Part shown: positions 1 to 64,000 of the stretch, in pieces
Layout: each line of letters begins with the position of its first letter
Numbering within the stretch: the stretch's first letter is position 1
Assembly: GCA_030584085.1 (NCBI GenBank)
Contig: CP129490.1
Span: 2,203,511-2,267,510, forward strand
DNA from: Melioribacteraceae bacterium
Lineage (GTDB): Bacteria > Bacteroidota > Ignavibacteria > Ignavibacteriales > Melioribacteraceae
Direction: 5' to 3'
DNA: 64,000 bases
Program-made: the position numbers and the translations under genes
Notes under the pieces: generated by a model
Database searches by the model: none
The model's input: only the letters and a program-made list of their open reading frames with translations
Told to the model about the DNA's origin: nothing

Positions 1-2903
1 CTATACCAAGGCGGGGCGATTGTAATATTCAAAACTCTTTCAGATGAACTCGGAATTCCAAAGCCACTGTATGCTCTAATTTTTAATTTGTAATCACCCG
101 GATCAAGATTTGTGAATGATGCGAAATTTTTATCAGTAAAAATCCAATTCTCATTAAAACCCTCCAACATATAACTGACTCTATTTTTTGAAGGTCTGGA
201 AAAGTGGAGCGAAGAGAATTCAAAAGAGATGTCATTTTGTGCATAAGATAAGTTTAACTGATCGATATCAAAGATGGATTTTTCGAGATTAATTTTACTT
301 TCTGAATTGAAAACTGATATGTCGGAAACATTAATATTGGAGATGACCGGAATTGGTTCACTTGTGTTTTCAGTACTTGGATAGAATGCTGTCAATCCAT
401 TAAAGGTACCGAATAAAATCTCGCCGTCTCTAGTTATAAGAGTTCCTCTTCCAAATCCACCGGTAACACCATCCTTACTGTCATAATTAGAAGTCGACCA
501 ACTTCCGTCTTCATGTTCAGATAATTTTGTGATTCCTCCTGTTGTGCTTATCCATAGACTTCCTTGAAAATCTTCGATCATTCCGTTTATTCCGGTATTT
601 GGCAAATCAGGAATTGAAGCGTTTGAAATGAATTTATTTTCCTCGGGCAAAAAACGATAAAAACCTGATGGAGTTACTGTTACCCACAATCGTCCTTTAC
701 TGTCTTCAAAAATAAAATCCGTCCCGAAGTTAGTTGAATTGTGAACATCAATCGGATACTGTTTAAACTTTCCATTAGTAAGATCATATCTAACAATACC
801 AAGGGAGTTTGCTGCGACCCACAAATCACTTGGATACTTTCTACTGCTTAAAGCAAAAGAAATACCATAGATATCGGGGACCACATTATTTTTTTCTTCA
901 ATAGCAATTTTAGATTTCAAATCATCTATTTTATCCGGATCTATTCTAATCAATTGAATTCCGTACCATTCAGGATTTGAGGGAGGTTGGACGTTGAAAT
1001 TATCATAAGAGTGACCAACATCGGTTTTGTAAAAAACAGTGTATTCACCTGGCTTGAGATTAACTGTATGGATGCTCAATCGGTTCTTATAACCGCCATC
1101 AGCATGAAATGTTTTTTTAATTTCGTCCATCACCCAAATCGATTCGCCGGATGAGTTTGTAATCCCGCCGAAATCAAATATTCCAACAGGGTGATTTCCT
1201 TCACCCATACAAATGACTAAAAAATCAGTTTCTTCTGTGATAGAAATTTTCTGAGAAAGTTCTACGGCTTCTCCTGCTTTCGTCATAGAAACAACAGCTT
1301 CATTTTCTTTAATAAAACTTTTTACATCGTTAATAAATTGTTCACTATATTTTCTATTCATTGTGGAAGGCAATTCTTCAAGCCTTTTAGTTTCTGTATT
1401 AAATATGTAGCCACCGATTGATGTTGAAAGCATTAGTTTATTTTTAGGAAGGTATTCCATCCTTCTTATAAATTCTCCACCACCAGTGTTCATATTTCCT
1501 TGAATAATTCTAAAAGTCTCTGTTTTCCCGTTTGTTAAATCATAGCTTGATATTTTGTGTATCGAGTTGGAAAACCATAGTTTTTTATTATCATCAATAA
1601 CAAAAGAATAAACATTAGCTGAATCCGTATAAATTGATGGGATCGGAATATTAACGCGGTCAATTGATTTTTCGATTAGATCTAATTTGAAAAACCCAAA
1701 CCTATCAGTAGAGATCAAGACTTCATTAGTATTGTTTTTATTTAGATTAGCACCTGAAGTGATAGGTCGTGCAGTTTGGTTTGGATTATCATTCGGGAAA
1801 GAATAATGTCTAAACGGTTTACGATTTGGATCAAACTTTAGAATTCCGTTACCTCCGGTTCCAACCCAATAAACACCAAACTTATCTATGAACTTATTGA
1901 AAGCGAATTTTCCGACACCTCTCTGATCAAGTTCACCACCTAGTTTAACTATCTCAAATTTTTCTGATGTACGATCAAATTTTACTAATCCATGTGGTAT
2001 AGAACATAATAGAAAATTTCCGTCTTCAAGTTCATTTATATTAAAGTAGAACGCTTCACCGGCAATTGACCTAAATCTATCCAGATCATTTTTATATTCG
2101 AAACTAAATGATTTCGGATTATACTCGATAAGAGTTTCTCTACCTGCAAGCCAAATAGCCCCGCCTCTATCTTCATAAATTTCGACTATGCCATCAGGAA
2201 CTTCATTCCCGGCAAAGTTAAACGGTTCAAAGAGATTACTACTTTCATTATAAAAGTATATTCCACTGTTAAATGTTGATACTAGTAAGTTTCCATTACG
2301 TAATTCACGTATGCCTATGGTAGGTGCAGAATAACTTTTTACAAGAGTATCAACCCCTTCCACTCTCATCATAACCGGGACTATCTGCCATTTTTTAAGC
2401 GAAACATTCCATCTTTGAACACTTCTGCCCTGGGTGGTAATCCAAAAGTTATTTTTAGAATCTACGAGTGTACGGAAGATTGCGACATCTTGTTGTAAAT
2501 TATTATTACCTTGATCAATAGGAAAAGTTGTAAAATTGTTTTCCCTTCTGTTCAGAACACTCATTGCTCCGGGTGTACCGATCCATAAATTACCTTCTGA
2601 GTCTTCTGCGATAGTTTGAATATTGCTCGATGGTAAGCTTGTCGAATCGTTAGGAATGTTTTTATAAATAACAAAATCATAACCATCATATCTATTCAAG
2701 CCATCTTGAGTGCCAAACCACATAAAACCATACTTATCTTGATAAATATTTTCAAATGGATTTAAACTGGAACTTGACAAACCCTCGGCTACAGATATAT
2801 TTTCATACAAGTAGTCATCCTGAGCTAACGTAATTAGATTGAAGGTAATAAGTAAAAAAAAGAGAGTTCTGATGAGATTGTTACGAAGATAGTTCTTATG
2901 CAT
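1..2903 (-). CDS. Two-component regulator propeller sensor protein (partial, C-terminus off the left edge)
   Basis: The reading frame stays open from an ATG at 2903 to the window edge (967 codons visible). It starts with a signal peptide ending near TLAQ, then carries many Reg_prop-type blades (for example WFGTQDGLNRYDG, LWIGTPG, YWVGTGGNGILKFDP, LWVAANSLGIVRYD, LWISTTGGITKL), as in periplasmic double seven-bladed propellers. A separate beta-rich stretch is inserted at about residues 530-650. A Y_Y_Y domain follows at about 905-966, ending in ITIAPPWY, which in this family comes just before a transmembrane helix. The cytoplasmic output domain (histidine kinase, SpoIIE phosphatase or similar) lies outside the window, so the output type is unknown. 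It sits 63 bp downstream of the SpoIIE phosphatase gene and could be the input of that signalling cluster. Confidence 0.88.
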   Translation of the reverse strand, partial: MHKNYLRNNLIRTLFFLLITFNLITLAQDDYLYENISVAEGLSSSSLNPFENIYQDKYGFMWFGTQDGLNRYDGYDFVIYKNIPNDSTSLPSSNIQTIAEDSEGNLWIGTPGAMSVLNRRENNFTTFPIDQGNNNLQQDVAIFRTLVDSKNNFWITTQGRSVQRWNVSLKKWQIVPVMMRVEGVDTLVKSYSAPTIGIRELRNGNLLVSTFNSGIYFYNESSNLFEPFNFAGNEVPDGIVEIYEDRGGAIWLAGRETLIEYNPKSFSFEYKNDLDRFRSIAGEAFYFNINELEDGNFLLCSIPHGLVKFDRTSEKFEIVKLGGELDQRGVGKFAFNKFIDKFGVYWVGTGGNGILKFDPNRKPFRHYSFPNDNPNQTARPITSGANLNKNNTNEVLISTDRFGFFKLDLIEKSIDRVNIPIPSIYTDSANVYSFVIDDNKKLWFSNSIHKISSYDLTNGKTETFRIIQGNMNTGGGEFIRRMEYLPKNKLMLSTSIGGYIFNTETKRLEELPSTMNRKYSEQFINDVKSFIKENEAVVSMTKAGEAVELSQKISITEETDFLVICMGEGNHPVGIFDFGGITNSSGESIWVMDEIKKTFHADGGYKNRLSIHTVNLKPGEYTVFYKTDVGHSYDNFNVQPPSNPEWYGIQLIRIDPDKIDDLKSKIAIEEKNNVVPDIYGISFALSSRKYPSDLWVAANSLGIVRYDLTNGKFKQYPIDVHNSTNFGTDFIFEDSKGRLWVTVTPSGFYRFLPEENKFISNASIPDLPNTGINGMIEDFQGSLWISTTGGITKLSEHEDGSWSTSNYDSKDGVTGGFGRGTLITRDGEILFGTFNGLTAFYPSTENTSEPIPVISNINVSDISVFNSESKINLEKSIFDIDQLNLSYAQNDISFEFSSLHFSRPSKNRVSYMLEGFNENWIFTDKNFASFTNLDPGDYKLKIRAYSGFGIPSSSERVLNITIAPPWY

Positions 2904-2927
2904 TACACCCTCACTTAAGTTTGAATC

Positions 2928-2952
2928 ATAAATGGAGATTGTGTCCATTTAT
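2928..2952 (-). promoter_or_regulatory. Inverted repeat between phosphatase and propeller genes
   Basis: A perfect 9-bp inverted repeat (ATAAATGGA, 7-nt gap, TCCATTTAT) lies in the short gap between the phosphatase stop at 2967 and the propeller start at 2903. It is AT-rich and has no T-run directly after the stem on the minus strand, so it is not a typical terminator. It could be an operator or an mRNA hairpin that lowers or uncouples expression of the downstream gene. Function is inferred only. Confidence 0.35.
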
Positions 2953-2966
2953 CAAATAATTTTTTT

Positions 2967-4583
2967 TTAACTTTTTCTTATAAGATAAAGTGCTGTAATA
3001 TCGTCGCTTTGGGGTGTATCTTTTGTGAAGCTTCGAACATCGGCAACAAGTTCATTTATAAATTTTTCTGCATCGTGAAAGCAGTTATCTATACAAAATT
3101 TTTCCAAACGCTCATCTGAGTATTCTTCATCGTTTTCATTCATTGCTTCGGGAATTCCATCGGTGAACATTAATATTCTTTCACCTTTTTCAATTCTTCG
3201 TTTCTCGGATTTGAAAGGCAAACCCATGTCGAACATACCGAGAGCAATTCCACCGGCTTCTATTTTTTCAAGAACCTTATTTTTTCTTAAGTGAAGTGAA
3301 GGATTATGCCCGGCGTTTATAATATCCAGTTCGCCGGTTGAGGGGTTAAGGATGGAGATAAAACATGTTATAAATTTATCGGCTGTGGAAGATTGGTAAA
3401 TAAGTTTGTTAAGTTTTACTGCAAGATCATCTAAGGATATTTCTGTTTCTAGATATGCATGAAGCGAAGCACTAAGTGAACTGACTAGCAGCGATGCCGG
3501 GACACCTTTACCCGCAACGTCGGCCATTACCATTGCAACATTACCATTCGGAAGAACTCTGCAATCGTAATAATCTCCACCAACTTCTTTTGACGAAATA
3601 TTTACACCGGCAATTTCGTAATCGTCAATTACCGGCAAAGTTTCAGGAATAATTTTCTTTTGAATTGTTGAAGCTACCGACAATTCTTTCTTTATAGTTT
3701 CGTTCTCCAGAGCTTCTTTATGAAGTTCTTTGTTTTCAACAGCACTGTGGACTTGTCGTGCAAATGCGGTTAATAGTATTTCGTCTGTGTCATCAAACTT
3801 AGCATTACCATCTCGGCTTTCTTTGTCAACTAAAGTTACGATATAGCTGTAACCTCTATAGTCAACTTGTGTCTCAATTTTATCTTTTGATTTAAGTGTT
3901 TCGGCAACATTGATTGTATTCGGAAGACGAAGTGTTGCGATTACTTTTTCATCACGAATAATTCTCATGATTCCCTTTGATGCATTAGTTAATGCAACCG
4001 CTCTCTCCAAAGCTAATTCAAGAAGCTGTGTATTATTCTCCAGTTTAGATATCTCGATACCTGTATCCACCAGGCTATTTAATTGCAGAACTTTATGGTT
4101 AAGTGAGAAGATTAAATTCTTCTCGCGAACTCTTGCAAGATGGGATTGATAAGCATTATCAAGTAAACGAGTAAAAATTTGAAGTGTTATTGCATCAAGT
4201 GAATTAAACTCCGTATTATCAATTTTTCTACCGACAATTATTCCAAAGAAAGAATTATCAATACATCTTAAAGTCGAATAAACTTTATAGTCCAACTCCA
4301 TTGCATAGTTTATGTAAAGTGTTTCTGAAATTTTTAAATTGGATGTGTATGATTGGCTTTCAACTTTTTGGATATACAAATTAATCCACTCTTCATCTTC
4401 GCTGGATTTATGAAACAAATTAATATCGGATACTAGTAAATTGCCTCTCAATAAATGAACAAAATTCTTCCCAATATCAGTAAGACTTCTGGAATTGGAA
4501 AGAATTCTAAAGCCTTCCTGGAAAGAATTTACTTGAAGCGAAAGCCGATCAAGCAGAGCGTTATAACTTTCGGATTCAGTCAT
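2967..4583 (-). CDS. PP2C-type SpoIIE/RsbU serine phosphatase with N-terminal GAF-like sensor region
   Basis: The C-terminal third (about residues 305-538) is a PP2C/SpoIIE phosphatase: GGDYYD, DVAGKGVPASLL, INAGHNPSL, MFTDGIPEA and QSDDITALYL supply the metal-binding aspartates. The N-terminal half looks GAF-like and is joined to the phosphatase by a helical linker (about 280-310). In partner-switching systems such enzymes dephosphorylate a STAS-domain antagonist. The STAS gene is directly upstream (9 nt from its stop to this ATG) and an RsbW-like kinase precedes that, which strongly suggests one pathway. ATG at 4583 is preferred over an in-frame TTG at 4586. No transmembrane segment is evident, so it is probably cytoplasmic. 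Confidence 0.93.
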   Translation of the reverse strand: MTESESYNALLDRLSLQVNSFQEGFRILSNSRSLTDIGKNFVHLLRGNLLVSDINLFHKSSEDEEWINLYIQKVESQSYTSNLKISETLYINYAMELDYKVYSTLRCIDNSFFGIIVGRKIDNTEFNSLDAITLQIFTRLLDNAYQSHLARVREKNLIFSLNHKVLQLNSLVDTGIEISKLENNTQLLELALERAVALTNASKGIMRIIRDEKVIATLRLPNTINVAETLKSKDKIETQVDYRGYSYIVTLVDKESRDGNAKFDDTDEILLTAFARQVHSAVENKELHKEALENETIKKELSVASTIQKKIIPETLPVIDDYEIAGVNISSKEVGGDYYDCRVLPNGNVAMVMADVAGKGVPASLLVSSLSASLHAYLETEISLDDLAVKLNKLIYQSSTADKFITCFISILNPSTGELDIINAGHNPSLHLRKNKVLEKIEAGGIALGMFDMGLPFKSEKRRIEKGERILMFTDGIPEAMNENDEEYSDERLEKFCIDNCFHDAEKFINELVADVRSFTKDTPQSDDITALYLIRKS

Positions 4584-4592
4584 CAATATTTA

Positions 4593-4955
4593 TTAACTGG
4601 CTTTATTATTTGTTAATAGTTGAATTCCATCTTCAACGCTTTGCGCTTTCTCAGCATAATGGAAGAGTCCCATTATTGTAAATGTTTTATCAACCGAAGG
4701 ATCGAGATTTGTAAAGACCAACTTACCGCTTGAATCATTCAACTTTTCTATTACTTCGATAAGAAATGAAATTCCTATAGAATTAACGACTTTAGATTCA
4801 GCAAGATTGAGCACATAATTATTCAAACCATTTTGATGATGTGAATTAAACTCATCTACTATTTTTTGTCCCCCGAGGTTATTTACATAACCGGAAGTAC
4901 TAATTACTACACAATCATTTTTAACTTCCGAGTTTAACTTAAATTCAGAAACCAT
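4593..4955 (-). CDS. STAS-domain anti-sigma factor antagonist
   Basis: This 120-residue single-domain protein fits the STAS/SpoIIAA-RsbV family. It has the beta-alpha fold pattern with a conserved loop ending in VVNSIGISFLIEV; the Ser in this loop (about residue 66) matches the position phosphorylated by the partner kinase. The phosphorylatable form would be reset by the phosphatase encoded immediately downstream, and its partner is probably the RsbW-like kinase ending 11 nt upstream. A clear Shine-Dalgarno sequence (AGAGGAG) precedes the ATG at 4955. No sigma factor lies nearby, so the final target (sigma factor or other effector) is not shown by this window. Confidence 0.92.
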   Translation of the reverse strand: MVSEFKLNSEVKNDCVVISTSGYVNNLGGQKIVDEFNSHHQNGLNNYVLNLAESKVVNSIGISFLIEVIEKLNDSSGKLVFTNLDPSVDKTFTIMGLFHYAEKAQSVEDGIQLLTNNKAS

Positions 4956-4966
4956 ATTATCTCCTC

Positions 4967-5383
4967 TTAGACTAAATTTTTAATAATTGTAATTTTTGTA
5001 CCATTGTTACCGGATTCGATTATGAAATCATCGGACATTGATTTCATAAGCTTTAAACCCCAGCCGCGCTTGTTGCTGCTGTGAATTTTAGAACCAATTT
5101 CCGGATCGGCTACTTTTTCAGGCTCGAATCCTTTACCGTAATCAGTTACAAGGATTATCAGTTTCTCCTTTGTCATGGTAAACTCAACATTTACATAAGG
5201 ATTTTCTTCACCAGAATGTTCAAGACCATTAATGATTGCTTCTGTTACAAGTATTCTTGCTTCACCAATCTTATCATCCGATATACCGAGATGACCTCCC
5301 ATTCTTTCAAGACCTTCTAATGCAACAAGTTCAATGTCAGGAATCTTTGGAAGTTTAATTTCCAGTTTGATGTTTTTGTCCAT
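4967..5383 (-). CDS. RsbW/SpoIIAB-like ATP-binding serine kinase / anti-sigma regulator
   Basis: A 138-residue HATPase_c_2 protein. The N box is at [18 protein letters not shown] (about residues 40-58). The G1 box is [11 protein letters not shown] and the G2-like glycine segment is [12 protein letters not shown]. Members of this GHKL family phosphorylate a STAS antagonist and bind either it or a sigma factor. It is the first gene of the minus-strand cluster kinase - STAS - phosphatase - propeller sensor, with 11 nt before the STAS gene. The 248-nt region upstream separates it from the divergent gene at 5632; I could not identify a convincing promoter for this strand there. Confidence 0.92.
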
Positions 5384-5573
5384 GTGTCAACCTATATTAG
5401 TTTAGGTATTTAATTCACTAAATGAAGATTATCTATGAAAGTTAACTATTTCCGACTTGATATCCACATATTTAATTACAAAATAATATCTCAGAAAGGC
5501 ATCTCAATGTCTTTTAATTTTCTGCTCTTTTGCAAATATGATCTTTCAAATAAAAATTTAATGAAGTTCATAC

Positions 5574-5604
5574 TTTCTAAAACAAATTATTACTCTTATC
5601 TTTG
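5574..5604 (+). promoter_or_regulatory. Bacteroidota-type promoter
   Basis: A -33-like TTTC at 5574-5577 is followed after 19 nt by TATCTTTG at 5597-5604, matching TAnnTTTG. This is the Bacteroidota primary-sigma consensus apart from one base in the -33 element. The ATG at 5632 is 27 nt downstream, a sensible leader length. Confidence 0.5.
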
Positions 5605-5631
5605 TGCTCATTAATTATAGAGAATGTTAAT

Positions 5632-6078
5632 ATGAAGAAACTATTATTGTTACTCGTAATTTTTATATGTCTAAATGCACAGTCCGAAGATGAATGGGAG
5701 TTGATAACTCGATCCGGTCATTCTGTCACTTATATGGAGAAACGTGATCTTAGCGGGTTTAAAGGAAACGATGTTTATGTTTGGGTGATGGAAAAACATA
5801 ATCCCCCGATTATTATTGAATCAGTTGATGGAAGAATTTATAAAACGAAAACATATTATCTATTCAGTAAGGAATATCAGCGTTACAGTATGATACAAAT
5901 AATTTACTACGATGAAAAAGATAATGTACTTAAAAGTTTTGATTACAGCAGAAAGACAGATATTCCTACATACAAATATAACTTTCCAATTATGCGTGGT
6001 TCCACCGAAGAAGTCATCTTCCAAAAAATTGTTAAGCTAACCGGGGATGTTAAGAAGGAAACAAATGAAATACAGTAG
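5632..6078 (+). CDS. Small secreted protein of unknown function
   Basis: I do not recognise this 148-residue protein. It begins with a short positively charged, Leu-rich signal peptide (MKKLLLLLVIFICLNAQS), so it is probably periplasmic or outer-membrane associated; there is no lipobox cysteine at the expected place. The mature part is beta-rich and polar. ATG at 5632 is chosen because the signal peptide starts there; the frame extends upstream to a TTG at 5602, but that codon overlaps the predicted -7 element. Its 3' end overlaps the SET-domain gene by 14 nt, so the two are co-transcribed and probably translationally coupled. Confidence 0.75.
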   Translation: MKKLLLLLVIFICLNAQSEDEWELITRSGHSVTYMEKRDLSGFKGNDVYVWVMEKHNPPIIIESVDGRIYKTKTYYLFSKEYQRYSMIQIIYYDEKDNVLKSFDYSRKTDIPTYKYNFPIMRGSTEEVIFQKIVKLTGDVKKETNEIQ

Positions 6079-6490
6079 AAATTGGGAAAATTGTGTTGAA
6101 GTTCGTGACTCACAAATTCACGGTAAAGGTATTTTCGCAGCTTCTTTTATTCCCAAAGGTGAATTAATATTAGTGATTGAAGGCGAAGTTATTGACGGTA
6201 ACGAATGCGAACGCCGTGAGGAAGAAGAGAACAATGTTTATATTTTTTGGAATGGCGATGAATGCTACATCGATACAAATAAATTCGGTAAGATTAGATA
6301 TATAAATCATGATTGCGACCCTAACTGTGAAGTTCTGGATAGAGATGAAGAATCATTAAACTTAGTTTCGGCTAGAGATATTTATCCGGAAGAAGAAATT
6401 ACAATTGATTATGGGTATGATGAAATTTACGAAGATTGTACTTGCAGAACATGCTTGTTAGATTCACAAAAGAATAGCAAAGCATCATAG
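6065..6490 (+). CDS. SET-domain protein lysine methyltransferase
   Basis: A compact 141-residue SET protein. Visible motifs: HGKGIF near residues 19-24 (AdoMet-binding GxG), NHDCDPNC at 81-88 (the conserved NHxCxPN pocket), EEITIDYGY at 110-118 with the catalytic Tyr region, and a post-SET CTCRTC at 125-130. Cys84 together with the three post-SET cysteines could form the usual zinc site. SET enzymes transfer methyl groups from AdoMet to lysines of proteins; the bacterial substrate is unknown. ATG at 6065 is preferred over 6047 because AAGAAGGA lies at the right distance before it. It overlaps the preceding gene by 14 nt and the convergent mtgA by 6 nt. Confidence 0.9.
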   Translation: MKYSRNWENCVEVRDSQIHGKGIFAASFIPKGELILVIEGEVIDGNECERREEEENNVYIFWNGDECYIDTNKFGKIRYINHDCDPNCEVLDRDEESLNLVSARDIYPEEEITIDYGYDEIYEDCTCRTCLLDSQKNSKAS

Positions 6491-7186
6491 TTCATTTTTC
6501 AACATTTCCCTACCGCCTATATTATTCATCTGTCTCATTATATCTTCACGCCGATTTATCATATAATGTGAAGGTCTAGCCGGATTCCTCACCAACGGTT
6601 TAGGTAGGACCGTCGCTAATAATGCCGCTTCAGCTTGATTTATTTTCTCCGAAGATTTTCTGAAATACAACTGTGAAGCGGCTTCGACACCATAAACATC
6701 TTTACCAAGTTCACATACGTTTATATATACTTCTAGAATTCTTTTCTTACTCCAAAGCAATTCAATTAAAAGTGTAAAGTATGCTTCAAATCCTTTACGA
6801 ATGTATGATTGATCTTCCCAAAGAAAAAGATTCTTGGCAGTCTGCTGAGAAATTGTGCTCGCACCTCTGAACCTTCTGCCTCTTTCGATATCATCCATTG
6901 CTTTTTGTATTTGTTTGAAATCGAAGCCGCTATGGCCAAAAAAAGCTTGATCTTCTGAAGCAATAACAGCAAGAGGAAAATACAAAGAAGCTTTGTCTAA
7001 ACTTTTCCACTCATATTCATAATCATTCACCGAAACAAATAGATTGTGTGTGGATTTAGCTTGAATGAAAGCTGTAGTCGGAGGATTGAACCAATAAAAT
7101 ATGAAAACAATAATTGTTGATAAAATGATAAATGTAAGTATTGTGGAAAACAAAAATAAAATTAGATTCTTAATTATTTTTTTCAT
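6485..7186 (-). CDS. mtgA: Monofunctional biosynthetic peptidoglycan transglycosylase
   Basis: A GT51 glycosyltransferase that polymerises lipid II into glycan strands at the outer face of the inner membrane. One N-terminal membrane helix (about residues 8-32) anchors it. The GT51 motifs are present in order: ASEDQAFFGHSGFDF with the catalytic Glu, RGASTISQQTAKNL, KKRILEVYINVCELG and GVEAASQLYF. There is no penicillin-binding transpeptidase domain, and the 233-residue length is normal for MtgA. It is the last gene of a minus-strand group and starts 10 nt after the upstream lipoprotein gene. Confidence 0.95.
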   Translation of the reverse strand: MKKIIKNLILFLFSTILTFIILSTIIVFIFYWFNPPTTAFIQAKSTHNLFVSVNDYEYEWKSLDKASLYFPLAVIASEDQAFFGHSGFDFKQIQKAMDDIERGRRFRGASTISQQTAKNLFLWEDQSYIRKGFEAYFTLLIELLWSKKRILEVYINVCELGKDVYGVEAASQLYFRKSSEKINQAEAALLATVLPKPLVRNPARPSHYMINRREDIMRQMNNIGGREMLKNEL

Positions 7187-7196
7187 CTTTCAAATT

Positions 7197-7679
7197 TTAT
7201 AAATAACCACCAGTTGGTTTTGGAAGTGCTTTATACTCAGGTGATTCAATAATTATCTTCATAATAAAATATGAGAGTTTTTTAATTTTCGTCTCGTTGT
7301 CAGACTTGCCTATTGGTGAAAACCATTTTACGGTATGATCCCAATCTTCATATTTAATTCTTAACATCTGCTCACCCGGTGATGGTTCTTGCTCAAAATC
7401 CACCGTGGATTCAATCGATTCAGGCAAATCAAAAAATCCGATCTCATTAGCTACTGCTAAAATTTGATGTTTTTGTTCAATTGAAAAAGCAAAACTTGTA
7501 TCGGCAACTCCGTCTTGCACCAAATCTTTCTTCAAGTAATTTTCAAAAGTGTTTACTTCGTCTTTATATTCAAATTTCATATGCACCATTAAGTCAATAT
7601 CCTCCTGGCCGCAGTTACAAGAACAATTTATTAATACAAAACTTAAAACCAGAATTGTGATTATTGTAAAATATTTCAT
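7197..7679 (-). CDS. Putative lipoprotein of unknown function
   Basis: A 160-residue protein with a lipoprotein signal: hydrophobic core, then VLINC with the acceptor Cys at position 19, followed by a CNC pair that adds two more cysteines right after the lipidation site. The rest is polar and lacks a family I recognise. It lies between the LysE-type transporter and mtgA on the minus strand, with 10 nt to mtgA; that position hints at co-expression but not at a function. A Cys-rich N-terminus of this kind could also bind metal, but nothing else supports that. Confidence 0.72.
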   Translation of the reverse strand: MKYFTIITILVLSFVLINCSCNCGQEDIDLMVHMKFEYKDEVNTFENYLKKDLVQDGVADTSFAFSIEQKHQILAVANEIGFFDLPESIESTVDFEQEPSPGEQMLRIKYEDWDHTVKWFSPIGKSDNETKIKKLSYFIMKIIIESPEYKALPKPTGGYL

Positions 7680-7756
7680 GATTATCCCATTTCTTTTTAT
7701 TAATCAATAGAATATATAAAAGAAGTTGTATTTATTCATATTTCCAAATAGATTTT

Positions 7757-8383
7757 TTATAGATTGATTAAAACAATTGCATCATACAATAAAATCATTC
7801 CGAATAGAATTAATAGCAAACCCATAAACTTGATTATAAAAATATATTTAGTGCTACCGAAGAATACTTTGAATCTTGTACCAATAAATACAATTATAAC
7901 TTTAACACCGACTAAGAAGAAGTAAAAAGTAAATAGAAATGTTATGCTGTTAATTAAGGAATAATTAAAGGAAGTAATTAAAATCGGTCCTCCGATTGTA
8001 ATCCAAAAAATATACGGATTCGGATTTGTATAATTTGTAATCACTCCTTTTTTGAATGAAGAATTATTCGTTTTGAATTCACTCATTACAACATGTTTTA
8101 TTTTTATATTCTCGTAACCAAGATAAAATAGATATAGTGCCCCGATAACTGAAATAACAATTAACAATAAATTTATGTTTTGTAATTTAGAAACTATAAA
8201 AATAGATCCGACGATTATAGGTAAATCTGTAATTAACGGAACGAAAGCTACAAACAAACCGGCTCGCGTTCCGGACTTAAGAGTTTCAGAAATCGTTAAT
8301 GCCATAAGCGGTCCCGGCGAAATACCGGCTGAAAATCCAAGAGTAATACCGGCTAGCAGCATCGGGAAAAAATCATAACTCAT
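7757..8383 (-). CDS. LysE/RhtB-family amino acid exporter
   Basis: A 208-residue inner-membrane protein with about six hydrophobic helices. The N-terminal segment LGFSAGISPGPLMALTISETL carries the LysE/RhtB hallmark (GxxPGP followed by a conserved helix), and YLFYLGYENIK and NPNPYIFWITIGGPILI match the middle of the family. Such proteins export amino acids or related small molecules; the substrate cannot be read from the sequence. Its start overlaps the end of the M14 carboxypeptidase gene by 11 nt, so the two are translationally coupled. Linking it to peptide breakdown (export of released amino acids) would be inference. Confidence 0.9.
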   Translation of the reverse strand: MSYDFFPMLLAGITLGFSAGISPGPLMALTISETLKSGTRAGLFVAFVPLITDLPIIVGSIFIVSKLQNINLLLIVISVIGALYLFYLGYENIKIKHVVMSEFKTNNSSFKKGVITNYTNPNPYIFWITIGGPILITSFNYSLINSITFLFTFYFFLVGVKVIIVFIGTRFKVFFGSTKYIFIIKFMGLLLILFGMILLYDAIVLINL

Positions 8384-10130
8384 TTATAATCCTTAGTATC
8401 GGGTATATCTTATACTTTTCATCAAAGTATGGTGATCTTTCATAAAAGAAATTCAACCTTGCATAAGCACTCTTTCTGAATTCTTCTTCGTTTTCCAATT
8501 TCATCAAGAATTCATTTCTTAATTCTTCATTTGTTTCGAACATGTTTTTTGCAATTGGTTCCATTGAATAGAATTCGAAATATTCTTTTCGTTCAAATAT
8601 TTGGTTGAAAAATCCCCAGCTTAAAAATGAATCCGAACTTTTGGGTTCCATTAAAAATACGATGAGCGGGACTAATCTTTGATTTGTCGATATAAAATAA
8701 TCCCCCACTTTTGCTTTAATAGTATCAATTGATGATTCATATTTAGTTTTAGCTGTCTGTCTTCCCTCAAATGAATTTTTTGAGAACTCTACTTCGGTAA
8801 AATTATATCTTTCAATAACGTATTCTTTTGCATTCTCAATTTCCTCGATCATAACTCCGTGTAATTTCAAAATATCAACGATTTGAGTCCATTCTTTGGG
8901 AATGATATATCCATCGGGAACAGATACCGAATCCGTGACTTTCTTTTCATTGAAATATTGAATCGGGAGTTCAAACTTTTTATCGGAATAAGTTGTTAAC
9001 TCGGTTCCGGTTATATCACTATTGTATTTTTTTAATTCATATCCTTTGAAGAGAAAGTTTTCATAGTTTTCAGTTGAAGCAAATGTTAATGGTATATATT
9101 TTTTATTAATGAAGTAATCATTAACTGCTTCTTGATCAGCTTGTTTAATCAGATCCGTAAATTTATTCGGGTTATCATTGACTAATTTGAGTACAATTTC
9201 ATATGCTGCTTTTGTTGCAAATACTCGATCTTTATATGGTTTTAACATGTGCGTTTCCAACAATAATCCAATTCTATTTTGATAAGCTGCATAACCGTGT
9301 GAGAAGCGTGGTGTTGAAACCCACTCGGTTACACCTTCAAGCGGATTGGTTGAATAGTAATCTTTTGATAAATAAGAAAAATATGGAGCTGTTAAGAATC
9401 CACGTTCAGCCATATCCGACTCAAATAGTTTTACGAAATCATTTTTAACCCAATCCGCGATGACCTTTCTTGTATTCTGAAATTTTTCAATTCCATATGT
9501 CATTACATATTGGTAATCCAAACCATTCGTTGTGTGCGAATCAATAAAGATTTCCGGTTTCCACGTAGAAAATAATTTTAGTAGAGCTTTCATTTCAGGA
9601 GCATCGGCTTTAGTGAAGTCTCTATTAAGGTTATAATTTTGAGCTGTAGTTCTCCATCCCATTTCTTCCGGACCATTTTGATTGATCCGACTATATTTAC
9701 TTTTTCTTTCGTGCCCATCAACGTTTAATACCGGCACAATTATCAGAGTTACATTATCAAGTAAATGTTTATTTTTTTCTTCAATAAAGATTTCTCTTAA
9801 GAGAAGTTTGCATGCATCCTTACCTTCAATTTCGCCCGAATGAATTCCGTTTTCTATAAATACAACTGGCTTAGTTCTATTTTTTGGATCGAAGTCCCCT
9901 TCTTTATCGATGATTAGATAAAATAATTTTCGCCCTTGTGGACTAACTCCAAATTCTCGCATTTCAATTTCATCAAACTGATCCGCGAATTGTTCGAAAT
10001 ATTTTATTGAGTTTTCATAATCAGCGGTGTTCAAGAAATTAGATTTTTCAAATTCCGTTATCCATTTAGAGTCGATCGGTTCTCCATATAGAGATGCGGT
10101 TAAAACGAATATTAACAAAAAGGTTTTCAT
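8373..10130 (-). CDS. Secreted M14-family zinc carboxypeptidase
   Basis: A 585-residue protein with a short signal peptide (ends near ASLYG). The M14 catalytic domain spans about residues 40-320: GIHSGEIEGK gives the zinc-binding His and Glu, NLNRDF is typical of the substrate pocket, IDSHTTNG gives the third zinc ligand, and LLLETHML supplies the catalytic Glu. The C-terminal ~260 residues are an accessory region common in Bacteroidota M14 proteins. It is predicted to remove C-terminal amino acids from peptides in the periplasm or outside the cell. It is the first gene of the minus-strand group and overlaps the amino acid exporter gene. Confidence 0.93.
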   Translation of the reverse strand: MKTFLLIFVLTASLYGEPIDSKWITEFEKSNFLNTADYENSIKYFEQFADQFDEIEMREFGVSPQGRKLFYLIIDKEGDFDPKNRTKPVVFIENGIHSGEIEGKDACKLLLREIFIEEKNKHLLDNVTLIIVPVLNVDGHERKSKYSRINQNGPEEMGWRTTAQNYNLNRDFTKADAPEMKALLKLFSTWKPEIFIDSHTTNGLDYQYVMTYGIEKFQNTRKVIADWVKNDFVKLFESDMAERGFLTAPYFSYLSKDYYSTNPLEGVTEWVSTPRFSHGYAAYQNRIGLLLETHMLKPYKDRVFATKAAYEIVLKLVNDNPNKFTDLIKQADQEAVNDYFINKKYIPLTFASTENYENFLFKGYELKKYNSDITGTELTTYSDKKFELPIQYFNEKKVTDSVSVPDGYIIPKEWTQIVDILKLHGVMIEEIENAKEYVIERYNFTEVEFSKNSFEGRQTAKTKYESSIDTIKAKVGDYFISTNQRLVPLIVFLMEPKSSDSFLSWGFFNQIFERKEYFEFYSMEPIAKNMFETNEELRNEFLMKLENEEEFRKSAYARLNFFYERSPYFDEKYKIYPILRIINEL

Positions 10131-10230
10131 AGTAAGTTTCCCGTAGTTACAATGATTGAATAATAGGATATAAAATCATATTTTAAGTTCTATAAAATAT
10201 TTCAACAAAGATAATAAATTGGAGGCGATA

Positions 10231-10719
10231 ATGATTTCTAAAAAAATGCAAGATGCACTCAATAAACAACTCAACGCTGAGTTATTTTCTTCGTATTTAT
10301 ATTTGTCAATGGCGGCTCATTTCGAAAACACAAATATGAGAGGATTCGCTCATTGGATGAGCCAGCAATCCACTGAAGAATATACTCATGCGATGAAATT
10401 TTATACATATCTGAACAGTGTAGGAGCAAAAGTAGATTTACAAGCTATCGACAAACCAAAAGGTAAATGGACTTCACCAAAACAAGCTTTTGAAGAAGCC
10501 CTAACCCATGAAAAGAAAATCACAAAAATGATTAATGATCTTGCAGATTTAGCTTTAACGGAAAAAGATCATTCCACAAACATATTTTTACATTGGTTTG
10601 TAACCGAACAAGTTGAAGAAGTGTCTTCGGTTGAAGATATTGTAAATAAGTTCGAAATGATCGGAGATAATAAAAACGGATTATTTTTACTTGACCGGGA
10701 ACTCGGCAGTCGACAATAG
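10231..10719 (+). CDS. ftnA: Bacterial non-heme ferritin
   Basis: A 162-residue ferritin. The ferroxidase-centre ligands line up with FtnA numbering: Glu17, Glu50, His53, Glu94, Gln127 and Glu130. It should assemble into a 24-subunit shell that oxidises and stores iron. ATG at 10231 is chosen because GGAGG (10221-10225) lies just upstream; the frame extends to a TTG at 10219 that would overlap this ribosome binding site. It is divergent from the M14 gene and appears to be a single-gene unit. I found no clear Fur box by eye. Confidence 0.96.
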   Translation: MISKKMQDALNKQLNAELFSSYLYLSMAAHFENTNMRGFAHWMSQQSTEEYTHAMKFYTYLNSVGAKVDLQAIDKPKGKWTSPKQAFEEALTHEKKITKMINDLADLALTEKDHSTNIFLHWFVTEQVEEVSSVEDIVNKFEMIGDNKNGLFLLDRELGSRQ

Positions 10720-10752
10720 TCATTTTTTTGCACTTTTAGATGATTTTTCTCT

Positions 10753-10782
10753 TTTGCTATTATTTCTATTTTGTTATATTTG
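10753..10782 (+). promoter_or_regulatory. Bacteroidota-type promoter for rpmB
   Basis: TTTG at 10753-10756 and TATATTTG at 10775-10782 are separated by 18 nt, one short of the usual 19-21. The element sits 33 nt before the rpmB start. Confidence 0.5.
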
Positions 10783-10815
10783 AAGTCTGTAAAATTTCAA
10801 GAAACGGAGACTAAA

Positions 10816-11055
10816 ATGGCCAGAAGATGTCAGATTACTGGTGTTGGACCAAAAAGTGGAAATAGTATTTCTCACTCTCATAATCATACTAAGAGAAGAT
10901 TTTTACCGAATTTGCAGAAAAAGAGAATCTGGGTCAAAGAATTGAATAAATTTGTAACGGTTAAAGTTACTACAAGTGCATTAAAAACCATTTCTAAAAA
11001 TGGCACTGCTGAATTAGCAAAAATGATCCTTGATAAAAAAATTAAAGTAAACTAG
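10816..11055 (+). CDS. rpmB: 50S ribosomal protein L28
   Basis: A 79-residue basic protein with the L28 signature: MARRCQITG at the N-terminus, GNSISHSHNHTKRRFLPNLQ in the centre and a VTTSALKTI segment. ATG at 10816 gives the canonical start; the open frame runs further upstream to 10771 but would overlap the promoter. It stands alone, as rpmB often does in this group, with its own promoter upstream and a strong terminator 23 nt after the stop. The cysteine-pair zinc ribbon of some L28 forms is absent (only one Cys). Confidence 0.97.
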   Translation: MARRCQITGVGPKSGNSISHSHNHTKRRFLPNLQKKRIWVKELNKFVTVKVTTSALKTISKNGTAELAKMILDKKIKVN

Positions 11056-11077
11056 TCTTACTTTTTATTGATGATTT

Positions 11078-11106
11078 AAAAGCCTGTCAATTGACAGGCT
11101 TTTTTG
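11078..11106 (+). terminator. Rho-independent terminator after rpmB
   Basis: AAAGCCTGTCAATTGACAGGCTTT forms a near-perfect palindromic hairpin directly followed by a T-run. The A-run on the other side means it could also act on the minus strand. Confidence 0.88.
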
Positions 11107-11155
11107 CTTTAAAGTCATTAACTTTGAAAAATTTTTTAGTAATTAAGAGGTTAAT

Positions 11156-12556
11156 GTGTATTCCAGAATTCTTATCTATTTATTAATTATTTTTTCCATT
11201 CTAACTAGTACTTCTTGTGCCCAAACAACTCCATCAAAATTATTACTTGAAGAGCATTCCAAAATTGCGGATAAAATTATTGCAACTTCACTAACGGATA
11301 TGGTTGGATATGATTGGCTTGCGGAACTTTGCGAAACAATCGGTCCGAGATTAAGTGGATCCGAAAAATCAATGCAGGCAATTTACTGGGCTAAGGAAAA
11401 ATTTGAAAAGATGAATTTGGATTCAGTTTGGTTACAGCCAGTGATGGTTCCGAAATGGGATAGAGGTACAATTGAATCAGCGGTAATTACGAAATCAGAA
11501 AAATATAATAATAGAAAATTGGAAATTGCTTCACTCGGCGGAAGTGTTCCAACTCCGGAGAATGGAATAACTGCGGAAGTTATAGAAATTCACACATTTT
11601 CTGAACTTGCCGAAAAAGCTGATCAAGTAAAAGGTAAAATAGTTTTCTTCAATCGTCCATATAAGAATTCGTTAGTAAATACTTTCGCGGCTTATGGTAA
11701 TGCAGTTGATCAAAGAGGAAGCGGACCAAGTGAAGCAGCCAAATATGGTGCAGTGGCTGCAATTGTTCGTTCCGTAACTTCTAAATATGATAATGTTCCT
11801 CACGTTGGAACTTTGGGCTATGTAGATTCACTAGCAAAAATTCCGGCGGCAGCGATTGGACTAATAGATGCAGATTTTCTAAGTGAAGCAATAAAAGAAG
11901 ATCCCAATCTTCAAATCAACATTAAAATGGATTGCGATAACTATGGGATGGTTGATTCTTATAATGTAATTGCTGAAATAAAAGGCACAGAATTTCCCGA
12001 TGAGATTATTGTTGTCGGTGGACATTGGGATAGCTGGGATAAGGGGTGCGGAGCACACGACGACGGTGGTCCATGTATTCAAACAATGGAAGTTTTGGAT
12101 CTTTTCAAGCGTCTTGAGATAAAACCTAAGCGAACTATACGATGCGTTTTATTTATAAATGAAGAGAACGGTATAAAAGGAGCTTTAGCTTATGCCGATT
12201 CTTCACATAATGCAAATGAAATTCATCTAGCTGCAATCGAATCGGATCGTGGTGTTTTCACTCCACGCGGATTTACAACCGATGCTGATTCAATCACTCT
12301 GCAAAACTTACAAGAATGGCTACCGATACTAAACAAGGCAACTATAGATTGGATTAGACCGGGCGGAACCGGAGTCGATATTTCAAGAATCAAAAATGTG
12401 AAAGCAAAATTCGGTTACTATCCCGATCCTCAAAGATATTTTGATGTTCATCATTCAGATAATGATACATTTGATCAAGTTCATCCGCGTGAAATGCAGC
12501 TTGGAACTGCGGCTATTACAATTCTGACTTTTTTGTTAAGTGAAGTAGGCTTATAA
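11156..12556 (+). CDS. M28-family metallopeptidase (secreted aminopeptidase-like)
   Basis: A 466-residue protein with an N-terminal export signal ending in TSTSCAQ, which may be a lipobox. A PA-like domain (about residues 130-250) precedes the M28 catalytic domain. Dizinc ligands and catalytic residues are visible: GGHWDSW, AHDDGG, NEENG, ESDRG and HHSDNDTFDQV. It probably trims N-terminal residues of peptides outside the inner membrane. GTG at 11156 is the start: it follows AAGAGG at good spacing, while the ATG at 11154 is in another frame that stops after ten codons. It is transcribed alone from the rpmB side. Confidence 0.92.
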   Translation: MYSRILIYLLIIFSILTSTSCAQTTPSKLLLEEHSKIADKIIATSLTDMVGYDWLAELCETIGPRLSGSEKSMQAIYWAKEKFEKMNLDSVWLQPVMVPKWDRGTIESAVITKSEKYNNRKLEIASLGGSVPTPENGITAEVIEIHTFSELAEKADQVKGKIVFFNRPYKNSLVNTFAAYGNAVDQRGSGPSEAAKYGAVAAIVRSVTSKYDNVPHVGTLGYVDSLAKIPAAAIGLIDADFLSEAIKEDPNLQINIKMDCDNYGMVDSYNVIAEIKGTEFPDEIIVVGGHWDSWDKGCGAHDDGGPCIQTMEVLDLFKRLEIKPKRTIRCVLFINEENGIKGALAYADSSHNANEIHLAAIESDRGVFTPRGFTTDADSITLQNLQEWLPILNKATIDWIRPGGTGVDISRIKNVKAKFGYYPDPQRYFDVHHSDNDTFDQVHPREMQLGTAAITILTFLLSEVGL

Positions 12557-12579
12557 AAAAACCGGGCATTTCTGCCCGG
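12553..12579 (-). terminator. Rho-independent terminator for the minus-strand DUF6600 gene
   Basis: Read on the minus strand, CCGGGCA-GAAA-TGCCCGG is followed by seven T residues, a good intrinsic terminator 37 nt after the stop at 12617. It lies just after the stop of the convergent M28 gene, where it could also form a hairpin but lacks a T-run in that direction. Confidence 0.82.
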
Positions 12580-12616
12580 CTTACAACTACTATTCAATTA
12601 AGGAGAGGAAGGAAAT

Positions 12617-13894
12617 TTAATTTCTTTTCTTTTTGGTCGGAGTATTTCTTGGCGAAGATTTGCTCTCTTCCCTTTTGCTGCTTACCGGTTTAGATACCTT
12701 ACTAGACCGATCCGTATTTCCACTCCTATTAATTGAAGTACTTTTCTTACTTGAATTAACTTGTGGTGAATTAATTCTAGTTTCATTTCTTTTTACAGGT
12801 TGAGACGGTTTATCAATTCTTCTAGTTTCTTGTAATCTAACCTCCGGTTTACTCTTATTCTCAGTTCTATCTATTGTTCTTTGTTGAACCGGATTTGTTC
12901 TTTTTACTTCCGGAGCAGTTCTATTTTCTTTTACAACCGGTTTCTGAGATCTTTCGGTTATGCTAACTTGTTCGTTTCTCTTCTCAGCATTTCTTGTAAT
13001 CTCTCGTTCATCCGATTGTTCTCTTCTTAATACTTCTCGAGTTTTCGGTTCTTCATTTCTAAAAGTTATAGCTTCACGTTTTAGACTGCTTTTACCCTCT
13101 GCTCTTTTTATTCCTTTAACGTCCGCATCTCTAAATTTTTGTAATTCACGCTGATCCGGTTGATAAGCAATTACTCTATCATTATTAACATTTCCTCTTG
13201 ATCCGGTATAATCACGTAAATCGGTAGTATTACGAATTTCTCTTTCAACAACGCGCGAACCTGATCTTCTTTCAATATAATTACGATCTATACCACCGTT
13301 TATAATTCTACCTCTATCCGCATAGTAATTAGTTCTATACTTGGTATTGTTAAATATTCTGTTTTTATATGACGGTCCCACAAAGTATGAATGAACATTT
13401 CTGTGACAGAATCTATTATATGTAACAAAATTCCAATGATGATAGCTGGTTCTATAATTTATCGAAAAATAAATCCCAACTCTTAATCGAAATTCGGCAT
13501 ATGGAGGTAAAGGTGACCAACCTATATAATTATCACTGTATCTCCATTCAACCCAAGATGGACCCCATTCATAACCGGGTACCCAAACCCAACCGTAAAA
13601 ATCATCATAGTACCATCTTCCGTAGTGATAAGTTGCCCAGCCGAATGGTTCATATGAATTCCAATACCAACCGTATCTTGTATATTCCCAATTTCCGACA
13701 GAATACGGTGACCAACTTCTGCTTATATTGTAAGGTCTCCATACGATTACATCATAATCAACTTCAATCCATTCACCGTACGAATTTAGATTATGGTAAA
13801 AGAAATTAAAGTTAACTTCACCGTAATTGGCTTTTGTCTCGGTACTAAAAATACCGGCAATCACTAAGGCGTATATTAAGATTAACTTTTTCAT
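12617..13894 (-). CDS. DUF6600-type secreted protein with basic, repeat-like C-terminal tail
   Basis: A signal peptide (residues 1-22) leads into a Trp/Tyr-rich domain (about 25-170) with repeated motifs such as GWYWNSYEPFGWATYHYGRW and GWVWVPGYEWGPSWVEWRY, matching DUF6600. The C-terminal half (about 220-425) is low-complexity, rich in Arg, Lys, Glu, Ser and Thr, and likely disordered. DUF6600 proteins have no established biochemical role; the aromatic repeats suggest binding to cell wall or surface polymers, which is inference. A strong ribosome binding site (AAAGGAGG) precedes the ATG, and the gene is a single unit ended by the terminator at 12553-12579. Confidence 0.85.
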   Translation of the reverse strand: MKKLILIYALVIAGIFSTETKANYGEVNFNFFYHNLNSYGEWIEVDYDVIVWRPYNISRSWSPYSVGNWEYTRYGWYWNSYEPFGWATYHYGRWYYDDFYGWVWVPGYEWGPSWVEWRYSDNYIGWSPLPPYAEFRLRVGIYFSINYRTSYHHWNFVTYNRFCHRNVHSYFVGPSYKNRIFNNTKYRTNYYADRGRIINGGIDRNYIERRSGSRVVEREIRNTTDLRDYTGSRGNVNNDRVIAYQPDQRELQKFRDADVKGIKRAEGKSSLKREAITFRNEEPKTREVLRREQSDEREITRNAEKRNEQVSITERSQKPVVKENRTAPEVKRTNPVQQRTIDRTENKSKPEVRLQETRRIDKPSQPVKRNETRINSPQVNSSKKSTSINRSGNTDRSSKVSKPVSSKREESKSSPRNTPTKKKRN

Positions 13895-14106
13895 TTTATC
13901 CTCCTTTGGTTGCGTTTATCATTCTAAGTCCAATAAAAGTGCCAATTGTAAAACGAGCATTTTTATACGAATTATGCATTTATTTGTGCAAATCTCTATT
14001 AATTGTATATTTTTGTGAACAATACTGTTCGTACCAGTTGCTAACAATTTTTTGATAGATTTTCGTTATTTTGTAGAAATAAATCATAACAAAAACGAGG
14101 TTGAGG

Positions 14107-15759
14107 ATGCGTTATCTTATAACTCTTTTCATAATGATCATCATATTTACCGGATGCAGTAATAAACAAGAGGAAGAAAAAGTTATGTTGGAAAATAAAA
14201 TTGCTCAATATGCTGTGACAAATGTCAATTATGATGAGTCACTTTTAGATGAACGACAGAAAATAGTTTTACAAAAATTATACGAAGCTGCAAAAATAAT
14301 GGATGATCTTTTCTTGGAACAAGTCTATTCAAAAAATCATGAAATAAAAAAGAAACTAGAAACATCTTCCGATGAGCTAGATAAACTTAGATTACAATAT
14401 TTTACAATTAACTTCGGACCATTTGACAGACTTGACGAAAACAAACCATTTATTGAAGGTCACACAAAACCGGACGGAGCAAATTATTATCCGGAAGATA
14501 TCACCAAGGAAGAATTTGAGCAATGGATAAAAGATAATCCAAATGATGAAAAAGCTTTTCGTTCTGAGTTTACGGTAATTAGAAGAAACGGAAACGGTCT
14601 GGTTGCAGTCCCCTATTCTGAGTTTTATAAAACTAAATTAGAACAAGCATCAAAACTTTTACTTGAAGCTGCAGAATACGCGGATAATGAAACTCTAAAA
14701 AATTATTTAACAAAACGAGCAGCTGCTTTTGGAACTAATGATTATTACGAAAGCGATATGGCTTGGATGGATTTAAAAGATCATGCGATAGAAGTAATAA
14801 TTGGTCCTTACGAAGTTTATGAAGATGAACTATTTAATTATAAAGCTGCGTTTGAATGCTTCTTGACAATAGTCGATCCGGCAGAAACTGAAAAGCTTAA
14901 GATCTTCGCTAATTACTTAAAAGAAATGGAAGACAATCTTCCGATTCCAAATGAACATAAAAATTTTGATCGCGGTTCTGATTCTCCAATCGTTGTCGCC
15001 CAAGAAGTTTTCAGCGGTGGTGATACAAAAGCCGGAGTTCAAACTTTAGCATTCAATTTACCAAATGATGAACGCGTAAGAAAGGCTAAAGGTTCGAAAA
15101 AAGTAATGCTCAAAAATATTCATGAAGCAAAATTCGATAAACTTCTCTATCCGATCGCCGAGAAAGTAATGGATCCGGAACAATTGCAATATGTTACTTT
15201 CGACGGATTTTTTAATCATACATTAATGCATGAAATGTCACACGGTGTTGGTCCCGGTTTCATAAAAGTTGATGGAAGAGATACCGAAGTAAAAATTGAA
15301 TTGAAGGAAACTTATTCAAAATTGGAAGAATGCAAAGCGGATATTCTTGGAATGTACAACAATATCTTAATGATTGAGAAAGGAGTTTATCCAAAAGAAT
15401 TCGAGAATCAACTTTGGTCAACATTTTTAGCCGGGATATTCAGATCTGTAAGATTCGGTGTAGATGCAGCGCACGGCGGTGCAAATGCGATTATTTTCAA
15501 TTACTTATTGGAACATGGGGCTTACGAATACAACGAATCAACAAACACTGTAAAGGTAAACTTTGAAAAAGTCTATGGCGTTCTTCAAGCGCTTGGGACT
15601 AAAGTCTTAATGATACAAGCAACCGGTGATTATGACGGGGCAAAAAAAATATTAGCAGATTATGCTGTTGATTCACCAACAATGCAAAAATTAAAATCAA
15701 AATTAACTGATTTACCGGTTGATATTTGGCCGATTTTTGAAATTGAGACGAATCAATAA
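14107..15759 (+). CDS. M49-like zinc peptidase lipoprotein
   Basis: A 550-residue protein with a lipoprotein signal (IIIFTGCSN, Cys near position 17). The zinc site is HEMSH (followed by GVGPGF) and EECKAD in the C-terminal third. This HExxH...EExxxD arrangement resembles the M49-like domain of plant NUDIX hydrolase 3 more than classical dipeptidyl peptidase III, which has HExxxH. The probable activity is release of dipeptides at the cell envelope, but activity is not shown by sequence. ATG at 14107 follows AACGAGG at six-base spacing; the TTG at 14101 has no room for it. No operon partner is evident. Confidence 0.82.
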   Translation: MRYLITLFIMIIIFTGCSNKQEEEKVMLENKIAQYAVTNVNYDESLLDERQKIVLQKLYEAAKIMDDLFLEQVYSKNHEIKKKLETSSDELDKLRLQYFTINFGPFDRLDENKPFIEGHTKPDGANYYPEDITKEEFEQWIKDNPNDEKAFRSEFTVIRRNGNGLVAVPYSEFYKTKLEQASKLLLEAAEYADNETLKNYLTKRAAAFGTNDYYESDMAWMDLKDHAIEVIIGPYEVYEDELFNYKAAFECFLTIVDPAETEKLKIFANYLKEMEDNLPIPNEHKNFDRGSDSPIVVAQEVFSGGDTKAGVQTLAFNLPNDERVRKAKGSKKVMLKNIHEAKFDKLLYPIAEKVMDPEQLQYVTFDGFFNHTLMHEMSHGVGPGFIKVDGRDTEVKIELKETYSKLEECKADILGMYNNILMIEKGVYPKEFENQLWSTFLAGIFRSVRFGVDAAHGGANAIIFNYLLEHGAYEYNESTNTVKVNFEKVYGVLQALGTKVLMIQATGDYDGAKKILADYAVDSPTMQKLKSKLTDLPVDIWPIFEIETNQ

Positions 15760-15775
15760 AAAGTTTAAGAAAGAA

Positions 15776-17017
15776 TTAATAATCGACCGGTACGGTTACA
15801 GTTACTGATGATCGTACCGGTTTGCCATTTTTAATCCCAGGTTCAAACTTTGTATCAAGTATAGCTACTTCAACCGCAATGCTGGCACCTTCGGGAAGGT
15901 CTTGCAGTACTGTTGTTTTTCTAACTTTACCTTTATCATCGACAACACAGAGGACAACAACTTCACCCTTGATATTATTATCCCTTACACGTTTTGGAAT
16001 TCTAAAATTATTAAGAATTGAAGAAATTCCTCCTTTTGGTTTAGCACAAACATCAACGTCCGTACATTCAAAACTATTTCTTGATGAAGATTTTAAAGTG
16101 GCTGATTGTGGAGTCGGATCAACTTTTGAAGTTACATCTTTTTCAACAATCTCAGTTTTAGGTTCTTCTGAAATTTTTGTAGCTGCCGGACTTACATTCG
16201 GTCCAATTTCCGGTTCAGAAATTCTTTCTGTAGCATAGGTTGGAGTTGGTTTTGTTTTAACAATCGGTTCGCCATCTACCAGCTTAAATTTAATTGTTAA
16301 AGTCAGATTAGATGTGGTTGGACCGCTTTCATTTTGTCCGGGTAAAAATCTAGTCTTCTTAACCGCATTCTCAGCAGCTTCGTCACATCCTAAACCAATT
16401 CCGCGTAAAACTTTTGTTTCACTTACATTACCATCTTTAGTGATAGTCGCTAGAAGTCTCACCTCACCTTCTAAACCATAGGCTATTGCATCCGGTGGAT
16501 AAATCAGTTTTTCGTAAATTGATTCCATTCCACCCAAAGGTGCCGGACATATTTTAACATCACATAAAAATTCATCAGATTTTTTCTGAACAATCTGTTG
16601 TTGATTCCCGGCTCGATAATCTTCGATTGGAGCTTGGTAATATGGATCATACTCGAAATCTATTCGCTTAACTAGAATTCCATTTTCATAACTAAGTACT
16701 GATTTAAGCGCGCCATTTCCAAAATATAGTTTATGAATTCCGTCGGTAACTCCCTCTTTAATGTATTTTTCTTCTTTAAGCAAACCGGATTCATAATATG
16801 CACGATACCAACCATTAAGCTTTCCATTGCTAAAAGTCTTAGTCTCTTTCAAATTCCCATTTTCATAAAACCAATAAGATGTTCCGTCGTATATTCCATC
16901 GGAATATGAAATCTCAGCACTTTTCTTTCCATTTAGATGATAGGATTTGAACACCCCGGTCTGTGCAGATGTGATAATAATAGAGATAAGAAAAATAAAA
17001 ATTCGAATAAAATTCAT
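15776..17017 (-). CDS. Secreted protein with YwqK/MORN-like repeats and two TonB C-terminal domains
   Basis: A signal peptide (1-19) is followed by about five copies of a YwqK/MORN_2-type beta repeat (residues about 20-125; units like YHLNGKKSAEI, WFYENGNLKET, YYESGLLKEE). Then come two TonB_C-like domains, at about 155-250 and 325-413, each opening with a P..GG(M/I)..I motif and containing GEV..L..V..DGxV. A Ser/Thr/Pro/Glu-rich linker joins them. Unlike true TonB there is no N-terminal transmembrane anchor, only a cleavable signal, so this is probably a periplasmic or surface protein rather than an energy transducer. It is convergent with the M49-like gene. Confidence 0.8.
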   Translation of the reverse strand: MNFIRIFIFLISIIITSAQTGVFKSYHLNGKKSAEISYSDGIYDGTSYWFYENGNLKETKTFSNGKLNGWYRAYYESGLLKEEKYIKEGVTDGIHKLYFGNGALKSVLSYENGILVKRIDFEYDPYYQAPIEDYRAGNQQQIVQKKSDEFLCDVKICPAPLGGMESIYEKLIYPPDAIAYGLEGEVRLLATITKDGNVSETKVLRGIGLGCDEAAENAVKKTRFLPGQNESGPTTSNLTLTIKFKLVDGEPIVKTKPTPTYATERISEPEIGPNVSPAATKISEEPKTEIVEKDVTSKVDPTPQSATLKSSSRNSFECTDVDVCAKPKGGISSILNNFRIPKRVRDNNIKGEVVVLCVVDDKGKVRKTTVLQDLPEGASIAVEVAILDTKFEPGIKNGKPVRSSVTVTVPVDY

Positions 17018-17198
17018 AATGTGTGTTTGATTTTACCTGAAAATTGAATTGCTAATTTATAAAGAACTAGCCGTAATACAAATGTAAAAAACCGTGAAAT
17101 TGCTTTATTATTCCAAAATAAAAATAGAACACTGGATTTGATTATCTTTTATTAATTCTATAAGTTAATACTAATTAAAACATAATAGGGAGATAATA

Positions 17199-18542
17199 AT
17201 GCTAAAAAAGATATTAACCTCTATCTTCTTTTTCATCCTCTCACTTTCTATCTATCCCCAAAGAGCGACTCAACCTGGTGATTTTACATACGATGATTTT
17301 GAAACTCCACAATATTGTGGTTCTTCATGCCATACAGAATTTTACCAACAATGGCAGCAAGCGATGATGTCGCAAGCATACACACATCATTGGGATGAAA
17401 TTGAATACTTCAAACTCGCCGTTCCTCATGCCGAAAGAGATGAGATGGTAGCAGAAGTGAAAGACGGTTGCAATGGTTGCCACACACCGATAGCTTATAT
17501 TGCCGGTGATACACCTCCACCCTTCCCCCACGAAAACTCCCGAGCTAATGAATCTGTATCATGCGATGTTTGTCATACAATTACTGGTTTTGAGGGAGAT
17601 ATTCCCTATAATTTTAATTACATCATGTCTCCCGGAAAAACAAAATATAGTTCTCGTAAAGGAGATATTGATTCACCTGCTCATCAAATTGTCCGATCCG
17701 AATTTCATAAATCAGGAGACTTTTGCGGTATTTGCCACAACGAAAAAAGTCCTTATGATGCTTGGGTAAAATCAACTCACCTTGAATGGAAAGAAGGTCC
17801 TTATTTCAAAGAAGGTGTTCAATGCCAAGATTGTCATATGACAAAAACTAAATTTAAAAGTGCTTCAATGGGATTAACTTATGAAGATACAAAACTTCAT
17901 CTATTCCATGGTGCTCATGATGAAGGTAAAGTAAAAGGAACAATTGAAGTAAGAATTAATCCCGATATCCGTGAAGTTGAACCGGGTGAAGTTGTAAAGT
18001 TCACTGTAGCTCTTTTCAATCAAAAGACCGGGCATAAATTTCCGACCGGTTCAGTTGAAGATAGAATCGTTTGGCTGCATGTTGAAGCTACTGATTCAGA
18101 AGGGAATGTTTATCATCTACCGGTAGACAAGAAAGGATTTGATGGCGAGGAATATACAATCGCTGCCGATGTTTTAGCTTATCAAGATATGGGCATTGCT
18201 CTGGATGATCCAAATTTTAAAGGAGTCCAGCGAGATGCCGTTCCGGTTGGAGATCGAATTTTTAGGATGCCTTATTTCGATCCTCAAGGTAGAATGACAA
18301 TTCAGCAGTGGAATACTAAATCGCTTGGTGTAGATTATCGAATTGGACCAAGAGAAACTCAGACGGAAACTTTCACTTTCAGACTGCCCTATGAAATAGC
18401 AGAAGGTAAAGTAAAGGTAAAAGCTACAATTAACTATCAGAAGCTTGTTTCTTCAGTTGGTGAATTTTTAGAAGTACCTGAAGATGAAATGGAAATAATA
18501 AAAGTCGGTGAACACAGCACAGAATTTACAGTCTTCTATTAA
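17199..18542 (+). CDS. Multiheme c-type cytochrome (c554-like)
   Basis: A 447-residue exported protein with a signal peptide ending near SIYPQ. Four standard heme sites are seen (CNGCH, CDVCH, CGICH, CQDCH) plus a fifth, first-in-order CGSSCH that has three residues between the cysteines. The N-terminal half matches cytochrome c554-like multihemes, and the C-terminal half (about 245-447) is a beta-rich domain with TGHKFPTGS. It probably carries electrons in the periplasm or at the outer membrane. It is followed after 13 nt by a heme-bearing outer-membrane barrel, and the two share a terminator, so they should form one electron-transfer unit. The ATG has GGAG before it. Confidence 0.9.
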   Translation: MLKKILTSIFFFILSLSIYPQRATQPGDFTYDDFETPQYCGSSCHTEFYQQWQQAMMSQAYTHHWDEIEYFKLAVPHAERDEMVAEVKDGCNGCHTPIAYIAGDTPPPFPHENSRANESVSCDVCHTITGFEGDIPYNFNYIMSPGKTKYSSRKGDIDSPAHQIVRSEFHKSGDFCGICHNEKSPYDAWVKSTHLEWKEGPYFKEGVQCQDCHMTKTKFKSASMGLTYEDTKLHLFHGAHDEGKVKGTIEVRINPDIREVEPGEVVKFTVALFNQKTGHKFPTGSVEDRIVWLHVEATDSEGNVYHLPVDKKGFDGEEYTIAADVLAYQDMGIALDDPNFKGVQRDAVPVGDRIFRMPYFDPQGRMTIQQWNTKSLGVDYRIGPRETQTETFTFRLPYEIAEGKVKVKATINYQKLVSSVGEFLEVPEDEMEIIKVGEHSTEFTVFY

Positions 18543-18555
18543 TGGAGGAATTAAA

Positions 18556-19740
18556 ATGAAAAGAATTGTTGTAAACATATTTATTGTATCTATATTATTG
18601 GTATTATTTTCCGATACAATTTTAGCAATTCCGGCTTTTGCTCGGAAATATAATATGAGTTGTACTACGTGTCATGCACCCGCACCAAGACTAAAAGCTT
18701 ACGGAGATGAATTTGCCGGTAACGGATTTAAACTTTCGGATCAACAAAATCCGCGTTATTATGTTGATACAGGTGATGATGAACTATCACTTATTCGAGA
18801 CTTCCCTCTTGCTGTAAGATTAGAAGGTTTAGTTACCTATAACAATAATAATTCTGATAAGGCAGATTTTAATGCACCATATAATCTAAAATTATTATCA
18901 GGCGGAGAAATTGCACCCGATATAGCTTATTACTTTTATTTTTTCTTCAGTGAACGCGGACATGTTGCGGGAATAGAAGATGCCTTCATTATGTTTAATA
19001 ATTTATTCGGTTCCGAACTTGATTTATATGTCGGTCAGTTTCAAGTTTCCGATCCACTTTTCAAAAGAGAACTTAGATTAACTTTTGCCGATTATGATAT
19101 TTACAAAACTAGTATCGGCGCGTCGCGTATAAATCTAGCATACGATCGTGGAATAATGTTAACATACGGTTTTGATACTGGTACAGACATAATAGTCGAA
19201 GTATTAAACGGAACAGGAATCGGTGATGCCGATGCATTGAAAAATTTTGATTACGACAAACATAAAAACTTTGCCGGAAGAATCTCGCAAGATGTGAGCG
19301 ATTTTTTACGAATTGGTGGTTTTGGTTATTATGGAAAGGAAGATTTAGAGCAAGGCGGCGATTATTTTACAAATGAAGTTTGGTATGCCGGTGCTGATCT
19401 AACTCTCAGCTATGAAGATCTTGTTGAATTAAATGCGCAGTATCTCTTAAGAAATGATTCACATCCTTTGTCCAAAACTCTTTACTCCTTTAATGAAGAT
19501 ATTAAGACTAAAGGAATATTCGGAGAATTAATTTATACGCCGGAAGGTGATAAAAGTAAATGGTATGCATCAGCTTTATACAATTGGCAAGAATCCGACT
19601 TGCCCGGATATAATCTTTCAAAAGCTACTGGTCACATTGGCTGGGTAGTAAGAAGAAATATTAGATTATTCTGTGAATTTAGTTATGATATTGAATATGA
19701 ATTTGGTCAAATTGGTGTAGGGTTTATTTCAGCTTTCTAA
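18556..19740 (+). CDS. Outer-membrane beta-barrel protein with an N-terminal c-type heme site
   Basis: A 394-residue protein with a signal peptide, then a single heme motif CTTCH in SCTTCHAPAPRLKAYG (about residues 34-48). The rest is made of alternating aromatic and polar strands typical of a porin-like barrel (for example ELDLYVGQFQVSDPLF, YYFYFFFSERG), ending in a C-terminal aromatic (Phe at residue 394). ATG at 18556 is preferred because GGAGG sits at 18544-18548; the frame extends upstream into the cytochrome gene. Such fused heme-barrels could pass electrons across the outer membrane, in partnership with the cytochrome encoded just upstream; this is inference. Confidence 0.82.
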   Translation: MKRIVVNIFIVSILLVLFSDTILAIPAFARKYNMSCTTCHAPAPRLKAYGDEFAGNGFKLSDQQNPRYYVDTGDDELSLIRDFPLAVRLEGLVTYNNNNSDKADFNAPYNLKLLSGGEIAPDIAYYFYFFFSERGHVAGIEDAFIMFNNLFGSELDLYVGQFQVSDPLFKRELRLTFADYDIYKTSIGASRINLAYDRGIMLTYGFDTGTDIIVEVLNGTGIGDADALKNFDYDKHKNFAGRISQDVSDFLRIGGFGYYGKEDLEQGGDYFTNEVWYAGADLTLSYEDLVELNAQYLLRNDSHPLSKTLYSFNEDIKTKGIFGELIYTPEGDKSKWYASALYNWQESDLPGYNLSKATGHIGWVVRRNIRLFCEFSYDIEYEFGQIGVGFISAF

Positions 19741-19766
19741 GCTGAGATTAAAGGGAGGTACACAAG

Positions 19767-19795
19767 AGGCGGACATTTGTTCGCCTTTTTTATTT
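19767..19795 (+). terminator. Terminator of the cytochrome operon
   Basis: AGGCGGACA pairs with TGTTCGCCT (one G-T pair) and is followed by TTTTTATTT. It lies 26 nt after the barrel gene stop and overlaps the end of the convergent PGPGW gene by a few bases. Confidence 0.75.
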
Positions 19796-19996
19796 CCTTC
19801 TACTCCACAAATTATTTGCTTTCTCTTTAAATTTTGCGAGCAATTTTTCAGCCCAAACAAATTCTGTTGCAAGCACCGCGAGTCCGACCGGGATAATAAT
19901 TATTGCAGGACCTGGTAAAAATATTACCACAATTCCAATCAATAAGATAGTGAATCCAAACACCGCAACAATTATTTTCTTTATCTTTTTACGCAT
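19790..19996 (-). CDS. Small PGPGW-family membrane protein
   Basis: A 68-residue protein with two hydrophobic helices joined by a Pro/Gly turn: residues about 7-28 and 30-47, with FLPGPAIIIIPVGLAVLATEF. This matches the PGPGW family of putative transmembrane proteins, whose function is unknown. The ends are strongly basic. ATG at 19996 is chosen because CGGAG precedes it at good spacing; an in-frame upstream ATG at 20020 would place that ribosome binding site inside the coding region. Confidence 0.75.
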   Translation of the reverse strand: MRKKIKKIIVAVFGFTILLIGIVVIFLPGPAIIIIPVGLAVLATEFVWAEKLLAKFKEKANNLWSRRK

Positions 19997-20092
19997 AGAA
20001 CTCCGCTGAGCAATTAGCAAATATAAAATTTTCTTTTCAAAATACTACTTTGGCTTTTAATGGTTGGAATTGTATAAGTTCAACAGGTGTGT

Positions 20093-20124
20093 TTAAAATA
20101 ACAAACCCGTCTATTGACGGGTTT
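20093..20124 (-). terminator. Terminator after tRNA-Val
   Basis: AAACCCGTC and GACGGGTTT form a 9-bp stem with a 4-nt loop, starting 3 nt past the 3' end of tRNA-Val. On the minus strand it is followed by TGTTATTTT, a weak but plausible T-run. Confidence 0.65.
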
Positions 20125-20126
20125 TG

Positions 20127-20201
20127 TGGGGGCACATGGATTCGAACCAAGGACCTTCTGCTTGTAAGGCAGACGCTCTAAACCAGCTGAGCTATGCCCC
20201 C
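20127..20201 (-). tRNA. tRNA-Val (anticodon TAC)
   Basis: A complete cloverleaf on the minus strand. The acceptor arm is GGGGGCA/TGCCCCC, the D arm contains AGCTCAGCTGG, the anticodon stem TCTGC/GCAGA encloses loop CTTACAA (anticodon TAC), and the T arm contains GGTTCGAATCC. The 3' CCA is not encoded; the discriminator base is A. Confidence 0.95.
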
Positions 20202-20299
20202 TTTTTCACTTCCAGTAAATCAAAAATCAGACTTCAATTATACCACTCTTATGTTAATTTTTCAAATAAATTCTTACTTATTTGATGAATATTATGCTG

Positions 20300-20372
20300 A
20301 GCGGATGACGGGGATCGAACCCGCGACATTCAGCTTGGGAAGCTGACACTCTACCAACTGAGTTACATCCGC
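20300..20372 (-). tRNA. tRNA-Gly (anticodon CCC)
   Basis: A complete cloverleaf on the minus strand. The acceptor arm is GCGGATG/CATCCGC, the anticodon stem TCAGC/GCTGA encloses TTCCCAA (anticodon CCC), and the T arm is GCGGGTTCGATCCCCGT. The discriminator base is U, as usual for bacterial tRNA-Gly. CCA is not encoded. It lies 98 nt upstream of tRNA-Val on the same strand, so both may come from one transcript. Confidence 0.94.
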
Positions 20373-20449
20373 CTATATTCAAAATTAATTAGCCGGAAAG
20401 ATTAATTCAATATAAATTTGTAAACTTGTTTTGTACTCATTAAACTTTT

Positions 20450-21115
20450 ATGACTAAGAAAAATCAGAAAATACTCCACCTTTCCATCATATTCGGAATT
20501 CTTTTAATTAGTTTCTTTGCTTGGAATACCTTCGTTCTATTTCCCATTAAAATTTTTGTCGTTTTGCTTCATGAAATGAGTCACGGAATTGTTGCCGTTT
20601 TTACAGGCGGTAAAATTATTTCTATTGAAGTAACCGAATATCTTGGCGGTATTACAACTACAGAAGGCGGAAACATAATTCTAATTGCTTCATCAGGTTA
20701 TTTAGGAAGTATTGCGATCGGCACTTTACTTTTTTATTCATCATTTGATAAAAAACTTTCTATATGGTTTACAACCGGATTGGCAATTTTGCTTCTGATA
20801 TTCACTGCAAATTTTTTAATTGGGACAGTAAGCCAAATTACAGCAATGTTAGCAGCTATTATATTAATTATCTCACCGAGATATTTTAATGCAATCGCTA
20901 ATCAAATCTTACTGCAAGCGATTGGATTAGTTAGTGTGTTCTATGTATTAATCGATATGAAGGAAGATTTGCTTTCGGGAAGTACTTATAAAACCGATTC
21001 AAATTTGTTGGAATCGTTGACCACTATTCCTTCAACATTTATTGCACTGTTTTGGATGTCGATTTCAATAATAGTCATTTACTTTTTGGTAAGAAAATTA
21101 CTGCTGGCTAAATAA
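20450..21115 (+). CDS. M50-type (M50B-like) integral membrane metallopeptidase homologue
   Basis: A 221-residue protein with about six membrane helices. An early helix carries LLHEMSHGIVAVFTGG (about residues 40-55), an HExxH zinc motif embedded in the membrane, as in site-2-protease relatives. A later acidic ligand (for example Asp in VLIDMKED, about 167) is plausible but not certain. M50B-like proteins are poorly characterised. No PDZ domain is present. It is a single gene; its end overlaps the convergent UMF1 transporter gene by 8 nt. I found no clear promoter in the 77 nt between it and tRNA-Gly. Confidence 0.8.
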   Translation: MTKKNQKILHLSIIFGILLISFFAWNTFVLFPIKIFVVLLHEMSHGIVAVFTGGKIISIEVTEYLGGITTTEGGNIILIASSGYLGSIAIGTLLFYSSFDKKLSIWFTTGLAILLLIFTANFLIGTVSQITAMLAAIILIISPRYFNAIANQILLQAIGLVSVFYVLIDMKEDLLSGSTYKTDSNLLESLTTIPSTFIALFWMSISIIVIYFLVRKLLLAK

Positions 21116-22418
21116 CCGATGACTCATTTCTTGGATCTTTCACCATAGAAAGTATCCATAATCCTACAACAAAAAATGCACCTATTGATAGAATTGCCGC
21201 ACGTTGACTTCCGGTTGTGAAGCTAATTATTCCGAATACAAGTGGACCAAGAATTGCAGAACTTTTTCCAAAGAAAGAATAGAAACCAAAAAATTCGGTT
21301 TTACGATCAGGTGGAGTTAATTTTGACATTAAACTTCTGCTCGTAGATTGTGTTGCGCCCATTACGCTTCCGGCTAACAAACCAATAACATAAAACGCGT
21401 CCTTTTGAACGGTGACAACATCGGAATTAAAATATGCTGTGAAATATCTAACTAAGTAAGCATCCGGTGAACTCGTCATGAATGCTAATAAGATTGTAAA
21501 TATCCAAATTATGAGAGACAATACAATAGATTTTTTCTGTCCGACTGAATCAGCAAGTATTCCGAATGTTACCGATCCGAGTATTGCGGTTGTTTGCACT
21601 ATTAAAAAGAATGTGATCAACTCCATCATGGAAAAATTAAGAGTTGTACTTGCGTAATTACCCGAGAAAAATATAATCGTGTTAACACCTTCTATATAAA
21701 AAAAGTATGCGATTAAAAAAGTGGCTAAGTTTTTATAATTCTTAAGATGACTTAGAGTATTCCAAACTCTTTTAAATCCAATACTTGCAAATGATTCTGT
21801 ATGAATTACATCTTTCCGAGAATCTTTTAAAAATATAAATAGCGGGATAGCAAAAAGGAAAAAGAATAATGCAGATATCGGGAAGGTTTCTCTGATCATT
21901 TCATTTTGGATGAACGGGAAGGCAAGAGCAAGTGAGGCTAATGAACCGATATAACCCATCGCAAATCCGTATCCGCTAACTCTTCCATAATTTTTAGGAG
22001 TTGTAATTTCCGGAAGAAATGCATCGTAAAAGACAAGTCCCGCTTCAAAACCGATATTAGCTAGAATGAATAGAAGAACCGCCCAAAAAATATCCCCTTC
22101 TCCCACAAAATAGAGCAAGGAAGTTGAAAGAATACAGAGTAGAGTAAAGAAAAGTAAAAACCGTTTTTTACCTGCGGAATAATCAGCAATTGCACCAAGA
22201 ATAGGAGAAATAAACGCGACAATAATCATTGAGGCTGATGTACCGATACTCCAATAAAGATCACCTATCGGCTGACCGGCTGCGACTGTTTCTTTGAAGT
22301 AAACGGCAAATAAAAAGGTAACAACTACAATTGAGTACGATGTATTGGCGAGATCGAAGAGGGTCCAAATAAAAATCTTAAATTTGCTTTCAGGTGTTTT
22401 TTGTGATTGTTTGGTCAA
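21108..22418 (-). CDS. MFS transporter of the UMF1 (Atg22-like) family
   Basis: A 436-residue protein with about twelve hydrophobic helices. The N-terminal WTLFDLANTSYSIVVVTF and the following GAIADYSAGKKR match the UMF1/Atg22-like branch of the major facilitator superfamily, whose characterised eukaryotic relatives export amino acids from vacuoles. The bacterial substrate is unknown. The start is a TTG at 22418: an in-frame stop codon lies immediately upstream, AGAGG precedes it at five bases, and no suitable ATG is close downstream. It overlaps the end of nusB by 29 nt, implying translational coupling. Confidence 0.88.
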   Translation of the reverse strand: MTKQSQKTPESKFKIFIWTLFDLANTSYSIVVVTFLFAVYFKETVAAGQPIGDLYWSIGTSASMIIVAFISPILGAIADYSAGKKRFLLFFTLLCILSTSLLYFVGEGDIFWAVLLFILANIGFEAGLVFYDAFLPEITTPKNYGRVSGYGFAMGYIGSLASLALAFPFIQNEMIRETFPISALFFFLFAIPLFIFLKDSRKDVIHTESFASIGFKRVWNTLSHLKNYKNLATFLIAYFFYIEGVNTIIFFSGNYASTTLNFSMMELITFFLIVQTTAILGSVTFGILADSVGQKKSIVLSLIIWIFTILLAFMTSSPDAYLVRYFTAYFNSDVVTVQKDAFYVIGLLAGSVMGATQSTSRSLMSKLTPPDRKTEFFGFYSFFGKSSAILGPLVFGIISFTTGSQRAAILSIGAFFVVGLWILSMVKDPRNESSVI

Positions 22419-22875
22419 TCAATCCTCTTCCGACTTTATTAAGTTTACCACTTTGTTTTAGATCAGTTAAAATTGCGTCAAGTATTCCGTTAATAAATTT
22501 ACCGCTGTTTGATGTACTATAATCCTTCGCAATCTCAATTACCTCATTGATTGAAACTTTTGGTGGAATATCCGGGAAATAAAATATTTCAGCAATTCCT
22601 ATTCTCAATAAAATTCTGTCTATTAGAGCGATGCGATCCATTTCCCAGTTATTCACTCTCTCCGAAATTTGCGCGTCAAGTTCTTTCCGGTTTGCAATAA
22701 CAGCATTAACAAGTTTTGTCGAAAATTCTTTATCAGATTTTGTTGTAATATCAATGAGAATACCGTCAAGAAGGTTTTGCAAACCATCACCGCTCATTTC
22801 GTACGCATACAAAACTTGCAGACTTTTTTCTCTTAAAACTCTTCTAATTGTTTTCTTTGCAGGCATATATGTCAT
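22390..22875 (-). CDS. nusB: Transcription antitermination factor NusB
   Basis: An all-helical 161-residue protein with the NusB pattern: RREKSLQVLYAYEMS-like first helix (here RRVLREKSLQVLYAYEMS), a central RIALIDRILLRIGIAEI, and PKVSINEVIEIAKDYSTSNSGKFINGILDAI at the C-terminal end, which is the most conserved part. It acts with NusE (S10) at boxA sites during rRNA transcription. Two ATGs, at 22875 and 22866, are possible; neither has a clear ribosome binding site. The C-terminal coding region contains the start of the UMF1 transporter gene. Confidence 0.94.
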   Translation of the reverse strand: MTYMPAKKTIRRVLREKSLQVLYAYEMSGDGLQNLLDGILIDITTKSDKEFSTKLVNAVIANRKELDAQISERVNNWEMDRIALIDRILLRIGIAEIFYFPDIPPKVSINEVIEIAKDYSTSNSGKFINGILDAILTDLKQSGKLNKVGRGLIDQTITKNT

Positions 22876-22934
22876 ATATCAAAACTTAATAGAACGATGA
22901 AAAAAAATATAGAGTGCGCTACCTATTTTATCAA

Positions 22935-22975
22935 AATAAAAAATAAAAGGTTGTCTCAAATTGACAGAGACAACC
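22935..22975 (-). terminator. Terminator of the efflux/leucine dehydrogenase operon
   Basis: GGTTGTCTC and GAGACAACC form a perfect 9-bp stem with a 9-nt loop. On the minus strand it is followed by TTTTATTTTTTATTTT. It starts 10 nt after the leucine dehydrogenase stop. Confidence 0.88.
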
Positions 22976-22984
22976 ATAAAGTAT

Positions 22985-24097
22985 TTACTTTGTTGTTAAT
23001 TCGCCTAATCTACCGGAAAAATTTGAATACCCGGAATAGATTTTCCTAATTCCACCAATATTTTGCAGTCTTTCTTCTGCAAGCTTATTAGATGCAACAT
23101 GCGTCGGGACATTGTGTTCTTTTGAAAGCAATAATACTTTTTTAACGATATCATAGATCGCTTCAGCTTGTTTCATTGCTCTATCTTGTCGGTAGCCTTC
23201 TAATTCATTAGATACGTTGATTAAACCTCCGGCATTTATTACATAATCGGGGGCATATAAAATGCCTTTATCCAAAAGCATTTGACCGTGTTTATTTTCG
23301 TCTTCAAGCTGATTATTAGCTCCACCAGCAATAATCTCACATTTTAATTTTGCAATCGTTTCATCATTTAGGATTCCACCAAGAGCGGTAGGGGCAAAGA
23401 TCTCAGCATCAGTGTCATAAATTTCTTCCGGTTTAACAACATGTGCTTTTACTGTTTCAAGAATTCGTTTTACTTTATCCTCAACTATATCGGTGATTAT
23501 TAATTCAGCACCTTCGCTATATAGATGCTCACATAAATAACGAGCAACTTGACCTGCGCCCTGCACAGCGATTTTTCTTCCGCGGAGAGAATCGTTCCCC
23601 CACTTTTGTTTTGCGCAAGCTTTCATTCCAACATAAACGCCATAAGCAGTTACGGGTGATGGATCTCCTGAACCGCCTAATGCCTTAGATATACCGGTTA
23701 CATACTTGGTTTCCATTCTTACATATTCCATATCGCGAACATCGGTACCGACATCTTCGGCAGTGATGTATCTTCCCGCCAGACCATCAACAAACTTTCC
23801 GAAAGTCCTAAATAACAATTCATTTTTTTGTGTTCTTGAATCACCTATGATTACAGCTTTTCCGCCGCCTAAATTTAAACCTGCAGCCGCTGCCTTGTAA
23901 GTCATACCTCTTGATAATCGTAAGACATCTTTTAATGCTTGGTCGGATGTTGAATAGCTCCACATTCTAGTACCGCCTAAAGACGGTCCCAAAGTCGTAT
24001 CATGAATTGCAATAATAGCTCTTAAACCTGATTCCTTATTCGAACAATAAACCACTTGTTCGTGGTCATTATTTTCCATCATTTCAAAAATTTCCAT
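22985..24097 (-). CDS. Leucine dehydrogenase (Glu/Leu/Phe/Val dehydrogenase family)
   Basis: A 370-residue NAD-dependent amino acid dehydrogenase, close to the ~365 residues of leucine dehydrogenases. The N-terminal domain has LGGTRMW and MTYKAAAAGLNLGGGKAVI with the substrate and catalytic lysines; the C-terminal Rossmann domain begins at VQGAGQVARYLCEHL, and APTALGGILND and NAGGLINVSNE are family motifs. It converts branched-chain amino acids to 2-oxo acids and ammonia, or the reverse. It is the last gene of a long minus-strand group (30 nt after the DUF218 gene), has a good ribosome binding site (GAGGGAG), and is followed by a terminator. Valine dehydrogenase activity is an alternative. 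Confidence 0.92.
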   Translation of the reverse strand: MEIFEMMENNDHEQVVYCSNKESGLRAIIAIHDTTLGPSLGGTRMWSYSTSDQALKDVLRLSRGMTYKAAAAGLNLGGGKAVIIGDSRTQKNELLFRTFGKFVDGLAGRYITAEDVGTDVRDMEYVRMETKYVTGISKALGGSGDPSPVTAYGVYVGMKACAKQKWGNDSLRGRKIAVQGAGQVARYLCEHLYSEGAELIITDIVEDKVKRILETVKAHVVKPEEIYDTDAEIFAPTALGGILNDETIAKLKCEIIAGGANNQLEDENKHGQMLLDKGILYAPDYVINAGGLINVSNELEGYRQDRAMKQAEAIYDIVKKVLLLSKEHNVPTHVASNKLAEERLQNIGGIRKIYSGYSNFSGRLGELTTK

Positions 24098-24127
24098 TAT
24101 AACTCCCTCGTTTATTCCTTTATTCCA

Positions 24128-25132
24128 TTAAATTCCGAAAAGCCAAAAAAGTACCAAAGCGATACTTTCTCGGAACCTGTAATATAATAATTTTTCTAGA
24201 TTTAGATTGTAATCGGATGCGATACCTTCAACTTTTATATTAAAGAAATGAGCCATTTCGATTGCGCGAGGTAAGTGAAAATCATCCGAAATAAGTACCA
24301 CTTTTAGCGGCTGTGTATTTCTAAAAAAATTATTTCTTGTAAATTCTACTTGTTGAATGGTTGTAGAAGTTTCTTCTTCGATTAGTACACGACTTGAGCT
24401 AGAACCTAAATCCTTGTAATAATCCGCTCCAGCTTTCGCTTCGGATATTTCACCCGGTGCATTTCCACCTGTGAATTGAACTGTTCTAACTTTGCCAACT
24501 TGACTGAGTTTGTGAACTTTTTTAATTCTGCCTTCGAAAATTGTGCTTGGTTTATTATTGCTCCATACTGCTGCACCTAAGACTACTGCAATATCATAGC
24601 TTTGAGCTGATTGAATTTGTTTTAATTTATAACTTTGCGAGGTAATGAAATAATAGCTAAACCCGAGTGTTAGAGTAATTGCCAATATAGCTCCGCTAAA
24701 TGCTCTTACAGATCCGCTACTTTGTCTTCCTATTAATATTCCCCAAATGTAAGCCAGCAAATAGTAGTGAGTAAATAAATTAATAATAAAAATGACAGCT
24801 AAATAAAACTTGCGGGCAGGAACTTCAAATAAATACGTGTTTAAGGGTTCAAACTCAAATGTGGATATCGCATAACCAATTCCGTAGGATACTATTGCAA
24901 GAATTGAAACAAAAATAATTGTTCTGAATACCTTATTATCATATCCATTGCCAACTACATGTAAAAGCACTGCACCAAGAATTATAAGAAACGATAAGAG
25001 TAGATTAAAAATATTTCCAAGGTACGAAAAATTTATATCCGATAGTGGAATGTCGTAGATGGAGTATTTAAACAGAATTTGGAGAATGAGATTAGTAAAT
25101 AGAAGAAACAATGCTGTAATTAATTTTGACAT
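24128..25132 (-). CDS. DUF218 (YdcF/ElyC-like) membrane protein
   Basis: A 334-residue protein with about five N-terminal membrane helices (residues 1-170) and a C-terminal DUF218 domain (about 178-325): DIAVVLGAAVWSN, TIFEGRI, VQFTGGNAPGE and EETSTTIQQVEFTR, ending with VVLISDDFHLPRA. DUF218 proteins such as E. coli ElyC and SanA affect envelope and peptidoglycan integrity, but their biochemical activity is unknown. It lies between the ABC ATPase and leucine dehydrogenase genes, with 31- and 30-nt gaps, so it is probably co-transcribed with the efflux genes. Confidence 0.85.
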   Translation of the reverse strand: MSKLITALFLLFTNLILQILFKYSIYDIPLSDINFSYLGNIFNLLLSFLIILGAVLLHVVGNGYDNKVFRTIIFVSILAIVSYGIGYAISTFEFEPLNTYLFEVPARKFYLAVIFIINLFTHYYLLAYIWGILIGRQSSGSVRAFSGAILAITLTLGFSYYFITSQSYKLKQIQSAQSYDIAVVLGAAVWSNNKPSTIFEGRIKKVHKLSQVGKVRTVQFTGGNAPGEISEAKAGADYYKDLGSSSSRVLIEEETSTTIQQVEFTRNNFFRNTQPLKVVLISDDFHLPRAIEMAHFFNIKVEGIASDYNLNLEKLLYYRFRESIALVLFWLFGI

Positions 25133-25163
25133 ATTAGATTTGCTATCTCATAATGAATATTGG

Positions 25164-25943
25164 TTAATTATTGGGAAATATAGCTACATTGATGTTGTTA
25201 CCATAGTTATAAATTTTTGCATTAACATTAAAAACAGCAGAAATATTTTCTTCAGTTAACACTTTATGTTTAATATCATCAAGATAGATTTTTCCGTCTT
25301 TCATGAAAATCATTCTGTGGCTGTAGCAGCCTGATAAATTTAAATCGTGTGAAACCATAATTATCGTCAATTTCTTCTCGTTGTTTAACGATTTCAACAA
25401 ATCAAATATTGAAATTTGATGTTCCAAATCCAAATGCGCATTTGGTTCATCAAGCAAAATTAAGTCCGGTTCTTGAACTAATGCACGCGCAATAAATGCT
25501 CTTTGAGCTTCACCACCTGAAACGGAGTTAATGCTTTTATTTTTTAAATGACTGATACCAACCAAATCCAAAACATTATTTATTTTTTTGATATCATCAT
25601 CCTTTTCGAATCCCAAAAAATTAAGATAAGGAGTTCTTCCCATCGCAACAATTTCAAAAATGGAAAAAGGGTAAACGGAATAATATTTTTGCGGGACAAA
25701 AGAGATTCTCTTTGCTAATTCTTTCCGGGAAAAAGTTTTATAATTTTTTCCCTCAAAGAGAATCTCTCCTGAATTTGGAGTGCTAATACCGAGGATAAGA
25801 TTTAGTAGAGTTGATTTACCTGATCCATTAGGACCTAATATGGTAACAAACTCACCTGGATTAACTACTAAATAGATATCATTAAGTGTAAACCCATCAG
25901 GATCATCATTATACTTGAATGCGACCTTTTTTAATGTAAGCAT
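25164..25943 (-). CDS. FecE/BtuD-like ABC transporter ATPase without adjacent permease
   Basis: A 259-residue ABC ATPase of the iron-siderophore/cobalamin type. It has Walker A GPNGSGKST (about residues 38-46), Q-loop region VPQKYYSVYPF, signature SGGEAQRAFIARAL, Walker B LILLDEPNAHLDL and the switch His in MVSHDLN. ATG at 25943 is preferred to a GTG at 25946. It would energise a FecCD-type permease, but no permease or binding protein gene is present here; it instead follows the RND permease gene by 17 nt. The partner subunits are either elsewhere or the gene has another role. Confidence 0.88.
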   Translation of the reverse strand: MLTLKKVAFKYNDDPDGFTLNDIYLVVNPGEFVTILGPNGSGKSTLLNLILGISTPNSGEILFEGKNYKTFSRKELAKRISFVPQKYYSVYPFSIFEIVAMGRTPYLNFLGFEKDDDIKKINNVLDLVGISHLKNKSINSVSGGEAQRAFIARALVQEPDLILLDEPNAHLDLEHQISIFDLLKSLNNEKKLTIIMVSHDLNLSGCYSHRMIFMKDGKIYLDDIKHKVLTEENISAVFNVNAKIYNYGNNINVAIFPNN

Positions 25944-25960
25944 CACTGAAAATTAATTGA

Positions 25961-28900
25961 TTATTTTTTTTTACTTAGGGTAGAAGATAACCAATTTTTC
26001 AATGATTCTTTAGTCACTCTAACGACATCCGGTAAATCATAAATAATGGTATAAATAACTGGCACAATGATTAATGTTAAAACTGTACCGAATAATAATC
26101 CAAAAATAACCGCAACACCCATCTGCCTCCAAAATTCGGCATCTGTGCCGCCGCTTTGGAATGAAAGTGTATAAAGATCAAATCCAAAACCAAAAGTTAA
26201 CGGGATTAATCCTAAGATAGTTGTAATTGCGGTTAGTGTAACCGGTCTAAACCTTCTTAATCCAGCACGAATTACCGAATCTGTAACACTCAGACCACGA
26301 TTCCTCAAGATATTAACGTAATCAATCAATACAATGTTATTGTTTACAATTACGCCGGCTAAACTTATAACTCCTATACCGGTCATAATAATTCCAAATG
26401 CCATTCCGAATAACGTTAACCCAATTAAAACACCGATTAATGATATAATAACAGCTGCCATAATAATAAGTGGTTGACTTAACGAATTAAATTGGATTAC
26501 AAGTACAAGAAATATACTCAGTAAAGCAATCATAAAAGCACGTCCGAGAAATTCTTGAGCTTTTTCTTGCTCCTCATTCTGTCCTGTGTAATCAATTTTA
26601 TAATCTTGCGGTAAATTAAATGACGCAAGTTTAGCTTTAACGTTATCTAAAACTTCATTTTGGTTAAAACCCTCTTTAACATTTGAAGAAACAGTAACAA
26701 CTCTCTTTAAATCGACTCTTCTAATTGAACCGGGTCCTCTATCTCTGCTAATCTCAGCGACACTACTTAGAGGAACATCAAGTGTATTTCCCTTTTTATC
26801 ATTATAAATGATTCTTAGGGAATTTAAGGCATCAATACTATTCCGCTGATCTTCTTTTAAGCGAACAGTAATATCATATTCATCTTCATTTACTCTATAA
26901 TTTGAAGCTTCAAAACCATTTATTGCTGTTCTTATCGAATTAGCGATAATTGAAGTATTCATATCAAGTAATGCGGCTTTTTCTCTGTTGATAATAACTC
27001 TTACTTCAGGACGGCCGGCATCGTAATCATCTTGAATATCTACAACTCCAAGGATTTCTTTTATTTGATCTTTAACTTGGTCGGCAAGAACCCCAAGCAT
27101 TGTAAAATCATCACCCGAAATTTCAATATTTACGGGTTTACCAACCGGCGGTCCGGCTGCCTCTTGTTGAATATCATATTCAGCACCAGGAATTTTGCTA
27201 ATGGCTTCTCGTATCTGATCAGTTGTTATTTTTGAAGACTGACTGCGTAAATCATAATCAATATACTGGACAGTAATTGTACTTTTATTCGGGGTTGAAC
27301 TTCCGCCATCAAACGGATTATTTGAAGACCCAACATTTGCAACATAATCTTTGACATCAACTTCGGCAAATTGCTTTAATTCTTGTTCAACACTTTTCGC
27401 AATTCTGTTTGACATGTCAATGTTTGTTCCGGTAGGACTTTCAATGTTTACGTATACACGGGGAGGATCAATATTTGGGAAAAATTCAACTCCATGATCA
27501 AACTCTCTATAAACCAATGAAATAATAATTAAAAGTAATATAGTGCCCGAAATAATTTTCAATCGCGGATTCAAGAAAAGATATATTATTCCAACCCCTA
27601 AAAGTGTACTAATTATTAATACAAGTACGTTTGGAATTTCCGGTGTTTCAACCGCGGCATTAGTAATCATTATTAATATGATTGTAGCTAGAATTCCGAA
27701 CCAATTTCTCTTATTAACTTTTTGATTTTTATCTCTTTCTTTACCTACGGCACTTTTTAAAAACTTTTCGTAATATCTTATTACTACAGGCAAAGCGACA
27801 TCGACAAAGAAATGTGTCAGTTTATTAAGTGGTAATATTAATTTCTTTAAAAGTGTATCGGCTTTATCATTTGGGTTTTCCACCTTCATAAATTTTGATG
27901 CAAAAACCGGATTAATTATCAACGCGACGAACAAGGACGATGTTAGAGTTATAATAACTGTAATCGGCAAATAAAACATAAAATCACCAACAACACCGGG
28001 CCAAAAAGTCATTGGCAAAAAAGCTAAAACTGTTGTAAGTGTTGAAGTTGTAATAGGCCAAGCAACTTCCGCAGTTGCAGTCTTTGCCGCTCTAATAAGA
28101 TCATATCCTTCTTCTAAGAACTTGTAGATATTTTCAATAACGACTATTGCGTTATCAACTAGCATACCCAAAGCAAGTATTAAGGAGAAAAGTACGATGA
28201 AGTTTAGAGTAAAACCGAAAGCAGATAATAAAGTGAAAGATATTAACATACTTAATGGAATTGCGATTGCAACAAATAAAGCGTTTCTAATTCCAAGAAA
28301 AAACAGAAGTACTATAAGAACTAAAACTAAACCTGAGAAAATATTATTCTCTAAGTTTCTATTGCTCTCCTTTATATCCTTAGAAAAATCTACGGTTAAG
28401 TTGAAATTCAATCCATCCGGGTAACTTGATTTAGCATTTGCAATTACTTCTTTTACCTTATCGGCAATCTCGATAATATTAGCACCGACACGTTTAGAAA
28501 TGTTTAAAGTGACTGCATCAACTCCATTTACTCTAGCGTAGGTAGTTCTATCTTTGAATGAATACGAAACCTCAGCAACATCACGGATATAAATAGGTTT
28601 ACCTTCATGCATTTTTGCAATGAGATCTTGTATGATATACGGTTTATCAAATTCACCAGGAACGCGAACCAAAAAACTCTTTGTTGCTAAATCGATTGAA
28701 CCGCCCGGGATTGTTCTATTTTCATTTTGAATTGCTTCAATGATATCATCGAACCGTAGGTTATAATGCATCAGTTTATTGGCATCGACGTCAACTTTTA
28801 CTTCTCGCTCAAGCCCACCGGATATCTTAACTTCTAAGACACCATTAATATTTTCTATCTCGTCTTTTAAATCATCTGCAATATCTTTCAATTTTACTAA

Positions 28901-29344
28901 TCCATACGGACCACTTATGTTGTACGTCATAATCGGGAATTCTGAGAAGTTAATTTCAATGATCTCCGGCTTTTCTACATCGTCAGGCAATTCTGATTCA
29001 GCCTTTTGAACTTTATCTCTAATTTTTTGCAAAGCCTCGTCAATATCAAAACCACTTTGAAACTCGGCTTGAATCAGAGAGAATCCTTCAAAGGAAGCCG
29101 ATCGCAATTCTTTTACTTCACTTATTGTGCTAATTTCTTTTTCAATCGGCTGAGTTATTAATGATTCAATATCTTCCGGTGAAACTCCAAAATATGGAGT
29201 AGAAACTATAACTAAAGGAATTTGAACATCCGGTGAAGCTTCTCTGGGTAGTGAATTATATGACGTTATACCAAATATTATAATGATAAATACAAGAATA
29301 AATATACTTGTTCTGTTATCTATACTTACATCTGTAATTTTCAT
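25961..29344 (-). CDS. RND efflux transporter permease (AcrB/MMPL superfamily), enlarged form
   Basis: A 1127-residue inner-membrane proton-driven pump. It shows the RND duplication: TM1 then a large periplasmic domain beginning PREASPDVQIPLVIV, the TM4 motif region FSLILALGMLVDNAIVVIEN with the proton-relay acidic residues, and the second half starting near GVEFFPNIDPP and ending GVISLAGVIVNNNIVLIDY and GLIPLTFGFG. About 80 residues (roughly 530-610) add extra hydrophobic helices between the two halves, more than the usual RND plan. It is encoded with its adaptor (11 nt upstream) and TolC protein. Substrate is unknown. Confidence 0.92.
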   Translation of the reverse strand: MKITDVSIDNRTSIFILVFIIIIFGITSYNSLPREASPDVQIPLVIVSTPYFGVSPEDIESLITQPIEKEISTISEVKELRSASFEGFSLIQAEFQSGFDIDEALQKIRDKVQKAESELPDDVEKPEIIEINFSEFPIMTYNISGPYGLVKLKDIADDLKDEIENINGVLEVKISGGLEREVKVDVDANKLMHYNLRFDDIIEAIQNENRTIPGGSIDLATKSFLVRVPGEFDKPYIIQDLIAKMHEGKPIYIRDVAEVSYSFKDRTTYARVNGVDAVTLNISKRVGANIIEIADKVKEVIANAKSSYPDGLNFNLTVDFSKDIKESNRNLENNIFSGLVLVLIVLLFFLGIRNALFVAIAIPLSMLISFTLLSAFGFTLNFIVLFSLILALGMLVDNAIVVIENIYKFLEEGYDLIRAAKTATAEVAWPITTSTLTTVLAFLPMTFWPGVVGDFMFYLPITVIITLTSSLFVALIINPVFASKFMKVENPNDKADTLLKKLILPLNKLTHFFVDVALPVVIRYYEKFLKSAVGKERDKNQKVNKRNWFGILATIILIMITNAAVETPEIPNVLVLIISTLLGVGIIYLFLNPRLKIISGTILLLIIISLVYREFDHGVEFFPNIDPPRVYVNIESPTGTNIDMSNRIAKSVEQELKQFAEVDVKDYVANVGSSNNPFDGGSSTPNKSTITVQYIDYDLRSQSSKITTDQIREAISKIPGAEYDIQQEAAGPPVGKPVNIEISGDDFTMLGVLADQVKDQIKEILGVVDIQDDYDAGRPEVRVIINREKAALLDMNTSIIANSIRTAINGFEASNYRVNEDEYDITVRLKEDQRNSIDALNSLRIIYNDKKGNTLDVPLSSVAEISRDRGPGSIRRVDLKRVVTVSSNVKEGFNQNEVLDNVKAKLASFNLPQDYKIDYTGQNEEQEKAQEFLGRAFMIALLSIFLVLVIQFNSLSQPLIIMAAVIISLIGVLIGLTLFGMAFGIIMTGIGVISLAGVIVNNNIVLIDYVNILRNRGLSVTDSVIRAGLRRFRPVTLTAITTILGLIPLTFGFGFDLYTLSFQSGGTDAEFWRQMGVAVIFGLLFGTVLTLIIVPVIYTIIYDLPDVVRVTKESLKNWLSSTLSKKK

Positions 29345-29355
29345 AAAAGAAATCC

Positions 29356-30396
29356 TTAGTTTACAATTGATACATTTTCGCCGTCAACTAAATTTTGAAA
29401 CCCGACGACGATTAATCTATCCCCTTTTGAAAGACCGCTCTTCACAGCCACAGCATCACCATTTCTATTCAAGATATTGATATTTCTCAATTCAGCTTTA
29501 CCATCTTTTTCAACAAAGACTATATATCCATCGTCTGTTCGTGTAATAACTTCTTCAGGGATGATTATGATATCTTTATAATTTTGCTTTGTTATTGAAA
29601 CCTCAGCTAACATATCCGGTTTGATTAATCCATTTTTGTTTTGAATCACAATCTCGATTGGGAATGTTCTATTAGCCGGATTTAGTGCTTTACCTACATA
29701 AGACACTTTACTTTCAAATGGTTCGTCAAATAATTCTTTGATAATAATTTTAGCACTCGCACCTTGTTTAATTTCAGCAGCGTATCTTTCCGGAATTCCG
29801 GCTTCAATTTTTAGTCTTGATGGATCAATAACTCTAACTATCTGAACTGCAGGAGGAACAAACTCACCAACTTCAAAAGCTCTGGAATCAACTAGTCCGC
29901 TAAACGGTGCTTTAATAAATGTCTTATCATATAAAATTTTTGCTTGCTCATACATAGCCTTTAACTGATCACGAGTGTACTTTGTATTAAGCAATTCAAA
30001 TTCACTTCCTACATTCTCATCAAAAACTTTTTGTTGCCGCTGATATTTAGCATCTGCTAATTCGTACTGAGCTTTGGCTGCATTCATGGAAGCTTTCATA
30101 GCATCATTATCAAGAATTAATATTGTATCGCCCTTATTTACGTACGCTCCCTTGTCGTTAACAATTTGCTTAACTATACCACCCATTTCGTGTGAAATTC
30201 TAGCGTCATTATAAGGTTTTACGGTTCCTATCGTTGTTATTACATCGGTATAATCTTGAGAATTCAGATTTTCTATTTCAACATTTACGGATTTTACATT
30301 CTCTATTTCTATTTCAGGATTTTCATCCGAACACGATGTTAGGGTCATAATTGCGAATGCAAAAGCGACGATAATTACAGTATATTTTTGTCTCAT
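29356..30396 (-). CDS. RND efflux periplasmic adaptor (membrane fusion lipoprotein)
   Basis: A 346-residue membrane fusion protein that should link the RND permease to the TolC channel. The signal ends in LTSCSDE, a lipobox with Cys22. The lipoyl half-motifs are GGIVKQIVNDKGAYVNKGDTIL and FIKAPFSGLVDSRAFEVGEFV, separated by a short helical hairpin (about residues 105-150); the beta-barrel and membrane-proximal parts follow. It lies 12 nt after the TolC gene and 11 nt before the permease gene, the normal tripartite order in Bacteroidota. Confidence 0.93.
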   Translation of the reverse strand: MRQKYTVIIVAFAFAIMTLTSCSDENPEIEIENVKSVNVEIENLNSQDYTDVITTIGTVKPYNDARISHEMGGIVKQIVNDKGAYVNKGDTILILDNDAMKASMNAAKAQYELADAKYQRQQKVFDENVGSEFELLNTKYTRDQLKAMYEQAKILYDKTFIKAPFSGLVDSRAFEVGEFVPPAVQIVRVIDPSRLKIEAGIPERYAAEIKQGASAKIIIKELFDEPFESKVSYVGKALNPANRTFPIEIVIQNKNGLIKPDMLAEVSITKQNYKDIIIIPEEVITRTDDGYIVFVEKDGKAELRNINILNRNGDAVAVKSGLSKGDRLIVVGFQNLVDGENVSIVN

Positions 30397-30408
30397 ACTA
30401 AAGTTCCT

Positions 30409-31767
30409 TTAGTTCTTATTTAAAATTTCATCTGCTGTTTTACCTAATAGTAAATCCAGTTTTGCATGTTCCACAAAGTAATCGTGTATTGACTGTAAAT
30501 AATTAACTTTAGCTTGTGAAACATCTACTAACGCATTTGTCACTTCTATTTGAGAACTCAACCCGTTTGTAAATCTCTTTGAAGCGATTTCGAAACCTCT
30601 CTCGGTTTCATTTACCGCGCCACTGTAGGCAGCAATTTGTTGTTCAATTTTTTCGACCGTTAAAATTGAATTCTCATATTCATTCTTCACTGCTTTTTTT
30701 GTTTTAAGATAATCCTCGACTGATTTCTTATAATCTATTTCAGCTTGCTGAACTTTCGAATCAAGTTCCCAACCTTTGAATATCGGTACCGATAAAGCGA
30801 CACCTACAAAAACCGAATTTGTATATCTCCAATCTGAGAATGCTCTGTCGTCATTTTCTTGAGCTTGGACTTGCCAATTTGCAAATGCATTAAGTTTTGG
30901 GAAATGTTGACTAAACTGGTATGACGAATTCAAATCTTGTAGCTCTGTTTGAAGTTCCATCTGTTTTAGTAATTTATTCTTTTCCAAAACCGATTTGAGA
31001 CCGGATTCCAAACTTGGGACTTCTAGTCTCCTAAATTCCAACGAGTCATTCACTTCAATTTCAGATTCTAGTTCAATTCCCATTACAATTTTTAAGTTAT
31101 TGAGTGCTAATTTCTGTTGTATCTGACTTTCAGTTAGTATCGGTTTCATATTTTGAAATTGAACATTGGCTTTTATATAATCATATTCGGAAACTAAACC
31201 GGACTCATACAAAGCCTTTGCATCACGCAGGTTGTATTCGGCACGATTTAATTGTAATTCAGAGAGCTTAGTTAACTCTTTTGATAAAAGGTAAGTATAG
31301 TAAGCTTGCTTCACATTTCTTATAATATCAGCTTGAGAGTACTGCTCGGCTTTTTGAGAAATATCTGCAAATGTTTCAGCTATACTCACCGCTAAAAACA
31401 TAGCTCCTGTAAATAAAGGCTGTTCCGCACTTATTGTTGAGGTGAGTGTATTAAATGTTCCAGCCGGGAATCTACCGCTAAAGAAAGGCGTTTCAATAAT
31501 AAACTCCGATCGCTTTAAAGCTCTGTTATATTGTAAAGTTCCATCAATGGATGGAAATAACGAGGTTCCGTAAGCTTCACGTACTTGCTGCTCTGCCTTT
31601 TCATAATCAAGTTTTGACTTCTTTAGATCATGATTATTTTCTAAGGCGAGAATTAATGCATCTTCTAAATTTATGCTCCTAATTTGATCGGATTGAGCAA
31701 AAGTAAAGCTTGCCAAATTTATTATTAGAATAAAAATTACCACAACTCTCACAATGACTCCATTCAT
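30409..31767 (-). CDS. TolC-family outer-membrane efflux channel
   Basis: A 452-residue protein with a signal peptide ending near ASFTFAQ. It has the internal duplication of the OEP family: two long coiled-coil halves, beginning with LEDALILALENNHDLKKSKL and, in the second half, LKSVLEKNKLLKQM, each flanked by barrel strands (for example SISAEQPLFTGAMFLAV and VGVALSVPIFKGWELDSKV). It forms the trimeric outer-membrane exit of the pump encoded downstream. Its ATG overlaps the tetR stop as ATGA (4 nt), so its translation is coupled to that of the regulator. Confidence 0.94.
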   Translation of the reverse strand: MNGVIVRVVVIFILIINLASFTFAQSDQIRSINLEDALILALENNHDLKKSKLDYEKAEQQVREAYGTSLFPSIDGTLQYNRALKRSEFIIETPFFSGRFPAGTFNTLTSTISAEQPLFTGAMFLAVSIAETFADISQKAEQYSQADIIRNVKQAYYTYLLSKELTKLSELQLNRAEYNLRDAKALYESGLVSEYDYIKANVQFQNMKPILTESQIQQKLALNNLKIVMGIELESEIEVNDSLEFRRLEVPSLESGLKSVLEKNKLLKQMELQTELQDLNSSYQFSQHFPKLNAFANWQVQAQENDDRAFSDWRYTNSVFVGVALSVPIFKGWELDSKVQQAEIDYKKSVEDYLKTKKAVKNEYENSILTVEKIEQQIAAYSGAVNETERGFEIASKRFTNGLSSQIEVTNALVDVSQAKVNYLQSIHDYFVEHAKLDLLLGKTADEILNKN

Positions 31768-32402
31768 TTTTTTTTAATACCATTAAATAAGATATTGACG
31801 ATGAACTTTGTTTCTTCCGCAACATTAATTTCCTTTTCAGTTCCACAGAACATCTTATTATAAATATATGGGAATATCATACTTCGATAGAGGGCTATAA
31901 GGGAATACGAATCAACCTTTTCGATTTCTTTAGCTTTAACTGCCTTGTCAATTCTTTTAATCAAAATGCGATCAATCTCAGCATGATTCTCTATCATTTT
32001 TTTCGGGATATTGGACGTAAAAGTAGAAGTATTTGTTCTAATCCTAGCAATAATTTTAAATGCATATTTTTGATTAACACAGAAATCGAACAGATTTTCA
32101 CTTAATGAATAAACAAAATCGTAGAAACTTTGGTTTTTATTGTCGAGTTTAACAACTGTTTCTAAATATGCGATTGAAATTTCTTCAAGAATGACTGAAA
32201 ACATTTCCTCTTTGCTGGAGAAATAATTGTAAATCGTTCCTTTTCCAAATTCAGCTTTTTCTGCAATATCGTCGATTGTTGTGTTCATAAATCCTTTTTC
32301 GGCAAAAAGTTGAGTAGCAGCATGGAGAATTTCTCCACGCTTGATAAAACGCTCTCTTTCTTTTCGCGATAACTGATCTATATTTGCCGGTAAGTAAATC
32401 AT
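31764..32402 (-). CDS. TetR/AcrR-family transcriptional regulator of the efflux operon
   Basis: A 212-residue regulator with an N-terminal helix-turn-helix (about residues 22-68): ILHAATQLFAEKGFMNTTID, then DIAEKAEFGKGTIYNYFSSKEEMF, the standard TetR DNA-binding signature. The C-terminal helical domain would bind the inducer. It is the first gene of the efflux operon. A 22-bp palindrome overlaps the promoter just upstream, so autorepression of the whole operon is likely. The ATG is only about 10 nt from the expected transcription start and lacks a ribosome binding site, so it may be translated from a very short leader. Confidence 0.94.
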   Translation of the reverse strand: MIYLPANIDQLSRKERERFIKRGEILHAATQLFAEKGFMNTTIDDIAEKAEFGKGTIYNYFSSKEEMFSVILEEISIAYLETVVKLDNKNQSFYDFVYSLSENLFDFCVNQKYAFKIIARIRTNTSTFTSNIPKKMIENHAEIDRILIKRIDKAVKAKEIEKVDSYSLIALYRSMIFPYIYNKMFCGTEKEINVAEETKFIVNILFNGIKKK

Positions 32403-32417
32403 AAATTTGTGCTGGTA

Positions 32418-32454
32418 AACTTAACAGTTCCGAAAATGACTGTCAAGTCATTTT
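32418..32454 (-). promoter_or_regulatory. Promoter and TetR-type operator of the efflux operon
   Basis: On the minus strand, -35 TTGACA (32441-32446), a 17-nt spacer and -10 TAAGTT (32418-32423). A perfect palindrome, AAAATGACT-GTCA-AGTCATTTT (32433-32454), covers the -35 box. Its size and symmetry suit a TetR dimer, and the tetR gene begins 16 nt downstream. Confidence 0.7.
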
Positions 32455-32504
32455 TGTGAATGGTTGGTCACTTAACAAAAATTTAATATTGATATTTGGA
32501 GAGG

Positions 32505-32535
32505 AATAAAAAAAAAGCGCCTCGAAGAGGCGCTT
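32505..32535 (-). terminator. Terminator of tonB
   Basis: AAGCGCCTC and GAGGCGCTT form a 9-bp GC-rich stem with a 3-nt loop. On the minus strand it is followed by eight or more T residues. It begins 6 nt after the stop at 32542. Confidence 0.9.
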
Positions 32536-32541
32536 AAATTT

Positions 32542-33195
32542 TTACTGGAGTCTGAAAACAATCGGGATAGAGACTTGAACCTTAACGGATTTACCTCGCT
32601 GTCTACCGGGAGTAAATTTCGTATTCTTAACAGCTTCCATGGCAGCCTCATCACAACCGGCACCGATACCCTTTAATAACTCAACTTTTACAACATTACC
32701 ATTTTCATCAACGAATGCTTTAACGAATACACGGCCTTGTACACCAGCTCTTTTTGCAATTTCAGGATAAACGATTCTTTTTTGAATTCCTTCCAACCCA
32801 CCAATAGGTTCAGGTTGTTGTTCAACAGCTACGAAGAATACAGGTTCTGCTTCCTCTTCTTCTTCTTCAACCGGAGGAGGAGGAGCCGCGACTTCTGCTT
32901 CAATATCCAATTCTGTATCACTAATTTCAATATCTTCTAATACTTCATCGGATGGAGCTTCAATTGGAATCGGAGGTTTAGGCGGCGGAGGTGGAGCAGC
33001 TTCTTGTTTGGTAGCTTCAACATCCTCTACCTGCACCAATTCTTGCGGTCCGTCCAACGCTAAAGTTTCTTTTTCAAATTCAGGGAAATACTTAAAAGCA
33101 ATTATAAGGACGGCTAAAGCTATAATTAAGCTCGTTTCAAATAACCTTCTATACTTTCTTTTCAGGTCAACTTTAGGATTTTTCTTTAATGCCAC
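32542..33195 (-). CDS. tonB: TonB energy-transducing protein
   Basis: A 217-residue TonB. It has a basic N-terminus, one membrane helix (about residues 22-38), a Pro/Glu-rich periplasmic spacer (PPPPPKPPIPIEAP, then an acidic run), and a C-terminal TonB domain (about 130-217) with EPIGGLEGIQKRIVYPEIAKR, GRVFVKAFVDENGNV and GCDEAAMEAVKNTKF. It transmits proton-motive force to TonB-dependent outer-membrane receptors. The GTG at 33195 is preferred to the GTG at 33207 because GGAGG lies exactly between them. The gene has its own promoter and terminator; no exbB/exbD is adjacent. Confidence 0.93.
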   Translation of the reverse strand: MALKKNPKVDLKRKYRRLFETSLIIALAVLIIAFKYFPEFEKETLALDGPQELVQVEDVEATKQEAAPPPPPKPPIPIEAPSDEVLEDIEISDTELDIEAEVAAPPPPVEEEEEEAEPVFFVAVEQQPEPIGGLEGIQKRIVYPEIAKRAGVQGRVFVKAFVDENGNVVKVELLKGIGAGCDEAAMEAVKNTKFTPGRQRGKSVKVQVSIPIVFRLQ

Positions 33196-33228
33196 TTTTT
33201 CCTCCACGTTTCGAAATTCATCGAAATT

Positions 33229-33257
33229 AACTTAAAAAAAGCATACTTTATTGTCAA
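33229..33257 (-). promoter_or_regulatory. Promoter of tonB
   Basis: TTGACA (33252-33257), a 17-nt spacer and TAAGTT (33229-33234) on the minus strand. These are the same hexamers and spacing as in the efflux-operon promoter at 32418-32446. The start codon is 33 nt downstream. Confidence 0.6.
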
Positions 33258-33283
33258 TAAATAGGCAATTAATTTTACAATTC

Positions 33284-33706
33284 TTAGCCGATTTCTGTTC
33301 CATTTTTACTTAATTGCTTACTTTTATCTCTTTCAACGAGAGATTTTACAAGAAAAACCCCAAGCAAGATTCCAAACATATTTGCAAGCCAATCCCAAAA
33401 CTCAGCACTTCTTCCGGGAATAAATACTTGATGAATCTCATCAAAAGTAGAGTAAATAAGAGTTATTAATAAAGCAAATTTAATGTAACTCTCTTTCATC
33501 CGCTTAAATTTGTTTTGAACATTTAAGGCAAGGGACAAAAAGAAAGAAAGTACAAAATAGGCGATGAAATGCTTTATTTTATCATCAAAATTAACAGATG
33601 GTAAATCTTTATCTGGTAAGCTCGTTAATATAAATATCGAAATCCAATGAACCGTAAGAGGAATATATATAAACCACTTCTTGTTTCTAATCAATAATTT
33701 GAGCAA
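33284..33706 (-). CDS. VanZ-like family membrane protein
   Basis: A 140-residue protein with four membrane helices. DDKIKHFIAYFVLSFFLSLAL and STFDEIHQVFIPGR followed by DWLANMFGILLGV are the VanZ-like family pattern, including the acidic-His pairs. The role of chromosomal VanZ-like proteins is not established; the founding member gives low-level teicoplanin resistance. The start is a TTG at 33706, preceded by AGAGG at six-base spacing and lying 20 nt inside the end of nnr, so translation is probably coupled to nnr. It is the last gene of the asnS-nuo transcription group. Confidence 0.82.
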   Translation of the reverse strand: MLKLLIRNKKWFIYIPLTVHWISIFILTSLPDKDLPSVNFDDKIKHFIAYFVLSFFLSLALNVQNKFKRMKESYIKFALLITLIYSTFDEIHQVFIPGRSAEFWDWLANMFGILLGVFLVKSLVERDKSKQLSKNGTEIG

Positions 33707-35264
33707 ATGAATCCTCTAAAAATTTAATTGTATGGGGAATATTATTCATTATTAAATCTGCATTAATTCCTATTTCGGAAACTTCTTGTAACAATAAATC
33801 TGCGGTTAAACTATGCACATAAACTGCACTGACAACAGCTTCTTCGATAATTTTATTCTGACTTATGAAGGATGCGATAATCCCGGTTAAGATATCACCT
33901 GAACCAAATGTAGCCATTCCGGGATTTCCTGTTGTATTAATTAAGGCTTCACCCGAAGGACTAAAAATCATTGTCGGAGAGCCTTTTAATGCAAGATAAG
34001 CCCCGGTTTCTTTAACAAACTTTTTACCATAACCTAAGATGTCATTTTGTAATTCTGCAATTTCAATTCCGAGTAGTTGTGCAAACTCACCATGGTGTGG
34101 AGTTAGAACTTTGTAATTCAACTTAAACTTTTTATACTCATTATTCGATAAAGCGAAAATTGCATCAGCATCAATAACAATTCTTTTAGAGGAATACTTT
34201 TTCAATAAGACATGAAGCGCTTTTACTGTCTTAGCATCACGACCTAAACCCGGTCCAATTGCAATGCAATCTGCCCAATCTAAACGATCTTTAAGTTCTT
34301 GTATATTTTGTTCACGAAATATTTCGCTACTATCGTCTTCATAAGCTGCTACTACAGAAGATTTTAGTTTTGATTGTGCTAATAATTTAATCGATTTTGG
34401 AAAAGCTAATATCGATGCACCGCTGCCGGAATTGATAACCGAATTAGCAGTATAAAAAGCTGCTCCGGGCAAACTTCCGGAACCCGCAATTGTAAGAACT
34501 TTTCCCGAGGAATACTTATGAACATCCAATTTTTTAACTGGTAAGCCAATGAATGCATCCTCCGGTTCAATCAAATAATTTTCTACATTTAGTTTTGAAA
34601 AATACTCGTCACCAATCCCAATGTAACCTTTTTCAATTTCACCAGAATATACATAGCCTTTGCCATAAAATAACCCGCTTTTTAATTCTGCAAGAGTTAT
34701 AGTTAAATCAGCATTAAAAATTGGATCTCCACTTGAAGAATCTAAATCTAATCCTGTAGGAACATCGATTGCAATTCGATATGAATCAAAATCATTAACA
34801 GAGCTGACTATACTTCTCAATGGTTCACGTAACTTACCTTTTGACCCAGTACCTAGCAGAGCATCAAAAATTATATAGCAGTCTCTAAATTTTGTTAAAT
34901 CTCTTTGCGATCTATATTGTACAATTGAAGAACCGGTGGCTCTTCTGATAAGCTCTTTTAAGATAATGAAATTTATCTTAGCATCTTTCGAGAAGTTAGT
35001 TGCTTTTGATATTACAAGAACTTTTACATTAAATCCATTGTTGATAAGATGACGAGCCAGTACAAAACCATCACCACCGTTATTCCCTGACCCGCATAAA
35101 ATTCCGATTAAATGATTTCGATTTAGTTCAGGGAATTTTTCCAGTACAATTTGAAAAATTGATCTTGAGGCATTTTCCATTAACGCAATACTTGGAATAT
35201 TTAACTTCTCGACTACATAATGATCGGCTTTTCTAACATGATCTGTTGAATAAAGTGGTATCAT
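33687..35264 (-). CDS. nnr: Bifunctional NAD(P)H-hydrate epimerase / ADP-dependent dehydratase
   Basis: A 525-residue two-domain repair enzyme that restores damaged NAD(P)H hydrates. The N-terminal YjeF_N epimerase domain (about 1-215) has ALMENAS, LCGSGNNGGDGFVLARHL and the FDALLGTGSKG loop. The C-terminal ribokinase-like dehydratase domain (about 225-520) has LTPHHGEFAQLL and NPGMATFGSGDILTGIIA. The domain order and length match bacterial Nnr. It follows nuoN by 56 nt and overlaps the VanZ-like gene by 20 nt. Placement behind a complex I operon is logical because that enzyme consumes NADH, but the link is inference. Confidence 0.94.
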   Translation of the reverse strand: MIPLYSTDHVRKADHYVVEKLNIPSIALMENASRSIFQIVLEKFPELNRNHLIGILCGSGNNGGDGFVLARHLINNGFNVKVLVISKATNFSKDAKINFIILKELIRRATGSSIVQYRSQRDLTKFRDCYIIFDALLGTGSKGKLREPLRSIVSSVNDFDSYRIAIDVPTGLDLDSSSGDPIFNADLTITLAELKSGLFYGKGYVYSGEIEKGYIGIGDEYFSKLNVENYLIEPEDAFIGLPVKKLDVHKYSSGKVLTIAGSGSLPGAAFYTANSVINSGSGASILAFPKSIKLLAQSKLKSSVVAAYEDDSSEIFREQNIQELKDRLDWADCIAIGPGLGRDAKTVKALHVLLKKYSSKRIVIDADAIFALSNNEYKKFKLNYKVLTPHHGEFAQLLGIEIAELQNDILGYGKKFVKETGAYLALKGSPTMIFSPSGEALINTTGNPGMATFGSGDILTGIIASFISQNKIIEEAVVSAVYVHSLTADLLLQEVSEIGINADLIMNNIPHTIKFLEDSFAQIID

Positions 35265-35320
35265 GATATATACCTAATTTGTTATATCACAAAAATAATA
35301 ATATTGCGGGGAATAATTTA

Positions 35321-36751
35321 TTAGTATGATAAAACCGAACTGATAATGCTCATCAAAGTATCGGGTAAAATTCCAAAAACGAGGACTAGTAAACCTGATA
35401 TAATTACCGCTAAAAGTCCGGTAAAACTGTTATTGATTTTAATTTCCGAAGCAGTATTTTTGAAATACATATAAACAACAACTCTTAAATAGAAATAAAC
35501 ACTGATTGCACTCGCAATGACCCCAACAACAGCGAGCCATGTCAAATCAGCTTTGATTGCTGCAATAAACACATAATACTTACCAAAGAATCCGGCCATT
35601 GGCGGAATCCCTGCTAATGCAAACATAAACAGAGCCATTAATCCGGCAAGTATAGGACTTTTTGAACTTAGTCCGGAGTAAGATTCGATATTGGTATTGT
35701 CGTCGTTACTTCCTTCGATTAAACCAATTACTCCAAACGCACCGAGGTTCATAAAAGTGTACGCGGTTAGGTAAAATATTATTCCGGCAACACTTTCAAT
35801 ATTTCCTGCGGCTAAACCTATGCTCATATAACCTGCATGCGATATTGAAGAATAAGCAAGCATTCTCTTTAAGTTATTCTGAGCTAGTGCTACAATACTT
35901 CCATACAACATTGACAATGTTGCAACGACAGCAAAAATAGTTTCAAAATTATTCGGGAGATTTTGAGTAAATATTGCGGAAAGAATAATTATTAAAACAC
36001 TAAAGGCAGCTGCTTTACCGGCTGTGGACATTAATCCTGTAACAGGTGTTGCTGCACCTTGATAAACATCGGGGACCCACATATGAAAAGGAAACGCTGC
36101 AATCTTAAATAGAAACCCAACAATGAAAAGAACAAACCCGGTAATAAACAATACTTTTCCGCTGAAATACTCGAATGCAAAAACAATTTGATCAATACTT
36201 GTTGTTTTAGTTGAACCGTAGATCAATGCAATACCAAAAACTATAAATCCGGTTGCAAATGACCCGAGCAAGAAATACTTTAATGCAGCTTCGTTGTTTT
36301 CAACTTTTTTTCTATTAATACCGGCAAGAACATAAAAGCAGATAGACATTAATTCTAATCCAATAAAAATCATAAACAAATCTCTTGCACCAGCCATCAA
36401 CATCATACCTAAAACAGATGATTGGAGAAGAATATAAAACTCACCAAAATAACTTCCGTATTTTTTAATATAATCAACGGCATTCAGAACCATTATTGCC
36501 GCGCCGATATTAAAAATAAAATTAAATATCGATGCTATACCTCCAATTGCAAACATACCATTAAATAAAACTTGATTATCATGAACAGTTATAATGGAAT
36601 GAGCTCCCGCAAATAGAAAGAGAGTTATTGATAGCCAAGGGAGGATAACTTCACTTTTCTTGGTTGAGATTTCGATAACTATCGATATGATAATTCCAAT
36701 GCCTAGAACAACGTGCGGTAAAAGTTGAAATATTTCTGTGTTAGCTGTCAT
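35321..36751 (-). CDS. nuoN: NADH-quinone oxidoreductase subunit N
   Basis: A 476-residue antiporter-like membrane subunit of complex I with about fourteen helices. GLELMSICFYVLAG carries the conserved Glu of the proton channel; FKIAAFPFHMWVPDVYQGAATPV carries the conserved lysine region and discontinuous helix; NNLKRMLAYSSISHAGYM is the third conserved block. It starts 2 nt after an unknown gene that, together with an antiporter, separates it from nuoM. The length is normal for NuoN. Confidence 0.95.
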   Translation of the reverse strand: MTANTEIFQLLPHVVLGIGIIISIVIEISTKKSEVILPWLSITLFLFAGAHSIITVHDNQVLFNGMFAIGGIASIFNFIFNIGAAIMVLNAVDYIKKYGSYFGEFYILLQSSVLGMMLMAGARDLFMIFIGLELMSICFYVLAGINRKKVENNEAALKYFLLGSFATGFIVFGIALIYGSTKTTSIDQIVFAFEYFSGKVLFITGFVLFIVGFLFKIAAFPFHMWVPDVYQGAATPVTGLMSTAGKAAAFSVLIIILSAIFTQNLPNNFETIFAVVATLSMLYGSIVALAQNNLKRMLAYSSISHAGYMSIGLAAGNIESVAGIIFYLTAYTFMNLGAFGVIGLIEGSNDDNTNIESYSGLSSKSPILAGLMALFMFALAGIPPMAGFFGKYYVFIAAIKADLTWLAVVGVIASAISVYFYLRVVVYMYFKNTASEIKINNSFTGLLAVIISGLLVLVFGILPDTLMSIISSVLSY

Positions 36752-36753
36752 AA

Positions 36754-37119
36754 TTAGTCAATAAAAATTTGATCTTCCCCTAGTTCTTTAATTTCTGTTT
36801 GATGATTTTCAAGAATATCTATGCTTATTTTTCTCCTGTTATCTTTAATAAAGATATCCTTTCCTCTTTCAACCACAACCATTTTTATAAGTTCATATTT
36901 TGAGATTATCTTTTCAAGCGAATCATAATCATGAAAATATAATTCTGTGAAATCTTCATGTACTATGTATTCCGCTCCTTTATTACTTGAACTAAAGTCG
37001 GTGATAATATCTTTCTCTATAGCAATTTTTAGTATATCAACCGGGAAAGGTAAAATAAGTCTATTGCCATAGTGAAGAGCATTTCTATTAGCATGAATTG
37101 CATCTTTAATTGTTTTCAT
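36754..37119 (-). CDS. Conserved-context hypothetical protein inside the nuo operon
   Basis: I do not recognise this 121-residue protein. It has no signal peptide or membrane helix and appears cytoplasmic, with a mixed alpha/beta pattern and an acidic C-terminus. No cysteines or clear metal or nucleotide motifs are visible. It lies 3 nt after the antiporter gene and 2 nt before nuoN, so it is co-translated with complex I genes. That tight packing suggests a real, expressed protein; a role in regulating the antiporter or in complex assembly would be a guess. Confidence 0.7.
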   Translation of the reverse strand: MKTIKDAIHANRNALHYGNRLILPFPVDILKIAIEKDIITDFSSSNKGAEYIVHEDFTELYFHDYDSLEKIISKYELIKMVVVERGKDIFIKDNRRKISIDILENHQTEIKELGEDQIFID

Positions 37120-37122
37120 TTT

Positions 37123-38499
37123 TTACCCATTACCGTAAAAAAATATGTACCAAATAATCGCAAATACCGGAAGTAAAATTGGAACAGAATATTTAACCAG
37201 ATATCCGAAAAAGCTTGGCATATTAATTCCAGCTTTTTCACTAATAGATTTCACCATAAAGTTTGGAGCGTTACCAATATACGTCATTGCACCAAAAAAT
37301 ACCGCAGCCACCGAAATTGCCTGAAGATAAATCGGATGTTCGAATTCAAAACGTAATACTTCAGACTTATCATTAACGTTCATGGCAAACTTACCCATTT
37401 CGGCACTCAAAAAATTCAAGTAAGTCGGAGCGTTATCCAAGAATGCAGAAAGTGAACCGGTTGCCCAATAAAACAAACCAGCATCTAATTTATCGCCAAA
37501 AATATTTGCTTCGTAAGCAATTAATTGAAGCGCCGGAATCATTGTAGCAAACAAACCCGCAAATAAATAAGCAACTTCTCTAATCGGTTCAAAATCAAAT
37601 TCATTTCCTCTTAGAGCTTCCTGATCAGCTTTTTTATAGGAGAAATATACAACTGTGAACATTATTATTTCTCTTAGACCGAAAGGAAGCGGTGCTAAGC
37701 TTGGCACCCAGCTTATTACACCCGGGTCCAAAAATACTGACAAGATAATAATGAGAAGAAACCATAGATTTTTTAATCCCTTAAACTCAATTTTGCCAGT
37801 GTGATTTATTTCCTTGTCAGCCCCAAGTTTATTTTGTGAATCAATTACAAAAAATATTCCCAAAATAACAAATAAAGTTGGCAACCATATATACCATACA
37901 TGTTGAATTACCCAAAAGAACTCAACACCTCGTAAAAAACCAAGAAACAAAGGTGGATCACCAATTGGTGTTAAAGCTCCGCCAATATTACTTACCGAGA
38001 ATATAAAGAAAACAATATGATAAGGTTTGATTCTATCCTTGTTAATTTTAATAAAAGGACGAATCAATAACATTGAAGCTCCTGTAGTTCCAATTACATT
38101 GGAGATAACGCTACCAAACACTAAGATGAGAACATTAAGCATTGGTGTTGCTTTTCTATCTACTTTAATTAGAATTCCACCGGAAGCAACAAAAAGCGAC
38201 GCCAGCAATGCTATGAAAGACAAGTACTCAGCAAGTGTATGAACTAAACTGTGAGTGTCTTCTAACACAATTAAATAGAATAGAACAGTTACCGATCCTA
38301 ATGAAACTGCAATCCTTGGATAATTTCTCTCCCAAAAATGATGATAAAACAAAGGACCGGTTGCTATCATCAATAATAATATTACAAAAGGAAGAACGAT
38401 ATACCAGTATTGTAACAATTGGGCGCCAGATCCTTCGGATGCAAAAATTGGTGTTCCAAAAAAAATAAATAAGAGCAGATAAAAACTTTTCTTTAGCAT
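37123..38499 (-). CDS. Putative sodium:proton antiporter (ArsB/NhaD ion transporter superfamily)
   Basis: A 458-residue membrane protein with about twelve helices and a probable N-terminal signal-like segment. The blocks FVASGGILI, NVIGTTGASMLLIRP and SNIGGALTPIGDPPLFLGFL are the ion transporter (IT) superfamily signature, seen twice in the form GG.L/.IGDPP and FLDNAPTYLNFLS plus GAMTYIGNAPNFMVKS, as in NhaD-type antiporters. The substrate could instead be another anion or cation. It lies between nuoM (10 nt) and the unknown gene (3 nt). Co-expression with complex I suggests it helps interconvert proton and sodium gradients; this is inference. Confidence 0.82.
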   Translation of the reverse strand: MLKKSFYLLLFIFFGTPIFASEGSGAQLLQYWYIVLPFVILLLMIATGPLFYHHFWERNYPRIAVSLGSVTVLFYLIVLEDTHSLVHTLAEYLSFIALLASLFVASGGILIKVDRKATPMLNVLILVFGSVISNVIGTTGASMLLIRPFIKINKDRIKPYHIVFFIFSVSNIGGALTPIGDPPLFLGFLRGVEFFWVIQHVWYIWLPTLFVILGIFFVIDSQNKLGADKEINHTGKIEFKGLKNLWFLLIIILSVFLDPGVISWVPSLAPLPFGLREIIMFTVVYFSYKKADQEALRGNEFDFEPIREVAYLFAGLFATMIPALQLIAYEANIFGDKLDAGLFYWATGSLSAFLDNAPTYLNFLSAEMGKFAMNVNDKSEVLRFEFEHPIYLQAISVAAVFFGAMTYIGNAPNFMVKSISEKAGINMPSFFGYLVKYSVPILLPVFAIIWYIFFYGNG

Positions 38500-38509
38500 G
38501 AATAAAAAA

Positions 38510-40036
38510 TTAATTCAGAAAATTAAAAGTATAGTTCTTTACATGAGTAAGTATTGCTTCAACAGGTGCTTCAGATAAACTTAAAAATGTGTTGGGATAA
38601 ATTCCTATCCAAACAATAAAAATGAAAATTGGCAAAAGTACAATAACTTCTCTCGAAGTAAGATCCGTTAATTCATTTTTAAGTTTCTCATTTTTTATAG
38701 GACCGAATACTACTCTTTGATACATCCATAATAAATATACTGCTGCAAAAATTACTCCGGTCGCAGCAAAAATTGTAAACCACCAACTATCTAAAACTTG
38801 TGATTGAAATGAACCTAGTAAAATTAAAAACTCACCTATAAATCCGTTCAAACCAGGCAATCCAACAGAAGAAAGTGATGCAAACATAAGAGCAACAGCA
38901 AAAAGAGGAACAATTTTAGCTATGCCTCCATAATATGCGATCTCACGATTGTGAGTTCGCTCATATATGATTCCAACCAAAAGGAATAAAGCTCCGGTAG
39001 AAAGTCCGTGATTTACCATTTGAATAACAGCACCTTGAACTGATTCAATAGTTAAAGCAAAAATTCCAAGTACAACGAAGCCTAAGTGCGATACGGATGA
39101 ATAGGCAACAAGTTTTTTCATATCTGTTTGAACCATGGCAACAAGTGCACCGTATATAATTCCAATCACAGCTAACACTGAAATATACGGAGCAAATTCA
39201 ACTGTCGATTGCGGAAACAGAGGTAGATTGAATCTAACTAAACCGTAAGTACCCATCTTAAGTAAAACACCGGCAAGTATAACCGAACCAGCGGTTGGAG
39301 CTTGAACGTGTGCGTCGGGTAACCATGTATGTAACGGAAATATCGGAACTTTGATTGCAAAACTGAAAAAGAAAGCAAGAAACATCCACTTCTGAATTTC
39401 AAATGAAAAATTTGGTGCTTCTTGGTAAAGTGTAATTAAATTTGTAGTGAAAACTCCAAGTGATTCCGAAGCTTCAACAGTTAGCCAAATAATTGCAACA
39501 AGCATCAGTAAACTACCGAACATCGTATAAATGAAAAATTTAACCGATGCATAAATTCTTTGTTCTCCACCCCAAATACCAATTATAAAATACATAGGTA
39601 TTAACATTGCTTCCCAAAAGACGTAGAATAAAAACACGTCCAAAGAAACAAAAACTCCCAACATACCCGCTTCTAAAAGCAGCATCATCATTGTGAAAAG
39701 TTTTATATTCTTTTTAATTGATTTCCAACTTGATAACAATGTGATTGGTGTAATAAATGTTGTTAATAAAATTAGTAAGATTGAGATACCATCGGCACCT
39801 ACATAATAACTAATATCGAGACTCTCAACCCATGTTATTTTATGAAGAAACTGGAAATCGGGATTTGTGTAATCAAAATAGTAATACGGGAAAAGTGAAA
39901 TAACGAAAGCAAAAACCGTGATTACCAGACCGAATATTCTAATGAACCTGGCATGAGATTCTTTCATAAATAAAATTATGAGAGCACCTATGATTGGTGT
40001 GAATAATAAATATGTAAGTATCTGAGAATTTTCCAT
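38510..40036 (-). CDS. nuoM: NADH-quinone oxidoreductase subunit M
   Basis: A 508-residue complex I antiporter-like subunit. FYVFWEAMLIPMYFIIGIWGG carries the key Glu; KVPIFPLHTWLPDAHVQAPT is the lysine-bearing discontinuous helix region; and DMKKLVAYSSVSHLGFV is the third conserved block. It pumps protons as part of the membrane arm. It begins 3 nt after nuoL, and the gene after it is not nuoN but an antiporter, 10 nt away. Confidence 0.97.
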   Translation of the reverse strand: MENSQILTYLLFTPIIGALIILFMKESHARFIRIFGLVITVFAFVISLFPYYYFDYTNPDFQFLHKITWVESLDISYYVGADGISILLILLTTFITPITLLSSWKSIKKNIKLFTMMMLLLEAGMLGVFVSLDVFLFYVFWEAMLIPMYFIIGIWGGEQRIYASVKFFIYTMFGSLLMLVAIIWLTVEASESLGVFTTNLITLYQEAPNFSFEIQKWMFLAFFFSFAIKVPIFPLHTWLPDAHVQAPTAGSVILAGVLLKMGTYGLVRFNLPLFPQSTVEFAPYISVLAVIGIIYGALVAMVQTDMKKLVAYSSVSHLGFVVLGIFALTIESVQGAVIQMVNHGLSTGALFLLVGIIYERTHNREIAYYGGIAKIVPLFAVALMFASLSSVGLPGLNGFIGEFLILLGSFQSQVLDSWWFTIFAATGVIFAAVYLLWMYQRVVFGPIKNEKLKNELTDLTSREVIVLLPIFIFIVWIGIYPNTFLSLSEAPVEAILTHVKNYTFNFLN

Positions 40037-40039
40037 AAT

Positions 40040-41980
40040 CTATAAACTTATAATTATCCAGAATAAGGCAACGGCAATTCCACCCATCATTATAAATGCA
40101 TAAAATTGTGCAACACCGGTTTGCATTTTTTTAATAACATCTGAAATTGAATCAACTAGTTGTGCAACACCATTGACTAAACCATCAATAATTTTATTAT
40201 CCGCAATTTTCCACAAAAACTTTTCCGATGTTTTTTGAATCGGTTGAATTACTGTTGCTTCATAAACTTCGTCAACATAATATTTATTGTAAAGCAAAGT
40301 GTAAATACCCTTAAATGATGAGGCAACTTTATCAGCAATCTCAGCTCGTTGAGTATAAATTTTGTAAGCAGCAAACATACTTAGTAAAGCTGCGGTTACC
40401 GATATCGCCATTAATAATAATTCTTCGGAATGACTGTGCAAACTATATAATGCTAATTTAGCTTCCGCATCTTTGAATATCGGAGCTAGCCAACCATGAA
40501 AAATATTTCCGTGTTCACCGGAGAACACTTCGGGAATTCCTATCCATCCGCCAATTACGGAAAGAATCGCCAGAACAATTAGAGGGATTGTCATTACTTT
40601 CGGAGATTCATGCGGATGATATTTATCGTGACTAAATTTCTCTTTTCCGAAAAATGTAAGTGAAACCAATCTGAACATATAAAATGCAGTTAACACAGCT
40701 GTTAATGCACCCAATAACCAAAACACAAAATTTCCGTTTGCATAAGAATACCAAAGTATTTCATCTTTACTAAAGAAACCTGATAGTCCGGGGAATCCGG
40801 ATATTGCAAACGCGGCAATAATAAAGGTTAAAAAAGTAACCGGCATATATTTTTTTAAACCGCCGTAACTATTAATATCTTGTTGATGATGCATCGCATG
40901 AATAACCGAACCGGCACCAAGAAAGAGAAGAGCTTTAAAGAATGCGTGTGTCATAACGTGAAAGATTGCAGCCCCAAACGCACCAACACCGGCAGCTAAA
41001 AACATATAACCTAATTGACTTACAGTAGAGTAAGCAAGAACCTTTTTAATATCTGTTTGAACCAAACCGATTGTTGCCGCAAAAACTGCGGTTAATAATC
41101 CGATAACCGCGACAACTATTAGTATCGCCGGAGCCGATGCAAAAATGATTGAAGCACGAGCAACCATGTAAACACCCGCGGTAACCATTGTAGCAGCGTG
41201 AATTAAAGCAGATACGGGAGTTGGACCCGCCATTGCGTCAGGTAACCAAACAAATAATGGAATCTGCGCGGATTTACCTGTTGCACCGATAAATAAAAAC
41301 AGAGCGATAAAACTAAATGTAGTTTCCGCACCCGAGATAATTTTTGCGTGGGCAAATACTTCAAGAAAATTGAGGCTGTCAAAAGTCTGGTAAATAAGAA
41401 ACATACCGAGTAAAAATCCAAAATCACCAATTCTATTTACAACAAAAGCTTTCTTTGCTGCTTCGGGTACTGTCCCCTTTTCAAATTTTTGGTCGTAGTA
41501 ATAACCGATTAATAAATAGGAACAGAGTCCCACTCCTTCCCAACCTAAAAAGAGAACTACAAAATTATCACCGAGTATCAGATTCATCATTGCGAAGATG
41601 AACAAATTCATATAAGCAAAAAATCTAAAAAACCCTTTGTCACCATGCATGTAACCGATTGAGTAAACGTGAATTAGAAATCCAACACCCGTTACAATCA
41701 GTGCCATAACTAAAGATAATTGATCAACTAAATAAGAAAAACTTATATTCAGCGAACCGACAGTCATCCATGTAAAGAGTGTGACAATATTAGTGCGTTG
41801 ATCTACGGGAAGATTTATTGTTTCTATGAGAGCCAACAATGATATGACAAATGATATTCCAACCGTAGCACTTCCAATTATTCCAATAACTTTTTCATTA
41901 CCGATTTTCTTACCGAATAATCCGTTGATAAGAAATCCGATTAAAGGCAGCACTATTGTCAAATAAATTAGGTCTATCAT
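40040..41980 (-). CDS. nuoL: NADH-quinone oxidoreductase subunit L
   Basis: A 646-residue subunit, the largest antiporter-like protein of complex I. LFLGWEGVGLCSYLLIGYYY carries the proton-channel Glu, GKSAQIPLFVWLPDAMAGPTPVSALIHAATMV is the central lysine/His region, and DIKKVLAYSTVSQLGYM follows. The C-terminus (about 560-646) carries the long lateral helix region, so it is full length. Spacing is 1 nt from nuoK and 3 nt to nuoM, consistent with one operon. Confidence 0.97.
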   Translation of the reverse strand: MIDLIYLTIVLPLIGFLINGLFGKKIGNEKVIGIIGSATVGISFVISLLALIETINLPVDQRTNIVTLFTWMTVGSLNISFSYLVDQLSLVMALIVTGVGFLIHVYSIGYMHGDKGFFRFFAYMNLFIFAMMNLILGDNFVVLFLGWEGVGLCSYLLIGYYYDQKFEKGTVPEAAKKAFVVNRIGDFGFLLGMFLIYQTFDSLNFLEVFAHAKIISGAETTFSFIALFLFIGATGKSAQIPLFVWLPDAMAGPTPVSALIHAATMVTAGVYMVARASIIFASAPAILIVVAVIGLLTAVFAATIGLVQTDIKKVLAYSTVSQLGYMFLAAGVGAFGAAIFHVMTHAFFKALLFLGAGSVIHAMHHQQDINSYGGLKKYMPVTFLTFIIAAFAISGFPGLSGFFSKDEILWYSYANGNFVFWLLGALTAVLTAFYMFRLVSLTFFGKEKFSHDKYHPHESPKVMTIPLIVLAILSVIGGWIGIPEVFSGEHGNIFHGWLAPIFKDAEAKLALYSLHSHSEELLLMAISVTAALLSMFAAYKIYTQRAEIADKVASSFKGIYTLLYNKYYVDEVYEATVIQPIQKTSEKFLWKIADNKIIDGLVNGVAQLVDSISDVIKKMQTGVAQFYAFIMMGGIAVALFWIIISL

Positions 41981-41981
41981 T

Positions 41982-42290
41982 CTACCACTTGAAGATATTT
42001 ATTTCATCAATATTGACAGTTAATTTGTTTCTGAAAATTGCTATGATAATTGCTAAACCGACTGCTGCTTCGGCTGCTGCAACAGTCATCACAAAAAATA
42101 CGAAAACTTGTCCGGCTGGATCACCCAAATAAGATGAGAAAGTAACGAGTGCTAGGTTTGCGGAATTCAACATTAACTCGATACTCATAAATACAACTAT
42201 CGCGTTTCTTCTGATCAATACCCCCGTAACTCCCACAGAAAACATGAAAGCACTGATCAGTAAAAAATATTCCATTGGTATAGAACTCAT
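41982..42290 (-). CDS. nuoK: NADH-quinone oxidoreductase subunit K
   Basis: A 102-residue three-helix subunit. [16 protein letters not shown] holds the conserved membrane Glu of helix 2, and [22 protein letters not shown] holds the second conserved Glu of helix 3. A Met at residue 6 (MEYFLLISA) is an alternative start closer to the usual family length. It sits 6 nt after nuoJ and 1 nt before nuoL. Confidence 0.97.
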
Positions 42291-42296
42291 AACACC

Positions 42297-42812
42297 TTAC
42301 TCAAATTTTTTCTTTGCGAGAACTAAAGCACCGATTGTAGCGGCTAACAATAAAAATCCCGAAGCTAAAAACGGAAGAACATAAATTGTATATAGTTCTC
42401 TTCCAATTGTTTCAATCTTTCCTGCTGCAATACTTTCTGAAACTTCTTGAGGTAATCCTTGCGAAGGAGCGGAATAAAAAATGATATAACCGAGTTGGAC
42501 AAAAACCAAAATCGCTATTGCTATAGCCATCAACTTGAGAGTTTTCTTTTCCTTAAGCAATGAATGTTCACTCTCGGTGTTAAGCAGCATAAGTACAAAT
42601 AGAAATAGAACCATTATTGCACCGGCATAAACAATAACTTGAACAACTGCTATGAATTGTGCATTTAATAATAAATATAAACCCGCTAGTGCGAAGAAAT
42701 TTAGAACAAGAAAGATAGCGCTCATTACCGGGTTTGGTCGTGTTATCATTGCAACCGATGCAACAACTGCGACTAAGCCAAGTATGCCAAAAAGGATATA
42801 CTCTAAAATCAT
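42297..42812 (-). CDS. nuoJ: NADH-quinone oxidoreductase subunit J
   Basis: A 171-residue five-helix membrane subunit of complex I. ITRPNPVMSAIFLVLNFFALAGLY and QVIVYAGAIMVLFLFVLMLL are the family blocks, the latter containing the helix 3 pi-bulge region of the quinone-coupling path. It is the first nuo gene in this cluster and starts 2 nt after asnS, so the five nuo genes appear to be driven from the asnS promoter. Confidence 0.96.
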   Translation of the reverse strand: MILEYILFGILGLVAVVASVAMITRPNPVMSAIFLVLNFFALAGLYLLLNAQFIAVVQVIVYAGAIMVLFLFVLMLLNTESEHSLLKEKKTLKLMAIAIAILVFVQLGYIIFYSAPSQGLPQEVSESIAAGKIETIGRELYTIYVLPFLASGFLLLAATIGALVLAKKKFE

Positions 42813-42814
42813 AA

Positions 42815-44104
42815 TTAAGGCGTATTCCTATAAATCATTCGTGGGAATGGTATTGCTTCTCTTAAGTGATCAAGACCGCAAATCCAACTAACTGTCCTTT
42901 CAAGTCCTAATCCGAAACCCGAATGAGGAACAGAACCGTATTTTCTTAAATCCAAATACCATTCAAAAAATTCTTGTGGAAGATCATGTTCTTTTATTCT
43001 TTCCAACAATTTATCAAGATCATCTTCTCTTTGACTACCGCCGATAATTTCACCATAACCTTCCGGAGCAATAACATCAACAGCAAGTGCTAATTTTTCG
43101 TCATCGGGATCTCGTTTCATGTAAAAAGCCTTTACAGCAGCCGGATATCTGTGAATCATTACCGGTCTATCAAACTCTTCGGAGATAACGGTTTCATCAG
43201 CACCGCCGAGATCATTTCCCCACTCAAATGCGTGATTTTTCTTTTTAAGAATCTCAACAGCTTCGGTGTATGATATTCTTGGGAACGGTCTCTTAACTTT
43301 CTCCAAATTTGTTGTATCTCGTTCTAATATTTCTAATTCTTCTTTTCGTTCTTCTAAAATAGTTTGGACTATATACTCAATAAACTCTTCGGCTAAATTC
43401 ATATCGTCGTTCAAATCATAGAATGCCATTTCAGGTTCGACCATCCAAAACTCGGTTAAGTGACGACGAGTTTTTGATTTCTCTGCTCTGAAAGTCGGTC
43501 CAAATGTATAAACTTTGCCAAGCGCCATCGCACCGGCTTCCGCATAAAGTTGTCCCGATTGAGTTAAGTAAGCTTTCCCAAGATCGAAATATGGAGTTTC
43601 AAAAAGAGTCGAGGTACCTTCAACCGCGTTTGGTGTGATTATCGGAGGATCGAAAAGAGTGAAACCACGAGAATCATAAAAATCTCGAATTGCTTTTACA
43701 ATTCTGTGTCGAATTCTCATAATCGCCCACTGTTTACGCGAACGTAACCAGAGATGACGATGATCCATTAAAAATTCAATTCCGTGTTCTTTCGGTGTGA
43801 TTGGATATTCGTTTGCGATAGAAATGATTTTTAAATCGGTAACATCAATTTCATGTCCGCCAACTTGACGATCATCCTTTTTGACTGTTCCGGTAACTTC
43901 AAATGAAGATTCTTGTGTAAGTTTTTTAGCTTCTTCAAATAATTCTTCGGAAACATTGCCTTTGAAGACAACACATTGAACAATTCCGGTTCCGTCTCTG
44001 AGGACTAAAAATTGTAATTTTCCACTCGATCTCTTATTGTATAACCAACCTTTAAGAGTAACTGATTCACCTACATGATCTGCTAAATTTTTGATATAAA
44101 TCAT
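42815..44104 (-). CDS. asnS: Asparaginyl-tRNA synthetase
   Basis: A 429-residue class IIb synthetase that charges tRNA-Asn. An OB-fold anticodon-binding domain (about 13-100) precedes the catalytic core. Motif 2 is [21 protein letters not shown], motif 3 is [16 protein letters not shown], and [14 protein letters not shown] is characteristic of AsnRS rather than AspRS. Having AsnRS means Asn-tRNA can be made directly rather than only by transamidation. It is transcribed from the strong promoter at 44141-44172 and is followed after 2 nt by nuoJ. Confidence 0.96.
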
Positions 44105-44140
44105 AAGAAATGTCTAAATTTTTTCTGAAATATGAATTTT

Positions 44141-44172
44141 CAAATATAAAGAGGGTGTGCTATAAAAGCAAA
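44141..44172 (-). promoter_or_regulatory. Bacteroidota-type promoter of the asnS-nuoJKLMN group
   Basis: On the minus strand, TTTG (44169-44172), a 20-nt spacer and TATATTTG (44141-44148). This fits the Bacteroidota primary-sigma consensus TTTG-N19/21-TAnnTTTG in full. It lies 36 nt before the asnS start and is the best promoter in the window. Confidence 0.75.
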
Positions 44173-44242
44173 AGATTTCTATTTATGAATGCTTTAATGA
44201 ATTCTGATATAAAGCTGCAATTAATAGTACATTAAATCTGAT

Positions 44243-45796
44243 TTAAGTTCTATGAATAACTAGAGTTTTCTCAAACACATCCTCAAATAACTTCTCTCTT
44301 CTATCTAAATTCCAAAGCTCTATTTCGATTGACTTATCCTTAAGCTTAAGATGAAGCTCAACAGTATTATTAACAACTTTTGCGGAAATTGATTCTACTT
44401 TTTGTTTGTGCGATCTATCGAGAGAATCCGCAACTCTTAAAATTGCCGATAACTTCTTTACAACTAATTGATCTTTGGAAGAAAGTGAAGCAAATTCTTG
44501 ATGTTTTTGTTTGGGATGACTTTTGCGGTGATATCTTGCAACATTGGCAATAATATTAATTTCGTTTTCATTAAATCCCATTAACTCACTATTGCGAATT
44601 ATGTAATTGCTGTGTTTGTGATGCTGATTATGCGAAATATGATGACCAACATCATGTAGTAATGATGCAGCAATTAAATATTCACGTGTGCTTCCGTCAA
44701 GTTTGTGTAAGTCTTCTAGATCATCAAAAAGATTAGCTGAAAAATTAGCTACATGAAAACAATGTTCACTATCGAAGTAACAATTTTTGGCAAGCTGCAA
44801 AACGCTTTCATATCTAATATCACTCAACCGCGGACGATGTTTTTCTATGTTCAAATTCTGTAATGTATCAACAACTATTCCTTCACGAAGTGCATATTCC
44901 GAAATTGTCAGTTTGTCAATATTAAGCTGCTCAAAAATTGTTTGTAAAATTAATATTCCCGCCGGGAATATATCCGCACGTTTGGAATCCATTCCTTTTA
45001 TCTTTTTACGATCCGATAATGTTTTAGAATTAAGAACCTCATTTACAACTTTGTTTAGTTCATCTTTTGTGAATTCAAAATTGTTAAGTATGCGGTTTGG
45101 TGTTACTTCCCTGTTGGAAAGTTCTGCAATTATATTGCCGGCAGTTTGAATTGTACCTGACGAACCAACACAGACTTCAAACCTATATTTATTTATGTAA
45201 TTAGTTACATGATAGATTTCACCTTCAATCCACTTTTTACATTCTTTAATTGCCGATTTGGATAGTTTCTCTTTTTGAAAAAACTTTTGTGTTAATCTTA
45301 CCGCACCAATTTTTATACTTCTGGAAAATTCAATTTTACCGTTTATACCGAGAATTAATTCGGTACTTCCACCACCGATATCTATACATAGTGCTCGTTT
45401 TTCATAAACCGGAACGGCACGCAATATTCCTAAATAAATTAATCTAGCTTCCTCTTGTCCGGAAATTACCTCAACTTCAATCCCCGTTTCATTCAAGACT
45501 TTTTCAATGAATTCATTTTTATTTAACGATTCGCGTACTGCACTTGTAGCGACAGCTCTTACATTTGCACTATGAAGTTCGGCAATTCCTTTGAAACGTT
45601 TAATTGCAATTACAGCTCTTTCTATCGCTTCGGCCGATAACTTTTTTATATCACCGGAAAAACCTTCACCTAAACGAATAACTTCTTTTTCACGGTCAAT
45701 AATTTCAAAATTACCATACTCTAAAATCTTTACTACGATAAGATGAATTGAATTTGTTCCAATATCTATTGCTGCAAAATTTTTATTCGTCAACAT
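44243..45796 (-). CDS. Ppx/GppA-family phosphatase with C-terminal HD domain
   Basis: A 517-residue protein. The N-terminal Ppx/GppA ASKHA domains (about 1-300) have AAIDIGTNSIHLIVVK, ATSAVRES, SGQEEARLIYLG and CIDIGGGSTELILG. The C-terminal part (about 320-500) is an HD-type domain with LLHDVGHHISHNQHHKHS. Such enzymes hydrolyse polyphosphate and/or pppGpp, and this one could therefore tune stringent response or phosphate storage. ATG at 45796 is preferred because AAGGA lies upstream; the frame extends to 45826. The start overlaps the GT9 gene end by 14 nt, making it the last gene of the folB group. Confidence 0.9.
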   Translation of the reverse strand: MLTNKNFAAIDIGTNSIHLIVVKILEYGNFEIIDREKEVIRLGEGFSGDIKKLSAEAIERAVIAIKRFKGIAELHSANVRAVATSAVRESLNKNEFIEKVLNETGIEVEVISGQEEARLIYLGILRAVPVYEKRALCIDIGGGSTELILGINGKIEFSRSIKIGAVRLTQKFFQKEKLSKSAIKECKKWIEGEIYHVTNYINKYRFEVCVGSSGTIQTAGNIIAELSNREVTPNRILNNFEFTKDELNKVVNEVLNSKTLSDRKKIKGMDSKRADIFPAGILILQTIFEQLNIDKLTISEYALREGIVVDTLQNLNIEKHRPRLSDIRYESVLQLAKNCYFDSEHCFHVANFSANLFDDLEDLHKLDGSTREYLIAASLLHDVGHHISHNQHHKHSNYIIRNSELMGFNENEINIIANVARYHRKSHPKQKHQEFASLSSKDQLVVKKLSAILRVADSLDRSHKQKVESISAKVVNNTVELHLKLKDKSIEIELWNLDRREKLFEDVFEKTLVIHRT

Positions 45797-46901
45797 CTTG
45801 TAATTCCTTTGTATTCTTATCGGCAAGTATCATAGTGCAAATCTCGTACACATCGTTCACGGTAACGTCATCAATCAAATCAGATTTACGCACAAAATAT
45901 TTATTTGTGCCTATTGGTGCCCAATTGAAAGGATTAGTTGGACCAAATATTGAAATTTGCGGGGTATCTGTTGCACCGGCTACATGCATAACACCTGTAT
46001 CGTTTGTGATAAATAAATCCGATATTGAAATTAATGCTGCTAGCTCGGGGATAGATCTATTTATAAAATAGCCCACTTTTACTTGTAGTTTGCTTCTAAC
46101 ATAATCAATTTCTTCTGAATCACTGCTGCTACCGGTTATATAAAATGTTGATCTATAATCTTCGTTCATCTTTTCTATGATCTTTATAAATTTATCAAGC
46201 GACCATCGGTTCGGAGGTTTACCGGCACCTATATGTAAACCAATTAAATTTTTGGAATTATTTGTCCCCAGATCAAACACAAATTGTTTAGCTGATTCTA
46301 ACTCACTTTCTTCAAATGTAACCGAAGATCTATAATTCTTTGTATTTATTCCAACTGATCTGAGAATTTCTAATCCGAAGTCAGAAATGTGAGTATCGGG
46401 GTAACGTCTCCAATTAAGGTGAACTCTTTTATGAAATATTGGAGCAAGTTTATTTCGTTTACCATCAAGTGAAGCGGGACCAACTCTGAAATCACTCTTA
46501 GCTAATCTACCGAGCAAACAACTTGTTGCTGAAATAGAAACGGTAGCCGGGACAAATACTATGTCATATTTCTGCTTAAGTAACTGAACTAATCTATAAA
46601 CATAGACGGGATTGATAAACTGCTTTTGATTATATATAAAAAGATTATCGATGAATTGGTTTTTCTCAACCGCGAAATGGTTTTGCGGACTTGCAATTAC
46701 AGTTAATTCACAATTTGGATAAGTTTCTTTTACTGCGCGGAATAATGAAACACTTGCAAGTAGATCACCGAATTGATTATGTTGTCTTACTATTAAAATT
46801 TTATTGGGATTTGTTACTGCAAAGTTTTCTTTTTCTTCAACCGCGAAGAATTTTAAAATGAGTTTTATTATAAGGTTCGAAGAGTTTTTTTGAGATGACA
46901 T
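45783..46901 (-). CDS. Glycosyltransferase family 9 (heptosyltransferase-like)
   Basis: A 372-residue GT9/GT-B enzyme. The N-terminal domain has ILIVRQHNQFGDLLASVSLFRAV and the C-terminal donor-binding domain has LIGLHIGAGKPPNRWSLDKF and LFITNDTGVMHVAGATDTPQISIFGPT. Relatives add heptose from ADP-heptose to the lipopolysaccharide core on the cytoplasmic face of the inner membrane; other sugars are possible. It overlaps the small membrane-protein gene by 1 nt (TAATG) and the Ppx/GppA gene by 14 nt, so translation is tightly coupled across the three. Confidence 0.88.
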   Translation of the reverse strand: MSSQKNSSNLIIKLILKFFAVEEKENFAVTNPNKILIVRQHNQFGDLLASVSLFRAVKETYPNCELTVIASPQNHFAVEKNQFIDNLFIYNQKQFINPVYVYRLVQLLKQKYDIVFVPATVSISATSCLLGRLAKSDFRVGPASLDGKRNKLAPIFHKRVHLNWRRYPDTHISDFGLEILRSVGINTKNYRSSVTFEESELESAKQFVFDLGTNNSKNLIGLHIGAGKPPNRWSLDKFIKIIEKMNEDYRSTFYITGSSSDSEEIDYVRSKLQVKVGYFINRSIPELAALISISDLFITNDTGVMHVAGATDTPQISIFGPTNPFNWAPIGTNKYFVRKSDLIDDVTVNDVYEICTMILADKNTKELQDVDE

Positions 46902-47119
46902 TAACTTTGCGAGTTTTCCTTTTCTTTGTCTTTTATTTCTTCAAATTCTGCTTCAATAATATCTTTCTTATCAACTTTTGATTTCTTTTTCTTAGGTTGA
47001 TTTACATTATCTTCAGTCTGATTTCTCTTTGGAGACATAAAAAACAAAACTAATGTTCTAATCAATTTATAAATTATATAAAAAAACAATGCCCAAATAA
47101 TAATTCGTATCAAGCCCAT
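46901..47119 (-). CDS. Small single-helix membrane protein with charged tail (DUF4834-like)
   Basis: A 72-residue protein. One membrane helix (about residues 3-27, IRIIIWALFFYIIYKLIRTLV) is followed by a highly charged Lys/Glu-rich cytoplasmic tail. The layout is like DUF4834 proteins of Bacteroidota, but the match is by general appearance only. It lies 3 nt after the kinase gene and overlaps the GT9 gene by 1 nt, which supports it being a real gene. Function unknown. Confidence 0.65.
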   Translation of the reverse strand: MGLIRIIIWALFFYIIYKLIRTLVLFFMSPKRNQTEDNVNQPKKKKSKVDKKDIIEAEFEEIKDKEKENSQS

Positions 47120-47122
47120 CTA

Positions 47123-47767
47123 TTATCCTCTTCTTTCCGGATTAAAGTACTCAATAAATCCTCTGTCTTCTCTAAAAATTTGATTATATAATTCATCAAA
47201 ATCTTTCTGACGGTTAATAAAATCTATTTCAGTTGAGTTAACAATTAGCAACGGCGTATTATTATACTTAAAGAAAAAGTTATTGTATGCTTCGCTAAGT
47301 TCTTCAATGTAACCGCGTGTTAAATTTCTTTCGACTTTTCTTCCGCGACGTTTAATGTTATGCATTAATCTATCTGTTGAAGATTGTAAGAAAATCACTA
47401 AGTCCGGTTTACGCAAACTTCTTTGAAGAAGCGGAAACAAATTTTCATACAACTTCAGCTCTTCTCCTTCAATATTTAGATAAGCAAAAATCTGGTCTTT
47501 ATCAAAAATGTAATCCGAAACAATGTACTTTGCGAACAGATCTTCTTGAGCGAGTTGTTCCTGTTGTTTATAGCGGTTAATCAAAAAGAACATCTGTGTT
47601 TGAAATGCATAACGTCTTCTGTCATCATAAAATTTTTCTAAGAAAGGGTTTGTTTCGAATTCTTCAAGGATGAGATTTGCATCTAGTTTTTCGGAAAGCT
47701 TTTTTGCGAGAGATGTTTTACCTGCACCGATAACTCCCTCAATTGCAATGTACCTTATTTCCTTCAA
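47123..47767 (-). CDS. Deoxynucleoside kinase
   Basis: A 214-residue P-loop kinase of the deoxyadenosine/deoxyguanosine kinase type. It has AIEGVIGAGKTSLAKKL (P-loop, about residues 8-24), FQTQMFFLINRYKQ, VSDYIFDKDQIFA (the DR(S/Y)-like substrate motif in its SDYIFDKD form) and a lid region RRGRKVERN. It phosphorylates salvaged deoxynucleosides to monophosphates. The start appears to be a TTG at 47767, since no ATG fits before the P-loop. It lies 12 nt after folK in the folB group. Confidence 0.9.
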   Translation of the reverse strand: MKEIRYIAIEGVIGAGKTSLAKKLSEKLDANLILEEFETNPFLEKFYDDRRRYAFQTQMFFLINRYKQQEQLAQEDLFAKYIVSDYIFDKDQIFAYLNIEGEELKLYENLFPLLQRSLRKPDLVIFLQSSTDRLMHNIKRRGRKVERNLTRGYIEELSEAYNNFFFKYNNTPLLIVNSTEIDFINRQKDFDELYNQIFREDRGFIEYFNPERRG

Positions 47768-47779
47768 AATTTTTCTCGC

Positions 47780-48280
47780 TTAAGTAAAGTTAAATTCTAT
47801 TTTGTGAATAATGTTAGTCTCTAATTCGGCTTTGCTAAGTTCACAAATTTTTTTCTTTTCAACCGGGTGAATAAAATCCGGTGCAATTTCACACAGCGGA
47901 ATTAACACGAAATCTCTATTTAAAACATCTTTATGCGGTACTGTAATTTTTTCATCGGAATATATCAGATCATTGTAAAACAATATATCCAGATCAACTT
48001 CACGCGGTCCCCATTTTTCTCTTTTTATTCTTCCGATTTGAGATTCAATATTTTTTGTGAGATTTAACAATTCTTGCAAGCTTAACGAAGTTAAAATCTC
48101 AACAACACAATTTAAGAAATTATTTTGTTCCGTGTAGCCGTAAGGTTTTGTCTCATAAATTGACGAAACATTTTTTATACTGCATTTGTTTTCTGATTCC
48201 AATAATTCAATGCCTTTATTGATATACGCCAATCTGTCGTCAATGTTGGAACCGAATCCTATAAAACTACGATTTTCCAT
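47780..48280 (-). CDS. folK: 2-amino-4-hydroxy-6-hydroxymethyldihydropteridine pyrophosphokinase
   Basis: A 166-residue HPPK, which pyrophosphorylates the pterin before it is joined to p-aminobenzoate in folate synthesis. GFGSNIDDRLAYINKGIELL, QNNFLNCVVEI, RIKREKWGPREVDLDILFYN and PHKDVLNRDFVLIPLCEIAP are the HPPK blocks with substrate-binding aspartates in DLDILFY. Its start overlaps the end of folB by 14 nt. FolB and FolK are consecutive steps, so the pairing is functional as well as positional. Confidence 0.96.
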   Translation of the reverse strand: MENRSFIGFGSNIDDRLAYINKGIELLESENKCSIKNVSSIYETKPYGYTEQNNFLNCVVEILTSLSLQELLNLTKNIESQIGRIKREKWGPREVDLDILFYNDLIYSDEKITVPHKDVLNRDFVLIPLCEIAPDFIHPVEKKKICELSKAELETNIIHKIEFNFT

Positions 48281-48638
48281 TTTCTCTTGTTACCTCTGCT
48301 TCAACGTGATCAATTAAACCCCCGACCGGGACACTTTTCTTTCTTACCGTTGCAGTCACTCTAAATACATTCGGGAAATGATGTAAAACTTTATCCGCTA
48401 TATCCGATGCAATAGATTCGATCAAATAGTATTTCTTTTGATGAATAATTTCATTTACATATTTGTAAACTTCGGTGTAGTCAATAGTTTTCTTCAGATT
48501 ATCTTCTTTCGCGGCGATTGAAAAATCCGTGTGCATTTCCAAATCCACTTCATACTTTCCGCCGATGTTCTGTTCTTCCTGAAGTGCTCCATGATAAGCA
48601 TAAAATGATGCACCTTTTAATCTAATTATGTTGGACAT
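48267..48638 (-). CDS. folB: Dihydroneopterin aldolase
   Basis: A 123-residue FolB. FYAYHGALQEEQNIGGKYEVDLEM carries the conserved Tyr/Glu region of the active site, TIDYTEVYKYVNEII and YYLIESIASDIADKVL are the family blocks, and VRKKSVPVGGLIDHVEAEVTR closes the fold. It splits dihydroneopterin into hydroxymethyldihydropterin and glycolaldehyde. It is the first gene of the minus-strand group folB-folK-dNK-membrane protein-GT9-Ppx/GppA. A TAATTTTG element upstream resembles a -7 box but has no clear -33 partner. Confidence 0.94.
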   Translation of the reverse strand: MSNIIRLKGASFYAYHGALQEEQNIGGKYEVDLEMHTDFSIAAKEDNLKKTIDYTEVYKYVNEIIHQKKYYLIESIASDIADKVLHHFPNVFRVTATVRKKSVPVGGLIDHVEAEVTRENGKS

Positions 48639-48690
48639 AGTGTGTCTCTAAAATTTGTTCACAAAATTAGCAATTATTCTATTAATAATT

Positions 48691-48720
48691 TTGAATTTGC
48701 GGATTGACAAATTTGCGGAT
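48691..48720. repeat. Short direct repeat, left flank of the surface-protein pair
   Basis: TTGAATTTGCGGATTGACAA and its continuation (48691-48713) matches 21 of 23 bases of a sequence at 54478-54500 in the same orientation. The core AATTTGCGGAT also recurs locally at about 16-bp spacing (48694 and 48710). It lies in the 199-nt gap between folB and the T9SS-protein gene, probably close to the folB promoter. Confidence 0.55.
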
Positions 48721-48802
48721 TAAAAATTGTTTAAATCATTTATTTTTCTTCCATCTTTAACTTTGCGAGGAGAGTTTGATTATCATGGGTTTTGTTGGAT
48801 AC

Positions 48803-48830
48803 GTAGCGACTTCACTAAAGAAGCCGCTAC
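48803..48830. repeat. Hairpin-forming inverted repeat downstream of the T9SS protein gene
   Basis: GTAGCGACTTC and GAAGCCGCTAC are inverted with a 6-nt loop. On the minus-strand transcript the single mismatch becomes a G-U pair. It lies 8 nt after the stop at 48838, but no T-run follows, so it is not a clear intrinsic terminator. It may protect the mRNA 3' end or be a dispersed repeat. Confidence 0.5.
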
Positions 48831-48837
48831 ATATACA

Positions 48838-51800
48838 TTATTTTACCAACATCATCTTTTTAGAAGTAATAAAATCATTTACCTCCAGACGATAAATATA
48901 TACGCCGCTTGATAGTTCATTTGCATTGAATACAGCTTCATATCTGCCGTCTTCTAAGTACTCATTTACGAGTGTCGTAACTTCTCTGCCGAGTATGTCA
49001 TATACTCTTAGCTTCACATGACCGGATTTCGGTATTTGGTATTTTATGGTAGTTGTAGGATTGAAGGGGTTAGGATAGTTTTGAACAAGATCGTAATCCT
49101 TTACTAACAGTTCACCTTTATAATTTAATTCATTGTATCCCTTCTTATACATTAAGGAATCCTCCACCAACAAATTACCGATGCTGTAATTCTGCTTAAA
49201 GTTATCCTTAACTTGTAAGCGAAGTCTAACGGTTTTATTCCCGATACCTTTTGTATCTACTTGATAGTTTTTATTGGAATAATAATTAATACTATCGGAA
49301 GTAAAGGTTACATTATCATAAACACCGAGTACTTTTTGAATTTGATCTTCTATCAACTCAACTTTGAAATTAATGTATTTATTTTTCTCAAGCGCAACTT
49401 CAATATCTGCCGAGTCAGCCACTCCACACATCACGCCATATGTAAATTGGGAGTTATCATCGAGAGTAAAAGGTTCACTAACTAAAAACTTATTTAATTG
49501 ATTGGAATTTTTTATTTCCTTCATCGTGTCCGGAAGTTCAACGAAATTTACCTGTACACCATCAACAATAATTTCTCCAAAAGTAAAGTAGAACTGCACG
49601 CTGTCTCTTGTTGTTACACCTTCTCGTCCTATCATAGCTAAATCAGTACTAGAGCCATCTTTACTAGCAGAAAAATTAATGTTTCCACTCTTGAGTGAAA
49701 AAGGCGGTTCTGCCATGCTAAGGTGATCGGCGAAAACGGCTACATCAACCCATTTCATATCGCCTATAGAATTGGCGTTTGATAGCATAAAAGATTTCCC
49801 GCCGTCGGAGATATTAAATATTGTATTAAATCCATCTCCGCTTTGAACTCCGCGGGTATAATAAGTTTCACCAAGAGCTCCATCGGTCTGTGTATAATAA
49901 GCAAATACAACAGAACTCCCTGCTGTATTAAGAGCGACATCATCAACATCACTCCCGAGAGCTTTTATAATACCGCTCCAGCTTGATCCGTTAAATGATC
50001 TTAAAAGTCCTCTTTCTTTCCATTCACCAAAAGAACCTCCGCCTCCGCCAAATGCATTTGTTTTCCATTGGATTGGTCCCGGTTCTTCTTCACCGGCTTC
50101 ATACCGTTGACCTATAAAACCAACATAAACAGTTGATCCGGAAATAACTACTTCGGGGTTCCAATGAGTATCATATCCAGAATTATTAGATGGCGTATGT
50201 ATTGTACCGTAGCTGAATCCTGTTAGCGTTGTGAATCTTATCCTATCATCACCTGTTTCAAAAGCTAGATAGTATTTATCATTACCATTAATTTTTACTC
50301 CGGCTATGCTAATATTCTGAACATTACCGACCTCATCAATTGTACCAACATTTGAGACAGAGATTGAGCTGCCTGATATTTGGCAGTTTACATACTTTAA
50401 TATTCCGGTATTAGTAATAAATGTTACAACAAATTTTCCATCATTGTTATATGCAACAACCGGTTTGGCTTCGACATCACCGGGAATAGTAGATACAACC
50501 ACATCAGCGACGATTGTGCTTGTAGGTGAATCAAAGAGAGCTGCCCTAATTTCAGTACTGCTTCCGTTATACTTTTGATAAGCAACTAGTAGATCATCAC
50601 CATTTGCGTCAACCGATGGAAATTCTCCTTCCCAATACAGATTCGGGAACGACAAATTATGAAGGCTCCATTCATTGCTTGTACCATTATTGATCTCGTA
50701 CCAGATTTTACCGTTGCTCTCATAAAGTAGGTGATAATTATTATCACTAGTTCTTGCTATTTTTCTTTGGCTTGGACCACGAAGAGCTGATGTTGAGCTG
50801 CTCATTAACGAGCCTTTATTGTTAGCATAAACCACCGCACCGCCGTCTGTGAATACAACCGGTGTCGTTGTTAATTCTGCATCTTCAAAATCCGCTTTGC
50901 CGTTATGAGCCCAACCGGTAAAGTATATTTTATGACTGCGGTTGTTGTAGTTTATTGTTTGTGTTGGCGAGATGGAGACGGAGTAATAAGGATTACCTGG
51001 TATATTGTAATCTTGATCCAAGAAAACACCGCCGTTAGATTCACCATGTTTTCCTGTAGGAACGTATGGTGCTGAAAAAGTCAGAAAATTGCCCATTCCT
51101 AACTGATCTCCGTATTCGTTTACATACCATGGGTCGTTGAACATGATTGAATCTTTTTGAGTGATCAAGTTAAAACCGTCTACCTTTATTGATATTGTCG
51201 CAAGTTCAAGATCAACAAAATTAGCAGTCTGATCATTTCCTGCTTCAGCAGTAAAATCATTACTTAAAAAGTATCTCGAATTTGAATTGTTCCAATTGTT
51301 AAACTTGGCATTATTGAAGCGCTCATTAAGTGTTTCAACCTCGTGTGTTGTTAGTTCACCAAGCTCCCTTGCATCACCAGATTGAATTTCGTCAGAACCG
51401 TCTAATAGCAAAACCCCCCCGGCATTGTTATTATTTATTTTATTGAAAAAATTAATAGATACAGTTGGGTAACTCTCGGCACTATAATAACCCCAGATTG
51501 TACCAACGCTAACAAGTTTAACCGGTAATAGAATAACCCTATTTGAAGAAGATGAACTTGCTATAACTTGGTTGGATTGATTGAAATATATTACTTCAGA
51601 CTGAGACGGAAATTTGTCTTCAATTGCAGCAACTGCCCATTTACTTGTAGCTACCTCGGAAAATTCTATGAGCAAATTGTCATATTCATTTATCAATGAT
51701 ATATAGTTAAGGTTACCAATTCCTTTACTAAGATAAAGCGAGTCTATTACTGGAAGATCAATAGTATTAAATTCTTTGCTAATTGGAACCATGGGTAAAT

Positions 51801-52674
51801 CAGAAGCATTGCTGAAATGCTGGTTATCATTTCGACTTCCCGTGAAATAACGCCAAACTGCATATTCGATTAGGGCTTCACTCAATGTTTTACTATAATT
51901 TTGTAGTGTGAAATCTATATCCTCCATTATAGTCGTACTTTCTGATTGACCCATTCTTGCCCAACTGTCTATTACAACTTGCGGGCTAATCCATTCAGCC
52001 AATAATCGCGGCCACAACGCCCCGCTATACTTTACACCACGTTCACTCCTGTTATCTATTCGTGAATCCGGGTCATCTATTGCATTTGGTCTTTCGTCAA
52101 ACCAGTTTAGATATAAGTCGGGCTCATCATAAACTAAATCTTCAACCCAGGTTGCCGTATTTTCATGAAACCAATATTCCTCATGTTTTAATGAATATCC
52201 ATATTGAATAACGTGATTAAATTCGTGAGCTACTGTGATTTTTAGCATGTCATCATCCAAATTATTCCGTATTTGTACATAACTCGATGCCCAATTATTT
52301 GTCCAGCCGTCCGGAACTTCTCGTATCGTTACTCCCCACCCTTCAATTGCCTTGATATAAATGTCATACTTATCGAAACTTCCTCCAGCCTCACCGTCTC
52401 CAGGAGGTATTTGCCAGCCAAATACATTACATTGTAAGTTGTAACTTTCTTCTGCATATTGGCTGGCTCGATTGGCAAAATCAGTTGAACAAGCGTCAAC
52501 ACCACTTTGAGTATAGTGAATAATAAAATGTTCTGATTCTACTATTTCTTCAAGTCCACTTAATGGTTCCCTGGTTTCCGTAGTATTTTCAAAATTAAGG
52601 CATGTGTTTTCGCTTTGGGAAATTAAGTTCATTATGCTCACCAAATAAATTAGTACTATATATTTCATGTTCAT
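48838..52674 (-). CDS. T9SS-secreted surface protein with putative metalloprotease domain (MXAN_6640-like)
   Basis: A 1278-residue exported protein. After a signal peptide comes a metalloprotease-like N-terminal region with VAHEFNHVIQYGY (about residues 145-157, HExxH) and WFHENTATWVEDL downstream giving a candidate third ligand, as in MXAN_6640-type putative metalloproteases. The middle (about 620-1000) is beta-rich and resembles a propeller. The C-terminal ~80 residues are a type IX secretion sorting domain: NYPNPFNPTTTIKYQIP, LRVYDILGREV, LSSGVYIYRL. It should cross the outer membrane and be cell-attached or released. GAGG lies six bases before the ATG at 52674. Protease activity is predicted, not shown. 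Confidence 0.88.
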   Translation of the reverse strand: MNMKYIVLIYLVSIMNLISQSENTCLNFENTTETREPLSGLEEIVESEHFIIHYTQSGVDACSTDFANRASQYAEESYNLQCNVFGWQIPPGDGEAGGSFDKYDIYIKAIEGWGVTIREVPDGWTNNWASSYVQIRNNLDDDMLKITVAHEFNHVIQYGYSLKHEEYWFHENTATWVEDLVYDEPDLYLNWFDERPNAIDDPDSRIDNRSERGVKYSGALWPRLLAEWISPQVVIDSWARMGQSESTTIMEDIDFTLQNYSKTLSEALIEYAVWRYFTGSRNDNQHFSNASDLPMVPISKEFNTIDLPVIDSLYLSKGIGNLNYISLINEYDNLLIEFSEVATSKWAVAAIEDKFPSQSEVIYFNQSNQVIASSSSSNRVILLPVKLVSVGTIWGYYSAESYPTVSINFFNKINNNNAGGVLLLDGSDEIQSGDARELGELTTHEVETLNERFNNAKFNNWNNSNSRYFLSNDFTAEAGNDQTANFVDLELATISIKVDGFNLITQKDSIMFNDPWYVNEYGDQLGMGNFLTFSAPYVPTGKHGESNGGVFLDQDYNIPGNPYYSVSISPTQTINYNNRSHKIYFTGWAHNGKADFEDAELTTTPVVFTDGGAVVYANNKGSLMSSSTSALRGPSQRKIARTSDNNYHLLYESNGKIWYEINNGTSNEWSLHNLSFPNLYWEGEFPSVDANGDDLLVAYQKYNGSSTEIRAALFDSPTSTIVADVVVSTIPGDVEAKPVVAYNNDGKFVVTFITNTGILKYVNCQISGSSISVSNVGTIDEVGNVQNISIAGVKINGNDKYYLAFETGDDRIRFTTLTGFSYGTIHTPSNNSGYDTHWNPEVVISGSTVYVGFIGQRYEAGEEEPGPIQWKTNAFGGGGGSFGEWKERGLLRSFNGSSWSGIIKALGSDVDDVALNTAGSSVVFAYYTQTDGALGETYYTRGVQSGDGFNTIFNISDGGKSFMLSNANSIGDMKWVDVAVFADHLSMAEPPFSLKSGNINFSASKDGSSTDLAMIGREGVTTRDSVQFYFTFGEIIVDGVQVNFVELPDTMKEIKNSNQLNKFLVSEPFTLDDNSQFTYGVMCGVADSADIEVALEKNKYINFKVELIEDQIQKVLGVYDNVTFTSDSINYYSNKNYQVDTKGIGNKTVRLRLQVKDNFKQNYSIGNLLVEDSLMYKKGYNELNYKGELLVKDYDLVQNYPNPFNPTTTIKYQIPKSGHVKLRVYDILGREVTTLVNEYLEDGRYEAVFNANELSSGVYIYRLEVNDFITSKKMMLVK

Positions 52675-52694
52675 CTTTTACCTCATAGATTGAT

Positions 52695-52734
52695 TTGTCT
52701 CCCATAGTTGTTTTATTGATTTTTTGGGAGACAA
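52695..52734. repeat. Perfect inverted repeat upstream of the T9SS protein gene
   Basis: TTGTCTCCCA (52695-52704) and TGGGAGACAA (52725-52734) are perfect 10-bp arms with a 20-nt AT-rich loop. It fills most of the 88-nt gap between the lipoprotein stop (52763) and the protease start (52674). On the minus strand no T-run follows, while on the plus strand a T-rich run does. It could be an operator or an mRNA processing or attenuation hairpin between the two genes. Confidence 0.55.
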
Positions 52735-52762
52735 TATTTTCTTTTTTTAAATTTTACAATCA

Positions 52763-54145
52763 TTATCTTTTTCCAATAATTATTACTGCTTGACTTGTGA
52801 GTATACCTGTATTCTTTCTTCCACTTATTAAGACAAGATCCTCATTAATCGAAACAGATGTTAGTAGAATTGTGTTATCAAACAACTCAGTGAATTCCTT
52901 CCAGCTTCTTCCATTATAGTGAGATATGTGGTTTCTATTTCCTACAATCATCATGTCATTTATTGCGCTTCCTCTTATTTGATGATATCCTCCCGTAAAA
53001 TCCGGACTTACTTCATATATCCTTTTCTTCTCTTCTATCTTGTCCTTTCTTATTCTTGTTACATGGCTTGAGGTTAGTAAATAGAAATATGGGAATTCGT
53101 TGAACCATACTCCTCTTACAAATCCTTCAAGATCACTCTGGTTGGGATTTAGTACATTATAATCATAGAGTGTTTGTACACTTGAGTTGTTTACTGACAA
53201 CAAAACAGTATTTCCATTCGAGTCATCCATACCGGTTATGAATATTTGCGATTCGCTTTCATCCCCCCAAACATCCAACAAATCTACATCCGTACCACTC
53301 TCTATCTTTAGCCAAGACGTGCCGTTGTAGTGAGCGATCGAACCGTTTCCACCTACGATATATATATCATTCTTTCTTGTACCCCAGATTTTGTTTATCG
53401 CACCGTTTAATAATGGATTTACTCCACAATCAAGAGAAACCGTTTTCCCATCAAACCAACCTATACTTCCGCCGTTTGTGAGTGCTATTTCATTTTCTGA
53501 AAAAGCATAAACTGAATAAAATGGCGGATACTGCACTGCACTACATTCTCCGTAATAAAGGATTCTTTTGGGAGTCCAAACTGTCCCATCCCAATGAACT
53601 GCATTGTATGCCTTCGAATCATTCGTGCCGGTAGAATCTTTTAGGTAAATTGCTCCAACAGCCCAAATGTTGTTCTCGTCTATAATCGCTACATCTCTCA
53701 GTATGCTGTTGCCATGTTCGCCAAACTCAAATACCTCCCAAGTGAAGTTGTGGCTTGTTGTGTCCATTGTTACTGCCGCAACTTGTTCGCTTGATACTTG
53801 ATACTCGATACTTGATACTTGGTAAACATATGTTTGAGAAGGCAGCAGCGAGTCTTCGTAAATAACATAATTGCTGTCAAACAACGCAATAGTTTTTACA
53901 GTATCGTTATTTCTAATTAATTTAAGAGTATCCGACAGAGATATGTTTTCAGTTATTAAGTTAAGCCATACTTCGGTTGGAGATGTATCATCAACAGTAA
54001 GTGTAATCTTTGGTTTGGGTTTGTCGTTACCGTTAACCGGTGGTGGTGGTTCGGTTGTGTTACAGGAGACAAGTATAAAGGACAAAGGTAAAAGGAAAAA
54101 GTAGATTAATGCCGAATGTGTTTTTAAATTAGATGTTGTTTTCAT
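52763..54145 (-). CDS. Surface lipoprotein with fibronectin-like and propeller-like regions
   Basis: A 460-residue lipoprotein. The signal ends in ILVSCNT (Cys29), followed by a Pro-rich linker and a fibronectin type III-like domain (about 48-125), then a propeller-like region (about 130-455) with repeated IWAVGA, IYIVGGNGSIAHYNGTSW, IFITGM and MIVGNRNHISHYNGRSW units. These blade-like repeats resemble WD/BNR-type propellers that are common in surface proteins of this group; enzyme names often attached to such proteins are not supported here. A heptanucleotide tandem repeat lies within codons 109-118. It is upstream of the T9SS protein gene and could be co-transcribed with it. Confidence 0.78.
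   Translation of the reverse strand: MKTTSNLKTHSALIYFFLLPLSFILVSCNTTEPPPPVNGNDKPKPKITLTVDDTSPTEVWLNLITENISLSDTLKLIRNNDTVKTIALFDSNYVIYEDSLLPSQTYVYQVSSIEYQVSSEQVAAVTMDTTSHNFTWEVFEFGEHGNSILRDVAIIDENNIWAVGAIYLKDSTGTNDSKAYNAVHWDGTVWTPKRILYYGECSAVQYPPFYSVYAFSENEIALTNGGSIGWFDGKTVSLDCGVNPLLNGAINKIWGTRKNDIYIVGGNGSIAHYNGTSWLKIESGTDVDLLDVWGDESESQIFITGMDDSNGNTVLLSVNNSSVQTLYDYNVLNPNQSDLEGFVRGVWFNEFPYFYLLTSSHVTRIRKDKIEEKKRIYEVSPDFTGGYHQIRGSAINDMMIVGNRNHISHYNGRSWKEFTELFDNTILLTSVSINEDLVLISGRKNTGILTSQAVIIIGKR
53791..53818. repeat. Heptanucleotide tandem repeat within the lipoprotein gene
   Basis: TTGATAC-TTGATAC-TCGATAC-TTGATAC on the plus strand: four copies, one with a single change. It encodes YQVSSIEYQVSS on the minus strand at about residues 109-120. 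Because seven is not a multiple of three, gain or loss of a unit would shift the reading frame. Confidence 0.8.
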
Positions 54146-54540
54146 TTTTCCGCCTAATTTTTAATTTCTTTTGTTCCGCTCAAGCTGATGCTTTGCTTGA
54201 GGCTGCTTTCAATAATTCAAATTAAGTAATTATGTTTTTTATTGCATTACATTTATTACCTCCTTTGTCTATTGCCGAAGAGCGGCTTTACAGAGCTGCG
54301 AAAAAAGGTGTTATCTGTTTATAATATAAACTGGGTTTCAGTTAAAGTAAATCCGTAGAAATACGTACGAATAGGATATAGAGGGTTTTTAATTAACAAA
54401 ACGGAAAATGAGATTTTTATGATATTCACATGTAAAGATTAACAGTCTCTAATTCAGAACTAGCATGTAAATATCGATTGAAATTGCGGATTGACGAATT
54501 CGTAAAATAGAATTGTAAATGGATATTTAATTAATTCTAC
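54146..54540. other. Intergenic region without a gene (395 nt)
   Basis: No coding sequence is seen. On the minus strand it contains an AGGAGGT (54258-54264) at ideal spacing before an ATG that is directly followed by TAA (54252-54247), a start-stop pair, and a second ATG-CAA-TAA just after. A 7-bp inverted repeat CTCAAGC/GCTTGAG lies near 54179-54202. A copy of the 23-bp flank repeat lies at 54478-54500. The promoter of the lipoprotein gene should be here but I cannot place it. Confidence 0.6.
54478..54500. repeat. Short direct repeat, right flank of the surface-protein pair
   Basis: TTGAAATTGCGGATTGACGA and its continuation match 48691-48713 at 21 of 23 positions, in the same orientation. 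The two copies lie on either side of the lipoprotein and T9SS protease genes. Confidence 0.5.
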
Positions 54541-55275
54541 CTATCCTTCTCCAAATGAAATTATTCCAAGTGCTCTACCGGAAACTTTTCCATCTCTTCT
54601 GTAAGAATGAAGATAATCTTCACCAAAACTACAAAATGGACTAACTTCAATTTGGGCTTCAGAAATGCCGAATTGAAACAGCATGTCTTTATTTGCAAGT
54701 TTCAAGTCCAACAAAAACTTGTCGCCTATTGGTTGTAAGTATTTTTCATCAAAATAGTCTATGAAATCAGAACTGACTTCATAATTTTTTTGAGAAATGC
54801 ACGGCCCGATGTATGCAATTAAATTTTCCGGTTTACAGTTGAATTTTCTGTTAAGTTCATCCAAAGTTTTTGAGACAATTTTTGCTTTGGTACTTCGCCA
54901 TCCGGAATGAATGGCTGCGATAATTTTTTGTTTTGTGTCATAAATAAAAATCGGTGTACAGTCCGCGGTTGAAATTGCTAAACCTATATTTGGCTTATCA
55001 GTTAACATCGCATCACTTTCACCTTGATAACCGGGTTTGGTTACAATGCTGATTTTATCTGTATGAATTTGTTTCTGAAATGCAATTTGATTTGGTTTTA
55101 AACCGATTGAAGAGAAAAATAATTCTCTATTTTCATCCACAAGTTTCGGATCATCACCAACCGTTTTGGACATATTGAAATAATATGGTGCTTCCCTATT
55201 CAATCCAATTTTTGTTGAGAAAGCGAATTTAACTTTAGGATATCTACTGAATATTTCTGATTGAATAATTTTCAT
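54541..55275 (-). CDS. pgeF: Peptidoglycan editing factor PgeF (YfiH/purine nucleoside phosphorylase-like)
   Basis: A 244-residue multicopper-oxidase-like fold protein of the YfiH family. ISTADCTPIFIYD and IIAAIHSGWRSTKAKIV supply the conserved Cys and His metal site, and YIGPCISQKNYEVS the C-terminal block. Family members remove mis-incorporated L-Ser from peptidoglycan precursors or act on purine nucleosides; which one applies here is not decided by the sequence. The ATG at 55275 lies just beyond a repeat-rich intergenic stretch. It is a single gene, divergent from the AlaX-like gene. Confidence 0.9.
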   Translation of the reverse strand: MKIIQSEIFSRYPKVKFAFSTKIGLNREAPYYFNMSKTVGDDPKLVDENRELFFSSIGLKPNQIAFQKQIHTDKISIVTKPGYQGESDAMLTDKPNIGLAISTADCTPIFIYDTKQKIIAAIHSGWRSTKAKIVSKTLDELNRKFNCKPENLIAYIGPCISQKNYEVSSDFIDYFDEKYLQPIGDKFLLDLKLANKDMLFQFGISEAQIEVSPFCSFGEDYLHSYRRDGKVSGRALGIISFGEG

Positions 55276-55301
55276 TTTCTAAAATACTAAAATAGTTTTA
55301 C

Positions 55302-55361
55302 TCTTTGCGTCTCTGCGCCTTTGCAGTAAATCAATTAATCACAACCGCTAAGGCGCAAAGT
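55302..55361. repeat. Intergenic repeat with inverted arms
   Basis: CTTTGCGTCTCTGCGCCTTTGC at 55302-55325 faces CGCTAAGGCGCAAAG at 55346-55360; TGCGCCTT (55314-55321) and AAGGCGCA (55350-55357) pair exactly. It lies in the shared upstream region of pgeF and the AlaX-like gene. The text resembles short repetitive intergenic sequences seen in many bacterial genomes, so it may be a dispersed repeat rather than a promoter. Confidence 0.5.
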
Positions 55362-55422
55362 TTAAAAATCAGTATGAATTTTATATCTTCGTATCAAAAT
55401 AAAAATGAGCAAGTAGAAACAC

Positions 55423-55863
55423 ATGAGTGAAAGAAAATCATACGATCCAAGAATGCATACAGCCGAACACATATTAAATCAAACGATGGTGCGAAAATTT
55501 AATCGTGGCAGATCATTCAGCGCGCATATTGAAAAGAAAAAATCAAAATGCGATTACCACTTTGATCGTAATTTAACCGAAACAGAAGTAACCGAGATTG
55601 AACTAAAAGTTAATGAAGTTATTTCGGAAGACCTTCCAATCGTAGAAGAGTTCTATCACAAAAGTGAAGTTGAAGAAAAATTTAATCTTGAAAAGTTACC
55701 TGACGATGCCGGAGAGAATATTCGGATAATTAGAGTCGGTGATTATGATGCTTGTCCTTGTATCGGCGAACATGTTAGTAGAACTTCTGAGATTGGGACT
55801 TTCAAAATTATTTCAACTTCGTTTGAAGAGGGAGTTTTGAGAATTCGTTTTAAAGTAATTTAG
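55423..55863 (+). CDS. AlaX-like alanyl-tRNA editing domain protein
   Basis: A 146-residue stand-alone homologue of the AlaRS editing domain. HTAEHIL (His12, His16) and CPCIGEHV (Cys113, His117) give the four zinc ligands of the tRNA_SAD fold. Stand-alone AlaX proteins remove Ser or Gly from mischarged tRNA-Ala in trans. Here the usual CxGxH motif has become CIGEH, so the substrate could differ, for example threonyl-tRNA. It is transcribed away from pgeF, and its 3' end faces the UDP-glucuronate decarboxylase gene. Confidence 0.84.
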   Translation: MSERKSYDPRMHTAEHILNQTMVRKFNRGRSFSAHIEKKKSKCDYHFDRNLTETEVTEIELKVNEVISEDLPIVEEFYHKSEVEEKFNLEKLPDDAGENIRIIRVGDYDACPCIGEHVSRTSEIGTFKIISTSFEEGVLRIRFKVI

Positions 55864-55904
55864 ATTCCGGATAAAGTTCGGAATGGTATAGTTTAAAATC
55901 TGGA

Positions 55905-55942
55905 CACAAAGTCACACAAAGGAACCACAGAGTTTCACAAAG
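55905..55942. repeat. Four spaced heptamers CACAAAG/CACAGAG
   Basis: CACAAAG at 55905, 55915 and 55936 and CACAGAG at 55926, separated by 3-4 nt, giving a period close to 10.3 bp, about one DNA turn. It lies between the convergent AlaX-like and UDP-sugar genes, ending 7 nt before the latter's stop. It could be a relic of a common intergenic repeat or a protein-binding array. Confidence 0.6.
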
Positions 55943-55948
55943 AACAGT

Positions 55949-56890
55949 TTATTTTAAAATCTTCTTAAAATATTCAATAGTTTTTAAAACCCCTTCTCTT
56001 CTATCGACTTTCGGTTCCCAGCCCAATAATGTTCTAGCTTTATCAATATTCGGCTGTCGTACTTTTGGATCATCTACTGGTAAATCTTTATAAACAATTT
56101 TGCTCTTTGAACCGGTGAGTTGGATAATTTCCTTTGCGAAATCTTCAATTGTTATTTCAACCGGATTGCCAATATTAATCGGCTCATGAATATTTGAGAA
56201 AAGCAGTTTGACAATTCCGTCAATTTCATCATCAACATAACAAAAACTTCTTGTCTGTTTACCGTCACCAAACACGGTAATATCTTCACCATTAATTGCT
56301 TGAGAAACGAATGCGGGTAAAGCTCTTCCATCGTTTAATCTCATTCGCGGTCCGTATGTGTTAAAGATTCTCACAATTCTAGTATCGACATTATGAAAAC
56401 GATGATAAGCCATTGTAAGCGCTTCGGCAAAACGTTTTGCTTCGTCATAAACTCCGCGCGGACCGATTGGATTTACATTTCCCCAATACTCTTCACTTTG
56501 CGGATGAATCTCCGGATCTCCGTAAACTTCCGAAGTTGATGCAAGTAGAAATGTGGCATTCTTTTCTTTAGCTAAACCAAGTGCTTTATGCGTACCGAGT
56601 GAACCAACCTTCAATGTTTGTATCGGTAATTTAAGATAATCAATCGGACTTGCGGGCGATGCAAAATGTAATATGTAATCAACTTGTCCGGGTACATGGA
56701 TAAAATTAGTCACATCGTGTTTAATGAATTCAAAATCTTCATTGCCAAATAGATGCTCAATATTTGCTATGTTTCCGGTCAATAAGTTATCAATACAAAC
56801 AACTTTCAATCCTTCGGCAATTAATCTATCGCAAAGATGAGAGCCAAGAAATCCGGCGCCTCCTGTCACAACTGCAGTCTTTCCTTTCAT
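55949..56890 (-). CDS. UDP-glucuronate decarboxylase / UDP-xylose synthase-like SDR enzyme
   Basis: A 313-residue extended SDR enzyme. The NAD-binding motif is [15 protein letters not shown], the catalytic Ser/Thr segment is [11 protein letters not shown], and the Tyr-Lys pair is in [29 protein letters not shown] and [13 protein letters not shown] are typical of UDP-xylose synthase. It probably converts UDP-glucuronate to UDP-xylose for surface polysaccharide; a UDP-glucose 4-epimerase-like role is less likely. ATG at 56890 is preferred because the family starts just before the Rossmann motif; the frame extends to 56914. It faces away from ppc. Confidence 0.88.
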
Positions 56891-56945
56891 ACCGCACCAT
56901 ATTATTTTTATCAAACTTAATGAAAATAAAACAGCGATAAAACAC

Positions 56946-56975
56946 TTGTAAAATTATTTTTGCTTACATTATAAT
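56946..56975 (+). promoter_or_regulatory. Possible promoter of ppc
   Basis: TTGTAA (56946-56951), an 18-nt spacer and TATAAT (56970-56975). This is sigma70-like rather than Bacteroidota-like. The ppc start is 63 nt downstream. Confidence 0.4.
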
Positions 56976-57038
56976 ATAGATAGTCATCTTTCTTTAATAA
57001 TTTACGTGAAGTTATAAAATTGCAACGAAAGGAAAACA

Positions 57039-59789
57039 ATGAGATTTAATATTAATTATTCCGAAAGAAACTTAAGCAAAAATATTAAAGAACTTGGTTT
57101 TCTGTTAGGTGAAGTTCTCAAAGAGCAAGAAGGTATAAAACTATTTAATGCAGTTGAGCGACTACGTGCGCTTACCAAAGTTTTACGTGAAGATAATGAG
57201 TCAAAAAAGAAAATTAGAAATATTGTTTCGAAACTAAGTCTTGATGAATCTTATAATGTAATAAAAGCATTTGCAATTTATTTCATATTAGTCAACGCCG
57301 CAGATGAAGTTCATAAGATTGTAATCGATAAAATTAACGAAGATGAAAGTATCAGTAACCGTGAAGGATCATTTAGAAATACCTTACATAACTTATCGAA
57401 ACTAAAACTTTCAAAGAAAGATTTATCCGTAATTTTTAACAAAATAGAAATCATCCCGGTTTTTACCGCACATCCGACTGAAGCAACACGACAGACAATT
57501 TTAAAGAAAGTTTTAAGAATAAGTGAATTACTGCTCGATAAAGAATTATCGATTCTATCGAAGACGGACGAAGAAGAAGCTAAATTAAAAATTAAAACGG
57601 AAGTCACTTTACTTTGGCAATCGAACGAAATTAGATTCAGCAAAATAAATGTTGAAGACGAAGTAATGCGGGGATTATTCTTCTTCAAAAATGTGATTTA
57701 TAAAATACTTCCGAAAATTTACAATGATCTTGAACTCGAATTACAATCGCAATTTAATTACGGAGAAAGAGTTCCACCGCTGATAAAATTCGGTTCATGG
57801 ATTGGCGGCGATAGAGATGGTCATCCTTTTGTTTCAATTGATGTGACAAAAGAGACATTCCAGATTCATCGAAAAGAAATAATTAATCTCTACTTGAATG
57901 AACTGAACCACATTTATGAATATCTAAGTACATCGACATATCTCAAAAGTGTCTCACGTAAATTACTTCGAAAAACTGCGGAATATGATAAGAAGATTAA
58001 ATCAGAATCGGCTATAAATAAATTACGTGAACCTACGGAGATTTATAGAAAATTTTTATCGCAGATTTACAATAAACTAACTAGTACACTTTCCGACAAA
58101 ACATTTTCATATAAACAATCAAATGAACTCTTACACGATCTTGCTTTAGTAAAGGATAGTTTGGTTGAAAATGAAGGCGAAATTATTTCAAAAAAAATGA
58201 TAGAGCCATTTTTTAAAAAAGTAGAAACGTTCGGATTTCACTTTGTAAAATTAGATGTCCGCCAAAACGCAAAACTAATTAGAGATGCAGTTGATGAAAT
58301 ACTTACATCAACCGGAGTTACACATAATTTTGCAAAACTTAAAGAGGAACAAAAAATTCATTTGCTTAATGAAGAGATTCTTAACTCACGTCCGCTCACA
58401 AATCAATTTCAAAAATATTCAGAAAGTACTCATAAAGTTTTAGAAGAAATTAAACTTATCGCGTGGGGCACAATAAATATATCTCAAGAAGCCATTTCAG
58501 ATTATATAATAAGTAATTGTGAAAAAGTTTCCGATATTTTGTCAATCCAGTTATTGGCTAAAGAAAGTGGTTTAATAAAAGTTAGAAATAGAAAAATCAC
58601 ACAATCGCTTTTAGATATTCTACCACTTTTTGAAACTATAAGTGATCTTCGTAACGCAAAAAATGTTATGTCAAAATTATTTTCAGTTGAGAGTTACAAA
58701 CAGCAAATTAAAGCCCGGAATAAAACTCAAAAAATAATGCTCGGCTATTCCGATAGTAATAAAGACGGCGGAATTCTTACTTCGAATTACGAATTATATA
58801 AATCACAAATAGAGTTAAACAAAATATGTGGTGAATTTGGAATAGAAATGATTTTGTTTCACGGTCGCGGCGGATCGATCTCGCGAGGTGGTGGACCGGT
58901 TTATAATTCAATTTTAGCTCAACCTCCTCAGACTATCGAAGGTAAGTTAAAACTAACCGAACAAGGTGAAATGATTTCCGCAAAATATCTTGTCCCTCAA
59001 ACTGCCAGAAAAAGTTTAGAAACAATTACATCTGCAGTAATTCTACAAACATCAAAAAGCCTTATGAATATTGAGCAACCGGAGATCCACAAATTTATAT
59101 CAACATTCGGTAATATTTCTGAATATGCATTTCAGCATTATAGAAAGTTGATAGAGCACAAAAATTTCATTGAATATTTTAGAACTGTTACACCAATTGA
59201 TATTATTGAAAAAATTGAAATCGGTTCGCGTCCCCCATCAAGAAAAAAAGGTAATGATATTTCGGCTTTGCGGGCAATACCTTGGGTTTTTAGTTGGACT
59301 CAAAATCGTCAAACTATTTCAGGTTGGTTTGGATTTGGAACTGCAATAGAAACGTCAATAAAGAAAAAAGAAATAACATTAAAGAAACTCAAACATATGT
59401 ATAATAATTGGGAATTTTTTAACACGTTAATTCAAAATTTGGAGATGGTTTTAACAAAGACTGATATGCTAATAGCAGAAGAGTATATCAGATTGAATAC
59501 CTCGAAGCAAGCTAAAGCAATATTTGTAGAAATTAAAAATGAATATGATAGATCAAAAAAATATTTATTAAAAATTACCGGTGAGAAGGAATTATTATCC
59601 AATAACCCTCAACTAAAGAGAACCCTTGAATTAAGAAATCCGTATTTGGATCCAATCAATTTTATACAGATTAATTTAATTGAGAAGTATCGTTCAAAAA
59701 AAGTAAGTCGGAAACAAAAAGAAAAAATATTAACCGTACTGCGAGCAAGCGTTAACGGCATAGCGGCGGGGATTAGGAATACAGGTTAG
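57039..59789 (+). CDS. ppc: Phosphoenolpyruvate carboxylase
   Basis: A full-length 916-residue PEPC that fixes bicarbonate onto PEP to give oxaloacetate, the main anaplerotic feed of the TCA cycle. Signature blocks: FTAHPTEATR (about residue 145, catalytic His), GSWIGGDRDGHPFV, MLGYSDSNKDGGILTSNY, FHGRGGSISRGGGP and the substrate/effector block SRPPSRKK with AIPWVFSWTQNRQ; it ends in the canonical (R)NTG. ATG at 57039 follows AAAGGA at good spacing. It is a single gene, divergent from the UDP-sugar enzyme and convergent with the second RND permease, whose stop is 15 nt away. Confidence 0.97.
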   Translation: MRFNINYSERNLSKNIKELGFLLGEVLKEQEGIKLFNAVERLRALTKVLREDNESKKKIRNIVSKLSLDESYNVIKAFAIYFILVNAADEVHKIVIDKINEDESISNREGSFRNTLHNLSKLKLSKKDLSVIFNKIEIIPVFTAHPTEATRQTILKKVLRISELLLDKELSILSKTDEEEAKLKIKTEVTLLWQSNEIRFSKINVEDEVMRGLFFFKNVIYKILPKIYNDLELELQSQFNYGERVPPLIKFGSWIGGDRDGHPFVSIDVTKETFQIHRKEIINLYLNELNHIYEYLSTSTYLKSVSRKLLRKTAEYDKKIKSESAINKLREPTEIYRKFLSQIYNKLTSTLSDKTFSYKQSNELLHDLALVKDSLVENEGEIISKKMIEPFFKKVETFGFHFVKLDVRQNAKLIRDAVDEILTSTGVTHNFAKLKEEQKIHLLNEEILNSRPLTNQFQKYSESTHKVLEEIKLIAWGTINISQEAISDYIISNCEKVSDILSIQLLAKESGLIKVRNRKITQSLLDILPLFETISDLRNAKNVMSKLFSVESYKQQIKARNKTQKIMLGYSDSNKDGGILTSNYELYKSQIELNKICGEFGIEMILFHGRGGSISRGGGPVYNSILAQPPQTIEGKLKLTEQGEMISAKYLVPQTARKSLETITSAVILQTSKSLMNIEQPEIHKFISTFGNISEYAFQHYRKLIEHKNFIEYFRTVTPIDIIEKIEIGSRPPSRKKGNDISALRAIPWVFSWTQNRQTISGWFGFGTAIETSIKKKEITLKKLKHMYNNWEFFNTLIQNLEMVLTKTDMLIAEEYIRLNTSKQAKAIFVEIKNEYDRSKKYLLKITGEKELLSNNPQLKRTLELRNPYLDPINFIQINLIEKYRSKKVSRKQKEKILTVLRASVNGIAAGIRNTG

Positions 59790-59803
59790 TTTATTTTGAA
59801 TTT

Positions 59804-62800
59804 CTAATCAAGGTTAACTTGACGTTCACCTCTACTTGAAAAAAGTGAATAAACTGCGGGTATAACAAATAAAGTTAACACAGTTGCAAAAATGAGTCCG
59901 CCGATCACCGCGATTCCCATCGGCATTCTACTTTCCGCACCGGAACCTAAAGCTAATGCGATTGGAAGTGTTCCTAAGATAGTTGATAAACTTGTCATTA
60001 ATATCGGACGAAATCTCAACACAGCGGCTTCTTTAACCGCTTCAACAATTCCTAATCCTTCTGCTCTTTTTTGATTCGCAAACTCGACAATAAGGATACC
60101 GTTCTTTGTTACGAGACCGATTAACATAATCTGTCCTATCTGACTAAATATGTTGATTGTCTGATCAAAATACCAAAGTGATAACAATGCACCGGCAATT
60201 GCAAGCGGAACCGTAAACATTATTATGAACGGATCACGGAAGCTCTCGAATTGTGCAGATAAAACGAGGTATATAAAAACTAATGCAAGAATAAAAACAA
60301 ACATCAGGCTTGATGCACTTTCCATAAAATCTTTGGATGGACCTTCCAACGAAGTCGAGAATGTTTCATCTAAAACGTTAGCAGCAATTTCATCCATTGC
60401 GTTAATTCCGTCGCCAATTGTTCTTCCATCGGCTAAACTTGCAGAAATAGTTGCAGAAACATATCTATTAAATCTAAATAACTGCGGTGGTGCACTTCCC
60501 TCTTCAAGTTCTACAACTTGGTCAAGTTGTATAAGTTGATTCGTGTTATTTCGTAAATATAATTTTCTCAAATCAATCGGTTGATTTTGATCTTCTCTTT
60601 CAACTTGTCCGATTACGTAATATTGTTTTCCATCTCTAATAAAAAATCCATAACGCTGCTCACTAAAAGCTAATTGAAGAGTTTGAGCAATATCTGCAAC
60701 AGTAACTCCCATTTCACGCGCTTTGGAACGGTTAATGCTGACAACAAGCTCCGGCTTATTAAATTTTAGATTTACATCAACCGCAGTAAAAGTTGGATTT
60801 TGTCTGGCCTGATCTAAAAATACCGGGATAACTTCCTTCAGTCGATCTAGATTTGGAGCTTGTAAAACATATTGGACCGGCAAACCACCACGAGCAGTTC
60901 CTATTGATTGATCTTGAATTACGAAGGTTCTAGCATCATTTAATTCTTCCGCAATTTTAGCAATTGCAGAAGCAACTTCACCTTGTGTTCTCTCGCGTTT
61001 ATCCGCATCAACTAATCTTAGTCTTATAAATCCACTATTAACTGAAGACGAAGCTCCGAATCCCGGTGAAGTTATAGAGATTACTACATCACGTTCCGGA
61101 ATATTCTTCATGACAGAGTCAACAAATTCATTCATATAACCTTCCATGAATTCGTAAGTTGTCCCTTCAGGAGCGGTCATTGATACTCTCATTGCTCCCC
61201 GATCTTCCATAGGTGCCAACTCTGATTGGAGAGTACTACCAAATAAGAAAATCAGGATTGCCGAAATAAATACTATTAAAAATGCCAACCATCTTTTCGC
61301 CATGAAAGAATTGAGTAATAACCTATAATTATTTTCGAGTGATCTAAAAAACGGTTCAGTTGCATTATAAAATTTATTGTGACTTTCTCTTTTCTTAAGA
61401 AGTTTTGAACTCAACATGGGTGTGAAAGTTAAGGCAACAAAAGAAGATATTATTACAGAACCGGCGATTACAACTCCAAACTCTCGGAAGAGTCTTCCCG
61501 TAAGTCCTTCAAGAAACATGATCGGAAGAAAGACCGAAGCTAATGCAAGAGTAGTTGAAACTACCGCAAAAAATATTTCTTTTATACCGAGCGTTGCAGC
61601 ATGAACCGGTTCCATACCGGTTTCAATTTTTTTGTAAATATTTTCAAGCACAACAATCGCATCGTCAACAACAATACCGATTGCAAGTACGAGTCCAAGT
61701 AATGTTAATACGTTTATTGAATAATCAGCTAAATACATTATGAAAAATGAACCGATTAGAGAAATAGGTATGACAATAATCGGGATTAATGTAGTTCGCC
61801 AGTCACGTAAGAATAAAAAGATTATTAAAATAACAAGTGCGAATGCAAGAAATACTGTTTGTTGAACTTCGCTAATTGATGCACGAATATAATCTGTGAC
61901 ATCAAATCCAACACCAATACCAATATCTTCCGGCAGGTCTTTCTTAATTTGTTCAACTCTTTCATAAAACTCATCAACAATTTTGATTTGATTTGCTCCC
62001 GGTTGCGGAACAAGCACAATACCAACCATCGGAACGCCATCGCGTTTTAAGATTGATCTATCATTTTCAGGATAAAGTTCTGCTCTGCCAATATCACTGA
62101 ACCTTACTAATTTCCCATTACTTTCTTTTATTATAAGATTGTTGAACTCTTCGACAGTACTCAATCTTCCGAGAGTTCTGATAGTTAACTCTGTAGATTG
62201 ACCTTCAATTCTTCCACTTGGAAGTTCGATGTTCTCACGACTCAATGCATTTCTAACATCAACCGCAGTAATTTGGAAAGAGGCTAATTTTAATGGGTCC
62301 ATCCATAATCGCATTGAGTAACGCTTTTCACCCCAAATCCAAACTTCACTTACACCGTCTATCGTTTGTACCCGTTCTTTAAATGTTCTCTGGGCTATAT
62401 CCGAAAGTTCCAGCAAATCCCTTTGATCACTTTTAATGTTCAAGAAAACAATCGGTATAGCATCGGCATCAGCCTTAGTAACAATAGGAGGATCAGCATC
62501 GGGTGGTAAATTTCTTTGCGCTCGTGAGACTCTGTCACGTACGTCATTAGCAGCATCTTCAAGATCAACATCAATTAAAAACTCGACTCTGATCGTACTT
62601 CTTCCATCTCTACTTACAGAAGTTAAAGTTCTAATACCGGCAATACCGTTAATGGATTCTTCAAGTGGTTCTGTAATTTGCGATTCTATTACATCGGCAT
62701 TTGCACCGGTGTATGAAGTCGAAACCGTTATAATTGGAGGATCGACACTAGGATATTCTCTGATTCCTAAATAGGAATAGCCAATAATACCAAATAGCAC

Positions 62801-62863
62801 AATGGCGATTGACATCACAGAGGCTAAAACAGGTCGACGTATGCTGACTGAAGAAAGACTCAT
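59804..62863 (-). CDS. RND efflux transporter permease, HAE1-type
   Basis: A 1019-residue RND pump of standard size. GVVIAGSVIISSFVALTFTP follows the TM4-like block LTLLGLVLAIGIVVDDAIVVLEN; the periplasmic segments begin EYPSVDPPIITVSTSYTGANA; and the second half ends GLVTKNGILIVEFANQ and SRMPMGIAVIGG. The N-terminal TM1 (IRRPVLASVMSIAIVLFG) and overall layout fit multidrug (HAE1) transporters. It starts 6 nt after its adaptor gene; no TolC gene is beside it, so the TolC of the 25-32 kb operon or another copy may be shared. Confidence 0.94.
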   Translation of the reverse strand: MSLSSVSIRRPVLASVMSIAIVLFGIIGYSYLGIREYPSVDPPIITVSTSYTGANADVIESQITEPLEESINGIAGIRTLTSVSRDGRSTIRVEFLIDVDLEDAANDVRDRVSRAQRNLPPDADPPIVTKADADAIPIVFLNIKSDQRDLLELSDIAQRTFKERVQTIDGVSEVWIWGEKRYSMRLWMDPLKLASFQITAVDVRNALSRENIELPSGRIEGQSTELTIRTLGRLSTVEEFNNLIIKESNGKLVRFSDIGRAELYPENDRSILKRDGVPMVGIVLVPQPGANQIKIVDEFYERVEQIKKDLPEDIGIGVGFDVTDYIRASISEVQQTVFLAFALVILIIFLFLRDWRTTLIPIIVIPISLIGSFFIMYLADYSINVLTLLGLVLAIGIVVDDAIVVLENIYKKIETGMEPVHAATLGIKEIFFAVVSTTLALASVFLPIMFLEGLTGRLFREFGVVIAGSVIISSFVALTFTPMLSSKLLKKRESHNKFYNATEPFFRSLENNYRLLLNSFMAKRWLAFLIVFISAILIFLFGSTLQSELAPMEDRGAMRVSMTAPEGTTYEFMEGYMNEFVDSVMKNIPERDVVISITSPGFGASSSVNSGFIRLRLVDADKRERTQGEVASAIAKIAEELNDARTFVIQDQSIGTARGGLPVQYVLQAPNLDRLKEVIPVFLDQARQNPTFTAVDVNLKFNKPELVVSINRSKAREMGVTVADIAQTLQLAFSEQRYGFFIRDGKQYYVIGQVEREDQNQPIDLRKLYLRNNTNQLIQLDQVVELEEGSAPPQLFRFNRYVSATISASLADGRTIGDGINAMDEIAANVLDETFSTSLEGPSKDFMESASSLMFVFILALVFIYLVLSAQFESFRDPFIIMFTVPLAIAGALLSLWYFDQTINIFSQIGQIMLIGLVTKNGILIVEFANQKRAEGLGIVEAVKEAAVLRFRPILMTSLSTILGTLPIALALGSGAESRMPMGIAVIGGLIFATVLTLFVIPAVYSLFSSRGERQVNLD

Positions 62864-62869
62864 AATCTC

Positions 62870-63925
62870 TTATCTGAAATTTTTTATTGATACGTCGGCA
62901 CCGGGACGCATTTGAATGATTGCAGAAGTGATCACAGTGTCCCCTTCATTTAGTCCATCAATTATTTGGACGTCAGTGTTTGTTCGAAGGCCAATTTTAA
63001 CATTTGTTGGGACAGCTTTTCCTCTTTTATATAAGTAAACCAATTCACCGGAAATATCAGGGACAATTGATTGTGTTGGAACAAGAACTCCTTCTTTATC
63101 TTTATCGACTTGTATCTCAACTTCTGCATAAGAGCCGGGGATTAATGTTCCATTTTCGTTATCAGCTTTAGCTCTGATTTTAATTGTTCTGGTTGATACA
63201 TCAACTTTGGGGTCAATAGCATAAACTTGTGCATTAAATTTCTTACTTGAGTTTGGTACGATCAAGTTAATTTTTGTACCGACTCTAACTTTATCAGCAT
63301 GTTTTATCGGTAAAGCGAAATCAACTTTTATTGGATTTGTTTTTGTTAAAATCGCAATGTTAACAGCCGAGGTGATGTAGCTGCCTTCGCTAATTGAACG
63401 CAACCCGACAACACCATCAAACGGAGCTTTGATTTCTGTTTTATCAATTTGCGCTTTCAGTAATTCGATTTCTGCTTTGCGTGAATTCAAATCATTCAGT
63501 AAAATATCATATTCTTCTTGGCTTATTAAATTCTGTTCGATCAACTGTTTGGATCTGTATTCCTTTTCTTCAGCTAATTTCAATTGTGATTTTGCACGGA
63601 CTAATTGTGCTTGAAGATCAGCGTCATTTATCTTCACAAGTAAATCATCTTTCTTAACTCTTGTACCTTCACTAAAATTTATTTGAATAACTTTGCCGGG
63701 GACTTCCGCACGAAGTTCAATTTCCTCATCACCCATTAGTGTAGCGTTTAAGATTAGATTTTCGGAAAGTTCACTTTTTGATATGATTAACGCTTCCGCA
63801 TTTATCGCTTGAGACTGACTACTTGTCGATGCTTGAGCATCTTCGCTTTGCCATGATATTTTTGGCAGTGCTAAAAGCAATAAAAAAACAACAATCAAAC
63901 CCCAATACAAATATTTCTTTTTCAT
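62870..63925 (-). CDS. RND efflux periplasmic adaptor protein
   Basis: A 351-residue membrane fusion protein with an N-terminal signal anchor (about residues 5-23, no clear lipobox). GKVIQINFSEGTRVKKDDLLVKI and IKAPFDGVVGLRSISEGSYI are the lipoyl half-motifs around a helical hairpin (about 100-150). It couples the RND permease just downstream (6 nt) to an outer-membrane channel. It is the first gene of this pair and has a promoter 22 nt upstream. Confidence 0.93.
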   Translation of the reverse strand: MKKKYLYWGLIVVFLLLLALPKISWQSEDAQASTSSQSQAINAEALIISKSELSENLILNATLMGDEEIELRAEVPGKVIQINFSEGTRVKKDDLLVKINDADLQAQLVRAKSQLKLAEEKEYRSKQLIEQNLISQEEYDILLNDLNSRKAEIELLKAQIDKTEIKAPFDGVVGLRSISEGSYITSAVNIAILTKTNPIKVDFALPIKHADKVRVGTKINLIVPNSSKKFNAQVYAIDPKVDVSTRTIKIRAKADNENGTLIPGSYAEVEIQVDKDKEGVLVPTQSIVPDISGELVYLYKRGKAVPTNVKIGLRTNTDVQIIDGLNEGDTVITSAIIQMRPGADVSIKNFR

Positions 63926-63947
63926 ATTAACTTTTTTTTGAATTCAA

Positions 63948-63977
63948 CAAATATACAAATAAAGAACTTATATTAAA
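63948..63977 (-). promoter_or_regulatory. Bacteroidota-type promoter of the second RND operon
   Basis: On the minus strand TTTA (63974-63977), an 18-nt spacer and TATATTTG (63948-63955). The -7 element is exact, the -33 is one base off. It sits 23 nt before the adaptor start. Confidence 0.5.
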
Positions 63978-64000
63978 GACATATAGTTCCATTAAGAAAA

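What the first reader, a model, noticed from the sequence alone, without database searches (positions are those of the whole stretch)
17199..19740. Multiheme cytochrome with a CX3CH site paired with a heme-bearing outer-membrane barrel
The first heme-like motif is CGSSCH, confirmed in the DNA as TGT GGT TCT TCA TGC CAT, one residue longer than CXXCH. The downstream barrel carries one CTTCH at its mature N-terminus. Together they could move electrons across the outer membrane in a route different from MtrCAB.
Basis: partly seen in the sequence, partly recalled or inferred. Interest (0 to 1): 0.55.

Follow-up and report, generated by a model that had tools for sequence, protein, structure and literature searches.

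The report
Pentaheme cytochrome paired with heme-plugged porin
Two neighbouring genes encode a five-heme cytochrome with one slightly stretched heme site and an outer-membrane channel that carries its own heme; the pair is kept together in many bacterial groups and probably passes electrons across the outer membrane, by a known kind of channel in an unfamiliar partnership.

Summary
CGSSCH is encoded at 17316-17333 and is no sequencing error: CX3CH stands at this site in 90 of 93 distinct orthologues that keep it, 3 have CXXCH, and 11 of 11 distant relatives with a full front have CXXCH first. It is a one-residue insertion into an ordinary heme site, fixed in one family. CX3CH itself is not new: it binds heme in MmcA (PMC11024163) and typifies ImcH (PMC6295460). 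P1 is a secreted pentaheme cytochrome whose best solved match is T. tepidum c552 (5ze8, E 4e-9), with weaker likeness to Geobacter ExtKL. P2 is a Cyc2-like fused monoheme cytochrome-porin: Cyc2 signature motif and a predicted 16-strand porin. P2 follows P1 in 72 of 80 loci, over about eight groups by record title; of 395 genomes 25 have both, 1 has P2 alone, none P1 alone. No third gene is shared. Best reading: a soluble redox compound enters P2's pore, exchanges electrons with the plug heme, and P1 carries them in the periplasm. Direction and substrate are unknown. My paper searches found no report of this pairing.

The parts
17199..18542 (+). P1: secreted pentaheme c-type cytochrome (447 aa) with signal peptide (by eye), no lipobox seen, and a beta-rich C-terminal region
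   Evidence: profile match to 5ze8; no lipobox-like pattern in 94 of 94 orthologues
17316..17333 (+). heme site 1, CX3CH (CGSSCH, residues 40-45)
   Evidence: CX3CH in 90 of 93 orthologues, CXXCH in 3
17367..17369 (+). Met57, possible axial ligand: Met in 92 of 93 orthologues, His in 1; by ungapped reading His in 4 of 5 nearest relatives
   Evidence: but MAFFT aligns the relatives' His with invariant His63 instead, so the ligand may be His63. Inference
17469..17483 (+). heme site 2 CNGCH (residue 91)
17562..17576 (+). heme site 3 CDVCH (residue 122)
17724..17738 (+). heme site 4 CGICH (residue 176)
17823..17837 (+). heme site 5 CQDCH (residue 209)
17937..18539 (+). C-terminal beta-rich region (about residues 247-447), perhaps the Ig-like domain of the c552/ExtKL-type family
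   Evidence: strands in a model of low overall confidence, some blocks above pLDDT 85; the Ig assignment rests on homology and PMC11976967
18556..19740 (+). P2: Cyc2-like fused monoheme cytochrome-porin (394 aa)
18661..18675 (+). P2 heme site CTTCH inside the plug AIPAFARKYNMSCTTCHAPAPRLKAYG
   Evidence: motif definition from PMC8406198
18811..19737 (+). barrel, residues 86-394, 16 long strands by my count of the listed elements
   Evidence: AlphaFold model mean pLDDT 79.9; general-porin fold, OprP Z 25.2
19764..19789 (+). terminator-like hairpin after the two-gene unit
   Evidence: 11 pairs then T-run; consensus match only

Best explanation
P1 and P2 are a two-gene redox unit of the outer membrane. 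P2 is a 16-strand porin whose N-terminal monoheme domain sits as a plug at the periplasmic end of the pore, as proposed for Cyc2. A small soluble redox compound enters the pore from outside and exchanges electrons with the plug heme. P1, a soluble periplasmic pentaheme cytochrome of the c552/ExtKL type, is the dedicated partner that passes electrons between the plug heme and the periplasmic chain. The CX3CH is a heme c site made by inserting one residue into a CXXCH site. A change just after it may also have given one P1 heme a Met ligand (residue 57), but this is one of two readings of the alignment. Shown: the sequence features, their conservation, gene linkage and co-occurrence. Predicted: the barrel. 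Inferred: plug position, heme loading, P1-P2 contact, electron flow. Direction is open; I lean slightly to outward flow (about 55:45) because many carriers are related to heterotrophs or anaerobes (recalled) and the ExtKL relatives are tied to reduction.
For: P2 downstream of P1 in 72 of 80 named loci, 4 to 326 nt away; of the 8 others 5 end within 200 nt of P1 and 3 continue without P2. Of 395 genomes 25 have both, 1 only P2, 0 only P1. The exception, G039, has an 18-residue stretch like the end of P1 just before P2 (56% identity, E only 0.05, so its place is the main argument). Correlated divergence, r 0.61 over 81 loci, 0 of 2000 permutations as high, though common descent alone gives some of this. 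P2 has AXPXFAR[Q/K][T/Y], CXXCH and PXL, resembles two proteins with the FARQT plug over about residues 8-147 (E 2e-17 and 7e-19), 16 long strands, and OprP and OprO, the templates named for Cyc2, at the head of its VIA list. P1 matches 5ze8 at E 4e-9 and the ExtKL model at E 7.6e-14. CX3CH swaps with CXXCH at the same place in three scattered tips of the tree, which fits a heme site; CXXXCH carries heme in MmcA by mass (PMC11024163).
Against: No direct evidence of heme, contact or electron flow. P1 scores 51 bits against ExtKL's cut-off of 250. The P1 model is poor (pLDDT 48.8), so the heme layout was not checked. OprP and OprO tie within 1 Z with other porins (Omp32 24.5, chitoporin 24.2) and stand only at ranks 15 and 16 in Foldseek, so the fold says general porin, no more. 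P1 is damaged or nearly gone while P2 persists in two genomes (G015, G039), and P2 has an in-frame stop beside an intact P1 in one (G012); G015 and G012 are counted as 'both' above. 3 of 80 loci carry P1 without P2 next to it. The window's genome has another set of EET-like genes.
Confidence: 0.55

Rival explanations
1. P1 is an enzyme (an oxyanion reductase in the manner proposed for ExtKL) and P2 is mainly the selective channel that lets the substrate in, its heme serving as a sensor or side relay.
For: ExtKL/ExtI in Geobacter is the nearest known pairing of such a cytochrome with a porin, one weakly similar to phosphate-selective porins; loss of ExtI lowers selenite and tellurite reduction (PMC5877670, passages). 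The pentaheme family of cable bacteria was classed as potentially catalytic with a pentacoordinate heme (PMC11976967). Anion porins (OprP, OprO, Omp32) are among P2's top fold matches.
Against: ExtI has no heme motif (PMC5877670) whereas P2's CXXCH is present in 73 of 73 examined, so the plug heme should matter. P1 is far below the ExtKL cut-off.
Confidence: 0.25
2. The unit is specifically a dissolved-Fe(II) oxidase pathway, P2 being a Cyc2 and P1 its periplasmic acceptor, with electrons flowing inward to a terminal oxidase.
For: P2 meets the published Cyc2 sequence criteria that I could test. [quoted passage not shown] two of our loci are DeMMO MAGs (L039, L053). All 22 P1-positive genomes of 58 have COX1. 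If Met57 is a ligand, a higher-potential heme would fit.
Against: COX1 is also in 32 of 36 relatives without P1. In the same family of genomes the protein with the FARQT plug is a different gene, behind a small cytochrome c (L178, L180). Carriers include Aminicenantes and Saccharicenans, which I do not recall as iron oxidisers.
Confidence: 0.15
3. The CX3CH site carries no heme (a structural disulfide or metal site), so P1 is a tetraheme protein.
For: The motif is atypical; I found no biochemical data for this family.
Against: It aligns residue for residue with CXXCH heme sites of the five nearest relatives and is CXXCH in three orthologues. Cys, Cys and His are invariant in 93 of 93. CXXXCH is heme-loaded in MmcA.
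Confidence: 0.05

Closest known systems
Cyc2 fused cytochrome-porin (Fe(II) oxidase family; PMC8406198)
   Same: N-terminal monoheme plug with AXPXFAR[Q/K][T/Y]-CXXCH-PXL, 16-strand porin, length above 365 aa
   Different: P2 has FARKY, pairs with a pentaheme cytochrome encoded just upstream, and aligns with two FARQT-plug proteins only over about the first third; iron oxidation untested
Thermochromatium tepidum pentaheme cytochrome c552 (PDB 5ze8) and the pentaheme family with ExtKL, sPHC/lPHC and AvECN (PMC11976967)
   Same: five heme sites followed by a beta-rich C-terminal region; profile match E 4e-9 to 5ze8, E 7.6e-14 to the ExtKL model
   Different: site 1 is CX3CH, against CANCH in the 5ze8 alignment; the SMH stretch reads AMM or SMM; far below the ExtKL cut-off
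ExtI-ExtKL of Geobacter sulfurreducens (PMC5877670)
   Same: an ExtKL-type cytochrome encoded near an outer-membrane porin weakly similar to phosphate-selective porins
   Different: ExtI has no heme motif; the Geobacter cluster has many more genes; here only two genes are shared between loci. I had no ExtI or ExtKL sequence to compare, so whether ExtKL has CX3CH is not known to me
MtrCAB / OmbB-OmaB-OmcB porin-cytochrome complexes
   Same: barrel plus multiheme cytochrome proposed to cross the outer membrane
   Different: barrel here is smaller and carries its own heme motif; no outer-surface multiheme partner next to it; the window's genome has a separate multiheme cluster with a possible barrel
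ImcH and MmcA as CX3CH precedents (PMC6295460, PMC11024163)
   Same: one CX3CH among CXXCH sites in a multiheme cytochrome
   Different: other kinds of protein: inner-membrane quinol oxidase and archaeal Rnf-linked cytochrome

Membership tests
Cyc2-like fused cytochrome-porin | AXPXFAR[Q/K][T/Y] motif shortly before CXXCH | tested here: met
   P2 reads AIPAFARKY; full motif in 52 of 73 homologues, P.FAR[QK][TY] in 66 of 73; criteria from PMC8406198
Cyc2-like fused cytochrome-porin | single CXXCH and PXL just downstream | tested here: met
   CTTCH and PRL in P2; pattern in 73 of 73
Cyc2-like fused cytochrome-porin | length at least 365 aa | tested here: met
   394 aa; 68 of 73 pass; of the 5 shorter, L039, L043 and L048 are cut by the contig end
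Cyc2-like fused cytochrome-porin | 16-strand porin domain | tested here: met
   16 long strands in the model, pLDDT 79.9; porin matches, OprP Z 25.2 rmsd 3.1 over 297 residues, tied within 1 Z with other porins. Prediction only
Cyc2-like fused cytochrome-porin | placement in Cyc2 clusters 1-3 by FeGenie HMM or tree | not tested
   HMMs and reference sequences not at hand
Cyc2-like fused cytochrome-porin | Fe(II) oxidation | not testable with these tools
   needs purified protein
ExtKL equivalog (NF040886) | score above curated cut-off of 250 bits | tested here: not met
   51.1 bits
ExtKL equivalog (NF040886) | selenocysteine (in-frame TGA), as proposed for the Geobacter protein | tested here: not met
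   open frame without internal stop; the model's name '(seleno)protein' suggests that it is not obligatory
Pentaheme c552/ExtKL/ECN-related superfamily | sequence homology to a solved member | tested here: met
   5ze8 E 4.1e-9; 8e5g E 0.0028 (that 8e5g is an ECN is recalled)
Pentaheme c552/ExtKL/ECN-related superfamily | five heme sites in the N-terminal half | tested here: met
   five sites, residues 40-213; the first is CX3CH
Pentaheme c552/ExtKL/ECN-related superfamily | C-terminal Ig-like domain | tested here: inconclusive
   beta-rich, partly confident; Foldseek gave mixed matches at low TM-score, 5ze8 not among the 50 shown
MtrCAB/PCC conduit | heme-free large barrel threaded by a periplasmic multiheme cytochrome | tested here: not met
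   P2 has its own CXXCH and 16 predicted strands

The most novel reading that the evidence does not exclude
A streamlined outer-membrane electron conduit of only two proteins and six hemes, spread over about eight groups of bacteria, in which a Cyc2-type plug heme exchanges electrons with a dedicated pentaheme cytochrome whose docking heme was retuned by a one-residue CX3CH insertion, perhaps with a His-to-Met ligand swap; it works outward, letting heterotrophs respire dissolved extracellular acceptors, so that Cyc2-type porins are not by themselves markers of iron oxidation.
Probability: 0.25. Interest if true: 0.72.

Novelty: new variant of a known kind. Interest (0 to 1): 0.5.

Why it matters
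Cyc2-like genes serve as markers of iron oxidation, and one survey counted Ignavibacteriales and Zixibacteria as capable of iron oxidation and reduction, the oxidation genes found there being mostly Cyc2 (PMC8478452, passages). A Cyc2-like porin tightly linked to an ExtKL/c552-type pentaheme cytochrome gives such genes a specific, testable partner and may mean another function. The natural change between CX3CH and CXXCH inside one family makes it possible to ask what the extra residue does to a heme.

Tried and rejected
Sequencing error as the source of CX3CH: rejected. MtrCAB or PCC membership: rejected on barrel size and heme. ExtKL membership: rejected on the curated cut-off. Structure of P1: the model from 19 close sequences was too poor (pLDDT 48.8); its fold search gave generic matches at low TM-score, so I draw nothing from it about the hemes. 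Regulation: six recalled boxes in 92 upstream stretches of 200 nt. FNR-like with two or fewer mismatches: 35 against about 21 in shuffles; CRP-like 12 against about 5; weak matches and six motifs tried, so I claim no regulator. A third conserved gene: none seen; the next family reached 10 of 80 loci within the flanks held. Coupling to other EET genes in 58 genomes: ImcH-like 21 of 22 with P1 against 25 of 36 without (Fisher p 0.02; three tests, relatedness ignored); possible PCC barrel 20 of 22 against 29 of 36; COX1 22 of 22 against 32 of 36: no firm link. P1-positive there means the 22 genomes with a clear orthologue out of 23 with any match; G048 (E 1.5e-13) was set aside. Single-sequence searches of the PDB gave nothing for P1 or P2, nor did the P2 profile beyond one unrelated match at E 0.31. 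Pfam gave P2 nothing above threshold; 2 of 42 family members match BBP2.

Rows dropped before counts: one search left out P1 pieces under 400 aa, collapsed rows with the same last 300 residues, and left out L001 and L112; L020 (site 1 lost) is not among the 93; L029 (front cut off) is not among the 11. One search also left out L020 and seven distant rows; long outgroup branches make rooting unsure, and starred branches alone force only one change for the CXXCH label. Co-occurrence (lists copied by hand) took P1 at E below 1e-70 and P2 at E below 1e-60, setting aside four weak P1 matches and many weak Cyc2-like ones; at most 4 candidates a genome were scored in those two calls. The gap count sees deletions against the window's protein (two places in residues 40-215), not insertions.

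Papers: passages only of PMC6295460, PMC10734462, PMC5877670, PMC6137239, PMC10654088, PMC6344600, PMC8478452, PMC11475568, PMC5566968, PMC11024163; passages and one section each of PMC8406198 and PMC11976967; term look-ups without hits in PMC12442345, PMC5492636, PMC9084895. 'Not reported' rests on search listings 29, 30, 31, 58, 59, 87, 92 of one open-access library and the passages named; most listed papers were not opened.
Full report
Observation. The window has two co-directional genes, 17199-18542 (P1) and 18556-19740 (P2), 13 nt apart, each with a purine-rich stretch just before its start (sequence), and a terminator-like hairpin at 19764-19789. The gene upstream runs the other way. P1 has four CXXCH sites and, first, CGSSCH at 17316-17333. 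P2 has one CXXCH, CTTCH, about 12 residues into the mature protein by my reading of the signal peptide.

Is CX3CH real? Of 58 genomes (the window's own and relatives) 23 have a match to P1. Of the 20 close copies that keep the front of the gene, the window's own included, 17 have CX3CH and 3 have CXXCH (L010, L012, L016). In the genome collection 277 relatives were found and 80 kept: CX3CH in 78 of the 79 that have the site. Pooled and made distinct: 90 of 93 CX3CH and 3 CXXCH; one further gene has lost the site; 11 of 11 distant relatives with a full front have CXXCH as their first motif. Aligned to the five nearest of these, the family differs by exactly one added residue between the cysteines. 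On the tree the three CXXCH members are scattered tips, so the change back probably happened more than once, although strongly supported branches alone do not force it. Site 1 is therefore most likely a derived, conserved and loaded heme site: CXXXCH carries heme in MmcA by mass spectrometry (PMC11024163, passages) and ImcH homologues typically have one CX3CH (PMC6295460, passages).

A second feature beside it. Read without gaps from the tryptophan, four of the five nearest relatives have SMH where the family has [AS]MM (residue 57 the last); residue 57 is Met in 92 of 93 orthologues and His in one (L110); the fifth relative, L024, also has Met, and 5ze8 has SMH (alignment). This could be a swapped axial ligand. 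Against it: MAFFT places a six-residue gap there and aligns the relatives' His with His63, invariant in 93 of 93, in which case the ligand was kept and merely moved. I hold the swap as possible only.

What P1 is. Pfam sees Cytochrome_C554 and related pieces; NCBIfam's best is ExtKL at 51 bits against a cut-off of 250. One sequence alone finds nothing in the PDB; a profile of 19 orthologues finds the pentaheme cytochrome c552 of Thermochromatium tepidum, 5ze8, E 4e-9, and 8e5g at E 0.0028 (that 8e5g is an archaeal filament cytochrome is recalled). A cable-bacteria paper joins ExtKL and related cytochromes in one pentaheme family with an Ig-like domain and notes their structural likeness to the T. 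tepidum c552 and an archaeal nanowire protein (PMC11976967, section 14). P1's C-terminal half is beta-rich, but the model is poor. No lipobox-like pattern was seen in 94 of 94 orthologues, so P1 is probably soluble in the periplasm.

What P2 is. The Cyc2 paper gives AXPXFAR[Q/K][T/Y], CXXCH and PXL, at least 365 aa and a 16-strand porin as marks of Cyc2-like proteins (PMC8406198, section 12 and passages). P2 has all of these: full motif in 52 of 73 family members and its core in 66 of 73, CXXCH with PXL in 73 of 73, 16 long strands at mean pLDDT 79.9. OprP and OprO, the templates named for Cyc2, head the VIA list at Z 25, but other porins tie within 1 Z and Foldseek puts them at ranks 15 and 16. 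Similarity to two proteins with the FARQT plug from another genus of the same family is E 2e-17 and 7e-19 over about the first third. Broader Cyc2-like plugs are common in the phylum: 102 of 395 genomes have some match.

The two as a unit. P2 lies downstream of P1 in 72 of 80 loci, 4 to 326 nt away; 5 of the other 8 run out of contig within 200 nt and 3 do not. By record titles the carriers include Ignavibacteriota, Bacteroidota, Kapabacteria, Zixibacteria, Calditrichota, Aminicenantes/Acidobacteriota, KSB1 and Glassbacteria; nearly all are MAGs, whose labels can be wrong (one 'Clostridiales' record groups with Aminicenantes), and other taxonomies merge some of these groups. In 395 genomes of the phylum 25 have both, one has P2 alone and none has P1 alone. 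The exception, G039, has an 18-residue stretch like the end of P1 just before P2 (E 0.05). No third gene family is shared by more than 10 of 80 loci in the flanks held. Distances correlate (r 0.61 over 81 loci), in part from shared ancestry.

Against a strict partnership: P1 is damaged in G015 and nearly gone in G039 while P2 is intact, and P2 carries an in-frame stop in G012 while P1 is intact.

Setting. One match to P1 was found in the window's genome and one to the P2 profile at E 1e-5, with 4 of 12 candidates scored. The genome also has a large multiheme cluster elsewhere (L203): an NrfH/NapC-domain seven-heme protein with CX3CH first, resembling the published description of ImcH; proteins of 19, 16, 14, 7 and 4 heme sites (the 7 include one CX4CH); a cytochrome b; and a 421-aa protein that may be a barrel. 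That last protein is in 49 of 58 genomes, whereas P1 orthologues are in 22 of 58, so P1-P2 looks like an optional extra.

Mechanism. A single plug heme cannot bridge the membrane like a decaheme wire; for Cyc2 the proposal is that the dissolved substrate enters the pore (PMC8406198). I take the same for P2, with P1 as its periplasmic partner. Direction is not decided by the data. The closest rival is an ExtKL-like reductase with a channel: ExtI, beside ExtKL, is weakly similar to phosphate-selective porins, and its loss lowers selenite and tellurite reduction (PMC5877670, passages), but ExtI has no heme motif.

Novelty. Each part is a known kind. My searches turned up no description of a Cyc2-like porin with an adjacent pentaheme cytochrome; Cyc2 homologues in Ignavibacteriaceae have been listed (PMC6344600, passages), as have iron-oxidation genes in Ignavibacteriales (PMC8478452, passages). 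I rate it a new variant of a known kind.

Noticed in passing
L203:14433-15929 (G000:C1:702432-703925 without stop): A second CX3CH cytochrome in the same genome: 498 aa, CGTVCH first then six CXXCH, NapC/NirT domain, resembling the published description of ImcH; matches at E 1e-40 in 46 of 58 genomes.
   Followed up: partly
L203:4727-14071: A multiheme gene cluster (19, 16, 14, 7 and 4 heme sites, a cytochrome b, a 421-aa possible barrel), perhaps the main EET-like set of this genome.
   Followed up: partly
L181, L182, L184: In genomes of two other families of the phylum (f26: L181, L184; f24: L182), Cyc2-like heme barrels with FARKY plugs lie near genes that look by eye like a ferredoxin and a cytochrome b, in L182 and L184 also a Rieske-like protein.
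   Followed up: no
L178:2571-4391, L180:2970-4807: Another Cyc2-like protein, with the FARQT plug, sits behind a small monoheme cytochrome c; genome G417 has both this and the P1-P2 pair.
   Followed up: partly
L177:4440-5666 (G039): P2 intact with only an 18-residue stretch like the end of P1 before it.
   Followed up: yes
L020/L107 (G015) and L005/L092/L148 (G012): Decay of single members: front end of P1 lost in G015; an in-frame stop in the plug region of P2 in G012.
   Followed up: partly
G049:C1:3408564-3410753 (L026), G052:C11:908-3393 (L027, L031): Distant pentaheme relatives of about 530-630 aa, CXXCH only where read, whose matches lie within 2.5 kb of each other in two genomes; I did not look for a barrel beside them.
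   Followed up: no
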